Shown here in pieces: positions 1 to 64,000 of a DNA stretch of 64,000 nt. Under the pieces are notes generated by a model. That model searched no databases, was not told where the DNA came from, and saw nothing but the letters and a program-made list of their open reading frames with translations. The stretch's first letter is position 1. The number at the start of each line of letters is the position of its first letter. The translations under genes and the position numbers were made by a program. Source of the DNA: Candidatus Sulfurimonas baltica (GTDB lineage Bacteria; Campylobacterota; Campylobacteria; Campylobacterales; Sulfurimonadaceae); NCBI RefSeq assembly GCF_015265455.1, contig NZ_CP054492.1:62001-126000 (forward strand). Reading direction: 5' to 3'.

Positions 1-2
1 TT

Positions 3-2255
3 GCTACAACCAGTGAGGCATACTGGTTACTGCTAGAAGAAAACCAAATCAAAAACTCAATCAAAGAAATATTGTACGACCTCGATATATCAGATACAAA
101 GAACCTTCAAAAAAGAGGTCTGGCTGTACGTAAACTAATTCTTGACTCAAAACTTCCAAAAGTGCTTGAATATGAGGTTATTGAGGCTTATTCTATCTTA
201 TCTCAGCAGTATGGCGTAAAGAGCGTTGACGTAGCAGTTCGCTCATCAGGGACGGCGGAAGATTTGCCAGATGCCAGTTTTGCAGGACAGCAAGAAACAT
301 TTTTAAATGTGAACACTGCCGACATGCTGCTTGAGAGTGTTAAAAAGTGCTTTGCATCTTTGTTTACAGACCGTGCCATCAGCTACCGGACAAGTCGTGG
401 TTTTAACCACCTTAAGGTTGCCCTCTCAGTGGGCGTGCAGAAGATGGTGCGTAGTGATAACTCTTCAAGCGGCATTATGTTTACTATAGACACAGAGAGT
501 GGAAGTGATAATTTAGTGCTTATTAACTCTATATGGGGACTTGGTGAAAATGTAGTCAGCGGGCGGGTAAATGCAGATGAGTTTTTCATCTTTAAACCCA
601 CCCTGAGAAATGGCATAGAGACTATCTTAAAACACTCTCTTGGGAGTAAAAAAGAGAAGATGCTTTATGCCGACAATGGAGAAAGAACATATAACGTCCA
701 GACAAGCCAAGATGAGCAAAATAGTTTTTCAATAAACGATAATGAAGTTATCAACTTAGCTAAACAGGCGATAATTATCGAAGATCACTACAATTGTCCT
801 ATGGATATTGAGTGGGCAAAAGATGCAAACGACAGCAAACTATATATTGTTCAAGCAAGACCTGAAACTGTTATGAGCAAACAAAAAAATGACATAAGCA
901 TTGAGAAGTATTCTTTAACTTTGACAGAAGATGCCAAGGTACTCGCATCCGGACGTTCTGTTGGCGATAAAATCGGTGTTGGAAAGATAAGAATCATAAA
1001 TGATACATCTGAATTTGCCTTATTTAATGAGGGTGAGGTTTTGGTTGCAGACACTACAAACCCTGATTGGGAACCTATCATGAAAAAAGCATCAGCTGTT
1101 GTAACCAACCGTGGAAGCCGCACATGTCATGCTGCAATAGTAGCTCGTGAAATTGGAGTACCTGCTGTTGTTGGATGTACTAACGCAACAGATGTGTTAG
1201 AGAGTGGTGTTAGTGTTACTGTTAGCTGTTCTCAGGGAGATGAGGGTTATATATATAAAGGTGAACTCCCATACTCAGTAAATAAAATTGATATAAGCCA
1301 TCTTATACCAACTAAAACTAAACTTTACATGAATGTCGGAAACCCAGCTGAGGCTTTTAATCTTGCCAAAATGCCTAATGATGGTGTCGGACTTGCCCGA
1401 ATGGAGTTTATTATGACCAATTCCATAAACGCCCACCCTATGGCACTTGTAGATATGCACAAAGGAAAAAGCGTTAAAGATGAGAATAAAATTCGTACTT
1501 TTATGACTCCATTTAGCGATGCAAAGGAGTTCTTCTTGCAAAAACTAAGCGAAGGCGTCGGCACAATAGCGGCCGCTTTTTACCCAAGACCGGTAATTAT
1601 AAGATGCAGCGATTTTAAGAGCAATGAGTACCGCAATATGCTTGGCGGTTTTGCTTACGAGGCAATTGAAGAGAACCCTATGATAGGCTTTCGCGGGGCA
1701 AGCAGATACTATGATAAAAGCTATAAAGAAGCTTTTGAGTGGGAGTGTGAAGCATTAAAGCGTGTTCGTGACGAGATGGGGCTGACTAATATTAAGATTA
1801 TGATCCCTTTTGTTCGGACACCCGATGAAGGTAAAAAAGTAATAGAGATTATAAACTCAAAAGGGCTTATTCAAGGGGTAAATGGACTTGAGATATATGC
1901 AATGTGTGAAATACCGGCTAATGTTATTTTAGCAGATGAGTTTTTAAAAATATTCGACGGTTACTCCATAGGCTCAAACGACTTAACACAGCTCACCCTT
2001 GGAATTGACCGAGAGAGTTCAAAGATAGACCATATATTTGATGAGAGAAATGAGGCTGTTAAGAGAATGCTAAAAATGGCTATTGATGCTTGTAAAAAAG
2101 AGGGTAAATACATAGGCATCTGTGGTCAAGCACCATCAGACTACCCAGAGATTACAGAGTTTTTAGTAGAAAACTCCATTGACTCTATATCTCTAAACCC
2201 TGACTCACTTTACAAAATGCATAAAGTAGTTACAGACTTGGAAACTAAGCTTTAA
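3..2255 (+). CDS. ppsA: Phosphoenolpyruvate synthase, 5'-truncated by the window edge
   Basis: PEP synthase (pyruvate, water dikinase) makes PEP from pyruvate and ATP for gluconeogenesis. The frame is open to base 3, and the upstream codons read ATTSEAYW, a family motif near the N-terminus, so the gene begins outside the window and the TTG at 72 is not the start. Seen in order: the ATP-grasp part with SSGTAEDLPDASFAGQQE, the phosphohistidine swivel domain with the catalytic His in SRTCHAAIVAREIG, and a C-terminal TIM-barrel PEP/pyruvate-binding domain with GSNDLTQLTLG and a late GICGQAPSDYPE. This is the full domain order of PpsA rather than PPDK or enzyme I. It ends in TAA, followed by a repeat-rich gap and no obvious terminator. 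Confidence 0.95.
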   Translation, partial: ATTSEAYWLLLEENQIKNSIKEILYDLDISDTKNLQKRGLAVRKLILDSKLPKVLEYEVIEAYSILSQQYGVKSVDVAVRSSGTAEDLPDASFAGQQETFLNVNTADMLLESVKKCFASLFTDRAISYRTSRGFNHLKVALSVGVQKMVRSDNSSSGIMFTIDTESGSDNLVLINSIWGLGENVVSGRVNADEFFIFKPTLRNGIETILKHSLGSKKEKMLYADNGERTYNVQTSQDEQNSFSINDNEVINLAKQAIIIEDHYNCPMDIEWAKDANDSKLYIVQARPETVMSKQKNDISIEKYSLTLTEDAKVLASGRSVGDKIGVGKIRIINDTSEFALFNEGEVLVADTTNPDWEPIMKKASAVVTNRGSRTCHAAIVAREIGVPAVVGCTNATDVLESGVSVTVSCSQGDEGYIYKGELPYSVNKIDISHLIPTKTKLYMNVGNPAEAFNLAKMPNDGVGLARMEFIMTNSINAHPMALVDMHKGKSVKDENKIRTFMTPFSDAKEFFLQKLSEGVGTIAAAFYPRPVIIRCSDFKSNEYRNMLGGFAYEAIEENPMIGFRGASRYYDKSYKEAFEWECEALKRVRDEMGLTNIKIMIPFVRTPDEGKKVIEIINSKGLIQGVNGLEIYAMCEIPANVILADEFLKIFDGYSIGSNDLTQLTLGIDRESSKIDHIFDERNEAVKRMLKMAIDACKKEGKYIGICGQAPSDYPEITEFLVENSIDSISLNPDSLYKMHKVVTDLETKL

Positions 2256-2290
2256 ATAGTTATGGCAAAACTGTATATAAAAATACTTTA

Positions 2291-2400
2291 GATTCCAAAT
2301 CAAGTTTGGAATGACGAGACTTTGGTTTGGAATGACGAGACTTTCGTTGGAATGACGAGACTTTGGTTTGGAATGACGAGACTTTGGTTTGGAATGGTGG
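2291..2400. repeat. Palindromic repeat plus 21-bp tandem array
   Basis: An ATTCCAAA / TTTGGAAT palindrome around TCAAG (2292-2312) runs into about 4.6 tandem copies of a 20-21 bp unit, TTTGGAATGACGAGACTTTGG (2305-2325, 2326-2346, 2347-2366, 2367-2387, partial 2388-2400). It belongs to the same family as the elements at 26034 and 28362, which share an ATTC..TCAAG..GAATGACG core. No spacers, so it is not CRISPR. Confidence 0.85.
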
Positions 2401-2417
2401 CACCCCTCCCCTCCGTC

Positions 2418-2438
2418 ACCCTGAACTTGATTCAGGGT
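2418..2438. repeat. Palindromic element, 8-bp stem
   Basis: ACCCTGAA, loop CTTGA, TTCAGGGT. It has the same 21-nt stem-TCAAG-stem design (here on the opposite strand) as the other palindromic repeats in the window. No T-run follows, so it is a poor intrinsic terminator. The rest of the 310-bp gap (2439-2550) is AT-rich and holds nothing else I can support. Confidence 0.7.
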
Positions 2439-2554
2439 CTGGTTTAGTTATTATTTAGAGAACAAAAATCATTCAATAGTTACCATAAAGCCTAAAACAA
2501 AAATATAGTAAAAAAAGTTATGCGCAGGTTGTCATAAAACTTACGACTTTTGGC

Positions 2555-2560
2555 TACAAT
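2555..2560 (+). promoter_or_regulatory. Candidate -10 box TACAAT for the helicase gene
   Basis: TACAAT lies only 5 bp before the ATG at 2566, so the transcript would start at or next to the start codon. There is no Shine-Dalgarno sequence between, which fits a leaderless mRNA. Inference from sequence only. Confidence 0.4.
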
Positions 2561-2565
2561 TTTAC

Positions 2566-5358
2566 ATGTCTAAAAAAAATAAAAAAAACAGTAAAATAAA
2601 CCAGAAAATCAGAAAATATTTTGATGATGACCCTTTTGATGTCGGAATTGAGAGAGTAAGTTCTGAGACTTTAAGCGAGCTTTTTCACACGCTTGGTATC
2701 TATGATATTGAGCATAACAGAGATGTCTTAATTAAAACTGCGAGAATGATGTGGAGCGAAGCAGATGTGGAGTTTAGAGCTGATATTTTAAACTTTTTTG
2801 CCTCAAATGGTACCGTCTACAGCACAAATGCTCCCAAAGAACCAAATCTCGACAGAGATGAGAAAATAGATTTAATCCTTCAAGAGCTAAATGTCTCTAA
2901 TGCAGAGGCAGCTATGCTTCATGAACTTTATGCTGAAGTTAGAAGCAAAAAGATTACCATAAGCAAGGTTGAGTCAAAACTTCGCCACATCAGGTTTGGC
3001 ATAAAAAAAGAGAGACTTCAAAAAGCACTTGACGGCATTTTTGATATAGATGACTCTTTGGAGTTTAATGCCTCTTTGCACTACGTTCTTTACGCTCAGA
3101 GTTTTCATAAGATACTTACGCTAAATACTAAGAAATATGAGTATGAATATCTTCAAGATACAGATGAGTCTGTACTAATCAACGAGATTGGCGAAGAGAA
3201 AGAGAGAGTTGTAGCCCTTAAGCAAGAGGAGATAAACAACTTTATAAAAAATTTGCCAGACCCTCATAAACATTTAACACAAAAAGAGATAGCAGGCGCT
3301 CTGCGTGCCTCACCCCCAAAAACAAAGCTCTCTTACCCTATGATAAAAGAGAGCATACTCGAAGATATTATAAAAAAAGCACTTGGAGCCGTTGAATTAG
3401 AAGTTCATGATGATGAGCTTCTAGTTGGGCTAAAACAGAGTTTTAAGCTTCCACATTCAGATAAGGAGCATGAGTATAATTTAGAGCTACATGTAGCCCT
3501 TAATTCGCTTCTCGAAGATGTTTGGAAATCTAAGGAACTTGACTTTAGTGAGGTTATTCAAGAGTCGAAAGAGGAGTATGAAGGTCAGTTTTTAACAGAT
3601 TTACAGAGCATAGTAGATGAGTGCAGAAAATATGCAACACTGCTTCACCTTAGTGAACTAGAGCTACATTCAAGAGTTTATGCTCTTTTACTCGACATGC
3701 TTCCGCTATCTTTAAATATAACATCAAAAATAATACGAAAAACAGTAAGAAGATTTGTACACAGCACTCATGATCAGATAATTAAAAAACAGAGACATGC
3801 TCTGCTTGCAAGGACTATTAGAGATTTTAAAAACCTATTTCCTCAGGCTAGAAGCATGAGAAGAAAACTCACTCTTCACATAGGACCGACAAACAGTGGT
3901 AAAACTTATGAAGCTATGAAGAAGCTTGAGTATGCCGACACAGGCTACTATCTCGCCCCTCTTAGACTTCTTGCACTTGAAGGGTATGAATCGCTAAAAG
4001 AGAGAGGTATAGCTTCGTCTCTTATAACAGGCGAAGAGCAGATTTTAGATGATGATGCAACACATATAAGCTCAACTATAGAGATGATAAACTTTGATGT
4101 TGATGTCGATGTTTGTGTAATTGATGAAGTTCAAATGTTAGATGACCGTGACCGTGGCTGGGCATGGGCAAATGCAATTATTGGGGCACCTGCCAAAGAG
4201 GTGATAATGACAGGGTCATTAAACTCAAAAGATGCGATTATTGCACTGGCGGAGTATCTTGGAGAAGAGCTAGAGATAGTTGAGTTCGAGAGAAAAAATC
4301 CCCTAGTGCTGCTAGATAGACCAATAAGCATAAAAGATGTTGAGGCGGGGACAGCGATTATAGCTTTTAGCAGAAAGGATGTTTTAAGGCTAAAGCAAAG
4401 CTTCGTAGCTTATTTTAGAGTCAGCGTCGTTTATGGGAATCTTTCTCCCGAGGTAAGGCGAGAAGAGGCAAGAAGATTCAGGGCAGGAGAGACAGAGATA
4501 CTAATAGCCACTGATGCAATAGCCATGGGGATGAACCTACCTATAAAAACTATACTTTTTTCCAAGGCTGAAAAGTTTGACGGAGTGACCCAGAGAAATC
4601 TTCTCCCATCAGAAGTTCATCAGATATCAGGTCGTGCCGGAAGGTTTGGACTGCATGAAAAAGGGTACGTTGGGGCTTTAACCTCAGAGGTATTAGGTAT
4701 CATTAAAAAGAACTTTTATAAAGAGGCAAAAGCTATAACGATACCTTTTAAGGTTATGGCAAATCTGGAGCACATAAGGCTTGTAGGGAGCATCCTGGAA
4801 GAGAATTCATTAAGTGAAATCCTAAAATTTTTCGTGGAAAATATGGAGTTTAACGGTCCGTTTGTTGCATGGAATTTGGATGACATGCTCGAAGCTGCTT
4901 TGATTGTAGATGCGTACGATTTGGATATAGCCACCAAATACCATCTTGCCTGCGCTCCGCTTACTCTAAAATCACCATATATTATAGGAGCTTTTGAGAG
5001 TTATTTAACAGCACTGGAGAAGAATATGCCAATTGCATATGTGGAGCCTCATCTTACCGGAAGTTTTGCCAAAACATCAGAGGATCTTTTACGTGCAGAA
5101 GATATGGTTAAAGAGATCTCACTCTACCTCTGGCTAAGCTACAGATTTAAAGACTACTTTACTGATGCCTATAAAGCCCGCATAGCGAGAGGAGTTATCA
5201 ACCAATACATAGAAGAGTCTCTGCAACAGAGTCATTTGGCCTCAAAATGCAGAATGTGTCAGGTACCTTTGCCGCTTAATACAAAATACAGTATATGCCA
5301 GTCGTGTTTTAAAAAACACTATACTACAATGGGAGCTAGAGGTCGAAGCAGAAGCTAA
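2566..5358 (+). CDS. Suv3-like superfamily 2 RNA/DNA helicase
   Basis: 930 residues. The N-terminal 430 residues are a long, charged, alpha-helical extension of unknown role. Walker A GPTNSGKT sits at about 440-447 and the DExH-type box DEVQMLDDRDRGWAW at about 519, a form typical of Suv3 (mitochondrial degradosome) helicases. Motif VI-like QISGRAGRFG follows, then a Suv3-type C-terminal region. The last 40 residues hold a CxxC...CxxC pair (CRMC and CQSC), a likely zinc knuckle. Suv3-like helicases occur across Campylobacterota; a role in RNA turnover is inferred from the family. The stop overlaps the stop of the converging diguanylate cyclase gene by 4 bp. Confidence 0.85.
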   Translation: MSKKNKKNSKINQKIRKYFDDDPFDVGIERVSSETLSELFHTLGIYDIEHNRDVLIKTARMMWSEADVEFRADILNFFASNGTVYSTNAPKEPNLDRDEKIDLILQELNVSNAEAAMLHELYAEVRSKKITISKVESKLRHIRFGIKKERLQKALDGIFDIDDSLEFNASLHYVLYAQSFHKILTLNTKKYEYEYLQDTDESVLINEIGEEKERVVALKQEEINNFIKNLPDPHKHLTQKEIAGALRASPPKTKLSYPMIKESILEDIIKKALGAVELEVHDDELLVGLKQSFKLPHSDKEHEYNLELHVALNSLLEDVWKSKELDFSEVIQESKEEYEGQFLTDLQSIVDECRKYATLLHLSELELHSRVYALLLDMLPLSLNITSKIIRKTVRRFVHSTHDQIIKKQRHALLARTIRDFKNLFPQARSMRRKLTLHIGPTNSGKTYEAMKKLEYADTGYYLAPLRLLALEGYESLKERGIASSLITGEEQILDDDATHISSTIEMINFDVDVDVCVIDEVQMLDDRDRGWAWANAIIGAPAKEVIMTGSLNSKDAIIALAEYLGEELEIVEFERKNPLVLLDRPISIKDVEAGTAIIAFSRKDVLRLKQSFVAYFRVSVVYGNLSPEVRREEARRFRAGETEILIATDAIAMGMNLPIKTILFSKAEKFDGVTQRNLLPSEVHQISGRAGRFGLHEKGYVGALTSEVLGIIKKNFYKEAKAITIPFKVMANLEHIRLVGSILEENSLSEILKFFVENMEFNGPFVAWNLDDMLEAALIVDAYDLDIATKYHLACAPLTLKSPYIIGAFESYLTALEKNMPIAYVEPHLTGSFAKTSEDLLRAEDMVKEISLYLWLSYRFKDYFTDAYKARIARGVINQYIEESLQQSHLASKCRMCQVPLPLNTKYSICQSCFKKHYTTMGARGRSRS

Positions 5359-6677
5359 GGCAACTCCGAATAGTTCACGACTTGGTTGCGGCCACTGTTT
5401 TTTGCTTTATACAGTGCCTTGTCGGCATTATCTAAAATGGTCTTTGCATCAATCCCTTTAGTGCTGCTTGCAACCCCAAAGCTGGCAGTTTTATGCCCTA
5501 CTGTTGTAAAATCGAACTTATCTATGGCCGTTCTTAGTTTTTCAGCGACTGCCATAGAACCATGAGTGTCTGTTTCAACACAAATAATGATAAACTCTTC
5601 ACCGCCCCATCTTCCCACATAATCTGTAGCTCTTGCATTGTTTTTCAATATTAATGCGAACTCCTCTAAAACACTGTCCCCTGCCAAGTGCCCATAAGTG
5701 TCATTAATAGATTTAAAGTGGTCTATATCAATCAAAATTATAGAGAAGACACTATTATTGGTATATCTGTTGATTCTTTGCAGTTCGGTATCAATAATTT
5801 CATCAATTTTAACTCTATTGTAAAGTTTAGTTAAGGAGTCAAGAACATAGAGACTCTTGAGCTCCTTCTTTGCTTTAACTAGCTCTTCATGCTCCTGATG
5901 AAGTTTATTTATAAATAGATTGATTGATTTTGTAACATCTCCGAGTTCATCATAAGATACAATGCAGAGTCTTTTGTTAAAATCTGCATCACCGGATGCA
6001 ATTTCTCTTGTCTCTTGTACAATCTGGTTTATTCTAAATTTGAAATCTCTGGATATAAAAAATGTAACAGAGATTGAAATTGAAAACCAGAGTATAAATA
6101 TATAACTTCCGTTTGATATAATGGAATTGGAGTTTTCATATATGGAATTCATATTTTGCGCAATTTTATCTTTAATATTTAACCTTAAGGCGTTAAACAT
6201 CTCATAAATATTATTATATTTTTTGACAAGTAATTCGGTGTCTTCACTTATATTCTCATAGCTATAGTTGCTATTTATTAATTTGGTGGATACACTCTTG
6301 GCAAATGCATAGTAGTCCAAAAATGAGTCCAAAACCTTTTTTATATCATCTCCATAATCGGTCTGAAGATGTTTTTGCAAATTGGATTTAATCTCATTTG
6401 CGTGAGCCTCCGAATTGGCAACCCACTCTAACTCTTTTGCCGCAACCGCACTGTTTAGCTGATTAAGTATTTTTTCTAAAATTGATATATTGTTAAAAGT
6501 ACACTCATTAAGATGTATCAGTTCAAGATTAATCTCTTGCATGTTGGAGTTCATATTCATTGTATTTGAGAGAATAAAAAAATAAAAAGGCAATATAGAT
6601 ATTATCCCTATCAAAGGGACGAGAAGATTTTTTTTCAACAGCGACAGCGAGTTGTAATATAAGATAATATTTTTCAT
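5355..6677 (-). CDS. Membrane diguanylate cyclase with HAMP and GGDEF domains
   Basis: 440 residues. Transmembrane segments at about 15-35 and 188-208 enclose a helical periplasmic sensor region of about 150 residues. A HAMP-like linker and a GGDEF domain (about 275-438) follow. The active-site motif is GGEEF and the substrate-site FKSINDTYGH is intact, so synthesis of cyclic di-GMP from GTP at the inner membrane is expected. It lies 7 bp downstream of the small exported protein gene (6685-7080), almost certainly in one operon, so that protein may deliver its signal. Confidence 0.9.
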   Translation of the reverse strand: MKNIILYYNSLSLLKKNLLVPLIGIISILPFYFFILSNTMNMNSNMQEINLELIHLNECTFNNISILEKILNQLNSAVAAKELEWVANSEAHANEIKSNLQKHLQTDYGDDIKKVLDSFLDYYAFAKSVSTKLINSNYSYENISEDTELLVKKYNNIYEMFNALRLNIKDKIAQNMNSIYENSNSIISNGSYIFILWFSISISVTFFISRDFKFRINQIVQETREIASGDADFNKRLCIVSYDELGDVTKSINLFINKLHQEHEELVKAKKELKSLYVLDSLTKLYNRVKIDEIIDTELQRINRYTNNSVFSIILIDIDHFKSINDTYGHLAGDSVLEEFALILKNNARATDYVGRWGGEEFIIICVETDTHGSMAVAEKLRTAIDKFDFTTVGHKTASFGVASSTKGIDAKTILDNADKALYKAKNSGRNQVVNYSELP

Positions 6678-6684
6678 ATTTTAG

Positions 6685-7080
6685 CTAATCTGCTTCATAT
6701 ATTATTTTCCAATTATCTTGTAAATCTTTTTTTTCAATAAAGGCTATGGTATTTAAATTGTTAAGTTTTTCAACAATTTCATTGTAAGAAAATTTTTGAG
6801 AGATAGGTTTTTTCCCTGTATAAACTAATCTGATCCAGTAGTTGTTATATTGAGATATTGATTTATTTAATATTTTATTTACAAATTTTTCATGCAGTTT
6901 TTCATTAATACATAACAAAGGCACTATGCAAACATTGTCGATTGTGTTAACTTTTGCAAGATATATTGACTGTACCGACTCTTTGGATAAACTGCCAATA
7001 TTGGAGCCTTTATTTGTAACTATGACAATGTTTGCCTGTAGAAGAGAAGCTGTTAAAAATAAGAGTAAAATGAACTTCAT
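6685..7080 (-). CDS. Small exported protein, PBP-like (PstS-type fold suspected)
   Basis: 131 residues from the ATG at 7080, chosen over the ATG at 7146 because AAGGAG lies just upstream and the protein then begins with a clean signal peptide (MKFILLLFLTASLLQA). The mature part starts IVIVTNKGS and contains a YWIRLVYTGKKPISQ stretch and an IAFIEKKDL stretch. This resembles the short phosphate-binding-like periplasmic proteins often encoded beside GGDEF sensors; that assignment is from pattern only. It is likely the periplasmic input partner of the downstream diguanylate cyclase. Preceded by an extended -10 promoter at 7118-7126. Confidence 0.7.
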   Translation of the reverse strand: MKFILLLFLTASLLQANIVIVTNKGSNIGSLSKESVQSIYLAKVNTIDNVCIVPLLCINEKLHEKFVNKILNKSISQYNNYWIRLVYTGKKPISQKFSYNEIVEKLNNLNTIAFIEKKDLQDNWKIIYEAD

Positions 7081-7117
7081 AATTATCACTCCTTGGATAA
7101 GGTGATTAAAAAAAAGT

Positions 7118-7126
7118 ATTGTACCA
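7118..7126 (-). promoter_or_regulatory. Extended -10 promoter TGGTACAAT
   Basis: TGnTACAAT on the minus strand, about 38 bp before the ATG at 7080, with AAGGAG in between. It probably drives the exported protein / diguanylate cyclase operon. Confidence 0.55.
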
Positions 7127-7176
7127 TAATTAATGAAATATAACATTATTTATGTTGTTAATAAATAAATTTGTTA

Positions 7177-8232
7177 TTATTGGATGTATAAAATGTATTC
7201 GACAGCTTCCAAAAGTTCTTTATTTGTAATTTTGTTTGCATAAGCGTATCCAAGTGCCGCCCCTGCTCCAACACCCTCTTTTGCCTCGCCCTCATCATAC
7301 TTTTTCAATACAGGAATGCTCGCTTGCTCAAATGAAAAACTTGTATATACAGCATGAGGCTTATAGCTTAGAAGCGAGAGAATATGAGCAATGTCAGAGT
7401 GCTCGTCATTTGCCACCCAAGAGGTAGTTGCAAGGGTGATATTGTCACTTTTTAGACGCATAAAAACATCTTCTCTCAGGGCATCTGCTACAAGCAGACA
7501 GGCTGCCATTTGCGTTCCGCCGGCTAGGACTATATGAAATCTTCTTGAAGCTTCAAGTAAAAAGCCTGCACAAAAGATAAGCATATTATCACTTACATGT
7601 GAGAGTTTTTCAAATTTGTCCATATCTTCGTTTATAAGCGATAGAGCCTTTTGGATAGTCCCGTTTTTGATGGAGTCCGGTACATCTAAAAAACTAGAAG
7701 AGAAATCGTTTTTACACTCATACCCCAAAGCCAAGGCAGTTGCCGCGGCTGTGGTAGTTCCGCTTGGGGTACTCTCTGCAAGTATGAGGTAGCTGCCCTT
7801 GAGTTCATAACTTTTTCCGGCTTTCATCCCTTTGTGAAAGACATCTCTTGCGTCTATGTTTGCACCTGTAGCGATGGAGTCAGAGGGTGAAATGCCAAAG
7901 CTTTGGCATGTAGTATTTTGAGGAGATATATGAAGCCCCAGATTTAAAATCTCTATGGAGCTAAAGGGTGTCAGGTTATGAACCGCTCTTGTAATAATAG
8001 CCGGAGTCGGAACACCTGTCGGTGTCTCCGCAAGCTCCCCCAAAGAGAAAACTTTTTGGTTTGTTATAAACTCTGCATCAAGCGTAGGGGTAAGAGGTAT
8101 CATCCCTGGAATCCCAGCCTGAGTTATCCCCTCTATCTCACATGTCCTTGTAACTGAGGCAGCTAAAAGAAAGTCTGCTTTGCCAACCGGCAGAGAATCC
8201 TCTTCATTTGTAAAAATATTATATGTTTTCAA
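7177..8232 (-). CDS. cobT: Nicotinate-nucleotide-dependent phosphoribosyltransferase, CobT-like
   Basis: 351 residues. It activates the lower-ligand base of cobalamin by transferring phosphoribose from nicotinate mononucleotide. The sequence fits the CobT-like family seen in cyanobacteria, archaea and some Campylobacterota (TIGR00303 type) rather than the classical E. coli form. Visible landmarks are GVPTPAIITRAVH, ESTPSGTTTAAATALALG, HIVLAGGTQMAACLL and a C-terminal EGVGAGAALGYAYA with the likely catalytic Glu. It overlaps the upstream phosphatase gene by 14 bp and is the last gene of the cob run. The base actually used (dimethylbenzimidazole or another) cannot be read here. Confidence 0.85.
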   Translation of the reverse strand: MKTYNIFTNEEDSLPVGKADFLLAASVTRTCEIEGITQAGIPGMIPLTPTLDAEFITNQKVFSLGELAETPTGVPTPAIITRAVHNLTPFSSIEILNLGLHISPQNTTCQSFGISPSDSIATGANIDARDVFHKGMKAGKSYELKGSYLILAESTPSGTTTAAATALALGYECKNDFSSSFLDVPDSIKNGTIQKALSLINEDMDKFEKLSHVSDNMLIFCAGFLLEASRRFHIVLAGGTQMAACLLVADALREDVFMRLKSDNITLATTSWVANDEHSDIAHILSLLSYKPHAVYTSFSFEQASIPVLKKYDEGEAKEGVGAGAALGYAYANKITNKELLEAVEYILYIQ

Positions 8233-8755
8233 TTATCAAATCTCCGTAATCTATCTTAATGCTAAATGCTTCTTCTAGGGTTATGTTTTTTATTATACTA
8301 AGAAAAACTCTTACAACCCCTGCGTGGGTTACAACCAATATATGCTCTTTATTTAGGGCTGGGAGATACTCTAAAAAAAACTCTCTCACTCTTTTGATAT
8401 ACTCTTCATACGGCTCTCCGTCAAGGGCGTTAATCCACTGCAAAAAGTCTATATACTCTATCTCTTTTTGGGCAATAATATCATCAAACCTCATCCCCTC
8501 GTGTTTTCCCCATGATTTCTCTCTTAATTTGTCTGTGTATATGATATTTTTTACATGTGCAGAGTATTTTATGCTCTCTTTGGCGCGCAGCAGGTCCGAA
8601 CAAAACAGAGCATCAAAGTTTAGAGAGTCTAAGCTTTTTGCTAGCTCTTTTGCCTGCTCATGACCTTTTAAAGACAAACCTATGTCGTTATGTCCGTTAT
8701 AGCAACCAAGATATGCCCCATCCACCTCTGCATGTCGAACTAAGGTTATTTGCAT
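8219..8755 (-). CDS. cobC: Histidine phosphatase, probable alpha-ribazole phosphatase
   Basis: 178 residues. Phosphoglycerate-mutase-like fold: catalytic RHAEV at residues 7-11 and the second His in VVTHAGVVRV near residue 145. The family removes phosphate from alpha-ribazole-5'-phosphate or from cobalamin-5'-phosphate in the last steps of B12 assembly. Function is assigned mainly from context: its ATG shares its last coding base position with the cobS stop region (genes abut at 8755) and it overlaps cobT. Other members of this large family act on different phosphoesters. Confidence 0.8.
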   Translation of the reverse strand: MQITLVRHAEVDGAYLGCYNGHNDIGLSLKGHEQAKELAKSLDSLNFDALFCSDLLRAKESIKYSAHVKNIIYTDKLREKSWGKHEGMRFDDIIAQKEIEYIDFLQWINALDGEPYEEYIKRVREFFLEYLPALNKEHILVVTHAGVVRVFLSIIKNITLEEAFSIKIDYGDLIIENI

Positions 8756-9498
8756 TAAGACAATATTCCAAAGAGTACAATGTTTAACAGAACCAACTCT
8801 GTCACTTCGATTGTAAAACCATATATGTCGCCTGTAAAACCACCATATCTCTTAATAAAAAATCTTTTAATAACAAACAAAACTAACAATGAGCCGAGAA
8901 AAAGTATAAACCCCTTCCATATAAGGACTAACACCAGAGAGTAAAAGAGTGCTGTAAACATATGTGTTTTGCTTAGCTCCTCTTTTGTCAATGTGCTCAT
9001 ACCGCTTGGAGTTATATATGGATAGTTGTAAATTGCTAAAACAGCATTGAGCCTTGAGAGCATTAAAATTGCCGGTAAAAGATAGAGCAGCTCCTCATAG
9101 TCGGTAAGAAACAAAGAGAGGGATGAGGCTTTTAGTATAAGAAAGGTTACTGTCAAAATCATCCCCATACCGCCTACATGTGGCTCTTTCATAACTTCCA
9201 AAGCTTTGCTTTTCTCCACGTAAAGCCCATCTATCGTATCGCTAAAACCATCAAGATGAAGAGCTCCCGTGAGAACGACCCATAGAGCAAAAAGGAGAAT
9301 TCCCAAGTGTGTTGATGATATGTACGGAGACAAAAGTATGTAAGCCGCCCATAAAATTGTGCCTAGTAAAACTCCGATAAGAGGGTAAAACATAGCTGCA
9401 TGGCCGTTTATCCCTTTGTGAAAGTTGTGAACTTTGAAAAAAGGAAGAGTAGTTAACATTGAGAGTGCGAGTGCGAAACCTCTGAAAATATTGCTCAT
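8755..9498 (-). CDS. cobS: Adenosylcobinamide-GDP ribazoletransferase (cobalamin synthase)
   Basis: 247 residues, integral membrane protein with five or six hydrophobic segments. It joins adenosylcobinamide-GDP to alpha-ribazole or its phosphate to form adenosylcobalamin(-phosphate). The family signature is clear: GALHLDGFSDTIDGLY at about 77-92, plus GGFTGDIYGFTIEVTEL near the C-terminus. It overlaps cobU by 4 bp at its start and abuts cobC at its end, so the three are translated as a unit. Confidence 0.93.
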   Translation of the reverse strand: MSNIFRGFALALSMLTTLPFFKVHNFHKGINGHAAMFYPLIGVLLGTILWAAYILLSPYISSTHLGILLFALWVVLTGALHLDGFSDTIDGLYVEKSKALEVMKEPHVGGMGMILTVTFLILKASSLSLFLTDYEELLYLLPAILMLSRLNAVLAIYNYPYITPSGMSTLTKEELSKTHMFTALFYSLVLVLIWKGFILFLGSLLVLFVIKRFFIKRYGGFTGDIYGFTIEVTELVLLNIVLFGILS

Positions 9499-9995
9499 TT
9501 TATCCTCGTTGATATGCCGGCGATGGTGTGGTAGACTTCATCACAATCAGAAGCTATCAGTTGAGATAGTTTCCCGCTGATGTCTACAAACTCACGTGCT
9601 AGTTTATTGTCCGGTATTATGCCACAACCAACGTCATTTAAAACAAAAACTATTGTTTTATCAAGCTTTAAAACTGACTCCAATTCTCTAACCATATCTT
9701 CAAAACTTCTTTTATGATGTAGCATATTATTAATCCACATGCTGACACACTCAAACAAAACAAAACTCTTACATGTAGAGATAACTTTTAGTATTTCAAG
9801 CGGCTCCTCAATGGTCTCAAACTCATCTGCTCTATTGAGTTTATGAGCTTCTACCCTTGTTCGCATCTCTTCATCTATAAACTCAGTAGTTGCCAAATAG
9901 ACGGGCTTAGGCAAATGGCTGATTTGCAATATGTATTTTTGCGCATTAAGTGATTTTCCGCTTTTGATACCACCTATAAAAAGAGTTTTTTTCAC
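9495..9995 (-). CDS. cobU: Adenosylcobinamide kinase / guanylyltransferase
   Basis: 166 residues from a GTG at 9995. That start is preferred over the ATG at 10064, which would run 68 bp into the upstream gene, because GAGGAG lies about 8 bp before the GTG and the protein then begins at the P-loop (FIGGIKSGKS). CobU phosphorylates adenosylcobinamide and then adds GMP, giving the substrate for CobS. The P-loop, an HKLNR segment corresponding to the guanylylated-His region, and the FVLNDVGCGIIPDN stretch typical of CobU (usually VTNEVG.GIVP) are all present. The GTG follows the stop of the diguanylate cyclase gene by one base, indicating translational coupling. Confidence 0.92.
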   Translation of the reverse strand: MKKTLFIGGIKSGKSLNAQKYILQISHLPKPVYLATTEFIDEEMRTRVEAHKLNRADEFETIEEPLEILKVISTCKSFVLFECVSMWINNMLHHKRSFEDMVRELESVLKLDKTIVFVLNDVGCGIIPDNKLAREFVDISGKLSQLIASDCDEVYHTIAGISTRIK

Positions 9996-9996
9996 T

Positions 9997-11928
9997 CTAG
10001 CACTCCTCGGATACAAGTTGATTCCGTCCGGCCTCTTTTGCAATGTAGAGAAGTTCATCAACACGTTTTAAAATTGCGCTCTCATCCATTTTGCAATCTG
10101 GTGTAACATTTAAAAGTCCCAAGGATATGGTGAGAACATCGTCGTTTAGGCTTGAAGTGTGCTCTATATTAAGGTTTTTTACTGACATCAGTATCTCTGA
10201 AGAAAACATTTTTGCCTCATCAAAGCTTTGCTCATCGGAATAGATGACAATAAACTCCTCTCCCCCGATTCTAAAAAGGTAGTCACTTGGGCGTTGCAGT
10301 TTAAGAGAGACCTGAGCAACCACTTTTTGCAATGCTTCATCCCCTTTTATATGTCCGTAGGTATCATTATATTTTTTAAAATAGTCTATATCAAACATTG
10401 CCACACAAAACATTTTGCCGTTACGTCTTGCACGTCTGAGCTCTTTGTGAAACATCTGGTTAAAGAAACGGCGATTATAAGCTTGTGTCAGTTCATCTTT
10501 TATAGAGATCTCTTCGATGAGTTTTTGACTGGTTATATTTTCTATAATTGAAGTAAAGCCGGTTATTTTTTCATTCTCGATTATCGGGGTTATATTGTTT
10601 CTTATCCAATACTCATCTCCGTTTTTGCGTATATTTTTTAAAATGCCCGTCCAATTTTTGCCATGTAAAATAGTGCGCCACATGTTTTGATGAAGTGATG
10701 CCGGAGTCTCTTTGCTCTTTAAAATACGGTGGTTTTTTCCTACAAGCTCATCTTTGGTGTAGCCGGTTAGTTTTGTAAAGGCTGTGCTTACTTCAATGAT
10801 ATTTCCGTCAATATCGGTTCTGGACATGCATACAAACTTGTCTATAATATCTATCTTGTTCACCAAATTGTTTTTAAACTTCTCCAGCTTTTCATGAAGT
10901 CTCAGCGGGTAGCTAGAAAGCATTATGGCAAGCGGAAAAGATATGGTGAAAACTATTATTCCCATAACCAAAACATAGTCTATTATATCCTTGGTGTGTT
11001 CAATAAGCTTTTGGCGTTTCTCTTCGAGGACTATTTTCAGCCCTTCGCCATTTTCAATTATGTCAGATATCTCAATAGAAGATTGTTTTGTACGAAAAAG
11101 CAACTTCAAAAGAGTGTTGTTTTTATATTCATCTAGTGAGCAGTTAATATTGATGTGTTCAAGATATTTTGTCCAAGTTTTGCTGTTCTTATCACACCCG
11201 TCATGGTTGCTGCATAATATATATGAGTCTTTGTCAAATATAGCCAAATTGAAAAGTTCTGATGCCGTAGCCTCTTCTAAAATCTTTTTCATAAAAATAT
11301 TAATGATTAAAATGCCTTTGAACCGGTCGTTGTCGTAGTATGCTTTGGCTACTCTGAGCATCGGAACAACAGGTTGCACAATTTTGCCATCTTCTATGCT
11401 TAGGTCTACATTTGAAAACCAAGCTCTCCCTTTTGCAACATCTTTGGTCTCTTGAAAATAATAACGGTCAGCTTTATTTTGCAAACTTTTTTTATCTATG
11501 TTATAAGGTGCGCCACCAGATGAATCTCTGTCTATTCTTATAGTCTCATCCCCGTTATTGTCAATAAACCTGAACTGCATTATGCTTGGATTTGAGTGCG
11601 TTATTGCCATCATAATACTAGCGATGTGATCTTTTGTCTGATTTCTACTCTTTAAATCATTGCGTATAAAAGCCTCAAACTCCGAAGTTTGCTCCACCGC
11701 CGCAAGATAGTTTTTAAAGTTGTCGGTCTGTGAGCGTAAAAACTCTTTTTTATAAAAAAGGGTGTTTTTTGCTGAAGTGTCAAACTCTTTATGCATTGCG
11801 TTTAACTGGTAGTAACCACTCACAAATATAGAGACAGCCGAGATAATAAAACCAACAAAAACAAAAAGCAAGATAAGAATAAAGCGGTAGTAGTATTTAC
11901 TTGTTTTAGGAATCAGTTTTAATCTCAA
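9997..11928 (-). CDS. Diguanylate cyclase with Cache-type sensor, PAS and GGDEF domains
   Basis: 643 residues. Transmembrane helix at about 15-37, an extracytoplasmic double-Cache-like region (about 45-290), a second helix at about 315-337, PAS at about 360-470 (SRTDIDGNIIEVSTAFTKLTGY) and GGDEF from about 480 with active GGEEF and YFKKYNDTYGH. Expected to make cyclic di-GMP at the inner membrane in response to an outside ligand. The start is TTG, supported by AAAGGAG at ideal spacing just upstream. Oddly, it sits inside the cobalamin operon between cobQ and cobU, with one base between its stop and the cobU start. Confidence 0.9.
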   Translation of the reverse strand: MRLKLIPKTSKYYYRFILILLFVFVGFIISAVSIFVSGYYQLNAMHKEFDTSAKNTLFYKKEFLRSQTDNFKNYLAAVEQTSEFEAFIRNDLKSRNQTKDHIASIMMAITHSNPSIMQFRFIDNNGDETIRIDRDSSGGAPYNIDKKSLQNKADRYYFQETKDVAKGRAWFSNVDLSIEDGKIVQPVVPMLRVAKAYYDNDRFKGILIINIFMKKILEEATASELFNLAIFDKDSYILCSNHDGCDKNSKTWTKYLEHININCSLDEYKNNTLLKLLFRTKQSSIEISDIIENGEGLKIVLEEKRQKLIEHTKDIIDYVLVMGIIVFTISFPLAIMLSSYPLRLHEKLEKFKNNLVNKIDIIDKFVCMSRTDIDGNIIEVSTAFTKLTGYTKDELVGKNHRILKSKETPASLHQNMWRTILHGKNWTGILKNIRKNGDEYWIRNNITPIIENEKITGFTSIIENITSQKLIEEISIKDELTQAYNRRFFNQMFHKELRRARRNGKMFCVAMFDIDYFKKYNDTYGHIKGDEALQKVVAQVSLKLQRPSDYLFRIGGEEFIVIYSDEQSFDEAKMFSSEILMSVKNLNIEHTSSLNDDVLTISLGLLNVTPDCKMDESAILKRVDELLYIAKEAGRNQLVSEEC

Positions 11929-11988
11929 AATCTCTCCTTTATTGATTAATATTATTAAAAAATGTTACTTTAGTATAGTATCATAATA

Positions 11989-13374
11989 TTATTTAGATAA
12001 CTCTTTTTGGATAAAATCCAAATCTACATGTAGCTCTATATGCTCTGCAAACTCAAGAATTGCTTGTGCTTTGTACTCCCTGAAGTTGTACCCCTTGTAA
12101 TCTTGATTTATCTCAGAAAATAGCTTATGGCGAAACTCGTCACTCTCAAAAAGACCATGCACAAAAGTTCCGTAGAGGTTTTTTTTCATTTTCGCTCTTT
12201 TTTTGGCAACCCCGTTGTGTATCTCATACCCCTCAACCATACACCCGAAAAGATGGTAGCACCCCTTTTTAACTATTTTTTCTTTGGCAAATACTACCTC
12301 GCCTTTTATCCGTCCAAAACCAGAGACCTCTTGTAGTTCTGACTCTACTTTTAGCGGGTCTGAAATTTTCTCAAACATCATCTCGTAACCGCCGCAAATT
12401 GCCACCACTTTTTGTTCTTTTGAACTTAGAAGCGTGGAGAAACCTCGAGCTCTCAGCCACTCTAAATCGTCCACAACTCTTTTGCTCCCAGGGAGAACTA
12501 CCACGTCACATGTAAGAATATCGCCGGGATTTGAGATAAAGACCAGCTCCACCTCTTTGTCTGACACCAAAGGCTCAAAATCTGTAAAATTGCTGATGTG
12601 TGGGAGTTTTATAACGCCGACTTTTATAATCGCTTTTGTAGTGTCTTGAACATAGTTTATAATAGATTCGCTGTCTTCAAAACCGAGGTTAAAAGGCTTA
12701 AACGGGACAACACCTAAAACATTTATCCCAAACCTCTCCTCAATGATTTGCACACCCTCGTCAAAGAGAGAGATATCCCCCTGAAATTTGTTGACGATAA
12801 CGCCTATAACATTCTTGCGTAGTTTTAAAGGGAGGAGCTTATAAACCCCATATATGGAAGCAAAAACACCGCCCCTTTGAATGTCGGCTACCAAAATTAT
12901 TTTGGTATTAAACTTATCTGCAATATAGATGTTAGACAGATCTTTATCCATTAGGTTTAGCTCAACAGGACTTCCTGCCCCCTCAGCCACTATACACTCA
13001 TACTCCTCTTGAAGTTTTAAAAAAGCTTTTTTTACATGTGGCGTTAATGTGTGAATATCACGATAATACTCAAGCACATCTTTGTTCGCGACACTTTTGC
13101 CGTTAACTATTACATGTGCGCTAGATTTACCACCAGACTTTAACAAAATAGGGTTCATATTTGTAGTAGTTTTAAGCCCGATTGCCTCTGCCGCAAAGAA
13201 CTGAGGAATAGCTATCTCACCTCCGTCATCAGTTACATGAGAGTTGTTGGAAACATTCTGGGCTTTAAACGGTGCAACTTTGATGCCACGATGGTGCAAA
13301 AGATAAGTTAGAGCAAAAGAGAGAGTAGACTTTCCAGCGTCAGAGCTTGTACCGAATATGCTTAGTGAGTTCAT
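11989..13374 (-). CDS. cobQ: Cobyric acid synthase, glutamine-hydrolysing
   Basis: 461 residues. It amidates four side chains of adenosylcobyrinic acid diamide to give adenosylcobyric acid. The N-terminal dethiobiotin-synthetase-like ATPase domain begins at SIFGTSSDAGKST. The C-terminal class I glutamine amidotransferase domain has its nucleophile in VAICGGYEMM and its catalytic His in GTFVHGLFES. The C-terminal part is slightly short relative to E. coli-type CbiP (about 480-510 residues), but the key residues are present. It heads the cobQ-dgc-cobU-cobS-cobC-cobT run. Confidence 0.95.
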   Translation of the reverse strand: MNSLSIFGTSSDAGKSTLSFALTYLLHHRGIKVAPFKAQNVSNNSHVTDDGGEIAIPQFFAAEAIGLKTTTNMNPILLKSGGKSSAHVIVNGKSVANKDVLEYYRDIHTLTPHVKKAFLKLQEEYECIVAEGAGSPVELNLMDKDLSNIYIADKFNTKIILVADIQRGGVFASIYGVYKLLPLKLRKNVIGVIVNKFQGDISLFDEGVQIIEERFGINVLGVVPFKPFNLGFEDSESIINYVQDTTKAIIKVGVIKLPHISNFTDFEPLVSDKEVELVFISNPGDILTCDVVVLPGSKRVVDDLEWLRARGFSTLLSSKEQKVVAICGGYEMMFEKISDPLKVESELQEVSGFGRIKGEVVFAKEKIVKKGCYHLFGCMVEGYEIHNGVAKKRAKMKKNLYGTFVHGLFESDEFRHKLFSEINQDYKGYNFREYKAQAILEFAEHIELHVDLDFIQKELSK

Positions 13375-13453
13375 TTGTTCTTTTTCCTTCTTTTATATCT
13401 ATGTTAAGATTATTGATTTTTTTTAACATGCATAGTAAGCTATGTTGAAATTA

Positions 13454-14467
13454 TCAGCTCCCTAAAACCCTCTTCATCTCTTTATCAAAATCAGATTCTA
13501 TTTTTTGCGTTTTATTGAACTCATCATACTCACTATGAGCTTTTAATTCGGCTTGTTGTTTTGAGATGCTGCCTTTGTCATCTAGTATCTTGTACTCATT
13601 GAACTCTAAGAACTTGTTTACAGAGTTTGCAACTTGTTCCATGCTTAGGGTTGTTTTGTTTTCTATGAGTCTTTCTATGTAGTCAAAGTAGCCAGAAACC
13701 GCACGTTCTAGTTTTTTTATATCATCTTCACTGAGGTAATTTTTTGCTACGGTTGTGTCTGATTTTAGAACTCTTCCGTTTGGTGAGTTCTTGAAAGTTT
13801 GTAAGCCCATGTAAGGTTTTGTTTTATCTGCATTTTCGTAGATAATTTCTGCGGCTGTTTGTCCGCTGATGGCAAAATGAAATCTGTTTTGTATGGTCGC
13901 ATAAAAGTTTTTTGTAGTTTCTGATTTTGAGTTATAGTCTATGCTGCACTCTGCAAATATATCGGTGATTTTTTGATAAATCCTACGCTCACTTGTGCGG
14001 ATTGAGCGAACACGTTCAAGTAGCTCTTTGAAGTAGTCTTTTCCAAAGTACTGACCGTTTTTAAGCCTGTCATCATCCATAGCAAAACCTTTGATGATGT
14101 ACTCTTTTAAAACCTTTGTAGCCCATATGCGAAAATGTGTAGCTTGGCTTGAGTTTACTCGGTAGCCGACTGAGAGAATTGCGTCAAGATTGTAATATTT
14201 AGTTTGATATTTTTTTCCATCTTCGGCAGTATGTTCCAAAATGGAACTAACTGAATTTTCTTCAAGCTCTCCACTCTCAAAAATATTTTTAAGATGTTTA
14301 GTTATAGCAGGTCTTTGTACTCCAAAAAGTTCAGCCATTCTTTTTTGTGGTAACCATACTGTTTCATCATTTACAAATATTTCAACTCTAACTTCACTAT
14401 TTGGAGTAGTGTATAGTAAAAATTCTGTAAGTTCATCTTTTGTTGTAAGTGTTATATTTTGCTTCAT
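13454..14467 (-). CDS. RhuM-family protein
   Basis: 337 residues. The N-terminal 120 residues are the RhuM domain (ETVWLPQKRMAELFGVQRP with a helix-turn-helix look, then YYNLDAILSVGYRVNSSQATHFRIWA). The C-terminal part (IQNRFHFAISGQTAAEIIYENADKTKPYMGLQTF) is also typical of full-length RhuM. The name comes from a Salmonella pathogenicity island gene; the biochemical activity is not established, and many homologues sit in mobile or defence islands. Its N-terminal domain is a paralogue of the one fused to Fic two genes upstream. It has its own 97-bp upstream gap with a perfect dyad at 14528. Confidence 0.85.
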   Translation of the reverse strand: MKQNITLTTKDELTEFLLYTTPNSEVRVEIFVNDETVWLPQKRMAELFGVQRPAITKHLKNIFESGELEENSVSSILEHTAEDGKKYQTKYYNLDAILSVGYRVNSSQATHFRIWATKVLKEYIIKGFAMDDDRLKNGQYFGKDYFKELLERVRSIRTSERRIYQKITDIFAECSIDYNSKSETTKNFYATIQNRFHFAISGQTAAEIIYENADKTKPYMGLQTFKNSPNGRVLKSDTTVAKNYLSEDDIKKLERAVSGYFDYIERLIENKTTLSMEQVANSVNKFLEFNEYKILDDKGSISKQQAELKAHSEYDEFNKTQKIESDFDKEMKRVLGS

Positions 14468-14527
14468 AAAAACCCCTAAAGATTATGTTAAATTATTTTA
14501 CCTAAACGAGTGTATGAATATGTTAAA

Positions 14528-14544
14528 TATGACAATATGTCATA
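14528..14544. promoter_or_regulatory. Dyad TATGACA-ATA-TGTCATA, candidate operator
   Basis: A perfect 7-bp inverted repeat with a 3-bp centre, in the gap between the small antitoxin-like gene and rhuM. Position and symmetry suit a dimeric repressor such as the neighbouring small protein. No T-run, so not a terminator. Inference. Confidence 0.4.
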
Positions 14545-14564
14545 AAGTAACTGTGCTTACGGTT

Positions 14565-14780
14565 TTAGATTTCCACATCATCCCAAAATTCATCAAAGTC
14601 AAGATTTGTCATTGCATTTTCATCGTCTAGGTTTTTCTCAAATAATTTTTTTTGTACATTTATAAAGTACTCTTCAAGTGCTTCGTTCATGATTTCACTA
14701 ACATCTTTGTCTAGGATTTTACTGAAGTTTTCTAGGTTTTCAATGTTGTCGCCGTTGAGATTAAAGTTTAGTTTTTTCAT
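14565..14780 (-). CDS. Small acidic protein, antitoxin-like (possible ribbon-helix-helix)
   Basis: 71 residues. The start reads KKLNFNLNGDNIENLENFSKILDKDVSEIMNEALEEYF, which looks like a short beta-strand followed by two helices, as in ribbon-helix-helix repressors. The C-terminus is strongly acidic (DDENAMTNLDFDEFWDDVEI), typical of an antitoxin tail that masks a toxin. It begins one base after the stop of the RhuM-Fic gene, so the pair are co-translated. I infer it is the antitoxin of that Fic protein; I do not recognise a named family. Confidence 0.6.
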   Translation of the reverse strand: MKKLNFNLNGDNIENLENFSKILDKDVSEIMNEALEEYFINVQKKLFEKNLDDENAMTNLDFDEFWDDVEI

Positions 14781-14781
14781 A

Positions 14782-15771
14782 TTATTCTCCCAATAAATTT
14801 ACAACTAACTTCACCATCAACTCTTTTTGTTGAGGGTCACTTGTTGCTATGAGAAGCGCTAGTGAAACTAGGGCGTTGTCGTTTATCCTTAATTCGCCAT
14901 TTGCTTTGCAAAGGAGGTTGTTTTTACTTAGGAATAGTATGAATATAAATGAGCCTATCCGTTTGTTTCCATCGCTAAATGCGTGGTCTTTTATGATGTA
15001 GTAAAGTAGATTTGCTGCCTTTTGTTCTAGGCTTGGTATCAAATCTATTCCAGAAAATGTTTGGTAAATATTTCTGATAATCCCTTTAAATTCATTCGCC
15101 TTTTCATTGCCAAAGAGGTAGGTTGCTTCGCCTTTTTTCATAAGCTCTTTTTTTAGCTCAGATATAGCCGCCTCAGCCTCATCATAATCTAAAATAAATC
15201 TCACTTCCTCTGTTCCGACAATATTTTCCAAGCTATTCTCATCATAACCCTGAAGTATCGCCCAGCTTTTAGCATACCTATTGATGATGTCCAATAAACC
15301 TTTTGCCTCATCACTGCGAAGCTCTTTATCCTCGATACTGTTTTTAATCAAGTTTATAGTTTCTGTTAGTTCATTGAGCTGTGATTCTTGAACTGTTTTT
15401 TGGTTGATGGCATAACCTTTAACCAGATATTCTTTAAGTATTTTAGTTGCCCAAATTCTAAACTGTGTGCCTCGTTTTGATTTTACCCTATAACCAACAG
15501 AGATAATTACATCTAAATTGTAGTAATTTATATCTCTCTGAACTTCTCTTTTTCCTTCAAGTTGAACTGTCTGGAAATTCCGGATAGTTGAGTTCTCTTC
15601 CAATTCACCTTCTTTATATACATTTTTTATATGTTCATTCACTGTTTTGACATTTTTATTAAAAAGCTCAGCCATCTGCCTTTGACTCAGCCATACTGTT
15701 TCATTCTTTAGTGACACATCTAAGTTTACTCTGCCATCTTCATCCGTATATAGTAAAACTTCATTATTCAT
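14782..15771 (-). CDS. RhuM-Fic/Doc fusion protein
   Basis: 329 residues. The N-terminal RhuM domain (NETVWLSQRQMAELFNKNVKT ... YYNLDVIISVGYRVKSKRGTQFRIWATK, about 1-120) is followed by a helical linker and a C-terminal Fic/Doc domain (about 200-325) with the motif HAFSDGNKRIGSFIF. That is the Doc-like form HxFxDGNKR of the Fic motif, so nucleotidyl or phosphate transfer to a target is possible. Toxin role is inferred from the fused domain and from the small acidic gene directly downstream. No inhibitory (S/T)xxxE(G/N) motif was evident, which suits control by a separate protein. Confidence 0.85.
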   Translation of the reverse strand: MNNEVLLYTDEDGRVNLDVSLKNETVWLSQRQMAELFNKNVKTVNEHIKNVYKEGELEENSTIRNFQTVQLEGKREVQRDINYYNLDVIISVGYRVKSKRGTQFRIWATKILKEYLVKGYAINQKTVQESQLNELTETINLIKNSIEDKELRSDEAKGLLDIINRYAKSWAILQGYDENSLENIVGTEEVRFILDYDEAEAAISELKKELMKKGEATYLFGNEKANEFKGIIRNIYQTFSGIDLIPSLEQKAANLLYYIIKDHAFSDGNKRIGSFIFILFLSKNNLLCKANGELRINDNALVSLALLIATSDPQQKELMVKLVVNLLGE

Positions 15772-15851
15772 GCAAATCCTTGAAACTTAATGCGAATATC
15801 TTATCGAAAGTTTATGCAGCATTAAAAAAATATGGCAGTTTGCAAATAAAT

Positions 15852-16271
15852 TCATATTTCACACTCTTTCATGATTTTCTTCCAATCAAGGTCGAAATGT
15901 TTTTCTACATAAGCTTTGTGATGTGGTACTGTGCACTTTGAGCAGTCTTGGTGAATACTTTTACCGCTTGCAAACTCTTCACCATTATTTATGTCACATT
16001 TGCTTAAAATTTTCAACTCATTGTATGTTCCCAGCCCCTCATCGTTAAAGCGGAAGTTTGGACATGCGCAGAGGTAGCAGTTTAGTTTTGACATATCATG
16101 GCACTTTTTATTATCTTCATAGAGCGGACAAAAATCTCTCTCATGTTGAACCATATTGTCAAAATAAAAGTACTCAATAATCTCCTCTTTACTAAATCCT
16201 TTTGCAACAAGTCTATCTACAATCTTTTTATGTTTGTCAGCGTGAGCGTCAAACCAAGATTTGTAACTCAT
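15852..16271 (-). CDS. Cysteine-rich small-domain protein, probable zinc-binding
   Basis: 139 residues with eight or nine Cys grouped as FCPLYEDNKKC, CYLCACPNF, KCDIN and DCSKCTVPHH. This spacing, ending in DCSxCxxPH, matches my recollection of the cysteine-rich small domain (PF04071), which is often found in cobalamin gene clusters. The N-terminal 40 residues are an added helical region. Its start overlaps the ycaO stop by 4 bp, so the two are coupled. Function unknown; a metal-site role next to YcaO or in corrinoid handling is inference. Confidence 0.7.
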   Translation of the reverse strand: MSYKSWFDAHADKHKKIVDRLVAKGFSKEEIIEYFYFDNMVQHERDFCPLYEDNKKCHDMSKLNCYLCACPNFRFNDEGLGTYNELKILSKCDINNGEEFASGKSIHQDCSKCTVPHHKAYVEKHFDLDWKKIMKECEI

Positions 16272-17890
16272 AAAACCATTCCTTGTTTTTTGCTCTCAAG
16301 TCTGTCGTACATCGCTAACATGTTATTGTAATCGTTATGAAGTGTTATATCTATTAGAGCTTCATCATCTTCCAATATGTGCTGAGCTTTTTCAACTCTC
16401 TCTTTTGTAAAGACGTTAAAAAGAGCCTCTTTGTAGTCCTTGTAATCAAGCCCCTCTTCATCCATTCTAATCAGCTCTGCAACTACATGTCCAAGTTTGT
16501 TTGTCCCAAACTCTAAGAGTTCAAGAGCGCTCTCTTTGCTTCCTAGCTGTAGGTACATATGTGCTTTGAACTCTCCCATTGTGAAGTTATTTTTAAATAT
16601 AACACCGATATATTTTTCAATGTTTAGAGTGTCTTCAAGCTGTTCAATCTCATCTAAAATATCTTCGGCATCATACTCAGCAAAATTTAGAACCATATCA
16701 CGAAGCAGTTTGCCTCTGTTTTTATTGTTATAAACCAAGTCCTCTATCGGGTAGACTTCTGACATGCCGGGAATTATCATCTGGCATGAGTAAAAACCAA
16801 GGTAGTCATACTCTCTTAGGTAAATCTCTTTGCCGGTTTTATCTAAAATATTTAGTAGAAAGTTGTACTCATCCTCACTTGAATTGCCTTCGTAACTCCA
16901 AGGTGTGTACTCAAAACTTTTTTTAGAGCTTAAAAAATTAAACCCAAGTTTCCCGTTTGAATCTACAAAATGAGACTCAAGGTTGAAGCTGTCGGCTACT
17001 AAACTCATGTCAAAGGTTGGAACTTCAAAAGCATCAAGATTATCAAGTCCGCGACCTTGCATAAGCTCTGTCATAGTTCTCTCTAAGCAAACTTCTAAAA
17101 TCGGGTGGGCTCCAAAGGAGACAAAAAGGGTAGAGTTTTTTGGGTTTATAAGAGAGATGGCAGTGACCGGAAACTCTCCACCTAGTGACGCATCAAGAAC
17201 TTCTACAATGTAACCAGCCTCACGAAGTGCTGTAACATCTCTTTGAACTCTCTCAAATGTTTGTACTACGTTATTCGGAAATGCTGGAAGCGAATATCCA
17301 TTTTTGATTATCTCTATTTTTGCATAACGCTCATAAATCTCACTTAGTGCTTGTACTTGAGCCTCCAGCGGTGTATTTCCAGTAGCCAAACCGTTACTCA
17401 CATAGAGGTTGTTTAAAATATTGAGAGGAATATATACTTTCTCTTTGTTAGAGTGTTTTATAAATGCAAGGGCTACTATTTTATCTGTATAGTCGCTGTT
17501 AAAATCAACTAAATCTTCATCACTTAGTTCGCCATCAGGATTGTAAATATCATTTAGCTCGTCACTTAGATACTCACCTCCAAATTCAAATGCCACTTCA
17601 TCCGGGTAATATTTTCTCTTTGGAAGATAAAAGTCTGTAAAGAAGTTATTTGTCTGCAGTCTCTCGATATACTCGCCCAAAGCACTCGCCATGGAAGCAT
17701 CTGAAAGTATCCCTTTTCCATTTGAGTAGATATGGTTAGGTGCTTCAACCGAAGTTAGATTAACAGAGAAGCAGTACTCAAGCGGATGTTTCTCTTGTGA
17801 AAATGTGGTCTCACACCCGACATCTGCTAAGACAGCTCTCATTTTTTTGATTGACTCTTCAAGTGGAGCGTTTTTGGATAATAAGTTCAT
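16268..17890 (-). CDS. ycaO: YcaO-family ATP-dependent protein, E. coli YcaO type
   Basis: 540 residues. It follows E. coli YcaO closely by motif: SALGEYIERLQTNNFF, VYIPLNILNNLYVSNG, EAQVQALSEIYERYAK, SFGAHP and TELMQGRGL, which include the Glu-rich ATP/Mg-binding set of YcaO kinases. The C-terminal about 130 residues are helical and repeat-like, as in the E. coli protein. YcaO enzymes phosphorylate amide backbones; E. coli YcaO is linked to RimO-dependent modification of ribosomal protein S12. Here it sits between btuC (13-bp gap) and the Cys-rich gene (4-bp overlap), so a link to B12 handling is possible but unproven. Confidence 0.88.
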   Translation of the reverse strand: MNLLSKNAPLEESIKKMRAVLADVGCETTFSQEKHPLEYCFSVNLTSVEAPNHIYSNGKGILSDASMASALGEYIERLQTNNFFTDFYLPKRKYYPDEVAFEFGGEYLSDELNDIYNPDGELSDEDLVDFNSDYTDKIVALAFIKHSNKEKVYIPLNILNNLYVSNGLATGNTPLEAQVQALSEIYERYAKIEIIKNGYSLPAFPNNVVQTFERVQRDVTALREAGYIVEVLDASLGGEFPVTAISLINPKNSTLFVSFGAHPILEVCLERTMTELMQGRGLDNLDAFEVPTFDMSLVADSFNLESHFVDSNGKLGFNFLSSKKSFEYTPWSYEGNSSEDEYNFLLNILDKTGKEIYLREYDYLGFYSCQMIIPGMSEVYPIEDLVYNNKNRGKLLRDMVLNFAEYDAEDILDEIEQLEDTLNIEKYIGVIFKNNFTMGEFKAHMYLQLGSKESALELLEFGTNKLGHVVAELIRMDEEGLDYKDYKEALFNVFTKERVEKAQHILEDDEALIDITLHNDYNNMLAMYDRLESKKQGMVL

Positions 17891-17903
17891 GGAGTTTCTC
17901 TCT

Positions 17904-18869
17904 TTACTTTTTACTTTTACTGATAATCAAATATATAAAAAACGGACCGCCGATAAGTGCTGTAACTATGCCTATGGGGAGTTCACTTTGAGTCTGTAAA
18001 CTTCTTGTTATGGTATCGCAAAAAACTAAAAAAAGTCCACCAAAAAGAGCCGTTTTTAGTATGCGTTTGTTTATTGTGCTTGGGTAGATTTTTGAGACAA
18101 TATGTGGAACTATAAGCCCTACAAAGCCGATAGGACCGCTAATACTAACAAGCGTTCCTATTGCAAAAGAGGAGGCAACTAGAAGCATTAGGGTAATCTT
18201 TTTTGTATTGACACCCTTAAGAGAGGCAGACTCGTCTGATATTCCTAAAAGTTGAAGCTCAAAGCGGTACATGTAGATAATTGCAGTGAGTAAAAATGCG
18301 ATAACTCCAAGAGTAGCAGGGTGGCTCCATCCTATAACAGAGAGTGAACCCATGGTGTAACGAATTAGCATATCGTTTTGCATGGCGTCGCCGAGATAAA
18401 AAACAATCATTAGTGCCGAGGTGTAAAAAAGAGAGAGGGCGATACCTAAAAGTAGGAGCGACTCTTGATGAGAACTTTTTAAAAATTGTGAGAGATAGAT
18501 AAGCAGAAGAACTGTAAAAATAGCCCCTGCAAAGCCAAACAAACTGATGGCTGTTATACCAAACAACAAGCTTCCAAGCCCTAGTTTTATGGCAATTCCA
18601 GCGCCTAACACTGCACCGCTTGAGATACCCAAAGTGTAAGGAGTCATAAGGGCATTACGAAAAAGAGTCTGAAACAAAAGTCCGCTAAGAGAGAGGATAA
18701 CTCCCGCAAAAAATGCAAACAAAACCCTCGGCACTCGCAAGTCAAAAAAGATAGTAGAACTTAGATGATTCGGGTCAAATATATTTTCTACATGTAGAGA
18801 TACTGCACCTATAAAAGGGGAGAGGATTAAGATGGCAAAAAGAAGAAGCCAGAGAATAAACTTAGTCAT
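17904..18869 (-). CDS. btuC: Cobalamin ABC transporter permease
   Basis: 321 residues from the ATG at 18869. This start gives an 8-bp overlap with the btuD stop and begins directly at the first membrane helix (MTKFILWLLLFAILILSPF); the upstream ATG at 18902 would add 11 residues. FecCD/BtuC-type permease with about ten helices. Family landmarks are DLRVPRVLFAFFAG, TLGISSGAVLGAG and a late ISGPIGFVGLIVPHIVS coupling-helix segment. It works with BtuD and BtuF to move vitamin B12 across the inner membrane; the context (btuB, cob genes) decides for B12 over iron-siderophore. Confidence 0.88.
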   Translation of the reverse strand: MTKFILWLLLFAILILSPFIGAVSLHVENIFDPNHLSSTIFFDLRVPRVLFAFFAGVILSLSGLLFQTLFRNALMTPYTLGISSGAVLGAGIAIKLGLGSLLFGITAISLFGFAGAIFTVLLLIYLSQFLKSSHQESLLLLGIALSLFYTSALMIVFYLGDAMQNDMLIRYTMGSLSVIGWSHPATLGVIAFLLTAIIYMYRFELQLLGISDESASLKGVNTKKITLMLLVASSFAIGTLVSISGPIGFVGLIVPHIVSKIYPSTINKRILKTALFGGLFLVFCDTITRSLQTQSELPIGIVTALIGGPFFIYLIISKSKK

Positions 18870-19587
18870 ACTTAACCGCCAAAGACTCAAACTCAACTCC
18901 ATATAACTCTTCTAAAGTGGAGTTGTTGAAAAAGCCCTCTTCGTAGAGTTTTGCCTCTGCATCTTTTATAAAAAGAACAGGGCTGTCAATATAAGAAGCA
19001 AGGTTTAAATCGTGTGTAATAAGTATAACTTGATGGTAATCCTTTAGCCCTTTTATATGCTCGGCAATGATTTTAGAGTTATGAGGGTCAAGGTTTGCTG
19101 TCGGCTCATCAAAGATGATTATTTTACTCTGTTGTGCAAGTGCCTGAGCAACTAAAACGAGTTGCTGTTCTCCTGAACTGAGTGAGCTGATGGTGTGCTC
19201 TTTTAGATGCGCTATCTTTAAAAACTCCAAAGTCTGTTTTGTAATATTTTTGTCTTTAGTCGAGTACTCAAAAAAGCTTTTTTTATAAGCAAATCGCCCA
19301 AGCAGAACAAACTCCTCTGCGGTTATAAATGTGTCATAGAGTTCGAGTTTTGCAGGGATGTAAGAGATGGTTTTAGCTTTATCTAAAAGTGAGAACTCTT
19401 TTATGTTTTTAGACTCTAACTCCACTAAACCATCAAAATCTACGAGATTGCATATTGCTTTTGCAAGAGTACTTTTACCAGAGCCATTCGATCCAAGAAC
19501 ACTTAGATGATTGGTGATTTTTATATTTATATCATCCAAAATTAGTTTAGAGTCATATCTACATGTAAGGTTTTTTAACTCAATCAT
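18862..19587 (-). CDS. btuD: Cobalamin ABC transporter ATPase
   Basis: 241 residues. Walker A GSNGSGKST near residue 33, signature SSLSSGEQQLVL, Walker B KIIIFDEPTANLDP and the His switch ILITHD are all present. It powers import through BtuC. Its ATG overlaps the stop of jetD by 4 bp (ATGA at 19584-19587) and its stop overlaps btuC. So the uptake genes after the Wadjet module are transcribed and probably translated together with it. Confidence 0.9.
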   Translation of the reverse strand: MIELKNLTCRYDSKLILDDINIKITNHLSVLGSNGSGKSTLAKAICNLVDFDGLVELESKNIKEFSLLDKAKTISYIPAKLELYDTFITAEEFVLLGRFAYKKSFFEYSTKDKNITKQTLEFLKIAHLKEHTISSLSSGEQQLVLVAQALAQQSKIIIFDEPTANLDPHNSKIIAEHIKGLKDYHQVILITHDLNLASYIDSPVLFIKDAEAKLYEEGFFNNSTLEELYGVEFESLAVKYD

Positions 19588-20345
19588 AATAAAAAATACT
19601 CTTGTTCTAAAGATTTTTGGTGTTTATGCATAAGAGAGATTAACTCACTTATCTGTTCATTATCAGATGACATATTGGTATATCTGCTTAGGTGACTTGC
19701 ATAAAGTTTTCTAGAGCCAAATTTTTCTAAAAGCTGTTCAATATTTTCTGGTATGAAAAACTTTATCTTTTCATTTTTAGGAAAAATCTCATTCAAATAT
19801 ATATGAATTCCTGCTAAATCAAAATCTCCAAAATAGATAATCTCATTTTCAATTTTCTCAAATAGCTCCAACATCTTCTTATTTCTAAAAATAAATAATA
19901 TATTGTCATTTCTAAAATAGTTACACTGTTTTTCAAAATAGATTAAATTCTCAAAGTTCTCAACACCTATAATTAAGGTGCTTTTATCTATATTTGGAAG
20001 CTCTTTTAAAAAAATTGCACTTTGGCTAAATAGCGGAAGTTTAACCTCTTCAATAGAGCAGTTACCATTTATATATAAGCCATCTTGAGGTGGAAGACTT
20101 TTATGCTTTGAGTCCGTATGTGCATGTATTAGCTTTGCTCTAGTATCAGCATTTTGAATCTCTTCTATGTTGTAGTAGGTAGTAAAAAATTCATCTTTTG
20201 CAATAACTTTTTTTTTGTTTGCAGATACTGTTTTAACTTCTATCAACCCATCATCTAGCAACTCTTTTAGTAATCTCTTAGGTAGTTGCGAATAGTTTAA
20301 AACTTTTTCGTTTTTTAGTTTTAAGAGCGTGCTCAAATGTCTCAT
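19584..20345 (-). CDS. jetD: Wadjet JetD-like TOPRIM nuclease subunit, compact form
   Basis: 253 residues. The N-terminus looks like a winged-helix DNA-binding region (residues about 1-50). A TOPRIM-like core follows, with the acidic residue E129 in LIIGVENFENL and a DxD pair D174/D176 in YFGDFDLAGIHIY, the form typical of the DUF2220/JetD C-terminal domain. In Wadjet, JetD is the topoisomerase-VI-like subunit that cuts circular plasmid DNA extruded by JetABC. Many JetD proteins are about 380-400 residues, so this one is short; the reduced part appears to lie in the N-terminal half. ATG overlaps the jetC stop by 4 bp. Confidence 0.82.
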   Translation of the reverse strand: MRHLSTLLKLKNEKVLNYSQLPKRLLKELLDDGLIEVKTVSANKKKVIAKDEFFTTYYNIEEIQNADTRAKLIHAHTDSKHKSLPPQDGLYINGNCSIEEVKLPLFSQSAIFLKELPNIDKSTLIIGVENFENLIYFEKQCNYFRNDNILFIFRNKKMLELFEKIENEIIYFGDFDLAGIHIYLNEIFPKNEKIKFFIPENIEQLLEKFGSRKLYASHLSRYTNMSSDNEQISELISLMHKHQKSLEQEYFLL

Positions 20346-23300
20346 TTAACAATCAACTCCTGAACAACAGAGCTGTTGTCAATGTTGCTTATTAAGCTAA
20401 CTCTTTTATATGTTCCTATAAGTTTTTCATCAGGGGCGCCATTTACAAAATATATCCCCTTTGCATTTGCAAACTCAATAAGCTCTTTTAGATACCTTTG
20501 TGAGAGTATCCCAATCTCATCTAGGATTACATGTAACAAAAGCTCTTTTTTTGTTGTTTTTTCTTTTAAAATATAAAGCATCGCTATATATATCATACTT
20601 TTCACTAAAACATCTGTTCCGTTTGAACCTATGTTGTCAAGAGAGCTTACAAATTTACTGTCGTTACCATTTTCAACTACGCGAAATTCAAGAAGAAAAC
20701 TATCTTCAAACTCTATTTTACTTATCGCTTCTATCTCTATAACATCTACAAGCTGTTTCAATAGTTTTATTATAACTTCTGAATTATTATTATCATTAAA
20801 TAGATTGATGCCGTATCCAAATTTATTTGTTTCGTTTTCAAGTTTTATAGATTTGAAGCTATCTATAATTTTATTGTTGCTTATAGAGTATCTCAGCGAG
20901 AGTGAATCTACAACTCCTATGTTGATGCTCTCAAACAGTTTAGATATTTTTTTTATTAAAGACTCAATCTGCCCTTGGGAGTTTAAAAGCGTATCATACT
21001 CATCTACTATACTTTTTACAATTTGATTTAGATTGCGAACTAAAAAATCTTTAGCTTCATCTATCTTTTTTGCTTCGTAAAACTCTTGTAAATTGTATGC
21101 AGAATCAATAGGGCTAGAGCCTGTTTTTATATGCAAAGTGTTATCATACAAATCACTAACTTTTAGGGTTGCTTTGTGTATCGTGTTTTGTAAATTTCTA
21201 TAAGTTGTTGCTAAATTGTCTATCTTGTTTAGTATAAGCTCTATCTCTTGGAGCTCATCATTAGAAACATATTTTATACCCCACTCTAAATATTCTGCGA
21301 AACTAGAACTTTTTTCAAAATCATCTACTCTTTTAATATTGTTTTGTTTTAGAGTTAGATCTGATGTTTTTTGGATAAGAGTAGTTTGTATCTGCTCTTG
21401 TTGGCTTGTAAATATAGAGTTAAGCTGATTGTGCTCATCACTAAGAAGATCTAGTTTAAGCGTTGCCTCTTTTAGCTCCCTAGTATTTTCTTTTTCTTTG
21501 TCTATGTATTCACTCTTGTCTTTTTTATACTCTATTATAAGTACATTGTAAGAGTTGATTAGTTCAATCTGGGAGGCTAGTTCAGCTATTTTATTTTCTA
21601 ATATCTGTAGTTTTTGTATATCTATATTTTTATTTTTTAATATTTCTTTATAAAGATATTCTTGCTCTTTTGTCGCATCTTCTTTCTCTTGCTCTAGACT
21701 TTTTTGTTTTAGCCCCAACTCTTCTAGAGGTTTTATATATTCAACTGTAAGTTTATTCAGCTCTTTGGTAAAGAGTGATTTTTTTGCTGAAATCTCTTTT
21801 ATTTTTAAACTATCCAGCTCTTGTATCTGCTGCTTTAAAAGTTCTTTTTCTTTTGTTAATTTATCTATATTGGATTGTATAGTTTCTAGCTCTTTTTCTT
21901 TATTTGTCTGAAACTCAACTCTTTTGTATGAGTCTTGCTCTTTGAGGGTGATGATTTTGTTCTTAATGCCAGCTAGTTGTATCTCAAAAGATTTTATTTT
22001 ATCTATTAGCTCTCTTTTGTCTCTGTAGATTTTATTTTCAAAGTTCTTTTGAGTGTTTTTTATCTCATGAATCTGTATTGAATAATTTTTCAACATAGCT
22101 TCAAGAGATATCTTAAGCTTCTCATATTTTGTTTCTAAGCTATTTTTTGGTACTTTAAAATCTAGAAAATCTAGTGCAAATATTTGTCTCGAATCATCTT
22201 TTATATGAACATCAATATCACTAGTTAAAATCTCATCTTTAATAAAGTGAATATATTTATCGCTTTGCCCTAGATTGGCATTTATTTTAAAGCTAAGAGA
22301 GTTCTCATCTGGTGATATTAGTTTCTTTAAAGAGTCAATATCTTTATCTATTATTTGTTTTTCATGAATTTGTTGCTGCTCTTTGTGTTCTATCTGCTTT
22401 AAAAATGACTCGTTTGTTATTCTCAACTCTTTATCTTTGGCTTCAAGGTTTGCTTTTTCTCTTGAGATGTCGTACTCTAACTGTTTTTGAGTTTTCAGAT
22501 GTTGTGATAATTTTTGCGCATCATTGAAAATATAATCTCTATTTTTTATATTTTTTAGCTCAAAATCAAACTTACTCAAATGTAGATCTAAAGTATGAGC
22601 TTCATCTTTGGCGTTTGAAGTTTTATTTTCAAAACTATCTTTTACGCGCTGAGTCTCCTCACTTTCTTTTGTTTTTAAAATTTGTTTTTTTGTCTCTAGT
22701 TCTATGGATAAGTTTAGCTTAGTGCTTTGTAGAAGATTTTTTTGAGCTTCAAAATTATTTAGTATCTTTTGAATTTGGTTGTTATGGTTTTGCTCTATCT
22801 CTTGATGCTCTTTTGTTAGGAACTCTTTTTTTGATACAACTCTTTGTCGCTCAGATTCAAGATTGCTAAGATTTGAAAAAGAAGATATTTTTTCATCAAT
22901 CTTTTGCTCTTTATAGTGAGCTTTTATTTGCTCCGTTTTTTTAATGCTCTCTCTTGAGACAGCGATAGCGTTGCTTAGTTTGTCTTTTCTTTTTGTAAAC
23001 AAACTATTTTCATACTTTTGTTTTTCGTCTAAAAGAGTTTTCTCTACTTTTGCCTCTGAAATCTCTTTATCTAGCTCTTGAATATTTTCTAAGGTTATTT
23101 TTTTTGAGTTTACCAAGCAACTAAACTCATCTTGCATATAAGATTTTGTTTGTTCGTAATCTTGTATATGTTTTATGATTTTTTTTATCTGGGTATCATA
23201 CTTATTAAATCTAAAAATATCTTCATAAAGAGTGTCAAACCTCTCAAGATGTCTTTTTATCTGCTCAATATCTATTTTTTTATCTATCTGCAAAGATGAG

Positions 23301-23881
23301 ACTATTACCCTTTTGATAGCTTCAGAATCAACTTTGGAATTTATAAATATATTTGATAGCGTTTTTACAAAACCATCATACTCTTTTGCATCAAAAAGGG
23401 TATAGTAATTTAGTTTGTGAGATTTAGAGTAGAGTATCTTTTTGTATTCACTCCCGCTACTAATAACTCCGCTCAATATTCCAAGTTCTTTGAGCTTTAT
23501 CCAAAGTTTAGCACTATCTATTGGAGCGCTGTTAACAACAAAAATATCTTGTATATTTACTAATTTATCAAGCAAGCAAAACCTGAATTTCACTGTTACA
23601 TCTTTGTATGCCGTTACCAAGACAAACTTTTCATTTTTTTTGTAAACATATACAATATATGAATTATCGTATTCAAAATAGTAATCACTAAAAGATATTT
23701 TTTTACTGCTACTTATTCCAAGTGTTCTCGCATCGGCTGTATAAAAGTATAAAATAGCTCTTAGAAGTGTAGTCTTTCCAGCTCCATTTGCCCCTATGAA
23801 AAGAGAATTTCCATCAAGGTCTACTTCAGCATATTCATATTTTGCTGATTTTATAAGTACAACTTTTTCTAAAGCATCCAA
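20342..23881 (-). CDS. jetC: Wadjet JetC-like SMC/MukB-type ATPase
   Basis: 1179 residues. N-terminal ATPase half with Walker A GANGAGKTT at residues 30-38. A very long coiled-coil region rich in Lys, Glu and Gln runs from about 220 to 950. The C-terminal half has a signature-like NIGSNGTDVLVKSM and Walker B HVILDEIGIL. This is the MukB-like motor that extrudes DNA loops in Wadjet. The start is TTG, supported by AAAGGAG placed 7 bp upstream inside the end of jetB. The coiled coil is on the long side and no hinge domain can be placed with certainty by eye. Confidence 0.88.
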   Translation of the reverse strand: MDALEKVVLIKSAKYEYAEVDLDGNSLFIGANGAGKTTLLRAILYFYTADARTLGISSSKKISFSDYYFEYDNSYIVYVYKKNEKFVLVTAYKDVTVKFRFCLLDKLVNIQDIFVVNSAPIDSAKLWIKLKELGILSGVISSGSEYKKILYSKSHKLNYYTLFDAKEYDGFVKTLSNIFINSKVDSEAIKRVIVSSLQIDKKIDIEQIKRHLERFDTLYEDIFRFNKYDTQIKKIIKHIQDYEQTKSYMQDEFSCLVNSKKITLENIQELDKEISEAKVEKTLLDEKQKYENSLFTKRKDKLSNAIAVSRESIKKTEQIKAHYKEQKIDEKISSFSNLSNLESERQRVVSKKEFLTKEHQEIEQNHNNQIQKILNNFEAQKNLLQSTKLNLSIELETKKQILKTKESEETQRVKDSFENKTSNAKDEAHTLDLHLSKFDFELKNIKNRDYIFNDAQKLSQHLKTQKQLEYDISREKANLEAKDKELRITNESFLKQIEHKEQQQIHEKQIIDKDIDSLKKLISPDENSLSFKINANLGQSDKYIHFIKDEILTSDIDVHIKDDSRQIFALDFLDFKVPKNSLETKYEKLKISLEAMLKNYSIQIHEIKNTQKNFENKIYRDKRELIDKIKSFEIQLAGIKNKIITLKEQDSYKRVEFQTNKEKELETIQSNIDKLTKEKELLKQQIQELDSLKIKEISAKKSLFTKELNKLTVEYIKPLEELGLKQKSLEQEKEDATKEQEYLYKEILKNKNIDIQKLQILENKIAELASQIELINSYNVLIIEYKKDKSEYIDKEKENTRELKEATLKLDLLSDEHNQLNSIFTSQQEQIQTTLIQKTSDLTLKQNNIKRVDDFEKSSSFAEYLEWGIKYVSNDELQEIELILNKIDNLATTYRNLQNTIHKATLKVSDLYDNTLHIKTGSSPIDSAYNLQEFYEAKKIDEAKDFLVRNLNQIVKSIVDEYDTLLNSQGQIESLIKKISKLFESINIGVVDSLSLRYSISNNKIIDSFKSIKLENETNKFGYGINLFNDNNNSEVIIKLLKQLVDVIEIEAISKIEFEDSFLLEFRVVENGNDSKFVSSLDNIGSNGTDVLVKSMIYIAMLYILKEKTTKKELLLHVILDEIGILSQRYLKELIEFANAKGIYFVNGAPDEKLIGTYKRVSLISNIDNSSVVQELIVK

Positions 23882-23884
23882 AAG

Positions 23885-24424
23885 CTACTCCTTTATCTCT
23901 ATTTTATTAAAAAAATCTATTAAATAATCACAACTGTTTAACACTATATATCTTTGCAAATACTCATCTTCAAGAGTTAAAAAACCTCTTTTTTCGAGCT
24001 TGGACGTTAGAGACAATAAGTTTGCTCTTAGTGTGTCTCCGCTTAAACTTTTGATTCTATCCAATTTTACTTTTAGGGTAATATCATCTTTTACTCTCTC
24101 TTCGATATCGTTGATACTAAACTTAAAACCAACGCCAAATATAGGATTGAAATTATAAAAAAAACTAAGCAAATCAATTAGTTCGTAAATTGATTGGATT
24201 TTTTGTTCCTTGTTATCTAGTGAAGCGAAGTAGCAGTAACCATTTTTGATTTTTAAATCTATATCTAGATAAAGAAACAGTTCTATAATCTCATCACTAT
24301 TATTTTCCACATAAGTGTATAATTTTTTTTCATTTTTATCTGGTGTGTTTTGAGATAAAAATTTACCGTCTTTTAGATGGTTGAAAATTTTTGCTGTTAA
24401 CTGCTTATCTAATTTGCTTGTCAT
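23885..24424 (-). CDS. jetB: Wadjet JetB-like (MukE-type) subunit
   Basis: 179 residues. Predicted tandem winged-helix protein without recognisable catalytic residues: DLLSFFYNFNPIFGVGFKFSIND in the middle and a C-terminal SKLEKRGFLTLEDEYLQRYIVLNS. Size and position between a kleisin-like and an SMC-like gene fit JetB/MukE. It overlaps jetA by 20 bp and leaves 3 bp to the jetC start, so the complex subunits are tightly coupled. Assigned mainly by gene order. Confidence 0.78.
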   Translation of the reverse strand: MTSKLDKQLTAKIFNHLKDGKFLSQNTPDKNEKKLYTYVENNSDEIIELFLYLDIDLKIKNGYCYFASLDNKEQKIQSIYELIDLLSFFYNFNPIFGVGFKFSINDIEERVKDDITLKVKLDRIKSLSGDTLRANLLSLTSKLEKRGFLTLEDEYLQRYIVLNSCDYLIDFFNKIEIKE

Positions 24425-25553
24425 AATAAACCTTTTTAAAACTCATATCTTCATAATTGAAATTTTCATTTTGGATTTTATATATATCTTCATAAAGTAA
24501 AATAAGCTTGCAGTATATTTCACTTATCTCGTTGATAGGTTTGTTTGTTAGTTTGTTATTAGAGAGTAAAAATTCTATCAGATTTTGATTGGATGCGCGA
24601 AACTCTAAGTTTAGTGAGTAGATATTTACAAACTCTTTTTCTACTTTTTTATTAAATATTTTTACATTCGTTGCTGTTTTTGTTTTTACACTTGCACTAG
24701 ATGATAATCGCTCTAGCAGAGGTTTTAATTGCTCACTTCTAAGAATCTCATCATCAAGTCTTGATTTTATTTGTATCTGTTTCTCTTGTATATCAAATTT
24801 AGATATCAACTCCAATATATTTGTGGAGTTTTTGAGTTCTAAAGAGTCCTTCAGCTCTTTTATTTTTGAAATTTTTTCTATAAAAATATTTTTTTTCTCA
24901 GCCTTGTTTATGTACTCTATAACATCTTGAGTTAAAGGGATAAGACTTCTATTTAACTCCACTCTATTGTTTTGTAAAAGTTCCAAAATTGAGTTTAGTT
25001 CAGAGTTATAAAAAGAGTGCATTATGCTTTGATGTAAAAAAAGAAACTTTTCAAAACCAACTAGTGCTGAGTTGAACTCATCTAGCTTTATTTTGTAATA
25101 TTTAAGCTCTTTTATTTTTAAGCTGAATTCAAAAACATTTTTATAAACCCTGTCTATATGAATTCTCAATTTTAGTAAATTTTGCAGAAGTATAAAATCT
25201 ATTTTTTTAAGTTCTCGTCTGATTTGTGGGATTATCTCGTTTTGTCTATTTTTATATTCACTTAAAATATCTAGTTTATGTTTTAGAGTATTTATCTTTT
25301 CAGAGATAAGAGAAACCTCAATATTTTCATCTATATCAAGATAGTTTTCTAAAAAGTTTATAACTCTACCATCTAAAAATATTTTATCTTGCACAAGTTC
25401 TATAATCTCAAAATTTACTAGAATTTCTAGTTTTTCTACAGAACAAATATGCTCTATCTCGCTGTATGTTACTGCTTTATCTCGATGTTCAAAAAGATAA
25501 AAAAGCAGCTCACTATTGTTGCTAAGATTTTTAAAAAGTTTTTCTATTTTCAT
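24405..25553 (-). CDS. jetA: Wadjet JetA-like (MukF/kleisin-type) subunit
   Basis: 382 residues. N-terminal winged-helix-like region (LLFYLFEHRDKAVTYSEIEHICS ... IIELVQDKIFLDGRVINFLENYL, about 12-75), then a largely helical and coiled-coil middle and a C-terminal domain (about 290-380), the layout expected of the MukF/JetA kleisin that bridges the two JetC heads. First gene of the jetABCD run. It begins 45 bp after btuF and has its own strong extended -10 promoter in that gap. Assigned from architecture and synteny with jetB-jetC-jetD. Confidence 0.8.
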   Translation of the reverse strand: MKIEKLFKNLSNNSELLFYLFEHRDKAVTYSEIEHICSVEKLEILVNFEIIELVQDKIFLDGRVINFLENYLDIDENIEVSLISEKINTLKHKLDILSEYKNRQNEIIPQIRRELKKIDFILLQNLLKLRIHIDRVYKNVFEFSLKIKELKYYKIKLDEFNSALVGFEKFLFLHQSIMHSFYNSELNSILELLQNNRVELNRSLIPLTQDVIEYINKAEKKNIFIEKISKIKELKDSLELKNSTNILELISKFDIQEKQIQIKSRLDDEILRSEQLKPLLERLSSSASVKTKTATNVKIFNKKVEKEFVNIYSLNLEFRASNQNLIEFLLSNNKLTNKPINEISEIYCKLILLYEDIYKIQNENFNYEDMSFKKVYYDKQIR

Positions 25554-25587
25554 AATCGTCTCATAAATGTTTTGAATAAATAAAGCG

Positions 25588-25596
25588 ATTATAGCA
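25588..25596 (-). promoter_or_regulatory. Extended -10 promoter TGCTATAAT upstream of jetA
   Basis: A consensus TGnTATAAT lies just past the btuF stop (25599-25601), about 35 bp before the jetA ATG. It would let Wadjet be expressed independently of the btuB-btuF transcript, and would also supply btuD and btuC. Confidence 0.65.
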
Positions 25597-25598
25597 CA

Positions 25599-26495
25599 TT
25601 AGAAATTCATCTCCCTGCAAAGCCTTGAGATAGTAAGTGCAACCCTGTGTGAAGGGATGTGCGTATAGCTCTCGTCTACTATAGAGATTCGTTTGTTTTT
25701 TGAAGCATTTGTCGGAAGTGAGTGCCAAGCTTGTAGAGCTTTTTTCACATCCACATGTGAGTCTGTAGCTTTAGAATAAAGTATTATTATCTGCTCAGGA
25801 TTAAGTGCGATTACGTTTTCATAGTTTAAAACAGGTTGAGAAGTTGTATCGCTTGTGTAAGCGTTTGTATTTCCACATGTAGAGATTATATCGTCAAAAA
25901 ATATGTCGTGACCAGCGATGTAAATGCCGTTTCTCAAATCTTCATGAAGTCCGTAAACTATCATTACGCTGTGAGGTTTTTTGTTTTTAGGTGCATCTTT
26001 TATTGCGTTGTCTATGTTTTTAATAAGTTTAGTAGATTCCCAGTCAAGCTGAGAATGACGAATGTGATTCTCATTGGAATGAGTCTCTTTGGAATCAATA
26101 TCATTCGTCATTCTCGGGCTTGACCCGTGAATCTCTTTGTCTATAAGGGCAATAGATTTTTTTATTGACTCTATAGTTTTTAGATTTAGCATCAGTGTTT
26201 TTATTTTAAAGTATTGAAGCTTTTGCATAGTAGCCCCATTGTGTTCCTGCCCAACAACAAGGGTAGGAGAGAAAGAGAGAATCTTTTCTATATTCGGATT
26301 GCTGTATCCGCCGATAATCTGAAGTTTTTTCGCCTCCTCCGGATAGAGGGAATAATCACTCGTAGCAACAAGCTTGTCACCTTTTTCAAGAGCATAGACA
26401 ATTTCGGTTATTGATGGGCTAAGAGAGACTATCCTCTCATTAGCACCAAGAGAGAGTACAAAAAGGAGTGCAATAAATATTGTTTTTATACTCAC
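25599..26495 (-). CDS. btuF: Cobalamin-binding periplasmic protein, with an in-frame repeat insertion
   Basis: 298 residues. Signal peptide at 1-18 (GTG start, AAGGA 6 bp upstream overlapping the btuB stop). Fold and motifs of helical-backbone metal/B12 binding proteins: NERIVSLSPSITEIVYALEKGDKLVATSDYSLYPEEAKK, IGGYSNPNIEKILSFSPTLVV, and a C-terminal NPEQIIILYSKA. It captures B12 for BtuCD. Residues about 120-155 (HGSSPRMTND ... IRHSQLDWEST) are not part of the family; they are encoded by a palindromic repeat element lying in frame. The insert falls in the linker region between the two lobes, where it may be tolerated. Confidence 0.88.
   Translation of the reverse strand: MSIKTIFIALLFVLSLGANERIVSLSPSITEIVYALEKGDKLVATSDYSLYPEEAKKLQIIGGYSNPNIEKILSFSPTLVVGQEHNGATMQKLQYFKIKTLMLNLKTIESIKKSIALIDKEIHGSSPRMTNDIDSKETHSNENHIRHSQLDWESTKLIKNIDNAIKDAPKNKKPHSVMIVYGLHEDLRNGIYIAGHDIFFDDIISTCGNTNAYTSDTTSQPVLNYENVIALNPEQIIILYSKATDSHVDVKKALQAWHSLPTNASKNKRISIVDESYTHIPSHRVALTISRLCREMNF
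26034..26134. repeat. Palindromic repeat element inside btuF
   Basis: About 101 bp bounded by inverted AGATTC (26034-26039) and GAATCT (26129-26134). Each end is itself a stem-TCAAG-stem palindrome (26036-26056 and 26110-26132). Core and GAATGACG tail match the intergenic elements at 2291 and 28362. Read on the minus strand it is open and joins both parts of btuF. Confidence 0.85.
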
Positions 26496-26503
26496 GTTAT
26501 TCC

Positions 26504-28309
26504 TTAAAATTTAGCATTCACACCGACATAAGCACTAAGTGGTGCAGTTGCATAACCGTCTACTACTTGGTAGTATTTGTCAAACAGATTGTCTATTTTA
26601 GCATATACAGAAAAGTTATTGTTGATGTCATAGTTAGTTACAAAGTTTACAACTGTGTATTTCCCTGTTTGTGTGCCTTGCTTGTCATCACTGCTGTGTC
26701 TCTCACCGATATACTCACCGTTGATTCCTACATGTAAGTCTTTAACACCATAATAATCGAGTGCAAGTTTAAGAGAGTTTTTTGGTCTTCTTTGAAGTCT
26801 CTTATCATCACTGTTTTTGGCATCGAGCAAAGTATAGTTTGATGTCAGTGAGATATCTTCATTGATTTTAGTATTGTACTCTATTTCAAAACCTTGGATT
26901 TTAGTCTCTCCTGTGGCATTAAAATACTTCCAAGTATTCAAATCAAAATCAATCATATCTTTTGTTTTAGAGTTAAAATAAGTGATTTTAAATGCTTTAT
27001 ACTCTGCACTTAAATCATAACTTAGTGTATTTTCAGGTGTCAGGTTTTTATTTCCGTAAGTTGGATCATTGAGATTATACAGAGTTGGCACATTATAAGA
27101 TGAACCAATATTTGCACTTGTTACTAAGCCGTCTATATTTTTGCAAAAATGTTTTATACCTACTTTACCTGTAGTCTTATTATCAAATTTGTCATAAGCA
27201 TCCAATCGCATAGATTCACTTAGAACAGTTCTCCCACCTAAAAGAGTGAACTCATTAGAGTTTGTAAGGAAAATAGCCTTATTGTTATACTTTTCTTGCA
27301 AGTCATTTTTATGCTCAAATGTTTTGTAGTCTATACCTAAAACTACAAAGTCATCATCATTATATGCTGTATTAGACTTTATCCCATACTCTTTTACTTC
27401 TCCATCAAACTCTTTTGTCCATCCTTGTGGATAATCTCTGTTAAATATTGAAAGTTTTGCATAAACGTCTAGCTCTGTAAAATCGTTTTTGTGATTTAAG
27501 TTTACTTGGCTAAAACTATCCTTTGTGATTGAATTTTCAATACCGTTAGGAGTTGCAAAAGGATCAGACTCTACCTTTGAGTATATAAGTGTGTGAGATA
27601 AATCTACTTTGTTGTTTTCGTCAAAATTAAACCCAAGTTTGATATTTGAAGTTGTGTTTTTATAGCCGTCATCTTCATACATGTCAATATCATCACCGTT
27701 TGGAACCAGTGAGCTAAAACCGTTTGAGTCAATCTTTTGTGCACTGGCTTTTATGTAGTAAGCGTCTGTTTTGTATGAGGCTAAAACACCATACTTCTTT
27801 GTGCTAAAACTTCCATACTCAACATTTATCGAAGCATGAGCACCTTTTTCTGCACTTTTTGTTATGATGTTAATAACACCTGCAGTTGCATCAGCTCCCC
27901 AAATACCAGATTGAGCACCTTTTATAACCTCAATCTGCTCAATATCTCCTATCATCAAATCTCCAAAAGGAGCACCGCTTAGACCTGTTAAATCGTTGTA
28001 TCTGATACCATCAATGAGAACAAGTGTTCTTTTTGAGCTTAGTCCACGTAAATATACAGAAGATGTTTGTCCAATAGGACCATTACTTGTGAAGCTAATA
28101 CCTGATATGCTGTTTAATGCCTGAACTACCGTCGTATAGCGTTTTTCTTCAATCTCTTTAGCGGTTATAACATTTAGATTGGATGTGACATCTTCTATAG
28201 ACTGTGTAGTTGTTGTTGCACTCGTTACTGTGATTTGTTTTAGCTCAATTTCTTGAGCAACTAATATACTTGAAGCAAGTATTGATAATAGTATCTTTTT
28301 TTTGTACAT
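26504..28309 (-). CDS. btuB: TonB-dependent receptor, probable vitamin B12 receptor
   Basis: 601 residues. Signal peptide to about residue 19, a TonB-box-like start (QITVTSATTTTQ), a plug domain (SNLNVITAKEIEEKRYTTVVQALNSISG; YLRGLSSKRTLVLIDG), then a beta-barrel that ends in a C-terminal Phe (AYVGVNAKF), as outer-membrane barrels do. The length matches E. coli BtuB (about 600). It brings corrinoids across the outer membrane using TonB energy. Substrate is assigned from the adjacent btuF. No cobalamin riboswitch was recognised upstream. Confidence 0.87.
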   Translation of the reverse strand: MYKKKILLSILASSILVAQEIELKQITVTSATTTTQSIEDVTSNLNVITAKEIEEKRYTTVVQALNSISGISFTSNGPIGQTSSVYLRGLSSKRTLVLIDGIRYNDLTGLSGAPFGDLMIGDIEQIEVIKGAQSGIWGADATAGVINIITKSAEKGAHASINVEYGSFSTKKYGVLASYKTDAYYIKASAQKIDSNGFSSLVPNGDDIDMYEDDGYKNTTSNIKLGFNFDENNKVDLSHTLIYSKVESDPFATPNGIENSITKDSFSQVNLNHKNDFTELDVYAKLSIFNRDYPQGWTKEFDGEVKEYGIKSNTAYNDDDFVVLGIDYKTFEHKNDLQEKYNNKAIFLTNSNEFTLLGGRTVLSESMRLDAYDKFDNKTTGKVGIKHFCKNIDGLVTSANIGSSYNVPTLYNLNDPTYGNKNLTPENTLSYDLSAEYKAFKITYFNSKTKDMIDFDLNTWKYFNATGETKIQGFEIEYNTKINEDISLTSNYTLLDAKNSDDKRLQRRPKNSLKLALDYYGVKDLHVGINGEYIGERHSSDDKQGTQTGKYTVVNFVTNYDINNNFSVYAKIDNLFDKYYQVVDGYATAPLSAYVGVNAKF

Positions 28310-28361
28310 AATTTTTTTCCATTATTTTTGTAATTAGTTTAACTCTATGAATAATTAGCAA

Positions 28362-28473
28362 CTAGATTCTGGATCAAGTCCAGAATGACGTAAGCATCGT
28401 CGTTCCAAGCGACAGAAATATCGTCGTTTCAAGCGACAAAATATCGTCATTCCAAGCTTGACTTGGAATCTAG
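28362..28473. repeat. Composite palindromic repeat upstream of btuB
   Basis: Bounded by inverted CTAGATTC (28362-28369) and GAATCTAG (28466-28473). Palindromes ATTCTGGA-TCAAG-TCCAGAAT (28366-28386) and ATTCCAAG-CTTGA-CTTGGAAT (28449-28469) flank two copies of an ATCGTCGTTCCAAGCGACA-like unit. Same family as the elements at 2291 and in btuF. It lies in the 5' region of btuB and could affect that transcript. Confidence 0.85.
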
Positions 28474-28513
28474 TTTATGAATTAATCAAAGGTCTTGATT
28501 ATATAAGAATGGT

Positions 28514-28665
28514 TAAGAGGTGGGAGGAGAGTTGTTTTTTACTTTAAGTGGTTTTCCGTCAAGCGTACAAACTGATACGCTAAGAGCAGAGATTTTTAGT
28601 AATGATATATAGGCTTGAATGGCAGCTAAACAGAAGTATTTTCTACCAAACCCTTTAGGAATCAT
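28514..28665 (-). CDS. Candidate 50-residue peptide upstream of btuB
   Basis: An uninterrupted frame from ATG (28665) to TAA codes for 50 residues: MIPKGFGRKYFCLAAIQAYI at the start, a semi-hydrophobic middle (SLLKISALSVSVCTLDG) and the end KNNSPPTS. An AAAGG lies about 11 bp before the ATG and a TATAAT box at 28693-28698. I do not recognise the family. It could be a small amphipathic or membrane peptide, or a leader for btuB, which begins about 200 bp downstream beyond the repeat element. A small hairpin inside it (GCGTA..TACGC) is explained by the coding sequence. Confidence 0.5.
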
Positions 28666-28692
28666 TTGTCCAAGCCTTTTTAAATTTTTGCA

Positions 28693-28698
28693 ATTATA
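28693..28698 (-). promoter_or_regulatory. -10 box TATAAT for the small ORF and btuB
   Basis: TATAAT on the minus strand, 28 bp before the ATG at 28665. It is divergent from the rqcH promoter; a TAAAAT box for rqcH sits at about 28711-28716, so the two genes share a short control region. Confidence 0.5.
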
Positions 28699-28724
28699 AC
28701 TGAAAACTTAGATAAAATCTTTTT

Positions 28725-30050
28725 ATGAAACTATCACATTTAAAACAAATAATTACCTACTTACAAAAATTTCAAAAGATATCTGCAATCTATAGAGTCA
28801 GTGACACTGTCATTAAAGTTGCATTTGACAGAGACGATGAAATCTACTTTGATATGCAACGTTCAAACTCTAAGATGTTTAGATGTCCTTCTTACGCACG
28901 TTCAAAGGTCTATAATGCGCCATTTGATGTCCTTTTGGCAAAGCGATTTAACCGCTCAAATATTCTACATGTAGAGCTTGTAAACGGCGATAAAATAGTG
29001 AGGTTTAAAACCTCTGTGGCTTCAGCATACAAAGAGGAGATTACTTATTTACAGTTTGAGTTTACGGGAAAATATACCAATGTTATTATCTTGGATGAAA
29101 ATGATGTTGTTCTTGAAGCACTCCGACATGTAGATCTGTTTTCATCATTTCGCGAGGTTAGGGTAGGGCAGAAACTTTTAGATGTCCCTGTAGCCCCTTT
29201 TGTTGCAAAAGAGTACCCGCTTGACGATGTTGAGCAGTTTTTAAATGATGAGTATGCCCAAGATATTGAGGAGAAACTCTCCTCTCTCAAAAAGCAGAAA
29301 GTCTCATTTTTAAATAAAAAACTCAAAAAACTAGAGAAACTATATGCCTCGTTGGATGATGAAGCGAAACTTCAGGCGGAGGTTGAAAATTGCCAGCACT
29401 ATGGAAATTTGGTTTTGGCAAATATGCATAATATTAATCCATATCAGAGAGTTCTACATGTAGATGATTATGAGGGTAAAAGTGTTGAGATAGAGTTGCA
29501 CAAAGAGTTCTCTTCAGTCTCTCAAATGGCGAATTCACTCTTTACAAGAAGTAAAAAAGCAAAACAGAAAGTCTTACATCTTTACATAGAAAAAGAGTCG
29601 CTCAGCTCAAAAATAGAGCATATAAAACTTTTTATTCACACAGTTCAAGAGGCAAAAGATATAGCAAAAATCCAGCTTCTGTTTCCAAAAAACGTACAAG
29701 CTAAAAAAGTAAAAGTCAATGAAAGTATTGAAGTTTTTTGGATAGAGGGGTATAAAGTCCAGCTTGGTAAAAATGAAAAAGGGAATGTGGAACTGCTACA
29801 AAATGCAAGAGCAAAAGATATTTGGATTCATCTCAAAGATAGACCATCGGCTCATGTGATTATCACAACTGATAAGCAAAACCTCCCAATGCACATCATC
29901 GAGAGTGCCGCAAGACTCTGTGTTGATTTTACAACAATTCAAAAAGACAGGTTTTTGGTCGATTATACTCCTAGAAGAGAAGTGACTATTCAAAATGGTG
30001 CAAACGTGCTTTACAATAAGTACAAAACCATAGAGATAGACACTCGTTGA
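28725..30050 (+). CDS. rqcH: NFACT-family protein, RqcH-like ribosome quality-control factor
   Basis: 441 residues. NFACT-N-like start (MKLSHLKQIITYLQKFQKISAIYRV), a coiled-coil middle (about 180-310) and a C-terminal NFACT-R domain (KDIWIHLKDRPSAHVIITT, then a late NVLYNKYKTIEI). RqcH binds stalled 50S-peptidyl-tRNA and adds alanine tails to mark nascent chains. The protein is shorter than Bacillus RqcH (about 570), the loss being mainly in the middle. Older annotations call the family fibronectin-binding; that is misleading for a cytoplasmic protein such as this. Confidence 0.82.
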   Translation: MKLSHLKQIITYLQKFQKISAIYRVSDTVIKVAFDRDDEIYFDMQRSNSKMFRCPSYARSKVYNAPFDVLLAKRFNRSNILHVELVNGDKIVRFKTSVASAYKEEITYLQFEFTGKYTNVIILDENDVVLEALRHVDLFSSFREVRVGQKLLDVPVAPFVAKEYPLDDVEQFLNDEYAQDIEEKLSSLKKQKVSFLNKKLKKLEKLYASLDDEAKLQAEVENCQHYGNLVLANMHNINPYQRVLHVDDYEGKSVEIELHKEFSSVSQMANSLFTRSKKAKQKVLHLYIEKESLSSKIEHIKLFIHTVQEAKDIAKIQLLFPKNVQAKKVKVNESIEVFWIEGYKVQLGKNEKGNVELLQNARAKDIWIHLKDRPSAHVIITTDKQNLPMHIIESAARLCVDFTTIQKDRFLVDYTPRREVTIQNGANVLYNKYKTIEIDTR

Positions 30051-30062
30051 GAGTTGTGAGGG

Positions 30063-30189
30063 GTGTCTCATTTTAACTTGCGCTGGCGATGCTGATTTAG
30101 GCCTTGTAAAGGCTAACTTCAGTCACCACAGCGGTGCCAGCGAAGTAAAAGGGACGTGTTCCTTTTGCGGACAAACAAATGGAGGACAC
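30063..30189. ncRNA. Highly structured intergenic element, possible ncRNA or MITE-like repeat
   Basis: Nested pairings are visible by eye. Outer GTGTC (30063-30067) pairs with GACAC (30185-30189) and CATTT (30069-30073) with AAATG (30177-30181). An alternative or inner long stem pairs TTTTAACTT.GCGCTGGC (30071-30087) with GCCAGCGAAGTAAAA (30136-30150). Its apical part holds CTGA/TCAG and GCCTT-GTA-AAGGC. A second small hairpin, AAAAGG/CCTTTT, is at 30147-30166. The pieces form one large cruciform-like unit between rqcH and a small gene. I saw no motifs of 6S, SRP, tmRNA or RNase P RNA. It may be transcribed, or may be a miniature inverted-repeat element. Confidence 0.5.
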
Positions 30190-30221
30190 TTTCATTTTAG
30201 AATAAAATCAAGGAGTTAGTT

Positions 30222-30533
30222 GTGGCTATAGGTCCTATCGGAAATGCAATCTATGTAAACCAGCAGATGGCGAGTGTCGCTTCTGTTGCCAATGCCCATA
30301 CTAACCGCGTTGATTTTCAAAATATGGCAGCTCAGATAGCGACCCAAGAGAAAGAGGCAAAAGTTTTGGAGGTGCGTCCGGCAGAGGCAAACCACGAAGT
30401 TGATCCTGACCGTGAACACGAAAAAAATGAAGCCGACCAAGAGAGCAAAAGAAATAAAAAACAAGAAAAATCAGACAAAGAGGAAGATGAAGGCAAAGAG
30501 TTTCATCCTTACCACTTAGATATTAAAGTCTGA
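30222..30533 (+). CDS. Small hypothetical protein with charged tail
   Basis: 103 residues from a GTG with AAGGAG 7 bp upstream. The N-terminal half (IGPIGNAIYVNQQMASVASVANAHTNR, residues 3-29) is neutral and helix-prone. The C-terminal half (residues 55-95) is a run of Asp, Glu, Lys and Arg, probably disordered. No signal peptide or membrane segment. I do not recognise the family. It is followed 41 bp later by cdsA, which has its own promoter, so it may be a single-gene unit. Confidence 0.7.
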   Translation: MAIGPIGNAIYVNQQMASVASVANAHTNRVDFQNMAAQIATQEKEAKVLEVRPAEANHEVDPDREHEKNEADQESKRNKKQEKSDKEEDEGKEFHPYHLDIKV

Positions 30534-30535
30534 CT

Positions 30536-30544
30536 TGCTATAAT
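30536..30544 (+). promoter_or_regulatory. Extended -10 promoter TGCTATAAT for cdsA-dxr-tsaD
   Basis: Consensus TGnTATAAT at the stop of the preceding gene, 30 bp before the cdsA ATG. The downstream genes are overlapping or abutting, so this is the likely operon promoter. Confidence 0.65.
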
Positions 30545-30574
30545 TGTCCTAATATTATATTTAGGATTTATCTG

Positions 30575-31330
30575 ATGAGTATATTTTCAAGTTCAAAAGA
30601 GAGAATTGTCACTGGTCTGGCACTTGTAGCAGCTGTTTTAGTTATTGGTTTAATAGATAACTTTTTTCTTATGTGGTTGGTTCTTGGTGCCATTTATATA
30701 TTGGCCTTTAAAGAAGCTATAAGACTCTTTGAAATAGAGAGTGGCTCTTTGCTTATTTATGCAGCGGGCATCTGGGCAATAGCCGGAATTTACCCGTACG
30801 GTGATGATTTATTTGTTCTTGCGGGTGTTTTTTATGCAAGTGCCACGGCATACAACAGAGATATAACTTGGAAAAACTTTCTCCCATTCATCTATCCTAC
30901 AGCCGGAATGCTGTTTATCTTCACAATGTACCAAGAGTATGGAGTGGTATCGCTTCTATGGCTTTTAGTTGTTGTCGCTATGACGGATGTTGGAGCATAT
31001 GCAGTTGGTAAAAGCATTGGCAAGACACCTTTTAGCGAAACTTCCCCAAACAAAACAATGGAGGGTGTTGTAGGCGGTATTTTAGTCGCAACTATTGCTG
31101 GTATGTTTGTAGGACTAACCATAGTTGATTTGGGCATCTCATTTATCATCTCATTTATGGTTGCTACAAGCTCTATTTTTGGCGATTTGTTTGAGAGCTC
31201 TTTAAAGAGAAGTGCTGGCGTGAAAGACAGCGGAGATTTACTTCCGGGTCATGGTGGCATACTTGACAGAATTGACGGATATCTGTTTGGAGCAATAGTC
31301 ATGTTAGTTCTTTTAAGAGGTTTAGTGTAG
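30575..31330 (+). CDS. cdsA: Phosphatidate cytidylyltransferase
   Basis: 251 residues, integral membrane protein with six or more helices. It makes CDP-diacylglycerol from phosphatidate and CTP, the branch point to phospholipids. The C-terminal signature is intact: SIFGDLFESSLKRSAGVKDS followed by LLPGHGGILDRIDGY, with metal-binding Asp residues. First gene of a four-gene run; its TAG stop abuts the dxr start codon with no gap. Confidence 0.95.
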   Translation: MSIFSSSKERIVTGLALVAAVLVIGLIDNFFLMWLVLGAIYILAFKEAIRLFEIESGSLLIYAAGIWAIAGIYPYGDDLFVLAGVFYASATAYNRDITWKNFLPFIYPTAGMLFIFTMYQEYGVVSLLWLLVVVAMTDVGAYAVGKSIGKTPFSETSPNKTMEGVVGGILVATIAGMFVGLTIVDLGISFIISFMVATSSIFGDLFESSLKRSAGVKDSGDLLPGHGGILDRIDGYLFGAIVMLVLLRGLV

Positions 31331-32419
31331 TTGGTAGTCCTTGGCTCAACAGGTTCAATCGGTGTAAATACACTTGAAATTGCCAAGAAATTTTCTCTAC
31401 ATGTAGAGGTTTTGGTGTGCGGAAAAAACATAGAACTTCTCAACAAGCAGATTGCCTTACATAATCCAAAAGTAGTTGTTGTTGCGGATAAAGAAGATAT
31501 GGCAAAAGTAAACCATAAGAGTGTTTTTTATGGTCAAGAGGCTGTTTTAAAAGCTATAGAAGATTCGCAGAGTGAGATAGTTGTAAATGCCCTTGTCGGT
31601 TTTTTAGGGCTTCGTCCAACTCTGACATCCCTTGCATGTGGAAAAAAAGTTGCCCTTGCAAACAAAGAGTCGCTTGTCTCATGTGGAGCTTTTATAGATG
31701 TAAGCAAAATCCAGCCGATAGACAGCGAACACTTTGGTCTTTGGTACCTAATGCAAAACAGACCGGTAAGCAAAATGATTATCACTGCGAGCGGTGGAGC
31801 ATTTAGAGACTGGGATTTAAACAAACTTCAAAACGCTACATTAGCAGACACTCAAAAACATCCAAACTGGTCAATGGGGCAAAAGATAACAATAGACAGT
31901 GCAACAATGGTCAATAAAATGTTTGAACTCCTTGAAGCTAGATGGCTCTTTGGAGAGGGCGAATATGATGCGATTATTGAGACAAAATCACTTATTCATG
32001 CACTTATAGATTTCAAAGACGGCTCAACCACCGCACACTTTGCACATGCAAGTATGCAGCTCCCTATCGCTTTTGCATTAAACGCCAAAATGGATGAGAA
32101 TATACTCCCACATGTAGATTTGCTAAAAGTCGGCTCATTGGAGTTTCGAGAGATTACAACAGACAGATACCCAGTTTGGCAAATAAGAGAAGAGTTGCTA
32201 AAAAACCCTGCCCGTGGTGTAGTTGTGAACGCTGCTAATGAAGTAGCAATAGAGAAATTTATAAATAAAGAGATAGGTTTTATGGATATTAGTAAAATTA
32301 TAATAGATGCTTTTGAAAAATTTACAGAGTTGCCAAAAAGCGTTGATGATGTTTTTTCTTTGGATCTAGAAGTTAGAAAATACTCAAGTGAGTGCATATC
32401 TTGGAGAAATAATAAGTGA
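31331..32419 (+). CDS. dxr: 1-deoxy-D-xylulose 5-phosphate reductoisomerase
   Basis: 362 residues. Second step of the MEP isoprenoid pathway: NADPH-dependent rearrangement and reduction of DXP to MEP. Shows the dinucleotide-binding VLGSTGSIG at the N-terminus, NKESLV, the metal and substrate site in DSEHFGLW and ASGGAFRDW, and a late NAANEVAIEKF. The start is TTG, directly after the cdsA stop; an alternative ATG would remove the nucleotide-binding loop. The protein is slightly shorter than E. coli Dxr (398) at both ends. Its stop overlaps the GTG of the small membrane peptide gene. Confidence 0.95.
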   Translation: MVVLGSTGSIGVNTLEIAKKFSLHVEVLVCGKNIELLNKQIALHNPKVVVVADKEDMAKVNHKSVFYGQEAVLKAIEDSQSEIVVNALVGFLGLRPTLTSLACGKKVALANKESLVSCGAFIDVSKIQPIDSEHFGLWYLMQNRPVSKMIITASGGAFRDWDLNKLQNATLADTQKHPNWSMGQKITIDSATMVNKMFELLEARWLFGEGEYDAIIETKSLIHALIDFKDGSTTAHFAHASMQLPIAFALNAKMDENILPHVDLLKVGSLEFREITTDRYPVWQIREELLKNPARGVVVNAANEVAIEKFINKEIGFMDISKIIIDAFEKFTELPKSVDDVFSLDLEVRKYSSECISWRNNK

Positions 32420-32544
32420 TAGATAGTATTGATAAAGCAACAAGTGGCGGAGATTTTTTTATTTGGAGCGTGACTTTTGGCTTACTTGTGGTTGTGGTTG
32501 GCTTATTAGCCCTATGGGACATTAAAAGCCGCAAAGAGAGGTAG
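32416..32544 (+). CDS. 42-residue single-span membrane peptide
   Basis: A frame too short for most gene finders, from GTG 32416 (GTGA overlap with the dxr stop) to TAG 32544, ending 3 bp before tsaD. The protein reads MIDSIDKATSGGDFFIWSVT, then a hydrophobic stretch FGLLVVVVGLLALW (residues 21-34), then a positive tail DIKSRKER. The tail fits an N-out, C-in single-span inner-membrane protein. The tight fit between dxr and tsaD, with coupling on one side, supports a real gene. Function unknown. Confidence 0.72.
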   Translation: MIDSIDKATSGGDFFIWSVTFGLLVVVVGLLALWDIKSRKER

Positions 32545-32547
32545 AGG

Positions 32548-33525
32548 ATGATATTAAGCATAGAGAGCAGCTGTGACGATAGTGCAATTGCTATAACAGA
32601 GATAGCAACAAAAAAACTTCTGTTTCATAAAAAGATATCACAAGAGTTAGAGCATTCAGTTTATGGTGGAGTTGTTCCAGAACTTGCAGCACGCCTACAT
32701 GCAGAGGCACTTCCTAAAATACTCGAGGAGTGCAAGCCTTATTTCAAGGATTTAAAAGCAGTTGCAGTCACTTCAACCCCAGGTCTTGCAGTAACATTAG
32801 TAGAGGGTGTGACAATGGCTAAGGCAATCTCTGTTGCCCTTGATGTACCTCTAATAGGGGTAAATCATCTTGTGGGGCATATATATTCACTCTTCATAGA
32901 GAAAGAAGCACACTTTCCGCTAACAGTTCTTTTAGTCTCTGGTGGTCACACGCAGGTAATGGAAGTTAAAAGCCTAGAAGAGATTGAGACTGTAGCTAAA
33001 AGTATGGATGACAGCTTTGGTGAGAGTTTTGACAAAGTGGCTAAGATGATGGGACTTGGTTATCCCGGTGGACCTCTTATTCAAGAGTTAGCAAAAGATG
33101 GAGATAGAAAAAAGCATAACTTTACTATTCCTCTATCTCAATCTAAACTTATAGCTTTTTCATACTCAGGACTTAAAAATGCGGTAAGACTTGCAATTGA
33201 GAAAGTGGATGAGAGCGAATATAAAGATGTAGCAGCTTCGTTTGAGCATATTGCAACAGCACATCTCACACAGAAGTTAAAGAAGTACTTTAAAGAGGTA
33301 AAACCTGAAACGTTCGCAATAGTTGGAGGTGCAAGTGCTAACCTTTACCTGCGTTCACAGATAGAGGAGTTACTAAAACCTCATAATGCCACTCTGCTTT
33401 TAAGTGAACTGAAATATTGCTCAGACAACGCGGCAATGATAGGCAGAGTTGCCATAGAGATGTATGAAAAAGAGATGTTTAGTTCACTCGACGAGTTAGA
33501 TATTTCTCCTAGAAGCATTATTTGA
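32548..33525 (+). CDS. tsaD: tRNA N6-adenosine threonylcarbamoyltransferase
   Basis: 325 residues. It transfers threonylcarbamoyl to A37 of ANN-decoding tRNAs, with TsaB and TsaE. ASKHA-fold protein with the metal-binding HxxxH in NHLVGHIYS, the early [13 protein letters not shown] and the nucleotide-binding VSGGHTQ. The later GLGYPGGP and SDNAAMIGR are typical of TsaD. GAGG lies before the ATG. Last gene of the cdsA run. Confidence 0.95.
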
Positions 33526-33693
33526 GAGGCAAATCTTAACTTAAACTTATGAGAAATCGCTCCAAAGTTTAAATAAGACTATTATTATCCGATTTAACAT
33601 ATACTTCTCTCAACAAAACAAGAAAGAAACTTTTTAAAAATAATAAAGGTTTATTTTGTTAAAATAAATTAAATTAAAACATAAGGAGCCAAA

Positions 33694-34197
33694 ATGGCAA
33701 CTACAAAATTCAAAGGTACAGACGTAGAATTATTAGGAAATGAGGTAAATGTTGGTGATAAAGCACCTTCAGTTACTGTTGTAAATTCAGACGGTTTAGG
33801 TGATGTAGTAGTTGGTGGTGCTCAAGGTCACAAGCAACTTATTATTGTTGTTCCTTCATTAGACACAGGTGTGTGTGCTACTGAAACTCGTAATTTCAAT
33901 GCAAAAGCTTCATCTTTATCGGGTGTAAAGCCAACTATTGTTTCTTTAGATTTACCATTTGCTGCTGGGCGTTTTTGTTCAACAGAAGGTATCACTAATT
34001 TAACTGTAACTTCAGATTTTAGAAACAAAGATTTTGCTAATGCATACGGTGTATTACTTGGTGGTTCTGTTCTTGCTGGTGTAACATGTAGAGCAATTTT
34101 TGCAATAAACGAAGATGGTATTGTAACTTATAAAGAAATCGTTCCAGAAATAACTGAAGAGCCTAACTACGACGCTGCAATCGCTGCTGTTAGTTAA
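33694..34197 (+). CDS. tpx: Thiol peroxidase, Tpx-type peroxiredoxin
   Basis: 167 residues. Reduces hydrogen peroxide and alkyl peroxides using thioredoxin. Peroxidatic Cys61 in SLDTGVCATETRNF and resolving Cys95 in AAGRFCSTEGI are at the usual 34-residue spacing of atypical two-Cys Tpx. AAGGAG precedes the ATG by 7 bp. The codons favour translation-optimal forms (GGT, GTA, GCT), suggesting high expression. The 168-bp upstream gap has an 8-bp inverted repeat (33541-33548 with 33565-33572) that could be an operator or the end of the tsaD transcript. A terminator follows. Confidence 0.95.
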   Translation: MATTKFKGTDVELLGNEVNVGDKAPSVTVVNSDGLGDVVVGGAQGHKQLIIVVPSLDTGVCATETRNFNAKASSLSGVKPTIVSLDLPFAAGRFCSTEGITNLTVTSDFRNKDFANAYGVLLGGSVLAGVTCRAIFAINEDGIVTYKEIVPEITEEPNYDAAIAAVS

Positions 34198-34246
34198 GTA
34201 ACAAATTTTAGACTTAATGGGGTATACATAAGTATCCTTTTCTCCT

Positions 34247-34272
34247 TTTTAGGACTTCCGTCCTAAAAGTTT
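34247..34272 (+). terminator. Intrinsic terminator of tpx
   Basis: Nine-bp stem TTTTAGGAC / GTCCTAAAA with a TTCC loop, followed by GTTTT. Confidence 0.8.
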
Positions 34273-34314
34273 TCACAACTGCTTTTTAACTTAAGATAAC
34301 TAAACAAACCAATT

Positions 34315-34323
34315 TGCTATAAT
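34315..34323 (+). promoter_or_regulatory. Extended -10 promoter TGCTATAAT
   Basis: 27 bp before the ATG of the outer-membrane protein gene at 34350, with AAGGA in between. Confidence 0.65.
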
Positions 34324-34349
34324 TGATTAAATTATATTAAGGATTTTTA

Positions 34350-35102
34350 ATGAGAAAAATTTTATCTGTATTAACATGCGCAGCAATAGTATCAACAGCT
34401 GCAATGGCTGACATTGCAAGGGTTGAAGTGGGTGCAGGAGCTTGGATGCAAACTCCAGAGGGTACAGCAAGTTACACTGATGGTGTGGCAGACGGTAGTT
34501 ATGTTTCTAGCAAGAAAGACAATACAGAAGGTTATGCTTGGTTGCTACTTAAGCATCCAGTGCCTGTCCTTCCTAATCTTAGGTTGGAGTATGCATCTCT
34601 TAGTGATGAAGGAGTGGTAAGTGGTCAATTCAAAGACTTTGATGTAACAGTAGGTAGTACTACAATGTCTTATGATATGAAACAATATGATATTATCCCA
34701 TACTATAATATTTTAGATAATACAGCTTGGATTACTTTAGATCTTGGTCTGGATATAAAAGTTATAGACATATCTTACGCGGTTGCTCCGGTTGCTGGTA
34801 TCACAGGTGACTTAAGTGGTAGCGAAACAGTAGCAATTCCGCTTCTTTATGCTAGAGCACGTGTTGAAATTCCAACAACAGATATTGGTATTGAGGCAGA
34901 TGTGAAATATATTTCATTTGATTCTAATACTATGTATGATGTAAGGGTAAAAGTAGATTATACTATGGATTTTGTTCCAGTAATTCAACCTGCTTTAGAA
35001 GTTGGATACAGAGTGCAAAAAATAGAGACGGATGATACGACGGACTCAAATTTAAACATTGATTTTTCCGGCATTTACGCAGGTCTTGTATTTCGTTTTT
35101 AA
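34350..35102 (+). CDS. Outer-membrane beta-barrel protein, TIGR04219-like
   Basis: 250 residues. Signal peptide MRKILSVLTCAAIVSTAAMA. The mature protein alternates polar and hydrophobic strands and ends in SGIYAGLVFRF with a C-terminal Phe, the outer-membrane barrel signature. The start of the mature part (DIARVEVGAGAWMQTPEG) and the middle (YAWLLLKHPVPVLPNLRLEY) match what I know of the TIGR04219 family of Campylobacterota and gammaproteobacteria. No substrate is known. Stands alone with its own promoter. Confidence 0.8.
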   Translation: MRKILSVLTCAAIVSTAAMADIARVEVGAGAWMQTPEGTASYTDGVADGSYVSSKKDNTEGYAWLLLKHPVPVLPNLRLEYASLSDEGVVSGQFKDFDVTVGSTTMSYDMKQYDIIPYYNILDNTAWITLDLGLDIKVIDISYAVAPVAGITGDLSGSETVAIPLLYARARVEIPTTDIGIEADVKYISFDSNTMYDVRVKVDYTMDFVPVIQPALEVGYRVQKIETDDTTDSNLNIDFSGIYAGLVFRF

Positions 35103-35107
35103 TAGCC

Positions 35108-35488
35108 CTATCTGTTTGTAATATCCCGATGAAAACCTGCAATTTTTACAGGTTTTTTATCGTCGTTAAAAAAAATATTTCCAATGTCTTCAATTTCTAG
35201 CTCTTCCCCACTTTTAGTGATAAGAGGGTATTGGATAGTGAAGTGAACATATTCAAGTTCTCCAGAGTGATTTTCTAGTACATCATGCATTGCATTATGA
35301 TGGTCAAATCTATTCTCATCAGGGATAAGTCCTAAATAATCAAAATACCCCAGCTTCTCATCTTGAGCAAATCCTAGCCTTTTTTTCCATTCTTTACTAA
35401 GATTAAACTCTTGTTTAAGAATGTCATAGCTCCAGATTCCATCTTTTGAAGAGTTTGCTGAAAATTCAAAATGATTATCGTGTTCCAT
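35108..35488 (-). CDS. Single PAS-domain protein
   Basis: 126 residues. One PAS-fold-3 domain: DGIWSYDILKQEFNLSKEWKKRLGF, then a FDYLGLIPDENRFDHHNAMHD-like region, ending KIAGFHRDITNR as PAS/PAC domains do before an output domain. No output domain follows, and the frame stops cleanly. It may be a stand-alone sensor module or what remains of a longer signalling gene. The ATG is followed by a genuine stop convergent with the outer-membrane protein gene, 5 bp away. Confidence 0.75.
   Translation of the reverse strand: MEHDNHFEFSANSSKDGIWSYDILKQEFNLSKEWKKRLGFAQDEKLGYFDYLGLIPDENRFDHHNAMHDVLENHSGELEYVHFTIQYPLITKSGEELEIEDIGNIFFNDDKKPVKIAGFHRDITNR
35132..35158 (+). terminator. Possible terminator after the outer-membrane protein gene
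   Basis: Stem AAAACCTG / CAGGTTTT with a 9-nt loop and a T-run, 30 bp past the stop. It lies in the coding end of the convergent PAS gene, so it may be fortuitous. Confidence 0.4.
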
Positions 35489-35557
35489 TTATAGCCTTTA
35501 AAATACACCGTTTATTTTAGATTAAAGTATTTTACAAGATAGTTTATATAATACAGC

Positions 35558-36700
35558 TTAGTGAAATTTTATATTAACAGTTGTTCCTACGCTCTCTTTT
35601 GAGGTTAAATCAATTCTAAAATTATACTCTTTAACAATAGAGTCAACTATACTGAGACCAACACCAAAACCGCCAGCATAGCTATTTGCCCTTGTAAATC
35701 TTTTGAAGATTGTGCCAAGTTTATCTTTAGCGATGCCAATCCCTTCATCTTGTATTGAAAAGCTGTTTTGTAGTACGCTGATATATATTTTTTTATTTGG
35801 AGGTGAGTATTTTATTGCATTGCTTAGAAGGTTGTTAATAAGCATTTTTGCTTTAGTTGGAGCCATGGTGAGAGTACATGTGGTTTTTTTAAACTCTACA
35901 ATTATATTTTTTTTCTCCAAGAGCTCATTAAAATATTTAATACTTTCATTTACAACAGAGACAAAATTTAATTCTACTGCTTCTTCACTTTTTGCATCAA
36001 AACTTAAGAAACTTAAAGATGAGTATATGTCATAGAGCTGTTTTGTACTGATAGAGATGTTCTGTATAATCTTTTCATCATATATTTTTTTATTTTTTGC
36101 TCTTGAAGTACTCATCATAAGGGCAGTAATTGGCGTATTTAGCTCATGTGTTGTGTCTTTTACAAACTCCTCTATCTCATGCATCTTGTCTTTTATGGGA
36201 CGCAAAAATATATATGAGAGTATTACAGAAATAATTATAATGATTATCCCAACAAAAATTGAAGTGATAATAACCTTATTTCTTAATTTTGTGACACTTT
36301 GTGTGAACTCATTGCTCTGTACTGCAACATAATCAATGCCAAGGTGTCCTGCTGTCCTTTTTGATACTAGAGTAAATGTATCACCTTCCATATAGTACTC
36401 TTTTGACAAATCTACTTTTTGTATGTTTTGCCCATCAATCAATTTATATTTATTATCATATAGAGCTACTGTTGCATTCTCAAAGCTATCAAGAATAAAC
36501 TTATTATCCATCATATGGGCTTTAATAATAGACGAACTTACTCTATCGGAAATGTGGTTCATCTTGTAGTAGTTGTTTTGCATCTCTATAGTTTTTTGTG
36601 AAGTGTAGAACCAGTAGCTTGCAAAAAGTAAAAATATAAATGAAGAGAGAAGGTAGAGGGTTAAAAAAGAGTAAAATGATTTTTTTGTTATGTTATTCAT
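35558..36700 (-). CDS. Sensor histidine kinase
   Basis: 380 residues from the ATG at 36700, chosen over a TTG at 36712 because the latter would have its ribosome site too close. Transmembrane helix near 10-32, a periplasmic domain of about 100 residues and a second helix at about 146-168. HisKA follows with the phospho-accepting His at about 185 in DTTHELNTPI, then HATPase with NLLSNAIKYSP, DEGIGIAKD and GGFGVGLSIV. It overlaps the response-regulator gene by 8 bp, so the two form a cognate pair. The signal is unknown. Confidence 0.9.
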   Translation of the reverse strand: MNNITKKSFYSFLTLYLLSSFIFLLFASYWFYTSQKTIEMQNNYYKMNHISDRVSSSIIKAHMMDNKFILDSFENATVALYDNKYKLIDGQNIQKVDLSKEYYMEGDTFTLVSKRTAGHLGIDYVAVQSNEFTQSVTKLRNKVIITSIFVGIIIIIISVILSYIFLRPIKDKMHEIEEFVKDTTHELNTPITALMMSTSRAKNKKIYDEKIIQNISISTKQLYDIYSSLSFLSFDAKSEEAVELNFVSVVNESIKYFNELLEKKNIIVEFKKTTCTLTMAPTKAKMLINNLLSNAIKYSPPNKKIYISVLQNSFSIQDEGIGIAKDKLGTIFKRFTRANSYAGGFGVGLSIVDSIVKEYNFRIDLTSKESVGTTVNIKFH

Positions 36701-37346
36701 AAGTGTACCCAACCCCTCTTACTGTTTGTATTTTATCTTTTCCTATCATTTCGCGCAGAGTTCTTATGTGAGAGCGTATAGTTGCATCACTTGGTATATG
36801 GTCAAAATCCCAAATATTTTGAATTAACTCATCATTAGTAATTACTCGTTTTTGATTTTTTAAAAAGTAAAACAACATCTCACCGTCTTTTTGACCCAAA
36901 GAGAAGATATTTGAGTTTTTATTTACTTGTCGTAGATCTGGTAAATAGAAGATGCCCTCGGAGATAAAAATTTGAGTTTTGTTGTCAATATTGAAAAGTT
37001 TTTTTGTGTTTAGTATGCGGGCATTTAGCTCTTCAAGCTCAAAAGGTTTTTTTATATAGTCATGAGCGCCAAGCTCAAAGGCCTTTTTCAAATAAGCAGT
37101 ATCTGTGTATGCCGTTATAAATATAGTTGGGGTTGTGTCATTGAATTCTCTTAGTTCGGCTAAAAGCTCAAGTCCATTTTTTCCAGCTACATTAATGTCA
37201 AATATAAAAAGATCATACTTTGCGGAATCTAATTTTTTATATACTTCTTCGGAATTGTAAGCATAATCTACATCCCATGACTCAGATAAATAATCTAGTA
37301 AAATATCAGATAAAACAGCATCATCTTCCATCAAAAGTATTTTCAT
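36693..37346 (-). CDS. Response regulator, OmpR/PhoB type
   Basis: 217 residues from the ATG at 37346, which gives the canonical start MKILLMEDD; the ATG at 37361 would overlap the upstream gene. Receiver domain with the acidic pair D8/D9, phospho-Asp50 in FIFDINVAGKNG and the conserved Lys in IKKPF. The C-terminal winged-helix domain (about 125-217) has IWDFDHIPSDATIRSHIRTLREMIG and ends VRGVGYTYE. It controls transcription in answer to the downstream kinase. Confidence 0.92.
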   Translation of the reverse strand: MKILLMEDDAVLSDILLDYLSESWDVDYAYNSEEVYKKLDSAKYDLFIFDINVAGKNGLELLAELREFNDTTPTIFITAYTDTAYLKKAFELGAHDYIKKPFELEELNARILNTKKLFNIDNKTQIFISEGIFYLPDLRQVNKNSNIFSLGQKDGEMLFYFLKNQKRVITNDELIQNIWDFDHIPSDATIRSHIRTLREMIGKDKIQTVRGVGYTYE

Positions 37347-37348
37347 CT

Positions 37349-37900
37349 TTAGTCCATCCATTTCCTAGGGTCATAGCCGTCACTAGGGCGTTTTACTAAC
37401 TCTTTTGAGATTGCTTTTATCATAGTCATTACTTCAGTGCCATCAGTTGGACTTTTACCTAGCGACTCTTCTATCTTGCTAAAACCAAATTTTTCAAAGT
37501 AACTCACTGTTTTGTTATTGTTCAAAACACTTACGCTTATGTTTTCATATAGTGAGCCTGCTTCCAAGATGAGTTGCTCAAGCATTGAAGAGCCTACCCC
37601 TTCTCCCCTAAACTCAGGCTTAACTCCTATCGTCAGCACCGGAGTATTGTCGTTTACATATCCGTTTGCATTATCATCTTCTTTGAGTAAACGCAGCCAG
37701 ATTGCCCCGGCAATTTTATTCTCTTTGAGGGCATATAGCCCCAAGTCTCTGTTTGTTAGTCCATAGTTTTGGGTATATTTTTCAAGTTCACAAATATCAT
37801 CTACAGTTTTTGCAACTTCATCTAAGCGATAAGCAAAGTGGAGCATATCCTCTGCAATTTTTTGTTCTGTAGATCGGAGAAAATATAAAGTAACACTCAA
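37349..37900 (-). CDS. GNAT-family N-acetyltransferase
   Basis: 183 residues. Acetyl-CoA-binding loop seen in VKPEFRGEGVGSSMLEQLI, followed by the terminal SVLNNNKTVSYFEKFGF typical of GNAT enzymes. The N-terminal 40 residues are an added helical part. Substrate unknown. It is 2 bp upstream of the response regulator and overlaps the small gene at 37897 by 4 bp, so the four genes form one operon. Confidence 0.85.
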   Translation of the reverse strand: MSVTLYFLRSTEQKIAEDMLHFAYRLDEVAKTVDDICELEKYTQNYGLTNRDLGLYALKENKIAGAIWLRLLKEDDNANGYVNDNTPVLTIGVKPEFRGEGVGSSMLEQLILEAGSLYENISVSVLNNNKTVSYFEKFGFSKIEESLGKSPTDGTEVMTMIKAISKELVKRPSDGYDPRKWMD

Positions 37901-38103
37901 AGTTGCTCAGTTCTTGTAGTTATATCAATGCCTACCTCTTTAAGCTTATACCCAATCTCCACTATGATATCTCTATATTTTTCAGTCTCCATGAAACCTT
38001 CATACGCATCCATCTTTTTATCAGCAACCTTTTCAGCAATGTTCTCTATACTTAGTAATGCTCTCTCAAGTCTTGATTCTAACTCTTCTACAGGCTCTCT
38101 CAT
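37897..38103 (-). CDS. Small helical protein of unknown function
   Basis: 68 residues, highly charged, predicted as two or three amphipathic helices (MREPVEELESRLERALLSIE; ETEKYRDIIVEIGYKLKEVG). No membrane part or metal motif. First gene of the operon with the GNAT enzyme (ATGA overlap) and the two-component system. I do not recognise the family. Confidence 0.7.
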   Translation of the reverse strand: MREPVEELESRLERALLSIENIAEKVADKKMDAYEGFMETEKYRDIIVEIGYKLKEVGIDITTRTEQL

Positions 38104-38177
38104 AATTGTCCTTAATGATTATTGTTGATGTTATTATACTACAAAACTATTTGCTCTTTACACAAACACTACACACT

Positions 38178-38190
38178 TATAATATATAAT
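38178..38190 (+). promoter_or_regulatory. Tandem TATAAT boxes upstream of the KCG-repeat gene
   Basis: TATAAT at 38178-38183 and again at 38185-38190, 28-35 bp before the ATG at 38218; AAGGA lies between. Confidence 0.5.
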
Positions 38191-38217
38191 TTTTACACCA
38201 AAATATAAGGAAAAATA

Positions 38218-38550
38218 ATGAAGACTCTAAAATTATCGGCACTCTTACTAAGTGCAGCTCTATTTACAGGGGTTGGTGTGACAACTCTGAGCGCGAAGTG
38301 TGGTGGGGCAGAAAAACAAGCTCCTAAGGAATCAATGAAATGTGGTGCGGGTAAGTGCGGAGACTCAATGAAGTCTGCAAATAAGTGCGCTGAAAAGAAC
38401 TGCGACATTAAAGACTGTGATGGAACTAAGTGCAAAGACGGTAAAAAAGGGACAATGAAATGTGGCGGTGAAAAAGGGACAATGAAATGTGGAGGAGACA
38501 AAGAAGCTCCTAAAAAAACAATGAAATGTGGCACTGGTAAGTGCGGTTGA
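38218..38550 (+). CDS. Secreted Cys-rich KCG-repeat protein, possible RiPP or metal-binding precursor
   Basis: 110 residues. Signal peptide at about 1-26 (ends LSAKCGG). The mature part is low-complexity with 11 Cys, mostly in MKCGAGKCG, MKCGG, MKCGG and a final MKCGTGKCG, plus a central NKCAEKNCDIKDC segment. It resembles Cys-rich precursors such as HvfA, whose EGKCG-type repeats are modified by DUF692 enzymes to bind copper; that link is by pattern only. No DUF692 or DUF2063 gene is in the window. A second KCG protein closes the copper-efflux operon at 47526. Stands alone with its own promoter and terminator. Confidence 0.75.
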   Translation: MKTLKLSALLLSAALFTGVGVTTLSAKCGGAEKQAPKESMKCGAGKCGDSMKSANKCAEKNCDIKDCDGTKCKDGKKGTMKCGGEKGTMKCGGDKEAPKKTMKCGTGKCG

Positions 38551-38588
38551 TTTAAAAATTTATCTAACTCTTCTTAAAATAGTATTTA

Positions 38589-38612
38589 AGAGAGTTTGCT
38601 TTTAAACTCTCT
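38589..38612. terminator. Hairpin between convergent genes
   Basis: Nine-bp stem AGAGAGTTT / AAACTCTCT with a 6-nt loop, between the KCG gene and the convergent chemoreceptor gene. T-runs are weak on both sides, so it may act as a bidirectional terminator of modest strength. Confidence 0.6.
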
Positions 38613-38614
38613 GA

Positions 38615-40261
38615 TTATGTTTTAAATTGAGATAATTTTTGAGTTAATGCTTTAGCATTATTATCAAGAATTTTCATCTCATCTGATATAACTTTTGTTG
38701 TTTGAACATCACTGTCGACGTTTGTCTTAATCTCACCAATTTTAGTAATGATGTGGTTCGTACTATCTCCAGTTTTATTAAGAGCATCTAGCGAAGTATT
38801 CATCGCAATTGTTGTTTCGTTCATTGTCATAACTGTATTTTCAATCTGCTCTTTTGCGTTTGATGAAATTTCTGCTATTTTTTGGATATTTTTACCATTG
38901 GAACTCATCTTCTCGCTTGCCTCATTGATTGATTGAACTATCACACTTACAGTAGAATTTATTTCAACTAAACTTTTTTGTGTTCTTTCAGCCAGCTTTC
39001 TTACCTCATCTGCAACAACGGCAAATCCACGTCCATGCTCACCCGCACGTGCAGCTTCAATAGCGGCATTTAGAGCAAGAAGGTTTGTTTGATCGGCTAT
39101 ATCTCCGATAATAGTAAGAACCTCTGTTATTTGTTGAGCATCATTGCTTAGAGTTGATAAATCATCCACTAAACCCATTTCAATTTCAGCACTTTTCTGC
39201 ACCTCTTCTATCATTTGAACGATGTTTTTACTTGCATCATCAAGTATTTGACTTACTTTTGCTATATCTTCCCTTACAATGTCAGCATCATCCATAGCCT
39301 CTTTTATCATAATGACTGTTTTTTCACCGAATTCGGTTGTGTCTTTGATTATGTTTGCTGTGCTATTCATACTATTTGTCATGTTGACAAAATGGGCATC
39401 TATTTCATTTACAACTCTTTTGTTGTCGTCAGCACTGTTTTTAGAGTCGTTTATAGCTTCTCGCGTAGATGAAATCAGACTGTTTAATTTTGAATAAACA
39501 TTGGAAATTTCATTCTTTTTTAGTCCAGCTTTTATGAAAGTAAAGTCTTTTGCACTTTCTATGCCTTCAACATCCTCTCGTAAGGTATTTAATGATTTTT
39601 GGATAACCAAAACAAATGCCGTACTAAGTGCTATATTTAAAAAGAACGCAACTAAAGCAATTATTATAACGTTTGATTGTGAGTTGCTTAGGTATTCTCC
39701 AAATGTTGATATTTGCTTGTTTAATGACTTATTTGAGAATTCTATAAGATGATTAAGCTCATCTTTTGTTTTAAGTGCAACCGAGTTGTACGAGCCAATA
39801 GCATCAACTTTATCTTCAGCATCTGCATCGGGGTCTGTAAACTCTCTAACCATGCCAACGCCTATAGTACCAAGTGCTTTTGTCCTGAGTTCAATATTTT
39901 CGATTATTTTTTTTAATTCGTTAAATTCTTCTTCTAAAGATAGTTTTTTAAGTTCTAAAACAGATTTTTTTATATCTTGTTGAATTTTATCATTTTTTGA
40001 TTTATAATCACTTTGAAGTGCAAGCTGCGATGAAGCAGCTGTTAAAAAGACATTTTGTAATGATGTGATGGACTCACCGATATCATTAGAGATATCGATA
40101 AGGTATAGCTGTTTTGATTTAAGCTGCTCAAAGTTACTTTTTGAAGCACTAAAGGCAGTATAGCTAACAGCACTTGTTATGCTTAAAAATAGTAAGCCCC
40201 AAAGAACTATGCTAATTATTTTAAACTTAATAGTTAGTCTACTAATTAATTCCATCAACAT
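38615..40261 (-). CDS. Methyl-accepting chemotaxis protein
   Basis: 548 residues. Transmembrane helices at about 15-35 and 195-215 enclose a helical periplasmic ligand domain (four-helix-bundle type, about 40-190). The cytoplasmic signalling hairpin tip reads [20 protein letters not shown], with the usual [21 protein letters not shown] domain is not obvious after the second helix. AAGG stands 8 bp before the first ATG, supporting this start. Ligand unknown. Confidence 0.92.
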
Positions 40262-40282
40262 TATATATGCCTTTTTATATTT

Positions 40283-41737
40283 TTAGTAAGTTACGTTAAA
40301 AACTAAATAATAATTGCTTAGTTTATCTATAGCACCCATTTGAAATCCAGTGACACCCATCATAGTTGCTGCTTGATTAGCTTGAGACATTGACATAGGT
40401 GCACCAACTTGGAAACCACTCATAGTATAATCATAATCAATCATCTCTGCACCAATACGAATATGTGCAAAACGGTTAATAGGTTGAATATAGTAAACCT
40501 CAATAGCATCACCGCGAGCCGCAAGCTTGTTTGTTAAAGAGTTTGAAGCTTGAGTAAAGTTAAACCAGTTTTTACTACCTTTGTTATATTCAATACCTAT
40601 ACGAGGATTATTCATAGACTCAAAAGGCATAGTGTATCTAGTACCTACCCAAAAAGCATTACCACTTTTTGTTGATGTATCACCAGGAGTATTTGTTAAA
40701 AATCCCATAGGTGGATTAGTCATGCTTATTGGGCTTTTAGGATCCATTAAACCATATGCGCCGTTAGGTTTAACTTTTGAAACAGCATAATGAGCAAAGA
40801 AGTCAATACCTGTGCTCTTGATGTTTGTAAACTCTAACATAGCAGTAGAAAGCTGAAGATCACCAATACTTGCATTACCTGGAGTCATCGCTACAACATC
40901 CTTAGTCAATAGTGTACTAAGTTGTAGTAATGAACCTTCCATTCCTAGACCTGTTTCAAAGAAAGTACCATAATAGTTCATATCTTCCATAGCATCACCA
41001 AGATGATTTCCTACATAGCTTCCAGGTTGACTATCTTGAGAACCTTTTCCATAAGCTAGTCTAAGAGACATTCCATTAACGCCAGATACTTTTTGTAAGT
41101 TAAGAGTAGCAACGATTGAATCTGCAATAGCATCAAAGCTAAGTGCTGAGTATGTTGCCTTACGAACACCGTTGTCTTTGTACTGGTGAGAAGGACCATC
41201 TGAAGTAGGACCACGACCAATTGTAAATGTTACAGGAATATCACCTTTAATTGCTGTCCAATCTACATATGCTCTTTCTACAAAAAGAGTAGAGTCGTTA
41301 GGTCTTCTACCTTGAATCATATCAACATTAGACATAGTGTTTATATTACCAACACCATCTCCAGCCCAGTTTTTATACATACTAAGGCGAGCTTTAAACT
41401 TCATGTCATCAGTCATTTGTGAACTAAGGTTTAATCTTAAACGGTTAGTCCACAAGTTGTTGTCTTTTGAGCTTTTACCAGTAGCATCTTTTGCATCAAA
41501 GTTGTTCATTTGTGTACGAAAGTCAAGACCAAACTGGATTTTATCAGTCATAGTTAGTGTTTCAACTTCATCAATACGCTCTTCTAGCTCATCATTAACA
41601 TCAAGCTGAGAATTTTTTAGTTCATTAATCTGTTTTTGAAGACTATCTATTTTTGAATTTATATCATCTGATGCATTTGCATTCATAGCTAAAGCTAGAA
41701 TAGATGCCGCTAAACTTAATTTCATTACTTTTTTCAT
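40283..41737 (-). CDS. DUF3373-type outer-membrane porin-like protein
   Basis: 484 residues from the ATG at 41737, which has GGAG at 7 bp; the ATG at 41749 is less well placed. Signal peptide to ..MNANA, a short coiled coil (residues about 18-50, KIDSLQKQINELKN), then a long beta-barrel-like part with FGLDFRTQMNNFDAK, GRGPTSDGP and WVGTRYTMPF. The last residues, YYLVFNVTY, end in an aromatic as barrels do. Family function is unknown; a passive porin is likely. Forms a pair with the small exported protein upstream. Confidence 0.75.
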   Translation of the reverse strand: MKKVMKLSLAASILALAMNANASDDINSKIDSLQKQINELKNSQLDVNDELEERIDEVETLTMTDKIQFGLDFRTQMNNFDAKDATGKSSKDNNLWTNRLRLNLSSQMTDDMKFKARLSMYKNWAGDGVGNINTMSNVDMIQGRRPNDSTLFVERAYVDWTAIKGDIPVTFTIGRGPTSDGPSHQYKDNGVRKATYSALSFDAIADSIVATLNLQKVSGVNGMSLRLAYGKGSQDSQPGSYVGNHLGDAMEDMNYYGTFFETGLGMEGSLLQLSTLLTKDVVAMTPGNASIGDLQLSTAMLEFTNIKSTGIDFFAHYAVSKVKPNGAYGLMDPKSPISMTNPPMGFLTNTPGDTSTKSGNAFWVGTRYTMPFESMNNPRIGIEYNKGSKNWFNFTQASNSLTNKLAARGDAIEVYYIQPINRFAHIRIGAEMIDYDYTMSGFQVGAPMSMSQANQAATMMGVTGFQMGAIDKLSNYYLVFNVTY

Positions 41738-41751
41738 TTTAAACTCCATCT

Positions 41752-42009
41752 TTATATACCTGCTGCTTCAGGATGATCAGAATCCGCTGCATGACTTGTT
41801 AAATACTTTTTTAAAGCAGTTTTATCTGCATCAGACAATTTGTCTATGCCATATTTTGCCATCTTTTTGTCTTTTTCGAAGACTTTTTCCCACTGTGTTA
41901 TGGCCTTTGAACTAGCGTTTAAACCAAGTTGAACCGCAAGCTCCTTGCCACCGGCAAATGATAACGTTGCAACAACAGACAAGGCTAAAAATAAACGAAA
42001 AATTTTCAT
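41752..42009 (-). CDS. Small exported protein
   Basis: 85 residues. Signal peptide MKIFRLFLALSVVATLSFA, then a lysine-rich helical mature part (GGKELAVQLGLNASSKAITQ, then KYGIDKLSDADKTALKKYL) ending HAADSDHPEAAGI. The LSDADKTALKKYL segment recalls small c-type cytochromes, but there is no CxxCH, so it binds no haem c. It precedes the DUF3373 gene by about 14 bp and is probably co-transcribed. Function unknown. Confidence 0.7.
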   Translation of the reverse strand: MKIFRLFLALSVVATLSFAGGKELAVQLGLNASSKAITQWEKVFEKDKKMAKYGIDKLSDADKTALKKYLTSHAADSDHPEAAGI

Positions 42010-42265
42010 TGTTAACTTCCTTAGTAATATAGTGTTGAAATTATATCATAAAGTATTCGTTAATTTTCTTAAACAAATAAAATATATAATCCAGCATTAT
42101 ATAACATTTTTAAACTTGCCCTAAAATCCTCATAAAGAGTTTTAAAATATTTTTAAGAGGTCAAGCCTTTAAACTCTTTCTCAGCCAAGTGCATCATAAA
42201 TAATTGGATAATTGATCAGAAGCTTCAATTATTTCTTACTACACAAAGAGTGCACGCTCTATAAG

Positions 42266-42271
42266 TATAAT
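42266..42271 (+). promoter_or_regulatory. -10 box TATAAT for the DoxX operon
   Basis: 31 bp before the ATG at 42302, with AAGGAG between. The rest of the 292-bp gap holds two inverted repeats, AAAGAGTTT/AAACTCTTT (42134-42142, 42171-42179) and AATAATTG/CAATTATT (42199-42206, 42226-42233), of unknown meaning. Confidence 0.5.
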
Positions 42272-42301
42272 TTTAAGCTAAAGTGCATAAAGGAGTCTAT
42301 T

Positions 42302-42742
42302 ATGAAACTCAAAGAGTTGTATATGAATTTTTCACATGTAGGTGATTTATTTAAACCACTTTCTTTGCTTATAGCAAGGTTAATAGTTGCTTACGGGTTT
42401 TACGAGCCGGCTATGATGAAGTGGAAAAGTATTGAGAATGTTGCTGAGTGGTTTGGCTCAATGGGAATTCCTCTGCCTCTTTTAAATGCTTATATGGCAG
42501 CTACAACAGAGATAGTAGGGGTAGTATTGCTCACTTTAGGGCTATTTACAAGGGCTATATCTTTGCCTCTTATAGTTGTGATGATTGTTGCAATTGTAAC
42601 GGTGCATCTCCCACATGGATTTTCAGCAGGAGAGAATGGTTTTGAGATTCCGCTTTACTATATGATATTTTTATTTATCTTTGTTTCCAACGGAGCAGGG
42701 AAGTATAGTTTGGATAGATTGATATTTGGCGAGAAAAATTAG
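42302..42742 (+). CDS. DoxX-family membrane protein
   Basis: 146 residues from the ATG at 42302 (AAGGAG 6 bp upstream); longer readings lack a ribosome site. Four hydrophobic helices, with the family pattern LLIARLIVAYGFYEPAMMKW, ATTEIVGVVLLTLGLFTR and a HLPHGFSAGENGFE loop. DoxX proteins are inner-membrane proteins tied to oxidative or thiol metabolism and often accompany oxidoreductases; here a GMC oxidoreductase and its small subunit follow. Confidence 0.85.
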   Translation: MKLKELYMNFSHVGDLFKPLSLLIARLIVAYGFYEPAMMKWKSIENVAEWFGSMGIPLPLLNAYMAATTEIVGVVLLTLGLFTRAISLPLIVVMIVAIVTVHLPHGFSAGENGFEIPLYYMIFLFIFVSNGAGKYSLDRLIFGEKN

Positions 42743-42753
42743 TATAATAAACT

Positions 42754-43257
42754 ATGATTTTTAATTCACGCAGATTATTTTTAAAAAATAGCTTTCTAAG
42801 TTCAGTTGTATTTGTTACATGTGGGAGTGAACTCTTTGGTGCTGTTACTCCAATGCAGACTATCTCTATGGTGCAGGGTGATTTATTCCCCTCTACCCCA
42901 TTGTTCCCACATACTAAAGAGATAAACGCAACTTACTACCTAACTCAGATACTCTCTCACTCCCGTGTCACTGATGAAGATAAAGCTTTTATAAAAGATG
43001 GAGTTAAGTGGCTCAATGAAGAGGCGGTTTTAAAGTATAAAAAACTATACTCAGCGCTCTCATGGCAACAGCGGCAGGAGACACTAAAAGATATAGCAGA
43101 GACAAATTGGGGAGAGAGTTGGATTAAAACTATTATGAATTATCTGTTTGAAGCTATGCTCGGAGATCCGATTTATGGCGGGAATAAGGGTCAGGTAGGC
43201 TGGAAATGGCTAAATCATAAATCTGGATTACCAAGACCAAAAAAGGCACTTTTGTGA
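42754..43257 (+). CDS. Gluconate 2-dehydrogenase subunit 3-like protein
   Basis: 167 residues. The N-terminus SRRLFLKNSFLSSVVFV has a Tat-like SRRxFLK motif and a hydrophobic stretch, so export of the folded protein with its GMC partner is likely. The rest matches the small gamma subunit of membrane gluconate or sorbitol dehydrogenases (YYLTQILSHSRVTDEDKAFI; DPIYGGNKGQVGWKWLNH). Overlaps the GMC gene by 4 bp (GTGA). Confidence 0.82.
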   Translation: MIFNSRRLFLKNSFLSSVVFVTCGSELFGAVTPMQTISMVQGDLFPSTPLFPHTKEINATYYLTQILSHSRVTDEDKAFIKDGVKWLNEEAVLKYKKLYSALSWQQRQETLKDIAETNWGESWIKTIMNYLFEAMLGDPIYGGNKGQVGWKWLNHKSGLPRPKKALL

Positions 43258-44912
43258 AGTATGATATATGTATAGTGGGTAGTGGAGCAGGTGGCTCACC
43301 AATAGCTTATGAACTCTCTAAAGCTGGATACAAAGTAATAGTTTTGGAAAAAGGTTCTAATTATAAAGAGGAAGATTTCTCTAAAGATGAGATAGCAGTT
43401 AGCAGAAGGTCTCTCTTTACTCCGCTCTTAAAAGATGAGCAACATGTAATAAATGATAGAGAAAAAGATGGCTCTGTAACGAGATATGTAGGTAGTGAAT
43501 ACAACTGGAATTTTTGGAACGGCTCAATGGTTGGGGGCTCTTCAAACCTTATGAGCGGTTATTTTCACAGGATGAAACCGAATGATTTTCGCCTAAAAAG
43601 CAAGTTTGGTGAGATAGAAGGGGCGAATGTTGTAGATTGGCCTATAAGCTACAAAGATTTAGAGCCATATTATACAAAGGTTGAGGAACTTATAGGGGTC
43701 TCAGGAGATGCTAAAAAACATAAATTTCTAGAGCCTCGCTCAACAAAAAACTTTCCATATCCAATGCTTGAAGTCAATGGTGCTACTAAATGGTTTGATT
43801 CTACATGTAGAAGGTTGGGTTATGAGAGTATACCAACTCCAAGAGCTGTTTTATCCCATAATGCACTAGGTAGAAACGGTTGTTCTTATTCTAACTTTTG
43901 CGGAAGTTATGGGTGTGCAACAGGGGCTAAGGGGAGTGCAAGAGCTGCACTGCTTCAAAAATGCAATGCAAAGATAGTTACTGATGCTTTTGTTTATAAG
44001 CTTGACAGCAATAAACATAAAGTTACTAAAGCACATTACTATGACAAAAATCTTAAAAGTCACACTATTCAGGCGAATATATTTGTAGTTGCTGCCCAGG
44101 CAATCGAGACATCAAGACTTCTTTTAAACTCTAAAAATGTACACTTTCCCAAAGGTTTGGCAAACAATAGTGGAGAAGTTGGAAAAAATCTGATTTTTTC
44201 TGCGGGAGGAAGTGGCACAGGGAGATTCAGGTTTGAATCGCTGACAGCTGAACAACGAAAAGAGTTAATGGAGCCTGGACTCTTTTTTAACCGTTCCTTG
44301 CAGGATTGGTACGAGTACGAACACAGAGAGAAAAAGTACAAAGGCGGGACTATAGACTTTTTATTTGAACATGCAAATATTATAAGTCGTGCCAGCAGAG
44401 AGATGTATGGTGACAACGGACATCTTTTATGGGGTAAGGAACTTCAAGAAAAGATACATAAAAATCTTACAACTTCAAGAGTTTTGACATTTGAAGTTTT
44501 TAACGACTGGCTGCCAACTGATTACTGCAATGTAACCATAGATGATAAAGTAAAAGATAAATATGGTGTAAAAGTTGGAGCTATAAACCTCTACTCGCAT
44601 CCCAGGGATGTCGAGGTTGGGGAGTATTTAGCAAAAAAAGCAAGAATTGTTTTGCAGATGATGGGAGCAGAAGATATATCTGTAAATATTTCAGCCTCTC
44701 CCCCTCCAAATCTGGTGGCTGGCGGGTGCAGGTTTGGAATAAATCCTAAAACATCAGTTTTGGATTTAAACTGCAAGGCACATGAGCTTAACAATCTTTA
44801 TGTGACAGATGCTAGTTTTATGCCAACTGGGGGAAGCGTCCCGTATACTTGGACTATTTATGCAAACTCTTTTCGAGTTGCAGATGCTATACTTGACTCA
44901 CTATATGGTTGA
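43254..44912 (+). CDS. GMC-family FAD oxidoreductase
   Basis: 552 residues, GTG start. FAD-binding Rossmann motif GSGAGGSPIAYELSKAGYKV at the N-terminus, NGSMVGGSSNLMSGYFHR in the substrate region and a C-terminal LYVTDASFMPTGGSVPYTWT with the GMC C-domain. Together with the subunit 3-like protein it should form a periplasmic or membrane-bound alcohol or polyol dehydrogenase that hands electrons to a cytochrome or quinone. There is no cytochrome c subunit gene in the operon. Substrate unknown. Confidence 0.88.
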   Translation: MKYDICIVGSGAGGSPIAYELSKAGYKVIVLEKGSNYKEEDFSKDEIAVSRRSLFTPLLKDEQHVINDREKDGSVTRYVGSEYNWNFWNGSMVGGSSNLMSGYFHRMKPNDFRLKSKFGEIEGANVVDWPISYKDLEPYYTKVEELIGVSGDAKKHKFLEPRSTKNFPYPMLEVNGATKWFDSTCRRLGYESIPTPRAVLSHNALGRNGCSYSNFCGSYGCATGAKGSARAALLQKCNAKIVTDAFVYKLDSNKHKVTKAHYYDKNLKSHTIQANIFVVAAQAIETSRLLLNSKNVHFPKGLANNSGEVGKNLIFSAGGSGTGRFRFESLTAEQRKELMEPGLFFNRSLQDWYEYEHREKKYKGGTIDFLFEHANIISRASREMYGDNGHLLWGKELQEKIHKNLTTSRVLTFEVFNDWLPTDYCNVTIDDKVKDKYGVKVGAINLYSHPRDVEVGEYLAKKARIVLQMMGAEDISVNISASPPPNLVAGGCRFGINPKTSVLDLNCKAHELNNLYVTDASFMPTGGSVPYTWTIYANSFRVADAILDSLYG

Positions 44913-44913
44913 G

Positions 44914-44939
44914 AAAGCTACTAATCTTCTCCCATTCTA
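44914..44939. repeat. 26-bp direct repeat, left copy
   Basis: AAAGCTACTAATCTTCTCCC plus six further bases, identical to 46286-46311. Both copies follow TGAN, where TGA is the stop of the preceding gene. The right copy is the coding end of rmuC, so the left copy reads as a displaced duplicate of that end. Confidence 0.9.
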
Positions 44940-45005
44940 CATGTAGAACAAAAGAGTAAATTATTAAGTTAAATCATAATAATACTTCTGATAACTCATA
45001 ATATA

Positions 45006-45014
45006 TGATATAAT
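45006..45014 (+). promoter_or_regulatory. Extended -10 promoter TGATATAAT
   Basis: 23 bp before the ATG of the AAA/DUF4143 gene; GGAG lies between. It indicates the inserted gene carries its own promoter. Confidence 0.6.
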
Positions 45015-45036
45015 AATTCATAATTATGGAGCAACT

Positions 45037-46284
45037 ATGTTTATACAAAGAAATATCAAACCTTACATTTTAGAACTACTAGAATCATTTAAAATTGTAA
45101 CTATCGCAGGACCGAGACAATCTGGTAAAACTACCCTTAGTAAAGAGATAGCCAAAGAGCTTGGTTTTTCATACTATACAATGGATGATGAGACTATCTT
45201 AAAAGCTGCAAAAGATGACCCAATAACTTTTGCAAAACAATTAGCAAAGTCACCTGCTGTCATTGATGAGATACAGATGGCAATAGAGTTAGTAAAAGCG
45301 TTAAAAATGGTAGTAGATGAAGAAAACAAAAATGGAATGTTCCTTTTAACAGGGTCTGCTGATTTGTTTAAAATGAGTGCTATCAATGAATCACTCGCGG
45401 GAAGAATGGTAAGTGTAAATCTATTTCCTTTTTCTCAATATGAGATACACCATAAAAGTGAGAACTTAATAGATTTGTTATTTAGTGAAGAGGTTTCAGA
45501 TAGGAACTTTAAAGCAATTAGTGTTGAGGAACAAGTTGAGATAATCGTAAAAGGTGGCTTTGCAGACGTTTATAATAAGTCACAAAGAGTATCTTCTGCT
45601 TGGTTTGAGAGTTACATTGCAGCTCGTATTGAGAAGGATTTAAGTCTTATAAAGCGTGTAAGTCAGGAGAACAAGTCTGAGATATTTAAGCTACTCTCAC
45701 TCCTAGCACACAACAATGCTAATCTTTTAAAATATAACTCCTTATCTCAACATCTAGCTATAAAAGATATGACAGTAAAGTCAGATATAGAGATACTTGA
45801 AGCACTATATCTTGTCAAAAGAGTAAATCCCTACTTTACTAACAGAGGTAAAAGAGAAGTTAAAGCTCCTAAAATTCACTTTACAGATACAGGTTTAGCC
45901 TCGCATCTTCTGGGTATAGATAAAGAAGCACTGCTTCTAACACAAAGAGAACACCTTGGAAATTTAGTTGAAAACTTTATATATGCAGAGCTTTTAAAAC
46001 ATACAACATATTCTCAAAAAACAACTAAGATTTATCACTATAGAGATGCTGATTATGAGGTTGATTTTGTACTAGAACAGAGTAACACAAATATAATAGG
46101 CATAGAAGTAAAATCTTCTACAAATATAAAAAGCTCAGAGCTAAGAGGACTTGTAAAACTAGCCCAGAATAGCGGAGAACTTTTTAGGGGTGGATTTGTT
46201 TTTTACATGGGTGAGCATATAATACCGATGCAAAAAGATGGCTATAAATTTTTAGTATTGCCTATATCTCTTCTATTAAACTGA
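45037..46284 (+). CDS. AAA ATPase with DUF4143 domain
   Basis: 415 residues. N-terminal AAA_14 domain with Walker A GPRQSGKTT (K31) and Walker B AVIDEIQ, sensor LTGSADLFK. The C-terminal DUF4143 domain has FTDTGLASHLLGI, ENFIYAEL and a nuclease-like DYEVDFVLEQ...GIEVKSS, which recalls restriction-endonuclease-fold Dxx(E)xK. The family is common, patchily distributed and of unknown function; many copies look mobile or defence-linked. The gene lies between 26-bp direct repeats and next to no related gene, so it is probably an acquired single-gene insertion. Confidence 0.85.
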   Translation: MFIQRNIKPYILELLESFKIVTIAGPRQSGKTTLSKEIAKELGFSYYTMDDETILKAAKDDPITFAKQLAKSPAVIDEIQMAIELVKALKMVVDEENKNGMFLLTGSADLFKMSAINESLAGRMVSVNLFPFSQYEIHHKSENLIDLLFSEEVSDRNFKAISVEEQVEIIVKGGFADVYNKSQRVSSAWFESYIAARIEKDLSLIKRVSQENKSEIFKLLSLLAHNNANLLKYNSLSQHLAIKDMTVKSDIEILEALYLVKRVNPYFTNRGKREVKAPKIHFTDTGLASHLLGIDKEALLLTQREHLGNLVENFIYAELLKHTTYSQKTTKIYHYRDADYEVDFVLEQSNTNIIGIEVKSSTNIKSSELRGLVKLAQNSGELFRGGFVFYMGEHIIPMQKDGYKFLVLPISLLLN

Positions 46285-46285
46285 T

Positions 46286-46311
46286 AAAGCTACTAATCTT
46301 CTCCCATTCTA
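46286..46311. repeat. 26-bp direct repeat, right copy
   Basis: Identical to 44914-44939. Its minus strand codes for the last residues of RmuC (RMGED and the stop). The 1346 bp between the repeats hold only the AAA/DUF4143 gene and its promoter. Confidence 0.9.
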
Positions 46312-47516
46312 TTTATGTGTTCAGGCAACTCTTTGCTCGCTGCGGCTCCAAGTTTTTCCAGCTTTTGAAACTGGCTGGTAATGCTTCCTGCACCATGATG
46401 CATTTTTGAGTAAGCCTCATCATAGGTTTTTTGTACGGTAACTATCTGTTTTCCAAGCCTCTCGACGCTCTCCACAAACCCTGCAAATTTATCAAACAAA
46501 AGGCCGGCTCTTTTTGCTATCTCTTGGGCATTTCTTTGTTGATGTTCATACTTCCAACTGTTTTCAACCGCACGAAGAGAGACCATAAGTGTAGTTGGAC
46601 CAACTAGGATGATATTTCTTTTAAAAGCATGGTCAAAAAGTGTACTGTCATACTCCATAGCCATTAGCAGAGCAGACTCAATGGGGACAAACATAAAGAT
46701 AAAGTCTAGTGTCTCAACACCTTTTAAAGAGGTGTAATCTTTGCCGCTTAACTCCTTGATATGTTTTTTCATAGAGGCTACATGTAGATTGGCAAAACTC
46801 TCTCTATCTTTATCATTGTCACATGAACAATACTGCTCATATGCAGTTAGTGAAGTTTTGGCATCTATTATAATATCTCTAGTGTTAGGGAGGTGAACTA
46901 TTACGTCAGGTCTATAACGACTTCCATCACTCTCATGTTCCAAACTCACTTCACGCTCATACTCTTTTCCTAGTCTTAAGCCTGAGTTTTCAAGAACGCT
47001 CTCTAGAATCATCTCTCCCCATACACCTTGAGTCTTACTCTCCCCCTTTAATGCTTTGGTAAGATTTTTAGTATCTTGACTCATTTGATGGTTTATCTCT
47101 TTGATGCTTTTTATCTCTGCTTGAAGCATTGAACGGTCTTTCGCCTCTTTAATGTAAACATCATCAATCTGCTTTTTAAACTCGTTGAACTGCTCTCTCA
47201 TAGGGTTTATCATCTTGCTTATGTTTTCTTGGTTTTGAGTAGAGAACTTTTGTGAATTAGATTCGAGTATCTTGTCTGCTAACTCTTTAAACTCAAGCTT
47301 CATCTGCTCTTTATTTTTCTCAAGCAAATCTATTTTCTCTTGACTCATCTGGTTTATACCGTTTATCCGCTCATGCAAAACAGCATTTTCATTTGAGAGT
47401 GCTGCAACTTTTTTAGTCTCTTCATCAAGAGAGTTTTGCATACCCTTAATTACAATAATCCAAAGAGCTAGTACGCCAAATATCATCCCAATAATTACAT
47501 AAAAAGCTTCAATCAT
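46293..47516 (-). CDS. rmuC: DNA recombination protein RmuC
   Basis: 407 residues. N-terminal membrane anchor (FYVIIGMIFGVLALWIIVI), coiled coil at about 30-150, and the RmuC domain with KGESKTQGVWGEMILESVLENSGL, PDVIVHLPNTRDIIIDAKTSL and FVPIESALLMAM; the D..DAK pair recalls the nuclease fold of the family. RmuC limits inversions at short inverted repeats. The length is somewhat below E. coli RmuC (475). Its 3' end is one of the 26-bp direct repeats. Confidence 0.93.
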   Translation of the reverse strand: MIEAFYVIIGMIFGVLALWIIVIKGMQNSLDEETKKVAALSNENAVLHERINGINQMSQEKIDLLEKNKEQMKLEFKELADKILESNSQKFSTQNQENISKMINPMREQFNEFKKQIDDVYIKEAKDRSMLQAEIKSIKEINHQMSQDTKNLTKALKGESKTQGVWGEMILESVLENSGLRLGKEYEREVSLEHESDGSRYRPDVIVHLPNTRDIIIDAKTSLTAYEQYCSCDNDKDRESFANLHVASMKKHIKELSGKDYTSLKGVETLDFIFMFVPIESALLMAMEYDSTLFDHAFKRNIILVGPTTLMVSLRAVENSWKYEHQQRNAQEIAKRAGLLFDKFAGFVESVERLGKQIVTVQKTYDEAYSKMHHGAGSITSQFQKLEKLGAAASKELPEHINRMGED

Positions 47517-47525
47517 TTAAACTCA

Positions 47526-48056
47526 TTATTTCATAGAACTGCCGCATTTTCCCGCAGCACACTTCATGACAGCTTCTTTTGGAATCTCTTTTGGAGCTTC
47601 TTTTTTTGGTTTGGGTTCATTCATTGAGGCACCGCATTTGCCAGCAGCGCATTTCATTACAGCTTCTTTTGGAGCTTCTTTTTTAGGTTTAGGCTCATTC
47701 ATCGAAGCACCACATTTTCCGGCAGCACATTTCATGGCAGGTGCTGCCCCACATTTCCCTGTTCCACATTTTAAAATAAGCTTGATGCCGTCAGGGTCAC
47801 GGACACAATCATACGCTTCTTTCGTTGTCTTTGCTTGCATTACACAATCTTTTCGTGAGTCTTTTTCACGCATCTGAGAGAGTATATTGTTTTTCTTTTT
47901 AGCTAAAGCGGAGTTACCGTCAAACATATTTGCACCACATTTTCCAGCACCACATTTCATACCCGGAGCAGCTTTGCTCTCTTCTTTTTTTTCACCACAC
48001 CCGCTTAGTAGAAGCAGCGCTAGTGAAATAAATAAAATTATTTTAATTTTCATCAT
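47526..48056 (-). CDS. Cys-rich KCG-repeat lipoprotein at the end of the copper-efflux operon
   Basis: 176 residues. Lipobox LLLSGCGEKK gives an outer- or inner-membrane lipoprotein. The mature chain carries 13 Cys: an early MKCGAGKCG, LKCGTGKCG and three MKCAAGKCG units set in Pro/Lys/Glu-rich spacers, two of them repeats of ASMNEPKPKKEAPKE. ATG overlaps the cusA stop by 4 bp (ATGA), so it is translated with the pump and is likely a metal chelator or chaperone. It is related in style to the secreted protein at 38218. Residues about 60-90 (AYDCVRDPDGI) form a separate non-repeat segment. Confidence 0.8.
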   Translation of the reverse strand: MMKIKIILFISLALLLLSGCGEKKEESKAAPGMKCGAGKCGANMFDGNSALAKKKNNILSQMREKDSRKDCVMQAKTTKEAYDCVRDPDGIKLILKCGTGKCGAAPAMKCAAGKCGASMNEPKPKKEAPKEAVMKCAAGKCGASMNEPKPKKEAPKEIPKEAVMKCAAGKCGSSMK

Positions 48057-51000
48057 TTTTCTTCCCCGATATTTTCAAGTTCTCTTTTTTTATTTGAGAG
48101 TTCTTTTTTTGCATACAGCTCATATAAAATAGGGATAATTATCAAGCTTAGTATAGCAGAAGATATAGCTCCTCCTAGCATAGGTGCAGCAATTCTCTGC
48201 ATTACTTCACTCCCCACACCATGTGAATACATGATTGGAGCAAGTCCGGCAAGAAGTGAAAATACTGTCATAAGTTTTGGTCTGACTCTTTGAACGGCAC
48301 CCTCATATATTGCTTTGTTTAAGTGCACCAGATTAAATTCATTGCCATGCTTCTCTTTAGACTCATGGACGCTCTCTTGAAGGTAAACAATCATAACAAT
48401 TGCGGTTTCAGCTGCCACACCAAGGAGTGCCAAAAAGCCGACAATTACGGCTATACTCATAGCAAAGTTCAACATATCTATGTAGATTAAGCCCCCTAGT
48501 AGAGCAAAAGGGAGGGTTAAAAATACAATAAGAGTTGGAACCATCTCTTTGAGCGCAAAATATATAAGAACTAAAATACTAAGTAAAACAGCAGGTATAA
48601 TCCATACTATTTTAGCCATAGCTGACTCTAGATACTCAGATTGCCCAGCCCACTCTACGTAATAGCCCGAATCAAAATCAATCTCATCAATTAGTTTTTG
48701 AGCTTGTGCTTTGTATTCCGATGCTGTAACCCCGTCATTTGGTGTAATGTACACAAATGTAACAGGAGTTGCCATTTCAGACTTTATTACAGAAGCACTT
48801 TGTCTGTACCCAACTTCTGCAAAAGTAGATAGTGGGACAAAGCCAAGTTTAGTTTTAATCTGAATATCTTTAATGCTATCAATTGAACGTCTCTCGCTCT
48901 CATCTAAACGCAGAGTGATAGGGTAACGCTCTAGACCTTTATACATAGTAGAGATTTTCATACCGCCAATAGCTAAAGATGTATACTCAAGCAGTGCATC
49001 TTTTGCTAAGCCATAACGTTGAAGAGCCTCTTCGTCTATCTCTATATCTACATAATATCCTGCACTTGCCTGATCGGCAAAAACAGAGAGAGTCTTATTG
49101 AAGCCACGAAGTTTATCCTCGATTATTTTTCCATATTTTTGAAGTCCGTCTGGAGTTTGACCGTAGAGTTTAATTCCTAGAGGTGTACGAATACCGCTTA
49201 AAAGCATATCTATACGTCCACGAATAGGGTAAGTCCATGAGTTTACAAGCCCAGGGATTTGAAGAGCTGCTTCCATCTCTTCTCTTAATTTTGTATATGT
49301 CATTCCCTCTCGCCACTCACTTTGGGGTTTAAGAGTTATTATAGTCTCCAACATTCCTAAAGGTGCAGGGTCTGTAGCAGTACTAGCACGTCCACCTTTT
49401 CCAAAAACAGTCTCAACCTCAGGGAATGATTTGATAATCTTGTCTGTTTTTTGTGTTAAAGCTTTTGACTGGTCTATAGAGATTCCATAGGGAGTTACAG
49501 GCATATACATAAAGCTTTGCTCATTAAGCATAGGCATAAATTCCCATTTTAAATTTTTGTAAAGCGGGTACATGTAACCTAGTGAAGCGACAACAAGAAT
49601 AATAACAAGATATTTGAGCTTTAGTCCATAAACAATTATGGGGTGATAAAGCCATATAAAAAATCTGTTTAGCGGATTTTTATTTTCCGGTAAGATTTTC
49701 CCTTTTACAAAATATATCATAAGAACAGGTACAAGGGTGATACTTAAGATTGCTCCTGCTCCCATTGTAAATGTTTTTGTAAATGCAAGAGGAGTAAAAA
49801 GCAGACCCTCTTGACCTGAGAGAGCGAATATAGGGAAAAATGAGACAACAATAAGTGCCAAAGCAAAAAAGATTGGGCGGCCAACAAGTTGAGAAGACTT
49901 TAAAATGACATCAATTCTCTCTTGGTTTGTTGGCAACCTATTGTGTTTAGTCTCAAACTTATGCAACATTTTATGGGCATTTTCTATCATAACAATAGAG
50001 GCATCTACCATCGCTCCAATAGCAATAGCAATTCCCCCTAGAGACATAATATTTGAGCCAATATTAAACAAGTGCATTAGTAGAAAAGTTACACCAACTG
50101 TTAAAGGAAGTATTATTAAAACAATAAGAGATGAGCGAAAGTGCATCAAAAATAGACCAATAATGACGACAACTATTATGCTCTCTTCTATAAGTGTACT
50201 CTTTAGTGTTTCTACAGCTTTTTCTATTAAAGACGAGCGATCGTAAACAGTAACAACATCAACATCATCAACCTTTAGCTCTTTCATTTTTTTGTCTATA
50301 CGTTTTATTGCCGAGTAAACATCTTCTCCGTAGCGCAGCAGTACAATACCGCCAACAACTTCACCCTCACCGTTTAAATCTGCTACGCCACGCCTAGCTG
50401 CCGGTGTAAGTTCAACTCGTGCAATATCACCGAGTGTAACGGCAACGCCACCTTTTTGAGTTACAACAAGCCTTCTGATATCATCCAAATCTTGAACATA
50501 GCCCTTGGCCTGAACCATCCACTCAAAACCATTTTCTATTACTATCCGTCCGCCTGTATCGTTATTGTTTGCTTTTAGAACTTGTGCAACATCATTTATG
50601 CTTAAGTCGTACCTAATAAGATTGTCATTGTTTACGCTTACTTGGTAGGTCGGTACAAAGCCGCCTATGGAAGCAACTTCAGAGACACCGTCTACACCCA
50701 TAAGTGCATATTTGTAATAGTAGTCTTGAAGAGTTCTAAGCTGTGCCAGATTTTTTGTTTTTGATGTTAGTGCATACTCATAAGCCCAGCCAACACCCGA
50801 AGCATCAGGACCAAGTGAAACGGCCATTGATGGAGGGAGTTGTGACTGTATAGCGGAGAGTTGCTCAAGTACACGGCTTCTTGCCCAGTAAAGATCAGTC
50901 CCCTCTTTAAAAATAATATAGATAAGACCGTTTTCATAAGTAGAGTATCCACGAACTGTGTCAATATCTGCAATTGCCAAAAATTGAGAAACTAGAGGGT

Positions 51001-51199
51001 ACGTCCCTTGATCTTCTATAATCTCAGGAGATTGACCTGGCCAATTTATCTGCACAATTGCTTGTGGAGGAGACAAATCTGGTAGTGCATCAAGCGGAGT
51101 GTTCTTTATGGAATAGTAAGACCCCATTGACAAAAAGAGTGTCATCATAAGTATTAAAAATTTATTTTTAATACTGAATTCTATTAGTTTTTCAATCAT
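48053..51199 (-). CDS. cusA: Heavy-metal RND efflux pump, Cu(I)/Ag(I) CusA type
   Basis: 1048 residues, twelve-helix RND transporter with two large periplasmic loops. It exports metal ions, using proton flow, through an adaptor and an outer-membrane channel. Copper-type motifs are present: MPMLNEQSFMYMP, GKGGRASTATDPAPLGMLE and RGRIDMLLSGIRTPLGIKL, whose Met residues match the region of the methionine triad in CusA. The charged DASIVMIENAHK and the late AAETAIVMIVYL helices carry the proton relay acids. This favours Cu/Ag over Co/Zn/Cd (CzcA). It starts 9 bp after cusB. Confidence 0.9.
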   Translation of the reverse strand: MIEKLIEFSIKNKFLILMMTLFLSMGSYYSIKNTPLDALPDLSPPQAIVQINWPGQSPEIIEDQGTYPLVSQFLAIADIDTVRGYSTYENGLIYIIFKEGTDLYWARSRVLEQLSAIQSQLPPSMAVSLGPDASGVGWAYEYALTSKTKNLAQLRTLQDYYYKYALMGVDGVSEVASIGGFVPTYQVSVNNDNLIRYDLSINDVAQVLKANNNDTGGRIVIENGFEWMVQAKGYVQDLDDIRRLVVTQKGGVAVTLGDIARVELTPAARRGVADLNGEGEVVGGIVLLRYGEDVYSAIKRIDKKMKELKVDDVDVVTVYDRSSLIEKAVETLKSTLIEESIIVVVIIGLFLMHFRSSLIVLIILPLTVGVTFLLMHLFNIGSNIMSLGGIAIAIGAMVDASIVMIENAHKMLHKFETKHNRLPTNQERIDVILKSSQLVGRPIFFALALIVVSFFPIFALSGQEGLLFTPLAFTKTFTMGAGAILSITLVPVLMIYFVKGKILPENKNPLNRFFIWLYHPIIVYGLKLKYLVIILVVASLGYMYPLYKNLKWEFMPMLNEQSFMYMPVTPYGISIDQSKALTQKTDKIIKSFPEVETVFGKGGRASTATDPAPLGMLETIITLKPQSEWREGMTYTKLREEMEAALQIPGLVNSWTYPIRGRIDMLLSGIRTPLGIKLYGQTPDGLQKYGKIIEDKLRGFNKTLSVFADQASAGYYVDIEIDEEALQRYGLAKDALLEYTSLAIGGMKISTMYKGLERYPITLRLDESERRSIDSIKDIQIKTKLGFVPLSTFAEVGYRQSASVIKSEMATPVTFVYITPNDGVTASEYKAQAQKLIDEIDFDSGYYVEWAGQSEYLESAMAKIVWIIPAVLLSILVLIYFALKEMVPTLIVFLTLPFALLGGLIYIDMLNFAMSIAVIVGFLALLGVAAETAIVMIVYLQESVHESKEKHGNEFNLVHLNKAIYEGAVQRVRPKLMTVFSLLAGLAPIMYSHGVGSEVMQRIAAPMLGGAISSAILSLIIIPILYELYAKKELSNKKRELENIGEEK

Positions 51200-51208
51200 T
51201 TTGATTTC

Positions 51209-52210
51209 CTAATATAGTGAATTTATCTGAGCATCTGAATCCATCATAAACAGAGCATTGTTGACAACTTCATCACCTTCATTAAGACCACTTACAATTG
51301 CGTATGTGTTAGCGTCAATTATTTTAGCTTCTACTTCTATAGGCTCATATTCACCCTCATATTCGCCAACCATAAAGACATAGTGAGTTCCGCTTTTACG
51401 AATAACTGCTGTTGATGGTAAGACAAGCTGTGATTTCTCATCTATAAGTGAAATAACGTTGGCGTACATTCCCGGAAATAGGTTGTGCGCTTCGTTATCT
51501 ACTCTCAAACGAAGAGTCAGAGTAGCTACTTTTGGGTCAAGCTGCGGGTAAAGAAGTTTATTGCTAGTTTTGTAAACCTTCTCCAACCCTTTAAAAGTAA
51601 GTTCATAGCTAGAAGTAGTTGAGAGTCTTGCTCTCTCCTCTTCAAAGAGTTTTGTCTCAACCCAAACTTCATCAAGGTTAACTATCTGAAAAAGTTTTTG
51701 CTTTGCATTGAAAGCAGCCCCTTTGTCAACGCTTTTAATAAATACATAACCATCTATAGGGGAGTAAATAGTAGTATTTGGTGAGACCTTTGTTCCGTCA
51801 ATAACCTCGTTTACCTCTTTGTCGCTTATTCCAAGGAGTTGTAGTTTAAGTTTTGAACTCTCCAGCATCCCTTTATTTGGACGTTGTTTTATATACTTAA
51901 ATGTATTTAGATACTCATCTTTTGCTTTAAATACTTCAGGAGAATATACGGTAGCTAGTGCCTCCCCTTTTTTTACCTTTTTATATATTTTATCGGCATA
52001 TAATTCAACAATATAGCCACCAAAGCGAGGTGATATGTCGTATTTACGACTCTCATCCGTCATTACATAACCGTAGTTTTTAATTCGTTGGCTATTAGTC
52101 TCTTTTTTTACCTTTATGGTCTGTACACTAAAAAGTTGTTTTACAGTTGCATCTTTTGCAACAAGCAGTAAAGGTAATACCAGTAAAAATAGTTTTAATT
52201 TTGTCTTCAT
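51209..52210 (-). CDS. cusB: Periplasmic adaptor of the metal efflux pump, CusB-like
   Basis: 333 residues. Signal peptide at about 1-18, then membrane-fusion-protein domains: lipoyl half-motifs around KKVKKGEALATVYSPEVFKA and TIYSPIDGYVFIKSVDKGA, a short hairpin, a beta-barrel (TLTLRLRVDNEAHNLFPGMYANV) and a C-terminal membrane-proximal part (GLNEGDEVVNNALFMMDSD). It lacks the N-terminal Met-rich metal-handling extension of E. coli CusB and is shorter (407 in E. coli). It overlaps the tolC-like gene by 4 bp. Confidence 0.87.
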   Translation of the reverse strand: MKTKLKLFLLVLPLLLVAKDATVKQLFSVQTIKVKKETNSQRIKNYGYVMTDESRKYDISPRFGGYIVELYADKIYKKVKKGEALATVYSPEVFKAKDEYLNTFKYIKQRPNKGMLESSKLKLQLLGISDKEVNEVIDGTKVSPNTTIYSPIDGYVFIKSVDKGAAFNAKQKLFQIVNLDEVWVETKLFEEERARLSTTSSYELTFKGLEKVYKTSNKLLYPQLDPKVATLTLRLRVDNEAHNLFPGMYANVISLIDEKSQLVLPSTAVIRKSGTHYVFMVGEYEGEYEPIEVEAKIIDANTYAIVSGLNEGDEVVNNALFMMDSDAQINSLY

Positions 52211-53457
52211 TTTAACTCTCCTGAAAGGGCAGAAATTTTTGCTATGTTGCGGTTATATGAGGCTACAGCAGCTATGCTTGTTTGTTCGAGCTTTAGCTTT
52301 TTAATTAAGATATCTATATATTTAAACAAATCTCCACCTGTCGCAATAGATGATGACGTTAATTCAAACATATGTTCTATTTGAGGAAGAGCCTCATTTT
52401 GAATTATATGGTAGATTTCATAAGCAGACTTCATCTGCAAATAGGCAGTTTTAAAATCTGCCTCGACAGATATTTTTGTATCTTCTTTTAAGCTATGAGC
52501 TACAAGTGCTGATTTTCTTGCCTGCTCTTCTTTGTAGTCTTCTGTTGAGTATATTGGAAGATTTATCCCAATACCAAAAGTCATAAAGTCGTCAAAGTTA
52601 TTCCTAAATGAGTACGCTGCTAAAACATTGACATCCGGATAGTTCTCTGCTTTGGCACTCTCAACAATAGCGTTGCTCTTTTGAATCTGTTTATCACTTA
52701 AAGAGAGAGCAGTGTTATTTGTTAATCCTACATGTAAGCTCTCCATATCCGGCATTTTCTTAATACTAAGGGATAAGTTAAGCTTTTTTATTTCAAAAGA
52801 TGCAAGATAGGATAATTTTGCATATGATGAATATATTTTTGCATTTAAAGTGCTTTTTTGAATACGAAGATCGGAGAGAGTTAGCTCAGCTGACATAATC
52901 CCAATATGTTGGTTTCCGGAGGTAGCAGTGTAAGATTGAAAAAGTTCAATATTTTGTTTTGTTAACTCCTCGTAAGAAACTATTGTTTTGTAAAGACTCT
53001 CAAGCTCCCAAATAGTGTAAGCCTGATTTTTTATCTCATTTACCAATGTTACTTTGGCTTGTGTCAAGTTTGTAGATAAAACCTCTTTTTCAGCCAAAGA
53101 AATATTTTTCAACTTATCTCTTTTGCCGTAATATGGAAGCTTTTGTTGCAAGGTTAAAATCTTTTGACTCATAGCCTGCGATTCATCTAAAGTGTTTTGT
53201 GAAAAAGAGAGAGAGGGGTTTGGAAGCTGATCGGAAATATCTATGCTAGAGTTATTTACTGCTATACGGTTTGCAATAGACTCCAAAGAGGGGTTTTTAT
53301 CTAGTGCTTTAGATATTGCCTCATCAAGGGTCATTCCGTAAAGACTTGAAGCCAGAATAAATGGTTTCTTATCTAATGCTTTAGATATCGCCTCTTCAAG
53401 AGTCAATCCGTAAAGGCTTGAAACCAGAATAAATAGTGCTAAAAGCAATTTTTTCAT
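52207..53457 (-). CDS. TolC-family outer-membrane efflux channel, with an N-terminal duplication
   Basis: 416 residues. Signal peptide, then two long alpha-helical repeats with the family look (ILTLQQKLPYYGKRDKLKNI; FGIGINLPIYSTEDYKEEQA). It is the exit duct of the CusAB pump. Oddly, residues 9-32 and 33-56 are near-identical (FILVSSLYGLTLEEAISKAL, then FILASSLYGMTLDEAISKAL), so the end of the signal peptide and the first helix are tandemly duplicated. The duplicated cleavage region may put the second copy in the mature protein. Confidence 0.87.
   Translation of the reverse strand: MKKLLLALFILVSSLYGLTLEEAISKALDKKPFILASSLYGMTLDEAISKALDKNPSLESIANRIAVNNSSIDISDQLPNPSLSFSQNTLDESQAMSQKILTLQQKLPYYGKRDKLKNISLAEKEVLSTNLTQAKVTLVNEIKNQAYTIWELESLYKTIVSYEELTKQNIELFQSYTATSGNQHIGIMSAELTLSDLRIQKSTLNAKIYSSYAKLSYLASFEIKKLNLSLSIKKMPDMESLHVGLTNNTALSLSDKQIQKSNAIVESAKAENYPDVNVLAAYSFRNNFDDFMTFGIGINLPIYSTEDYKEEQARKSALVAHSLKEDTKISVEADFKTAYLQMKSAYEIYHIIQNEALPQIEHMFELTSSSIATGGDLFKYIDILIKKLKLEQTSIAAVASYNRNIAKISALSGELK
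53290..53433 (-). repeat. 72-bp tandem duplication in the tolC-like gene
   Basis: Two adjacent 72-bp units (53362-53433 and 53290-53361) that code for 24 residues each and differ at a few bases. In frame, so the gene stays open. Confidence 0.85.
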
Positions 53458-53466
53458 ATAAATCCT

Positions 53467-53844
53467 TTAAAAATTCAAAGAGGTTTTAACACGTGACTTT
53501 TTACCAGCACTCGGCGTTATAAAGATATGTAACTGCCATGTTCCACCCATAGAGAGGTTTACAGTAGTTTCAAATTTTCCATTTCCCAAATCTTTTGCAT
53601 CAGCTTTTGATTCCATCGCTGGCATTCCAGGCATCGCAGGCATAAAGGCTTTTACACTTACTTTTACATCTTTATCTTTTGGTGTAATATCAAGAATAAG
53701 AGTATTTGAGCCTGTAGTAAGTGGTTTGTCAGAACTGATAATTACTTCAGTCGTTGTGTTTTTTGCAGATTGTTCAAAAGCTGCAGCTTGCAAGAGAGTA
53801 GCACTTAACATTAAGGCTAGTAAAGCAATTAATATTTTTTTCAT
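53467..53844 (-). CDS. FixH/YtkA-like periplasmic protein, Met-rich
   Basis: 125 residues. Signal peptide at about 1-20, then an immunoglobulin-like beta fold (NTLILDITPKDKDVKVSVKA; NGKFETTVNLSMGGTWQLHI), as in the YtkA/FixH-like proteins placed next to copper transport genes. A Met-rich loop, FMPAMPGMPAMES, could bind Cu(I). It is the first gene of the ytkA-tolC-cusB-cusA-KCG operon (9 bp before the tolC-like gene). Probable copper carrier or accessory factor; inference from motif and context. Confidence 0.78.
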   Translation of the reverse strand: MKKILIALLALMLSATLLQAAAFEQSAKNTTTEVIISSDKPLTTGSNTLILDITPKDKDVKVSVKAFMPAMPGMPAMESKADAKDLGNGKFETTVNLSMGGTWQLHIFITPSAGKKSRVKTSLNF

Positions 53845-53920
53845 GATTTGTCCTTTTTAATGTTTTGAATTGTACCATACTGTATGTGCAGAGAGTGTGT
53901 AGAGTTCAGTATGTCTTGTG

Positions 53921-53926
53921 TATAAT
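53921..53926 (+). promoter_or_regulatory. -10 box TATAAT for the RNA methyltransferase gene
   Basis: Six bp before the ATG at 53933, so the transcript would be leaderless. It also rules out the GTG at 53918 as start, which lies upstream of the transcription start. Confidence 0.55.
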
Positions 53927-53932
53927 TGCACC

Positions 53933-54730
53933 ATGAATAAGATTAAACTAATCGCAATAAATGACTCAAATAGAGCATCTTTAGAGATTTACCACAAGCT
54001 AAGAGAGAACGCTTTTACAAAGGACAACAGTTTTATAGCAGACTCTCCCAAGGTGGTAAATATACTCTTAAAGACAGACATAGAAGTAAAGAGTATTCTT
54101 GCCACACAAGAGTACTATGATGAGTTTGAAGAGCTGATATCCTTAAAAAAAATCCCCGAACTTTTTGTTATAAAAAAAGATGAGATGGAGAAAATAATCG
54201 GACACAAAATACACCATAACTGTATGATGCACGGAATTCGTCCAGATGACACTTCGCTTGAGAATATGGGTGAGAATATAATAATGTTAGATGAGATTAC
54301 ATCAACTGAAAATGTCGGCTCAATTGCTAGAAGCGCGGCCGCACTCGGAGTTACTTCATATATGCTTCCAAAACAGGCTCCACACCCATATTCACGCAGA
54401 GCGCTTAGAGTATCTATGGGGCATATTAGTAAGCTACATGTGCATATTTATGATGATATATTTTTCACACTAAGCTCTTTAAAAGCTGATGGATATAAAA
54501 TATTTGGAGCTGAGGTAACAAAAAATTCTACCCCACTAATGGAAGTGAAAATTCCTAAAAAGTGGGTACTTTTGATGGGTCACGAGGGGAAAGGTTTAAG
54601 CGAAGAAATTATCGAGATGTGTGATGAGGTAGTAGAGATTGAAATGATGGATGATGTCAGAAGTTTCAATGTTGGTATTGCCGCATCAATACTTATGTAT
54701 CAGTTTAAAAATAGCACAAATCGAATATAA
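53933..54730 (+). CDS. TrmH/SpoU-family RNA 2'-O-methyltransferase
   Basis: 265 residues from the ATG at 53933. N-terminal substrate-binding domain (about 1-100), then the SPOUT knot: LDEITSTENVGSIARSAAALG, MGHEGKGLSEEI and VRSFNVGIAASILMYQF, the three SpoU motifs that bind S-adenosylmethionine. It methylates a ribose in tRNA or rRNA; the target cannot be told from sequence. Followed by the EAL-HDOD gene with its own -10 box. Confidence 0.88.
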   Translation: MNKIKLIAINDSNRASLEIYHKLRENAFTKDNSFIADSPKVVNILLKTDIEVKSILATQEYYDEFEELISLKKIPELFVIKKDEMEKIIGHKIHHNCMMHGIRPDDTSLENMGENIIMLDEITSTENVGSIARSAAALGVTSYMLPKQAPHPYSRRALRVSMGHISKLHVHIYDDIFFTLSSLKADGYKIFGAEVTKNSTPLMEVKIPKKWVLLMGHEGKGLSEEIIEMCDEVVEIEMMDDVRSFNVGIAASILMYQFKNSTNRI

Positions 54731-54731
54731 T
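54726..54731 (+). promoter_or_regulatory. -10 box TATAAT for the EAL-HDOD gene
   Basis: Overlaps the stop codon of the methyltransferase gene and lies 33 bp before the ATG at 54765; TAGGAG precedes that ATG. Confidence 0.5.
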
Positions 54732-54764
54732 CTGTTAAGCTATTAATGTATAGGAGATAAGATT

Positions 54765-56015
54765 ATGCAAAATGTATATTTGGGACGTCAGCCAATTTTA
54801 GATTTATATGGCAAACTTAACTCTTATGAGATTTTATACAGGGGTGAATATGAGCAAAACAAAGGGGTTAATAACCGCTTTGTTAGTGCCGCCGTTATAT
54901 GTAGTGTTTTAAATAAATTTGGGACACATGCAGTACTGGGTAGTCGAAAAGCATTCGCAAAAGTAGATGAAAAATTTTTAATGAGTGATATGATTTTCAC
55001 AATTCCAAGTCAGTTTTTCATATTTTCAATAGTTGAAGCTGATGTTAATGAGAGAGTTGTTGAGAGGTGTGAGCAGCTAAAAGAGAGAGGTTATGAACTG
55101 GCTATAAATGATATAACATTTGATGAAGATAATTTAAATAAATATTCATCAATACTCTCAACCCTTTCGTATGTTAAAATAAATTTTGACAAAACATTTA
55201 AAGATGATGAGTATGTAAAAAATATAATATCAGGGCTTAAAGATAACAATATCAAAGTGGTTGCTACAAAAATAGAAAATGATGAGAAGTATTTGTTTGC
55301 TAAAAGTCTAGGGTGTGAATTATTTCAGGGTTACTTTTTTGCAAAACCTAAAATATTAGAAAGTGAAAAGCATGACCCTTCACAAATGAATATATTAAAA
55401 CTTTATAGCTTACTTATGGAAGATACCAATATAGACGAAATCACGTCAGAGTTTGAAAAAAATCACGCCCTTACTATTCAGTTGCTGCGGTATATCAACT
55501 CTAGTGCATTTCATTTTAAGGATAAAATCTCTTCAATTCACCATATTTTGACACTTGTCGGAAGAACACCTCTTGCTCAGTGGTTAATGCTTATGATATA
55601 TTCGAAGTCTGTTGCTAAAAAAGGTGATATTTCACCTTTATTGTTGATGGTAAAACACCGTACGGATTTAATGCAGACAATTTTCAAAAAAATAGAACCT
55701 TACTCAAGAAGCAATGTTTTAGGACAGGCATATTTTGTTGGAGTATTGTCTCTTATAGATACTGTATTTGGAGAAAAGCTAGAGAAAATATTAGATGATA
55801 TGAATGTGGATGATACTACAAAATTGGCTCTACTTGATGATGGTGGTCTTCTAGGGGAGATATATGCTTTGGTTAGGGATGTTGAGCAATTTAAGACAAA
55901 AAACATAACCCTCTTTGAAAAAAAACATAATTTAGAAAATAATACAATTGAGCGCTTAATGTTTGATAGCATGAGCGAAGTAACAGCATTTGAAAATGCA
56001 TTTTGTTCAATATAA
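54765..56015 (+). CDS. EAL-like and HDOD domain signalling protein, YuxH type
   Basis: 416 residues. The N-terminal part begins VYLGRQPILDLYGKLNSYEILYRG, an EAL-like fold lacking the canonical EAL/ExL triad, so it is probably not an active cyclic di-GMP phosphodiesterase. The C-terminal HDOD domain (about 205-400) has LTIQLLRYINSSAFHF and HHILTLVGRTPLAQWLML. Such proteins are regulators in which a dead EAL domain may sense cyclic di-GMP. It starts a run with ywbE, dbpA and the YgjP-like gene. Confidence 0.87.
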   Translation: MQNVYLGRQPILDLYGKLNSYEILYRGEYEQNKGVNNRFVSAAVICSVLNKFGTHAVLGSRKAFAKVDEKFLMSDMIFTIPSQFFIFSIVEADVNERVVERCEQLKERGYELAINDITFDEDNLNKYSSILSTLSYVKINFDKTFKDDEYVKNIISGLKDNNIKVVATKIENDEKYLFAKSLGCELFQGYFFAKPKILESEKHDPSQMNILKLYSLLMEDTNIDEITSEFEKNHALTIQLLRYINSSAFHFKDKISSIHHILTLVGRTPLAQWLMLMIYSKSVAKKGDISPLLLMVKHRTDLMQTIFKKIEPYSRSNVLGQAYFVGVLSLIDTVFGEKLEKILDDMNVDDTTKLALLDDGGLLGEIYALVRDVEQFKTKNITLFEKKHNLENNTIERLMFDSMSEVTAFENAFCSI

Positions 56016-56024
56016 AGGTTAAAT

Positions 56025-56216
56025 ATGGATGGTACAAAACGGGTAAATATTAGAAGCGGAATAAGTGTGGCAATTGTCCTTAAAGAGGATCAGGAGAGCG
56101 GGCGTCTGACAGATGGAATTGTCCGTGATATTTTAACAAAATCTCCAACTCACCCTCATGGGATTAAAGTCCGCCTTATGAGTCGTGAAGTTGGAAGAGT
56201 AAAGGTAATATACTAA
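56025..56216 (+). CDS. YwbE-family protein
   Basis: 63 residues. Matches the small YwbE/DUF2196 family over its whole length: VNIRSGISVAIVLKEDQESG, LTDGIVRDILTKSPTHPHGI, KVRLMSREVGRVK. An OB-like or SH3-like small barrel, function unknown. It shares one base with the dbpA start (56216). Confidence 0.85.
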   Translation: MDGTKRVNIRSGISVAIVLKEDQESGRLTDGIVRDILTKSPTHPHGIKVRLMSREVGRVKVIY

Positions 56217-57586
56217 TGAATGAAACAGATTTTTCAAATCTTCCTTTATCAAAGGAGATGCTTCATAACCTAAATGAAATTGGTTATAAAGAGATGACCC
56301 CTATTCAAGCAGAGAGTTTGCCTTTTATTTTGGATGGCAGAGACGTGATTGCTCAGGCTAAAACAGGAAGCGGTAAAACAGCTGCTTTTGGGATAGGCCT
56401 ACTTCAGAAGCTTCAAGTTAAAAAGTTTAGAGTTCAGACTCTTATATTGTGTCCAACCAGAGAGTTAGCTGATCAGGTTGCAAAAGAGCTTCGCACACTT
56501 GCAAGATTCGCTCACAATATAAAGATTTTAACACTTTGCGGTGGAAGTGCTTTTGGACCGCAGCTTGGCTCACTTCGTCACGGAGCACATATAGTTGTCG
56601 GAACTCCTGGGAGAATTTTAAAACATCTAAAAAAAGAGACACTATCTCTTGAAGACATGGATACTCTTGTTCTTGACGAGGCTGACAGAATGTTGGATAT
56701 GGGCTTTAGTGAAGAGATAAATGAAGTTTTGGGGTTTGCTCCAAAAGAGAAACAGACACTTCTTTTTTCAGCTACTTACACAGATGAGATTATGGGCATA
56801 AGTGCAACTTTGCAAAAAGACGCGGTTAATGTTAAAACAATCTCTACTGAAATTGCAAACAGTATAGTTGAGAGATTTTATGAGGTTCAAAACTCTCAAA
56901 AAATAGATACTTTAGTAGATATTTTCAGCACTTTTAAACCTGAAAACGTTATAGTCTTTGCAAACACAAAAGTAGAAGTTCAAGAAATCGCAGAGACTCT
57001 TCAAAAAAGAAAAATTGACGCATTGGCAATTCACGGGGATTTGGAGCAGTACGAGAGAAACGATGTGTTAGTTCAGTTTGCTAACAAAAGCTGCCCAGTG
57101 TTAGTAGCAACTGATGTAGCAGCAAGAGGGCTTGATATAAAAGAGCTCTCAATGGTCGTAAACTATGATGTTCCTCACGGAGAAGAGACCTATACTCACC
57201 GCATTGGCAGAACTGGGCGAGCAGGAAAAGAGGGTTTGGCTTTCACACTTTTTACTGCGTATGAGGCTGACAAAGCATATGAGTATAAAAATGGGAGCCG
57301 TCTTTTTGAAGATGTGGGCGAGCTAAAATCTGCAGTCGGCTTTACAATGAAACCGCCATATATCACACTTGTTATAGAGGGTGGAAAAAAAGACAAAGTC
57401 CGTGCAGGAGATTTACTTGGTGCATTAACGGGAGAGGCTGGACTTACCGGCAGCTCAATCGGCAAGATAGATATTTACGAAAGACAGAGTTACGTTGCAA
57501 TAGAGAGTAAAAAAATAGACGAGGCTCATGAGAAGCTAAAAAATGGAAAAATCAAAGGTAAAAAGTTTTCGGTTTGGATTCTCTAA
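56216..57586 (+). CDS. dbpA: DEAD-box RNA helicase, DbpA type
   Basis: 456 residues. Q motif near 25-31, Walker A AKTGSGKT at 48-55, DEAD in LVLDEADRMLDMGF, SAT, and HRIGRTGRAG. The C-terminal 75 residues (TLVIEGGKKDKVRAGDLLGA ... KGKKFSVWIL) form the DbpA RNA-recognition domain that binds hairpin 92 of 23S rRNA, so it acts in 50S subunit assembly. Joined to ywbE and overlapping the YgjP-like gene by 13 bp. Confidence 0.9.
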   Translation: MNETDFSNLPLSKEMLHNLNEIGYKEMTPIQAESLPFILDGRDVIAQAKTGSGKTAAFGIGLLQKLQVKKFRVQTLILCPTRELADQVAKELRTLARFAHNIKILTLCGGSAFGPQLGSLRHGAHIVVGTPGRILKHLKKETLSLEDMDTLVLDEADRMLDMGFSEEINEVLGFAPKEKQTLLFSATYTDEIMGISATLQKDAVNVKTISTEIANSIVERFYEVQNSQKIDTLVDIFSTFKPENVIVFANTKVEVQEIAETLQKRKIDALAIHGDLEQYERNDVLVQFANKSCPVLVATDVAARGLDIKELSMVVNYDVPHGEETYTHRIGRTGRAGKEGLAFTLFTAYEADKAYEYKNGSRLFEDVGELKSAVGFTMKPPYITLVIEGGKKDKVRAGDLLGALTGEAGLTGSSIGKIDIYERQSYVAIESKKIDEAHEKLKNGKIKGKKFSVWIL

Positions 57587-58086
57587 AATATATAAACCAC
57601 TACTCTGAGGCTACAAAGAAACAGGTGCATGAGCTAATCAAACAAGACAAGTTAGCGCACCACCTTTTAAAAAAATATCCGAATCCACATGTCATAAAAA
57701 ATGACAAGACTCTTTTTTCATATGTAAATGAATTGAAAAACACTCATATGAAAAAAGTAGCTCCTCTTAGCAAAGTTCTTTATGACGGGAAGATAAATGT
57801 TATTCACAATGCTTTGGGTACTCACCACTTTGTCTCGAGGGTTCAGGGCTCGAAGCTTAAATCTAAAAATGAGATTCGCATAGCTTCAATGTTTAAAAGT
57901 GTGCCCGAAGAGTTTTTGCAGATGATAGCTGTCCATGAGTTGGCACATTTTAAAGAGAAAGAGCATAACAAGGCATTTTATAAACTGTGTGAGTATATGC
58001 AACCTAATTATCATCAGATAGAGTTTGATGTGAGACTCTACTTAACGCAAATCGATATAAAAGGTAAACTAGAGGAGTGGTCTTAA
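57574..58086 (+). CDS. YgjP-like zinc metallopeptidase
   Basis: 170 residues. The zincin motif HELAHFKEKEH supplies H121, E122 and H125, with H131 as an extra candidate ligand; the surrounding AVHELAHFKEKEHNKAFY is typical of the YgjP/DUF45 group. TTG start within the dbpA end; a later GTG at residue 18 is the alternative. Substrate unknown. Its TAA overlaps the stop of the converging ABC-F gene (TTAA at 58083-58086). Confidence 0.82.
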   Translation: MDSLKYINHYSEATKKQVHELIKQDKLAHHLLKKYPNPHVIKNDKTLFSYVNELKNTHMKKVAPLSKVLYDGKINVIHNALGTHHFVSRVQGSKLKSKNEIRIASMFKSVPEEFLQMIAVHELAHFKEKEHNKAFYKLCEYMQPNYHQIEFDVRLYLTQIDIKGKLEEWS

Positions 58087-59918
58087 TCCTCTAGTTTTTC
58101 TATTTTTTGTTCATAATTTATATTTATCTCATCTAGCTCAGATTGTGCAGTTTCTAAAAGCTCAAACTTCTCTTCGACTTCACTCTCCTGAGTTGAGACA
58201 AGTTTGGAAAGCTCCATAAGTTTAGCGCTCTCGCCACTGTTTGAGACCTCTATCAGCTTTTTATGGTTATTATCCAAAAGCTCCTCTATCTTAATAATTT
58301 CGTTCTCTAGCTTTTCAACTTTTTTTTTCAAAGGTGATGTTATGGAATTTCTCTCACGAACTAGCTCAGCCTTTAGTTTTTTATTATCTTTGTTGTTCGC
58401 TTTTGGTTTTTGTTTCTCACTCTCTACGGCTTCCTCTTCTTCCCAGCCTATTTTCTCTAAAAAGAGGTCGTAGCCGCCATCAAAATACTCTGCACCATTT
58501 TTTGCAAAGATAATAAGTCTGTCACAAACACGTCGAAGCAGCTCTTCTGAGTGAGTAACAATAATAACTGAGCCTTTAAAGTTTTTAATTGCTTTTGTCA
58601 GTGCCTCAATAGAATCCATATCTAAGTGGTTTGTAGGCTCATCAAGAAAGAGTAGGTTTACGTTACGAGCCAATATCTGCCCTAGCATTACACGACTTTT
58701 TTCTCCTCCAGATAGAAGTGAGACTTTTTTATCTGCAGCATCTCCGCTAAACATCATCGCCCCGCTAATACTTCTTATAACTTGTGTTGAGAGTTTAGTG
58801 TTAGCTGAGTGAATCTCATCCATAACAGTGCTGTTTGGGTGCAGACGAGAAATGTTTGTTTGACCAAAATGGGCAAAAGTTGTGCTGGTGTGCATATTTA
58901 CTTCGCCATGGAGTTGTTTTAGCTCACCGGCAATTGTGTTTAAAAGAGTTGATTTACCTTTACCGTTTTTTCCGATAATTCCAAGACACTCACCTTTTTC
59001 AAGGGTAAAAGAGATGTCTTTAAAAAGGATGTTATCGGGCGTATAGCCAAAGCTCAGATTTTTTACATCAAGGAGAACTTTAGCAGGAGTCTCTTTAAAG
59101 TTAAAATCAAATTTCAAACTTGCATCAAATCCCAAATCATCGAGTAGCTCCATCTTCTCCAACTGTTTTACCTTAGACTGAGCAAGCGCAGCTGTTGATG
59201 CACGCGCTTTGTTGCGAGCGATAAAATCCTCCAACTCTTTTACTTTTTTATCTTGTGCTATTTTTTGTTTTTCATATAGCTCGTCGTTGGCTTGGAGCTG
59301 CTCGTAGTATTTGTGGGTGTCGCCGGGTATAACTCTTAGAGTCTTGCGTACTATCCCCATAGTATGTGTAGTAACAGCATCCATAAAATTGCGGTCGTGT
59401 GTTATAAGTATAACTTCACCCTCAAAAGCTCGTAAAAATGCTTTCAACCATCTCAAAGAGAGAATATCAAGGTAGTTGGTAGGTTCATCAAGGAGTAGCA
59501 GATTCGGTTCTGTCACTAGAAGCTTTGCGAGGTTTATTCTTATTTGATATCCACCGGAAAAAGAGAGAGGGTTTTTCTCTAAATCCTCTTGAACGAAACC
59601 TAATCCGAACAGAATTTTCTCAACCCTATAGACATCATACTTCATATCCTCTTCAAGCGCCAATGCAGCCTCTTCTCTTAGAGTGCTCTCGCTAAACTCT
59701 AAATGCTGTTTTAGCGTACCGATTTTGTACCCCTTTGGTATTATAACATCACCGCTGTCTGGACTCTCTTCGCCTAATATAATTTTGAACAGGGTAGACT
59801 TGCCGCTACCGTTTCGACCCACCAAACCAACTCTGTTGCCGGAGTTTAGTTTAAAGTTAAGGTTGCTGAAAAGCTCTTGTGAAGAGAAGCTTTTTGAGAT
59901 ATTGATTAGTTGTATCAT
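58083..59918 (-). CDS. ABC-F family ATPase
   Basis: 611 residues, no membrane segments. Two ABC domains: Walker A GRNGSGKST then LSFSGGYQIRINLAKLL with LLLLDEPTNYLD; and GKNGKGKST then SLLSGGEKSRVMLGQ with LLFLDEPTNHLD. Between them is the ABC-F linker (about 235-260, KKVKELEDFIARNKARAST). The C-terminal 100 residues are a coiled coil (about 520-610). ABC-F proteins bind the ribosomal E site and act on translation; by its architecture it lies near Uup/YheS, but the exact subgroup cannot be fixed by eye. Confidence 0.9.
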   Translation of the reverse strand: MIQLINISKSFSSQELFSNLNFKLNSGNRVGLVGRNGSGKSTLFKIILGEESPDSGDVIIPKGYKIGTLKQHLEFSESTLREEAALALEEDMKYDVYRVEKILFGLGFVQEDLEKNPLSFSGGYQIRINLAKLLVTEPNLLLLDEPTNYLDILSLRWLKAFLRAFEGEVILITHDRNFMDAVTTHTMGIVRKTLRVIPGDTHKYYEQLQANDELYEKQKIAQDKKVKELEDFIARNKARASTAALAQSKVKQLEKMELLDDLGFDASLKFDFNFKETPAKVLLDVKNLSFGYTPDNILFKDISFTLEKGECLGIIGKNGKGKSTLLNTIAGELKQLHGEVNMHTSTTFAHFGQTNISRLHPNSTVMDEIHSANTKLSTQVIRSISGAMMFSGDAADKKVSLLSGGEKSRVMLGQILARNVNLLFLDEPTNHLDMDSIEALTKAIKNFKGSVIIVTHSEELLRRVCDRLIIFAKNGAEYFDGGYDLFLEKIGWEEEEAVESEKQKPKANNKDNKKLKAELVRERNSITSPLKKKVEKLENEIIKIEELLDNNHKKLIEVSNSGESAKLMELSKLVSTQESEVEEKFELLETAQSELDEININYEQKIEKLED

Positions 59919-60071
59919 AATGTTCTTTTGCTATTTAAAATTTTTTGTATTATATCAGGTTGTCTTTATAAACAAAGTATATTTGACATATGAAATTAAT
60001 TAAGTTAAGTTTGCATATAATAATATTTTTATTTTTATATGTTAAGAAAATTATTATAAATAGGACAATTA

Positions 60072-61508
60072 ATGAACACTTCAACTCTTCAAAATGTTGC
60101 ACTCTCTAACTTATGGCAACTTGTTATTTTTGTAGCATCATTTGCTATAGAGACCTTTTTCCTTGGCTTTTCAATAGTTGTTGTTGCACTAACAGCTGTA
60201 CATATTTCACTGGCACTATATTTAAGGTCTCAGCTGATGATAGTAAAGAGTGCTATTGATGAATTAAATAAAACAATCACGAAAGCATCTTTGGGCGACT
60301 TTGATGTTGTAGCACAAGTCGTTGGTGATGGTGAAATTAAAGAACTATCGACTGAGTTCAACTCACTTTTGGCACAATTTACGTTTTATATGAAAGAAAC
60401 AATGAAAGCTATTGATGTAGCTGTAGACATAAATGCCTCTTATTATGCAAAAACTGACGGGTTAAATCCAGCTCTTGCTAACGCTGTTGAGGCTATCAAT
60501 AAATCAGTTGTAGATATAGAAAAAAGTTATAAACTTCAAGTTCGTGGTGATTTTACACAAAAACTTCATAGCTTAGGCGGTGGTTTGTCACAAAGTTTAA
60601 AAGTTATTCAAGATAGTATTTTACGTAATCTCGAAGAAGTTAAAAAGATAACTGACATGTCCAAAGAGACATCAAATAAAGCAAGTAATAGTAGTAGTTC
60701 TATGGAGGATGTATCAGCTCTTTTTAGAGAGTTGATTGAAAAAATTGATTCATCCCATGACAGCATAGGGGCATTAACAGCACGTTCTAATGAGATTTCC
60801 ACTATCGCCGACCTTATCAAAGATATTGCCGAGCAGACAAACCTGCTTGCACTAAATGCTGCTATTGAGGCTGCACGTGCAGGTGAGCATGGTCGAGGTT
60901 TCGCAGTAGTTGCTGATGAAGTGAGAAAGCTTGCAGAGCGAACTCAAAAAGCTACACAAGAGATATCTATTACTATTTCAACTCTTCAACAAGAGACACA
61001 AGAGATTCAATCAAATTCAGAGGAGATGTCAACAATTGCTCAAAATGTAACCAGCAGTATAGATGATTTTTCTACTACATTGGATGGTTTTGAAGTTGAT
61101 GCTAAAGAGTCTGCTGACTACACAGGATACATAGGTGGTTCACTATTTATGGTACTTATAAAAATCGATCATATTTTATTTAAATCAAATGCTTATGCAA
61201 CAATTGTTGCAGGCAATAGTGATGCAAAATTTGTTGATCACCATAATTGTCGCCTTGGAAAGTGGTACGAAAATGATGGTAAAAAACAGTATGGCAATAC
61301 AAATGGTTACGCTCTGATTGATGCTCCTCATTCTAAAGTTCATCAAAATGTACTAAAGAATATGGAGTTTGTTAAAAATGGCACGGCACTGAATCAAGTA
61401 AACGAAGATGCAATCATTAATAATTTTATAGACATGGAAAAAGAGAGTGAAAAACTTTTTGGTATTCTTGACGGTATTGTTCACGAGTTGGACCCATCTT
61501 TTAAATAG
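60072..61508 (+). CDS. Chemoreceptor with C-terminal zinc-binding CZB domain
   Basis: 478 residues. Two close N-terminal membrane helices (about 12-50) with almost no periplasmic loop, so it senses inside the cell. A HAMP-like part is followed by the signalling hairpin ([18 protein letters not shown]). The C-terminal CZB domain (about 365-470) has [13 protein letters not shown] and a later [10 protein letters not shown], the His/Cys zinc ligands. CZB receptors detect zinc and, through the zinc-Cys, oxidants such as hypochlorite; that role is inferred from the family. Confidence 0.9.
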
Positions 61509-61533
61509 ATTTTATAATTAATTAAACATACAA

Positions 61534-61554
61534 GAGCGAGAAATATTCTCGCTC
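61534..61554 (+). terminator. Hairpin downstream of the CZB chemoreceptor gene
   Basis: GAGCGAGAA / TTCTCGCTC with an ATA loop, 26 bp past the stop. No T-run follows, so termination may be weak or need other factors. Confidence 0.5.
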
Positions 61555-61643
61555 ATCTATCCCCCATTACATCAAACCCATATAATTTTCTCTTTCATCA
61601 TTAATCCTTCAAGTTTTATATATGTTTTATTAAGAGAGATAAA

Positions 61644-61700
61644 TTAGAGTAATTGCTCTTGACATTTAATATATTTGTTGGCTATACTTTTAGAGTAATT
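61644..61700 (+). promoter_or_regulatory. yceI promoter with flanking direct repeats
   Basis: TTGACA (61659-61664) and TATACT (61683-61688) are spaced by 18 bp. Two identical 11-bp copies of TTAGAGTAATT lie at 61644-61654 and 61690-61700, flanking this promoter; each sits inside a partial dyad (AGAG..CTCT; GTAATTAC). They look like operator half-sites for a repressor. Confidence 0.6.
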
Positions 61701-61729
61701 ACACTAATACAAGAAAAAAGGATAGAAAA

Positions 61730-62302
61730 ATGAAAGTATTAACTTCATTAGTAGTAGCAAGTATCGTAGGTGTTTCAGGATTGTTCGGTTCTAATTTTAA
61801 TGTAGACCCATCACACACAAATGTAGGTTTTAAAGTAAAACACATGATGATTTCAAATGTTAATGGTAAGTTCAATAGCTTTGAAGGGACATTTTCTATA
61901 GATGATTCAACAAAGAAGTTCACAAAAATAGATGCAAAAGTTAAAGTTGCCTCTATTTCGACAGAAAATGAAGATAGAGATAAGCATTTAAGAAGTGCAG
62001 ATTTTTTTGATGTTGAAAAATATCCGCAGATGAAACTAAAACTAGTTGAGCATAATGGAGATACGGCATTAGTTGAACTAACCATTAAGGATGTTACTAA
62101 AACAATCAAGATGGATGTTGAAGATATAAGCGGTATGGTTAAAGACCCATGGGGAAATGTTCGTACAGGATTTGTTTTAGAGGGTAAAATAGATAGACAA
62201 GAGTTTAATATAAAGTTCAGCAAGTTAATTGAAACTGGTGCTCTTATGGTTGGAAATGATGTTAAAATCATCATCGAAGCAGAGGGAATTTTAACTAAAT
62301 AG
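61730..62302 (+). CDS. YceI-family periplasmic lipocalin-like protein
   Basis: 190 residues. Signal peptide at 1-20 (MKVLTSLVVASIVGVSGLFG), then the YceI barrel: NFNVDPSHTNVGFKVKHMMI, the middle DKHLRSADFFDVEKYPQMKL and the end MVGNDVKIIIEAEGIL. Family members bind isoprenoid-like molecules and are induced by stress or acid. AAAGGA stands 8 bp upstream of the ATG. A hairpin follows at 62313. Confidence 0.93.
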   Translation: MKVLTSLVVASIVGVSGLFGSNFNVDPSHTNVGFKVKHMMISNVNGKFNSFEGTFSIDDSTKKFTKIDAKVKVASISTENEDRDKHLRSADFFDVEKYPQMKLKLVEHNGDTALVELTIKDVTKTIKMDVEDISGMVKDPWGNVRTGFVLEGKIDRQEFNIKFSKLIETGALMVGNDVKIIIEAEGILTK

Positions 62303-62312
62303 TATGTATAAT

Positions 62313-62349
62313 AGCCCTCCTAAAAGAGGGCTAAAAAAGGATTTTTTTT
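62313..62349 (+). terminator. Attenuator-like terminator between yceI and the next gene
   Basis: AGCCCTC / GAGGGCT stem with a 6-nt loop, then AAAAAAGGA and an eight-T run that reaches the TTG start at 62348. The AAGGA is also the ribosome site of the next gene, so termination and translation may compete. Confidence 0.55.
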
Positions 62350-62791
62350 GAAAATTATCAAAGCAGTTTTGCTTATAATCGCATTGACAACATTGTTACA
62401 TGCCAAATCACCATTTACTCTCACCGGCGTTAAATCTTACTACCCAGTAGTTGAACTTCATAGCGACAGAATAGATAAAAAATATAAAAAGATTGTTTTG
62501 GACTCGTTGATTGAGATGTCAAATGAGCTAGGCGTTAACACAAATAATTTTTCTTCCCGCTCTTTAACATTTTTAATAAATTATATAAGTGTCGGAGATA
62601 TTCTTGCTTTAAAAGTATCTCTTGTTTTGGGTGAAGATGTAATGCGTTTGGATACAAAAGATGAGATTTTTGTTCTCGCATATGCAAAGAGTCGTATATT
62701 TGTTGTAGAAAATATTGAAGATGATTTAATGGACAACGTAGAAGATTTGCTTGAAGAGTTTGCAGAACAATACAGAGAGGATCAACTATGA
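62348..62791 (+). CDS. Exported protein of unknown function
   Basis: 147 residues, TTG start supported by AAAGGA. Signal peptide at about 1-19 (MKIIKAVLLIIALTTLLHA), mature part SPFTLTGVKSYYPVVELHSD, then a possible YISVGDILALKVSLVLG strand-helix region and an acidic end (NVEDLLEEFAEQYRED). I do not recognise the family. Overlaps the thioredoxin-like gene by 4 bp and shares its cellular side (periplasm), so they may work together. Confidence 0.75.
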   Translation: MKIIKAVLLIIALTTLLHAKSPFTLTGVKSYYPVVELHSDRIDKKYKKIVLDSLIEMSNELGVNTNNFSSRSLTFLINYISVGDILALKVSLVLGEDVMRLDTKDEIFVLAYAKSRIFVVENIEDDLMDNVEDLLEEFAEQYREDQL

Positions 62792-63183
62792 AAAATCTAG
62801 TTTTACTGTTGTTATTGACAACGCTATTATCCGCACAAGAGTATAGAGAATTCGCTCACAAAATGGGTTATGAGACCTCATATGAGAGAGCTATGGAAAA
62901 AGCAAAAAAAGAGAATAAAAATATAATGTTTTTTATGATAACAAACTATTGCCCATGGTGTAGTAAAATGGAAAAAAGGGTGCTCTCAAATTTAGATGTC
63001 GACAAAACTTTAAAAGCTAAATTTATTCCACTTATTTTAAACAAAGAAGAGAAAAACTTCCCAAAAGAGTTTGATGTTGCCGGAAGTCCCGTTACGTATC
63101 TAATAGAACAAAATCAAGAAAAAGTTTACGATAAGAGACTTGGGTATATGAATAAAAAAGAGTTTTTAAATTTTATAAAATAA
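62788..63183 (+). CDS. Thioredoxin-fold periplasmic protein
   Basis: 131 residues. Signal peptide at about 1-16, then a thioredoxin-like domain with the redox motif CPWC at C55-C58 (FFMITNYCPWCSKMEKRVLS) and the cis-Pro region in DVAGSPVTYLIE. A CPWC pair in an exported short thioredoxin suggests reduction of disulfides in periplasmic proteins. Co-translated with the unknown exported protein (ATGA). Confidence 0.85.
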   Translation: MKNLVLLLLLTTLLSAQEYREFAHKMGYETSYERAMEKAKKENKNIMFFMITNYCPWCSKMEKRVLSNLDVDKTLKAKFIPLILNKEEKNFPKEFDVAGSPVTYLIEQNQEKVYDKRLGYMNKKEFLNFIK

Positions 63184-63191
63184 GAGTAAAT

Positions 63192-63788
63192 ATGAGTACA
63201 AAAAAGAAAATTTTGCAAGCAGCTTTGGTGTTGTTCAATGAGGGAAACACTCAAATGGCAACAACAAATCATATTGCAAAAGCTATAAATATAAGCCCCG
63301 GCAATTTGCATTATCACTACAATAACCGAGAAGAGATAATTAGAGTTTTATATAAACAGATGAGAAAAGAGATGTCTCTACCTGTGGAAGCTCTGCCAAA
63401 AACAATTTTAGAGTTAAATAAACATCAAGAAGATTTATTAAATATTTTATGGGAGTATAGATTCTTTTATAAGGAGCTGCTTTTCCTTTTTTCCCGCGAT
63501 GCAGATCTGGAGAAAATGTATGTTGAAGACAACTTGAAACATCGCCAAAGAGTTATAAAGTCAGTTGAGAGTTTTATAGAAAATGGGGAGATAGAACTGA
63601 TAAATGGACAAAAAATAGATTATATTGCCGACTCTATTTTGATGATAACGCAGTTTTATTTTTCATACCTAAAAACACTTGGAAAAGATATTGACAAGAA
63701 CAGTGTTAAAGAGAGTATAGACTATGTCAACGGTGTCTTTAGACCATATTTAACTAAAAAAGCTATTCAAAATCTCAAATTAGACTAA
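63192..63788 (+). CDS. TetR-family transcriptional regulator
   Basis: 198 residues. Helix-turn-helix at about 25-50: MATTNHIAKAINISPGNLHY followed by HYNNREEIIRVLYKQM, where the YxxY/HYHY recognition helix is typical of TetR. The C-terminal ligand domain is a helical bundle of usual size. It lies 9 bp after the thioredoxin-like gene and is probably in that operon. The paired repeats before yceI are candidate targets, unproven. Its end overlaps the tex end by 14 bp. Confidence 0.9.
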   Translation: MSTKKKILQAALVLFNEGNTQMATTNHIAKAINISPGNLHYHYNNREEIIRVLYKQMRKEMSLPVEALPKTILELNKHQEDLLNILWEYRFFYKELLFLFSRDADLEKMYVEDNLKHRQRVIKSVESFIENGEIELINGQKIDYIADSILMITQFYFSYLKTLGKDIDKNSVKESIDYVNGVFRPYLTKKAIQNLKLD

Positions 63789-64000
63789 GTCCTATCTTCC
63801 CTTTTTCACTATCTATTGATATTACCTCTATTTGAGGAAGATACTGGTTTAGTGCAAGAATTTCAAGGGGGTGGGAAATTCTTTTTTCACTCATTTTTGA
63901 TATATGAATCATCCCGTCATTCTTGAGTCCAATATCTACAAATGCACCAAAGTCAGCGATGTTGCGGACAACACCAGATACAAAACTCCCAACACTAAGC
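63775..64000 (-). CDS. tex: Tex RNA-binding protein, 3' end only
   Basis: Only the last 75 codons lie in the window; the frame runs off the right edge. The peptide carries a C-terminal S1 RNA-binding domain, with GVVRNIADFGAFVDIGLKND, GMIHISKMS and ISHPLEI, as in Tex, where the S1 domain is last and follows this exact VDFGAFVDIGLKNDG-style pattern. It ends KIGLSLI with TGA at 63775-63777, overlapping the convergent TetR gene. Tex is a transcription accessory protein that affects RNA polymerase and toxin expression. Confidence 0.8.
   Translation of the reverse strand, partial: LSVGSFVSGVVRNIADFGAFVDIGLKNDGMIHISKMSEKRISHPLEILALNQYLPQIEVISIDSEKGKIGLSLI

Follow-up and report, generated by a model that had tools for sequence, protein, structure and literature searches.

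A CGTC-type REP dimer in frame within btuF of Candidatus Sulfurimonas baltica, and related repeats in other proteins of the genus

Introduction

How a conserved transport protein comes to carry a stretch of palindromic DNA that is read in its own frame is the question raised by btuF in the window analysed here, a 64,000-nucleotide stretch of Candidatus Sulfurimonas baltica (contig NZ_CP054492.1). An earlier note had described a 101-bp element inside this gene, with inverted AGATTC/GAATCT ends and stem-TCAAG-stem palindromes, and had likened it to the palindromic elements of Rickettsia. In this study, we followed the element through the genome of the window (G000, 2.74 Mb in one contig), through 135 genomes of the genus (one genome per species) and through 397 Campylobacterota genomes. 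Our preferred reading, to which we give a probability of about 0.8, is that a CGTC-type REP dimer landed free of stops in a tolerant loop of BtuF, where its peptide would be a near-neutral passenger.

CGTC-tagged REPs were described by Di Nocera, De Gregorio and Rocco (2013; PMC3733652). The sections of that paper cited here give them a stem of 8-9 bp, a loop of 4-5 nt, a mostly head-to-head dimeric arrangement and no dedicated transposase, and report some intragenic copies. Sulfurovum NBC37-1 is CGTC-positive in the same source, and both "sulfur" words of its main text refer to Sulfurovum. Sulfurimonas gotlandica appears in the REP-count table of the RepRanger paper (PMC12306157, the part cited). 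No earlier report of in-frame REPs in this group was recognised in a search that mostly stopped short of subscription journals, supplements and figures.

Results

The btuF gene and the element inside it

The gene, its neighbors in the B12 transport cluster and the parts of the element are as follows.

25599-26495, minus strand: btuF, periplasmic B12-binding protein of an ABC importer; 298 codons, GTG start, intact
26504-28309, minus strand: btuB-like TonB-dependent receptor, directly upstream of btuF; Pfam match, best NCBIfam match TonB-B12, below cut-off
18862-19587, minus strand: ABC transporter ATPase, btuD candidate (Pfam PF00005)
17904-18902, minus strand: FecCD permease, btuC candidate (Pfam PF01032)
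26034-26134, unstranded: CGTC-type REP dimer, head-to-head, in frame within btuF; product in the gene frame HGSSPRMTNDIDSKETHSNENHIRHSQLDWES
26035-26060, plus strand: REP half 1; 8-bp stem with one mismatch, loop TCAAG, head GACG, CAG/CTG subtype
26061-26105, unstranded: inter-head spacer, 45 bp, partly self-pairing in the predicted fold
26106-26133, minus strand: REP half 2; 9-bp stem with one mismatch, loop TCAAG, head GACG, GGG/CCC subtype

The btuF frame runs through its 298 codons without stop or frameshift, insert included, as had been claimed from the sequence. Its product has a Pfam Peripla_BP_2 domain (PF01497), and BtuF is its best NCBIfam match, at 90.3 bits under the model cut-off of 234; this match is unique in the genome. 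Pairwise dN/dS against the sister species G032, with the insert left out, is 0.081, an average over time that includes the period before the insertion, so that a recently dead btuF would still look constrained. The btuD and btuC candidates lie downstream in the same orientation. A condensin-like cluster (19584-25553, minus strand) separates them from btuF; it encodes MksE (Pfam), proteins of 1179 aa (DUF3584, weakly matching JetC) and 253 aa (DUF7281, weakly matching JetD) and a 382-aa protein without a match, and may be a Wadjet/Mks-like system placed inside the B12 transport cluster. Elsewhere in the window, three to four imperfect direct repeats of 41-78 nt lie at 47497-47972.

The coordinates first given for the element proved exact, with AGATTC at 26034-26039 and GAATCT at 26129-26134. 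Both palindromes were recovered as well, GATTCCCAGTCAAGCTGAGAATGACG on the plus strand and GATTCACGGGTCAAGCCCGAGAATGACG on the minus strand with 45 bp between them, each leaving GACG (CGTC) unpaired at its inward-facing end. Their tails are CTA and CTC; the consensus in the cited sections of PMC3733652 is CCA, which most but not all CGTC REPs fit. On the coding strand the element is predicted to fold at -49.2 kcal/mol (z -8.5; 0 of 200 shuffles match it), and the hairpin is predicted to be very stable on both strands. Two of the six frames are open across the whole 101 bp, against a shuffled mean of 0.75. There is no support for the single half being especially fit for coding: the four common halves have 3 or 4 of six frames open, and shuffled letters 3.3 to 4.0. 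The AlphaFold model of BtuF is poor (mean pLDDT 50.1, alignment of six sequences), and the insert was placed by two of its low-confidence helices, 108-123 and 145-166, together with alignments. By that placement it would occupy a loop immediately ahead of the helix coming after the first lobe, and this loop may tolerate extra residues.

The repeat family in the genome, the genus and the phylum

A search of G000 with the half-repeat pattern gave 94 matches at up to three mismatches, compared with 3 for a reversed-pattern control. On this count and the fold z of -8.5 we rejected a chance palindrome; an assembly artefact was rejected on the one-contig genome together with a second carrier, G063. 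A looser pattern, applied to the stretches around the 94 matches, yielded 110 halves in 55 clusters, made up of 38 two-unit head-to-head dimers, 12 single units and 5 larger clusters; the btuF pair is counted as a single because the pattern misses its 9-bp half. At one mismatch or fewer, the CAG/CTG half of btuF has three copies in the genome, all in ORFs, and its GGG/CCC half is the sole copy at up to three mismatches. Two intergenic relatives, which the earlier note had put at 2291 and 28362, resolve into the following features.

2291-2439, unstranded: intergenic head-to-head REP heterodimer with a tandem array in its spacer
28365-28470, unstranded: intergenic head-to-head REP heterodimer upstream of btuB, with outer inverted arms

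The spacer of the first (2306-2408) holds tandem copies of a unit like TTTGGAATGACGAGACTTTGG.

Six of the 55 clusters can be read through in frame within ORFs of at least 100 codons, a count that required an open frame and covers unbroken genes only. All six ORFs have at least 295 codons and family matches; they are btuF, priA, rmlD, rmlB (dTDP-glucose 4,6-dehydratase) and two NAD-dependent epimerases (Pfam Epimerase), with rmlD, rmlB and priA each over an NCBIfam cut-off. In priA, four REPs contribute about 63 residues. One epimerase REP is common to G000 and G032, with a length difference of 18 nt that keeps the frame. Six of 55 is few for a largely coding genome, which fits the removal of harmful insertions.

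Strict-pattern REPs occur in 34 of the 135 genomes of the genus, with copy numbers that vary widely (0 to 120), and in 26 of the 397 Campylobacterota genomes, in 8 of 68 genera. The CAG subtype was found in 12 of the 135. Among 30 listed CAG-subtype loci, a non-random draw of one to three per genome, 11 are in frame within ORFs of at least 180 codons. These comprise btuF and rmlB in G000, rmlD in three genomes at one site and, named by reading of their sequences, a GDP-fucose-synthase-like gene in two genomes at one site, MnmG-like, PglB/STT3-like and GalU-like genes and one further gene. The in-frame copies in six genes of G000 and in other genomes of the genus bear out the proposal of a protein-coding palindromic repeat family in Campylobacterota. 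Some of the in-frame CAG-subtype genes have the peptide in tandem. The MnmG-like protein of G063 (L214, 820-2961, plus strand) has four in-frame tandem copies of SHPELDSGSEIPSQAEND.

Orthologues, the second carrier and the origin of the insert

BtuF homologues are present in 73 of the 135 genomes. The insert is absent from 40 of the 42 BtuF proteins aligned, its carriers being G000 and G063. Between fixed columns there are 46 residues in G000, 39 in G063 and 18-21 in the 40 insert-free proteins, and only the two carriers match the REP pattern; no orthologue has the segment without the palindrome. The other 31 homologues were judged by their search matches: in 30 of them the two matched parts overlap or are separated by no more than 27 nt, too little for an insert of this size, and the last one (G017) is a 44-residue fragment. 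G032, which shares 91-92% identity with G000 in the two parts flanking the insert, has five residues (ASNYD) where G000 has 32. Thus, the figure of about 34 added residues holds as the length of the element in codons but not as the net gain, which is 27.

In G063 the insert is open in frame, encodes PGSSPRMTQNGHSQLLPQEYDNWES (25 residues) and occupies the same site, with both junctions coinciding with those of G000. The ends of the two peptides are alike (GSSPRMT, HSQL..WES); the spacer is shorter in G063 and its second loop contains a foreign stretch. The predicted fold is -27.5 kcal/mol (84 nt) in G063 and -43.1 kcal/mol (105 nt) in G000. Both here (32 against 25 residues) and in the epimerase shared with G032, length changes between carriers keep the frame.

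The BtuF tree, built with the insert columns removed, groups G000 with G032 (100/100) and G063 with G078 (98/90), so that the carriers are separated and the insert label requires at least two changes. A single landing fits this tree only with transfer or losses, and the alternative is that the same class of REP dimer landed twice, independently, at a preferred or tolerant site of btuF in G000 and G063. The presence of CAG-type REPs in 12 of the 135 genomes agrees with two landings, as do the PriA and RmlD loops, in which repeats arrived more than once. We nevertheless consider two landings unlikely. The junctions coincide in the two carriers, and the GGG half, which has no other copy within three mismatches in G000, has one other match in G063 (3 mismatches, located in the priA linker). 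Further, the carriers share the sites flanking the insert. There, in a test window chosen by us (5 codons up, 9 down), G000+G063 is favoured over G000+G032 by 8 sites to 4, compared with 192 to 18 in favour of G000+G032 in the rest of btuF (Fisher P 4e-6 for the contrast); the best 6 of 250 scanned windows all span the insert. Convergent selection beside the insert would give the same sign in this test. On these comparisons a single origin of both inserts appears more likely than a second landing, either by transfer of a short btuF stretch or from an old insertion that may have been lost or replaced elsewhere.

Movement and outer arms

No Pfam Y1_Tnp match was found in G000, where the same search as a control was positive in 5 of 14 known genomes, and a RAYT-driven REPIN was rejected on this result. 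Among the 38 two-unit dimers, outer inverted arms are present on both sides in 15, on one side in 6 and on neither in 17, in a test that a random site passes at 0.3-0.4% per arm. Dimers with outer inverted arms and short repeated junctions include the one at 28365-28470 and those at genome positions 143570 and 170719. Of three loci compared with G032, two have a clean empty site there, with units of about 115 and 113 bp and repeated junctions of 4 and 2 bp; the third (127925) was not clean (59/80). This arrangement resembles a MITE with a REP dimer at its centre. The DNA on either side of the btuF copy has no match to the outer arms (7-9 mismatches), and the flanks of the six in-gene copies, on either side, gave nothing beyond one 4-mismatch match, in single cases. 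When the outer-arm pattern was used to look for a parent element, it gave 16 matches against 4 in the control; most of the 16 lay next to REPs, and no transposon was evident.

RmlD loops and the PriA linker

RmlD matches were found in 57 of the 135 genomes. Among the 36 proteins aligned, loop 1 has an insert in G000, G037 and G069 and loop 2 in G016, G078 and G087, with G052 uncertain; these counts allow up to two substitutions, since three also struck unrelated places in RmlD, and leave out 8 of 44 loci that could not be parsed. In the same RmlD loops, L205 (G041), L206 (G121) and L207 (G049) hold other repeated peptides, of the VIANEM.QS, SDVLA.AAPK and GEAEATHPK types, apparently from other repeat families.

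PriA is present in 124 of the 135 genomes, and its linker between the 3'-binding domain and the helicase was read in 108 of 113 loci, the 5 unparsed ones being left out. A REP with up to two substitutions occurs in 12 of the 108 linkers (G040 being a degenerate case), compared with 10 of 5400 letter-shuffled linkers. Linker length, as delimited by the chosen motifs, ranges from 22 to 107 residues. In terms of fold z (60 dinucleotide shuffles each), the 12 REP-bearing linkers have a mean of -3.1, with 7 at -3 or lower; the 23 REP-free linkers of at least 33 residues a mean of -2.8, with 10 at -3 or lower; and the 64 REP-free linkers of at most 28 residues a mean of -0.9, with 8 at -3 or lower. 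The other 9 linkers (29-32 residues, REP-free) fall outside the compared groups. Since REP-free long linkers fold better than short ones, other palindromic DNA besides REPs probably lodges in PriA linkers too. Some of the strongest folds of the whole set lie in short linkers (z -11.4 in G128, -8.2 in G061 and -6.9 in G045), so that palindromes there are not confined to long linkers.

Discussion

The btuF segment is a REP dimer, and it is read in frame in a gene that is conserved and under constraint. The course of events that we propose has three parts. A REP dimer would have landed in the BtuF loop in frame and without stops, the loop would have tolerated the extra residues, and insertions that break frame or fold would be removed by selection. 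The same selection filter would explain why REPs lie in the same PriA and RmlD linkers of several species.

The repeat could instead act as RNA or DNA within the gene, its hairpin slowing translation or tuning the btu transcript. The predicted stability on either strand is compatible with such a role, and section 15 of PMC3733652 argues that most REPs are transcribed. In G063, however, a foreign stretch breaks the second REP loop and the predicted fold is less stable, and we regard a role of this kind as quite improbable. The inserted peptide itself might be in use, altering BtuF, for example its contact with the transporter, and kept by positive selection. It is true that two distant lineages carry it with similar ends, but its middle differs between them in sequence and length, the sister species G032 does without it, and repeats of this sort sit in unrelated proteins and in several frames; we think it very improbable that the peptide has been kept for its use. 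A young btuF pseudogene in which the insert is open by accident is the least probable of these alternatives, for although a net insertion of 27 residues could damage a conserved protein and a recent loss would be invisible to dN/dS, the frame is unbroken over its 298 codons and open also in the second carrier, the gene is the only BtuF match of its genome, and btuB-, btuD- and btuC-like genes lie in the same cluster.

The landing of a REP dimer in a tolerant loop, with a passenger peptide, thus remains our reading of btuF. A broader and tentative proposal is that certain protein linkers of Sulfurimonas, that of PriA foremost, may be recurrent docking sites in which palindromic DNA of unrelated families lodges in frame, expands in tandem and travels between species along with the host gene. 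If so, palindromic repeats would keep supplying conserved proteins with new linker sequence.

It is useful to state what the observations offer beyond this locus. CGTC-type protein-coding palindromes are found here in Campylobacterota genomes of ordinary size, and in several species they occupy corresponding loops of a given protein. Each insert is present in some sequenced species and absent from others, so that btuF, priA and rmlD provide natural before-and-after pairs for measuring what a mobile DNA peptide does to a known protein. For annotation, peptides such as HSQLDWES or GSSPRMT should be taken as a warning of repeat-derived sequence. The kind of event is already known; what may interest specialists is that identical linkers are used again and again across the genus. 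In the cited part of PMC3733652, recB of two Xanthomonas species has REPs at about the same site, so that recurrence at one site is not wholly new either.

Among known systems, REPIN/RAYT shares with the btuF element a unit of two REPs in inverted order and differs in its head (GTAG rather than CGTC) and in its transposase, G000 having no Y1_Tnp match. ERIC and the 107-bp Correia element, compared here by description and not by sequence, are likewise small repeats fused in frame to genes (PMC2229807, the part cited); unlike some other dimers of G000, the btuF copy has no outer arms. Closer are the CGTC-2 and CGTC-3 REPs, which in the cited sections of PMC3733652 have 8-9 bp stems, a 5-nt loop, a CGTC head and mostly head-to-head dimers, often of unlike halves; the assignment to these two families is by stem and loop length only. 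The differences from that source, in the same sections, are the host genus, with Sulfurimonas records here, the tails (CTA/CTC against the consensus CCA) and the outer inverted arms on part of the dimers, arms that were not noticed there. The RPE of Rickettsia are also short palindromes in frame within conserved genes, though in another phylum and in other CGTC families by stem and loop length. RPE-6 is equated with CGTC-1 and RPE-4 with CGTC-4 (PMC3733652, section 6), members of the same superfamily, which brings the Rickettsia analogy close to a family relation. There, a guanylate kinase bearing an RPE is translated and active, with a changed affinity (PMC2229807, in the part cited).
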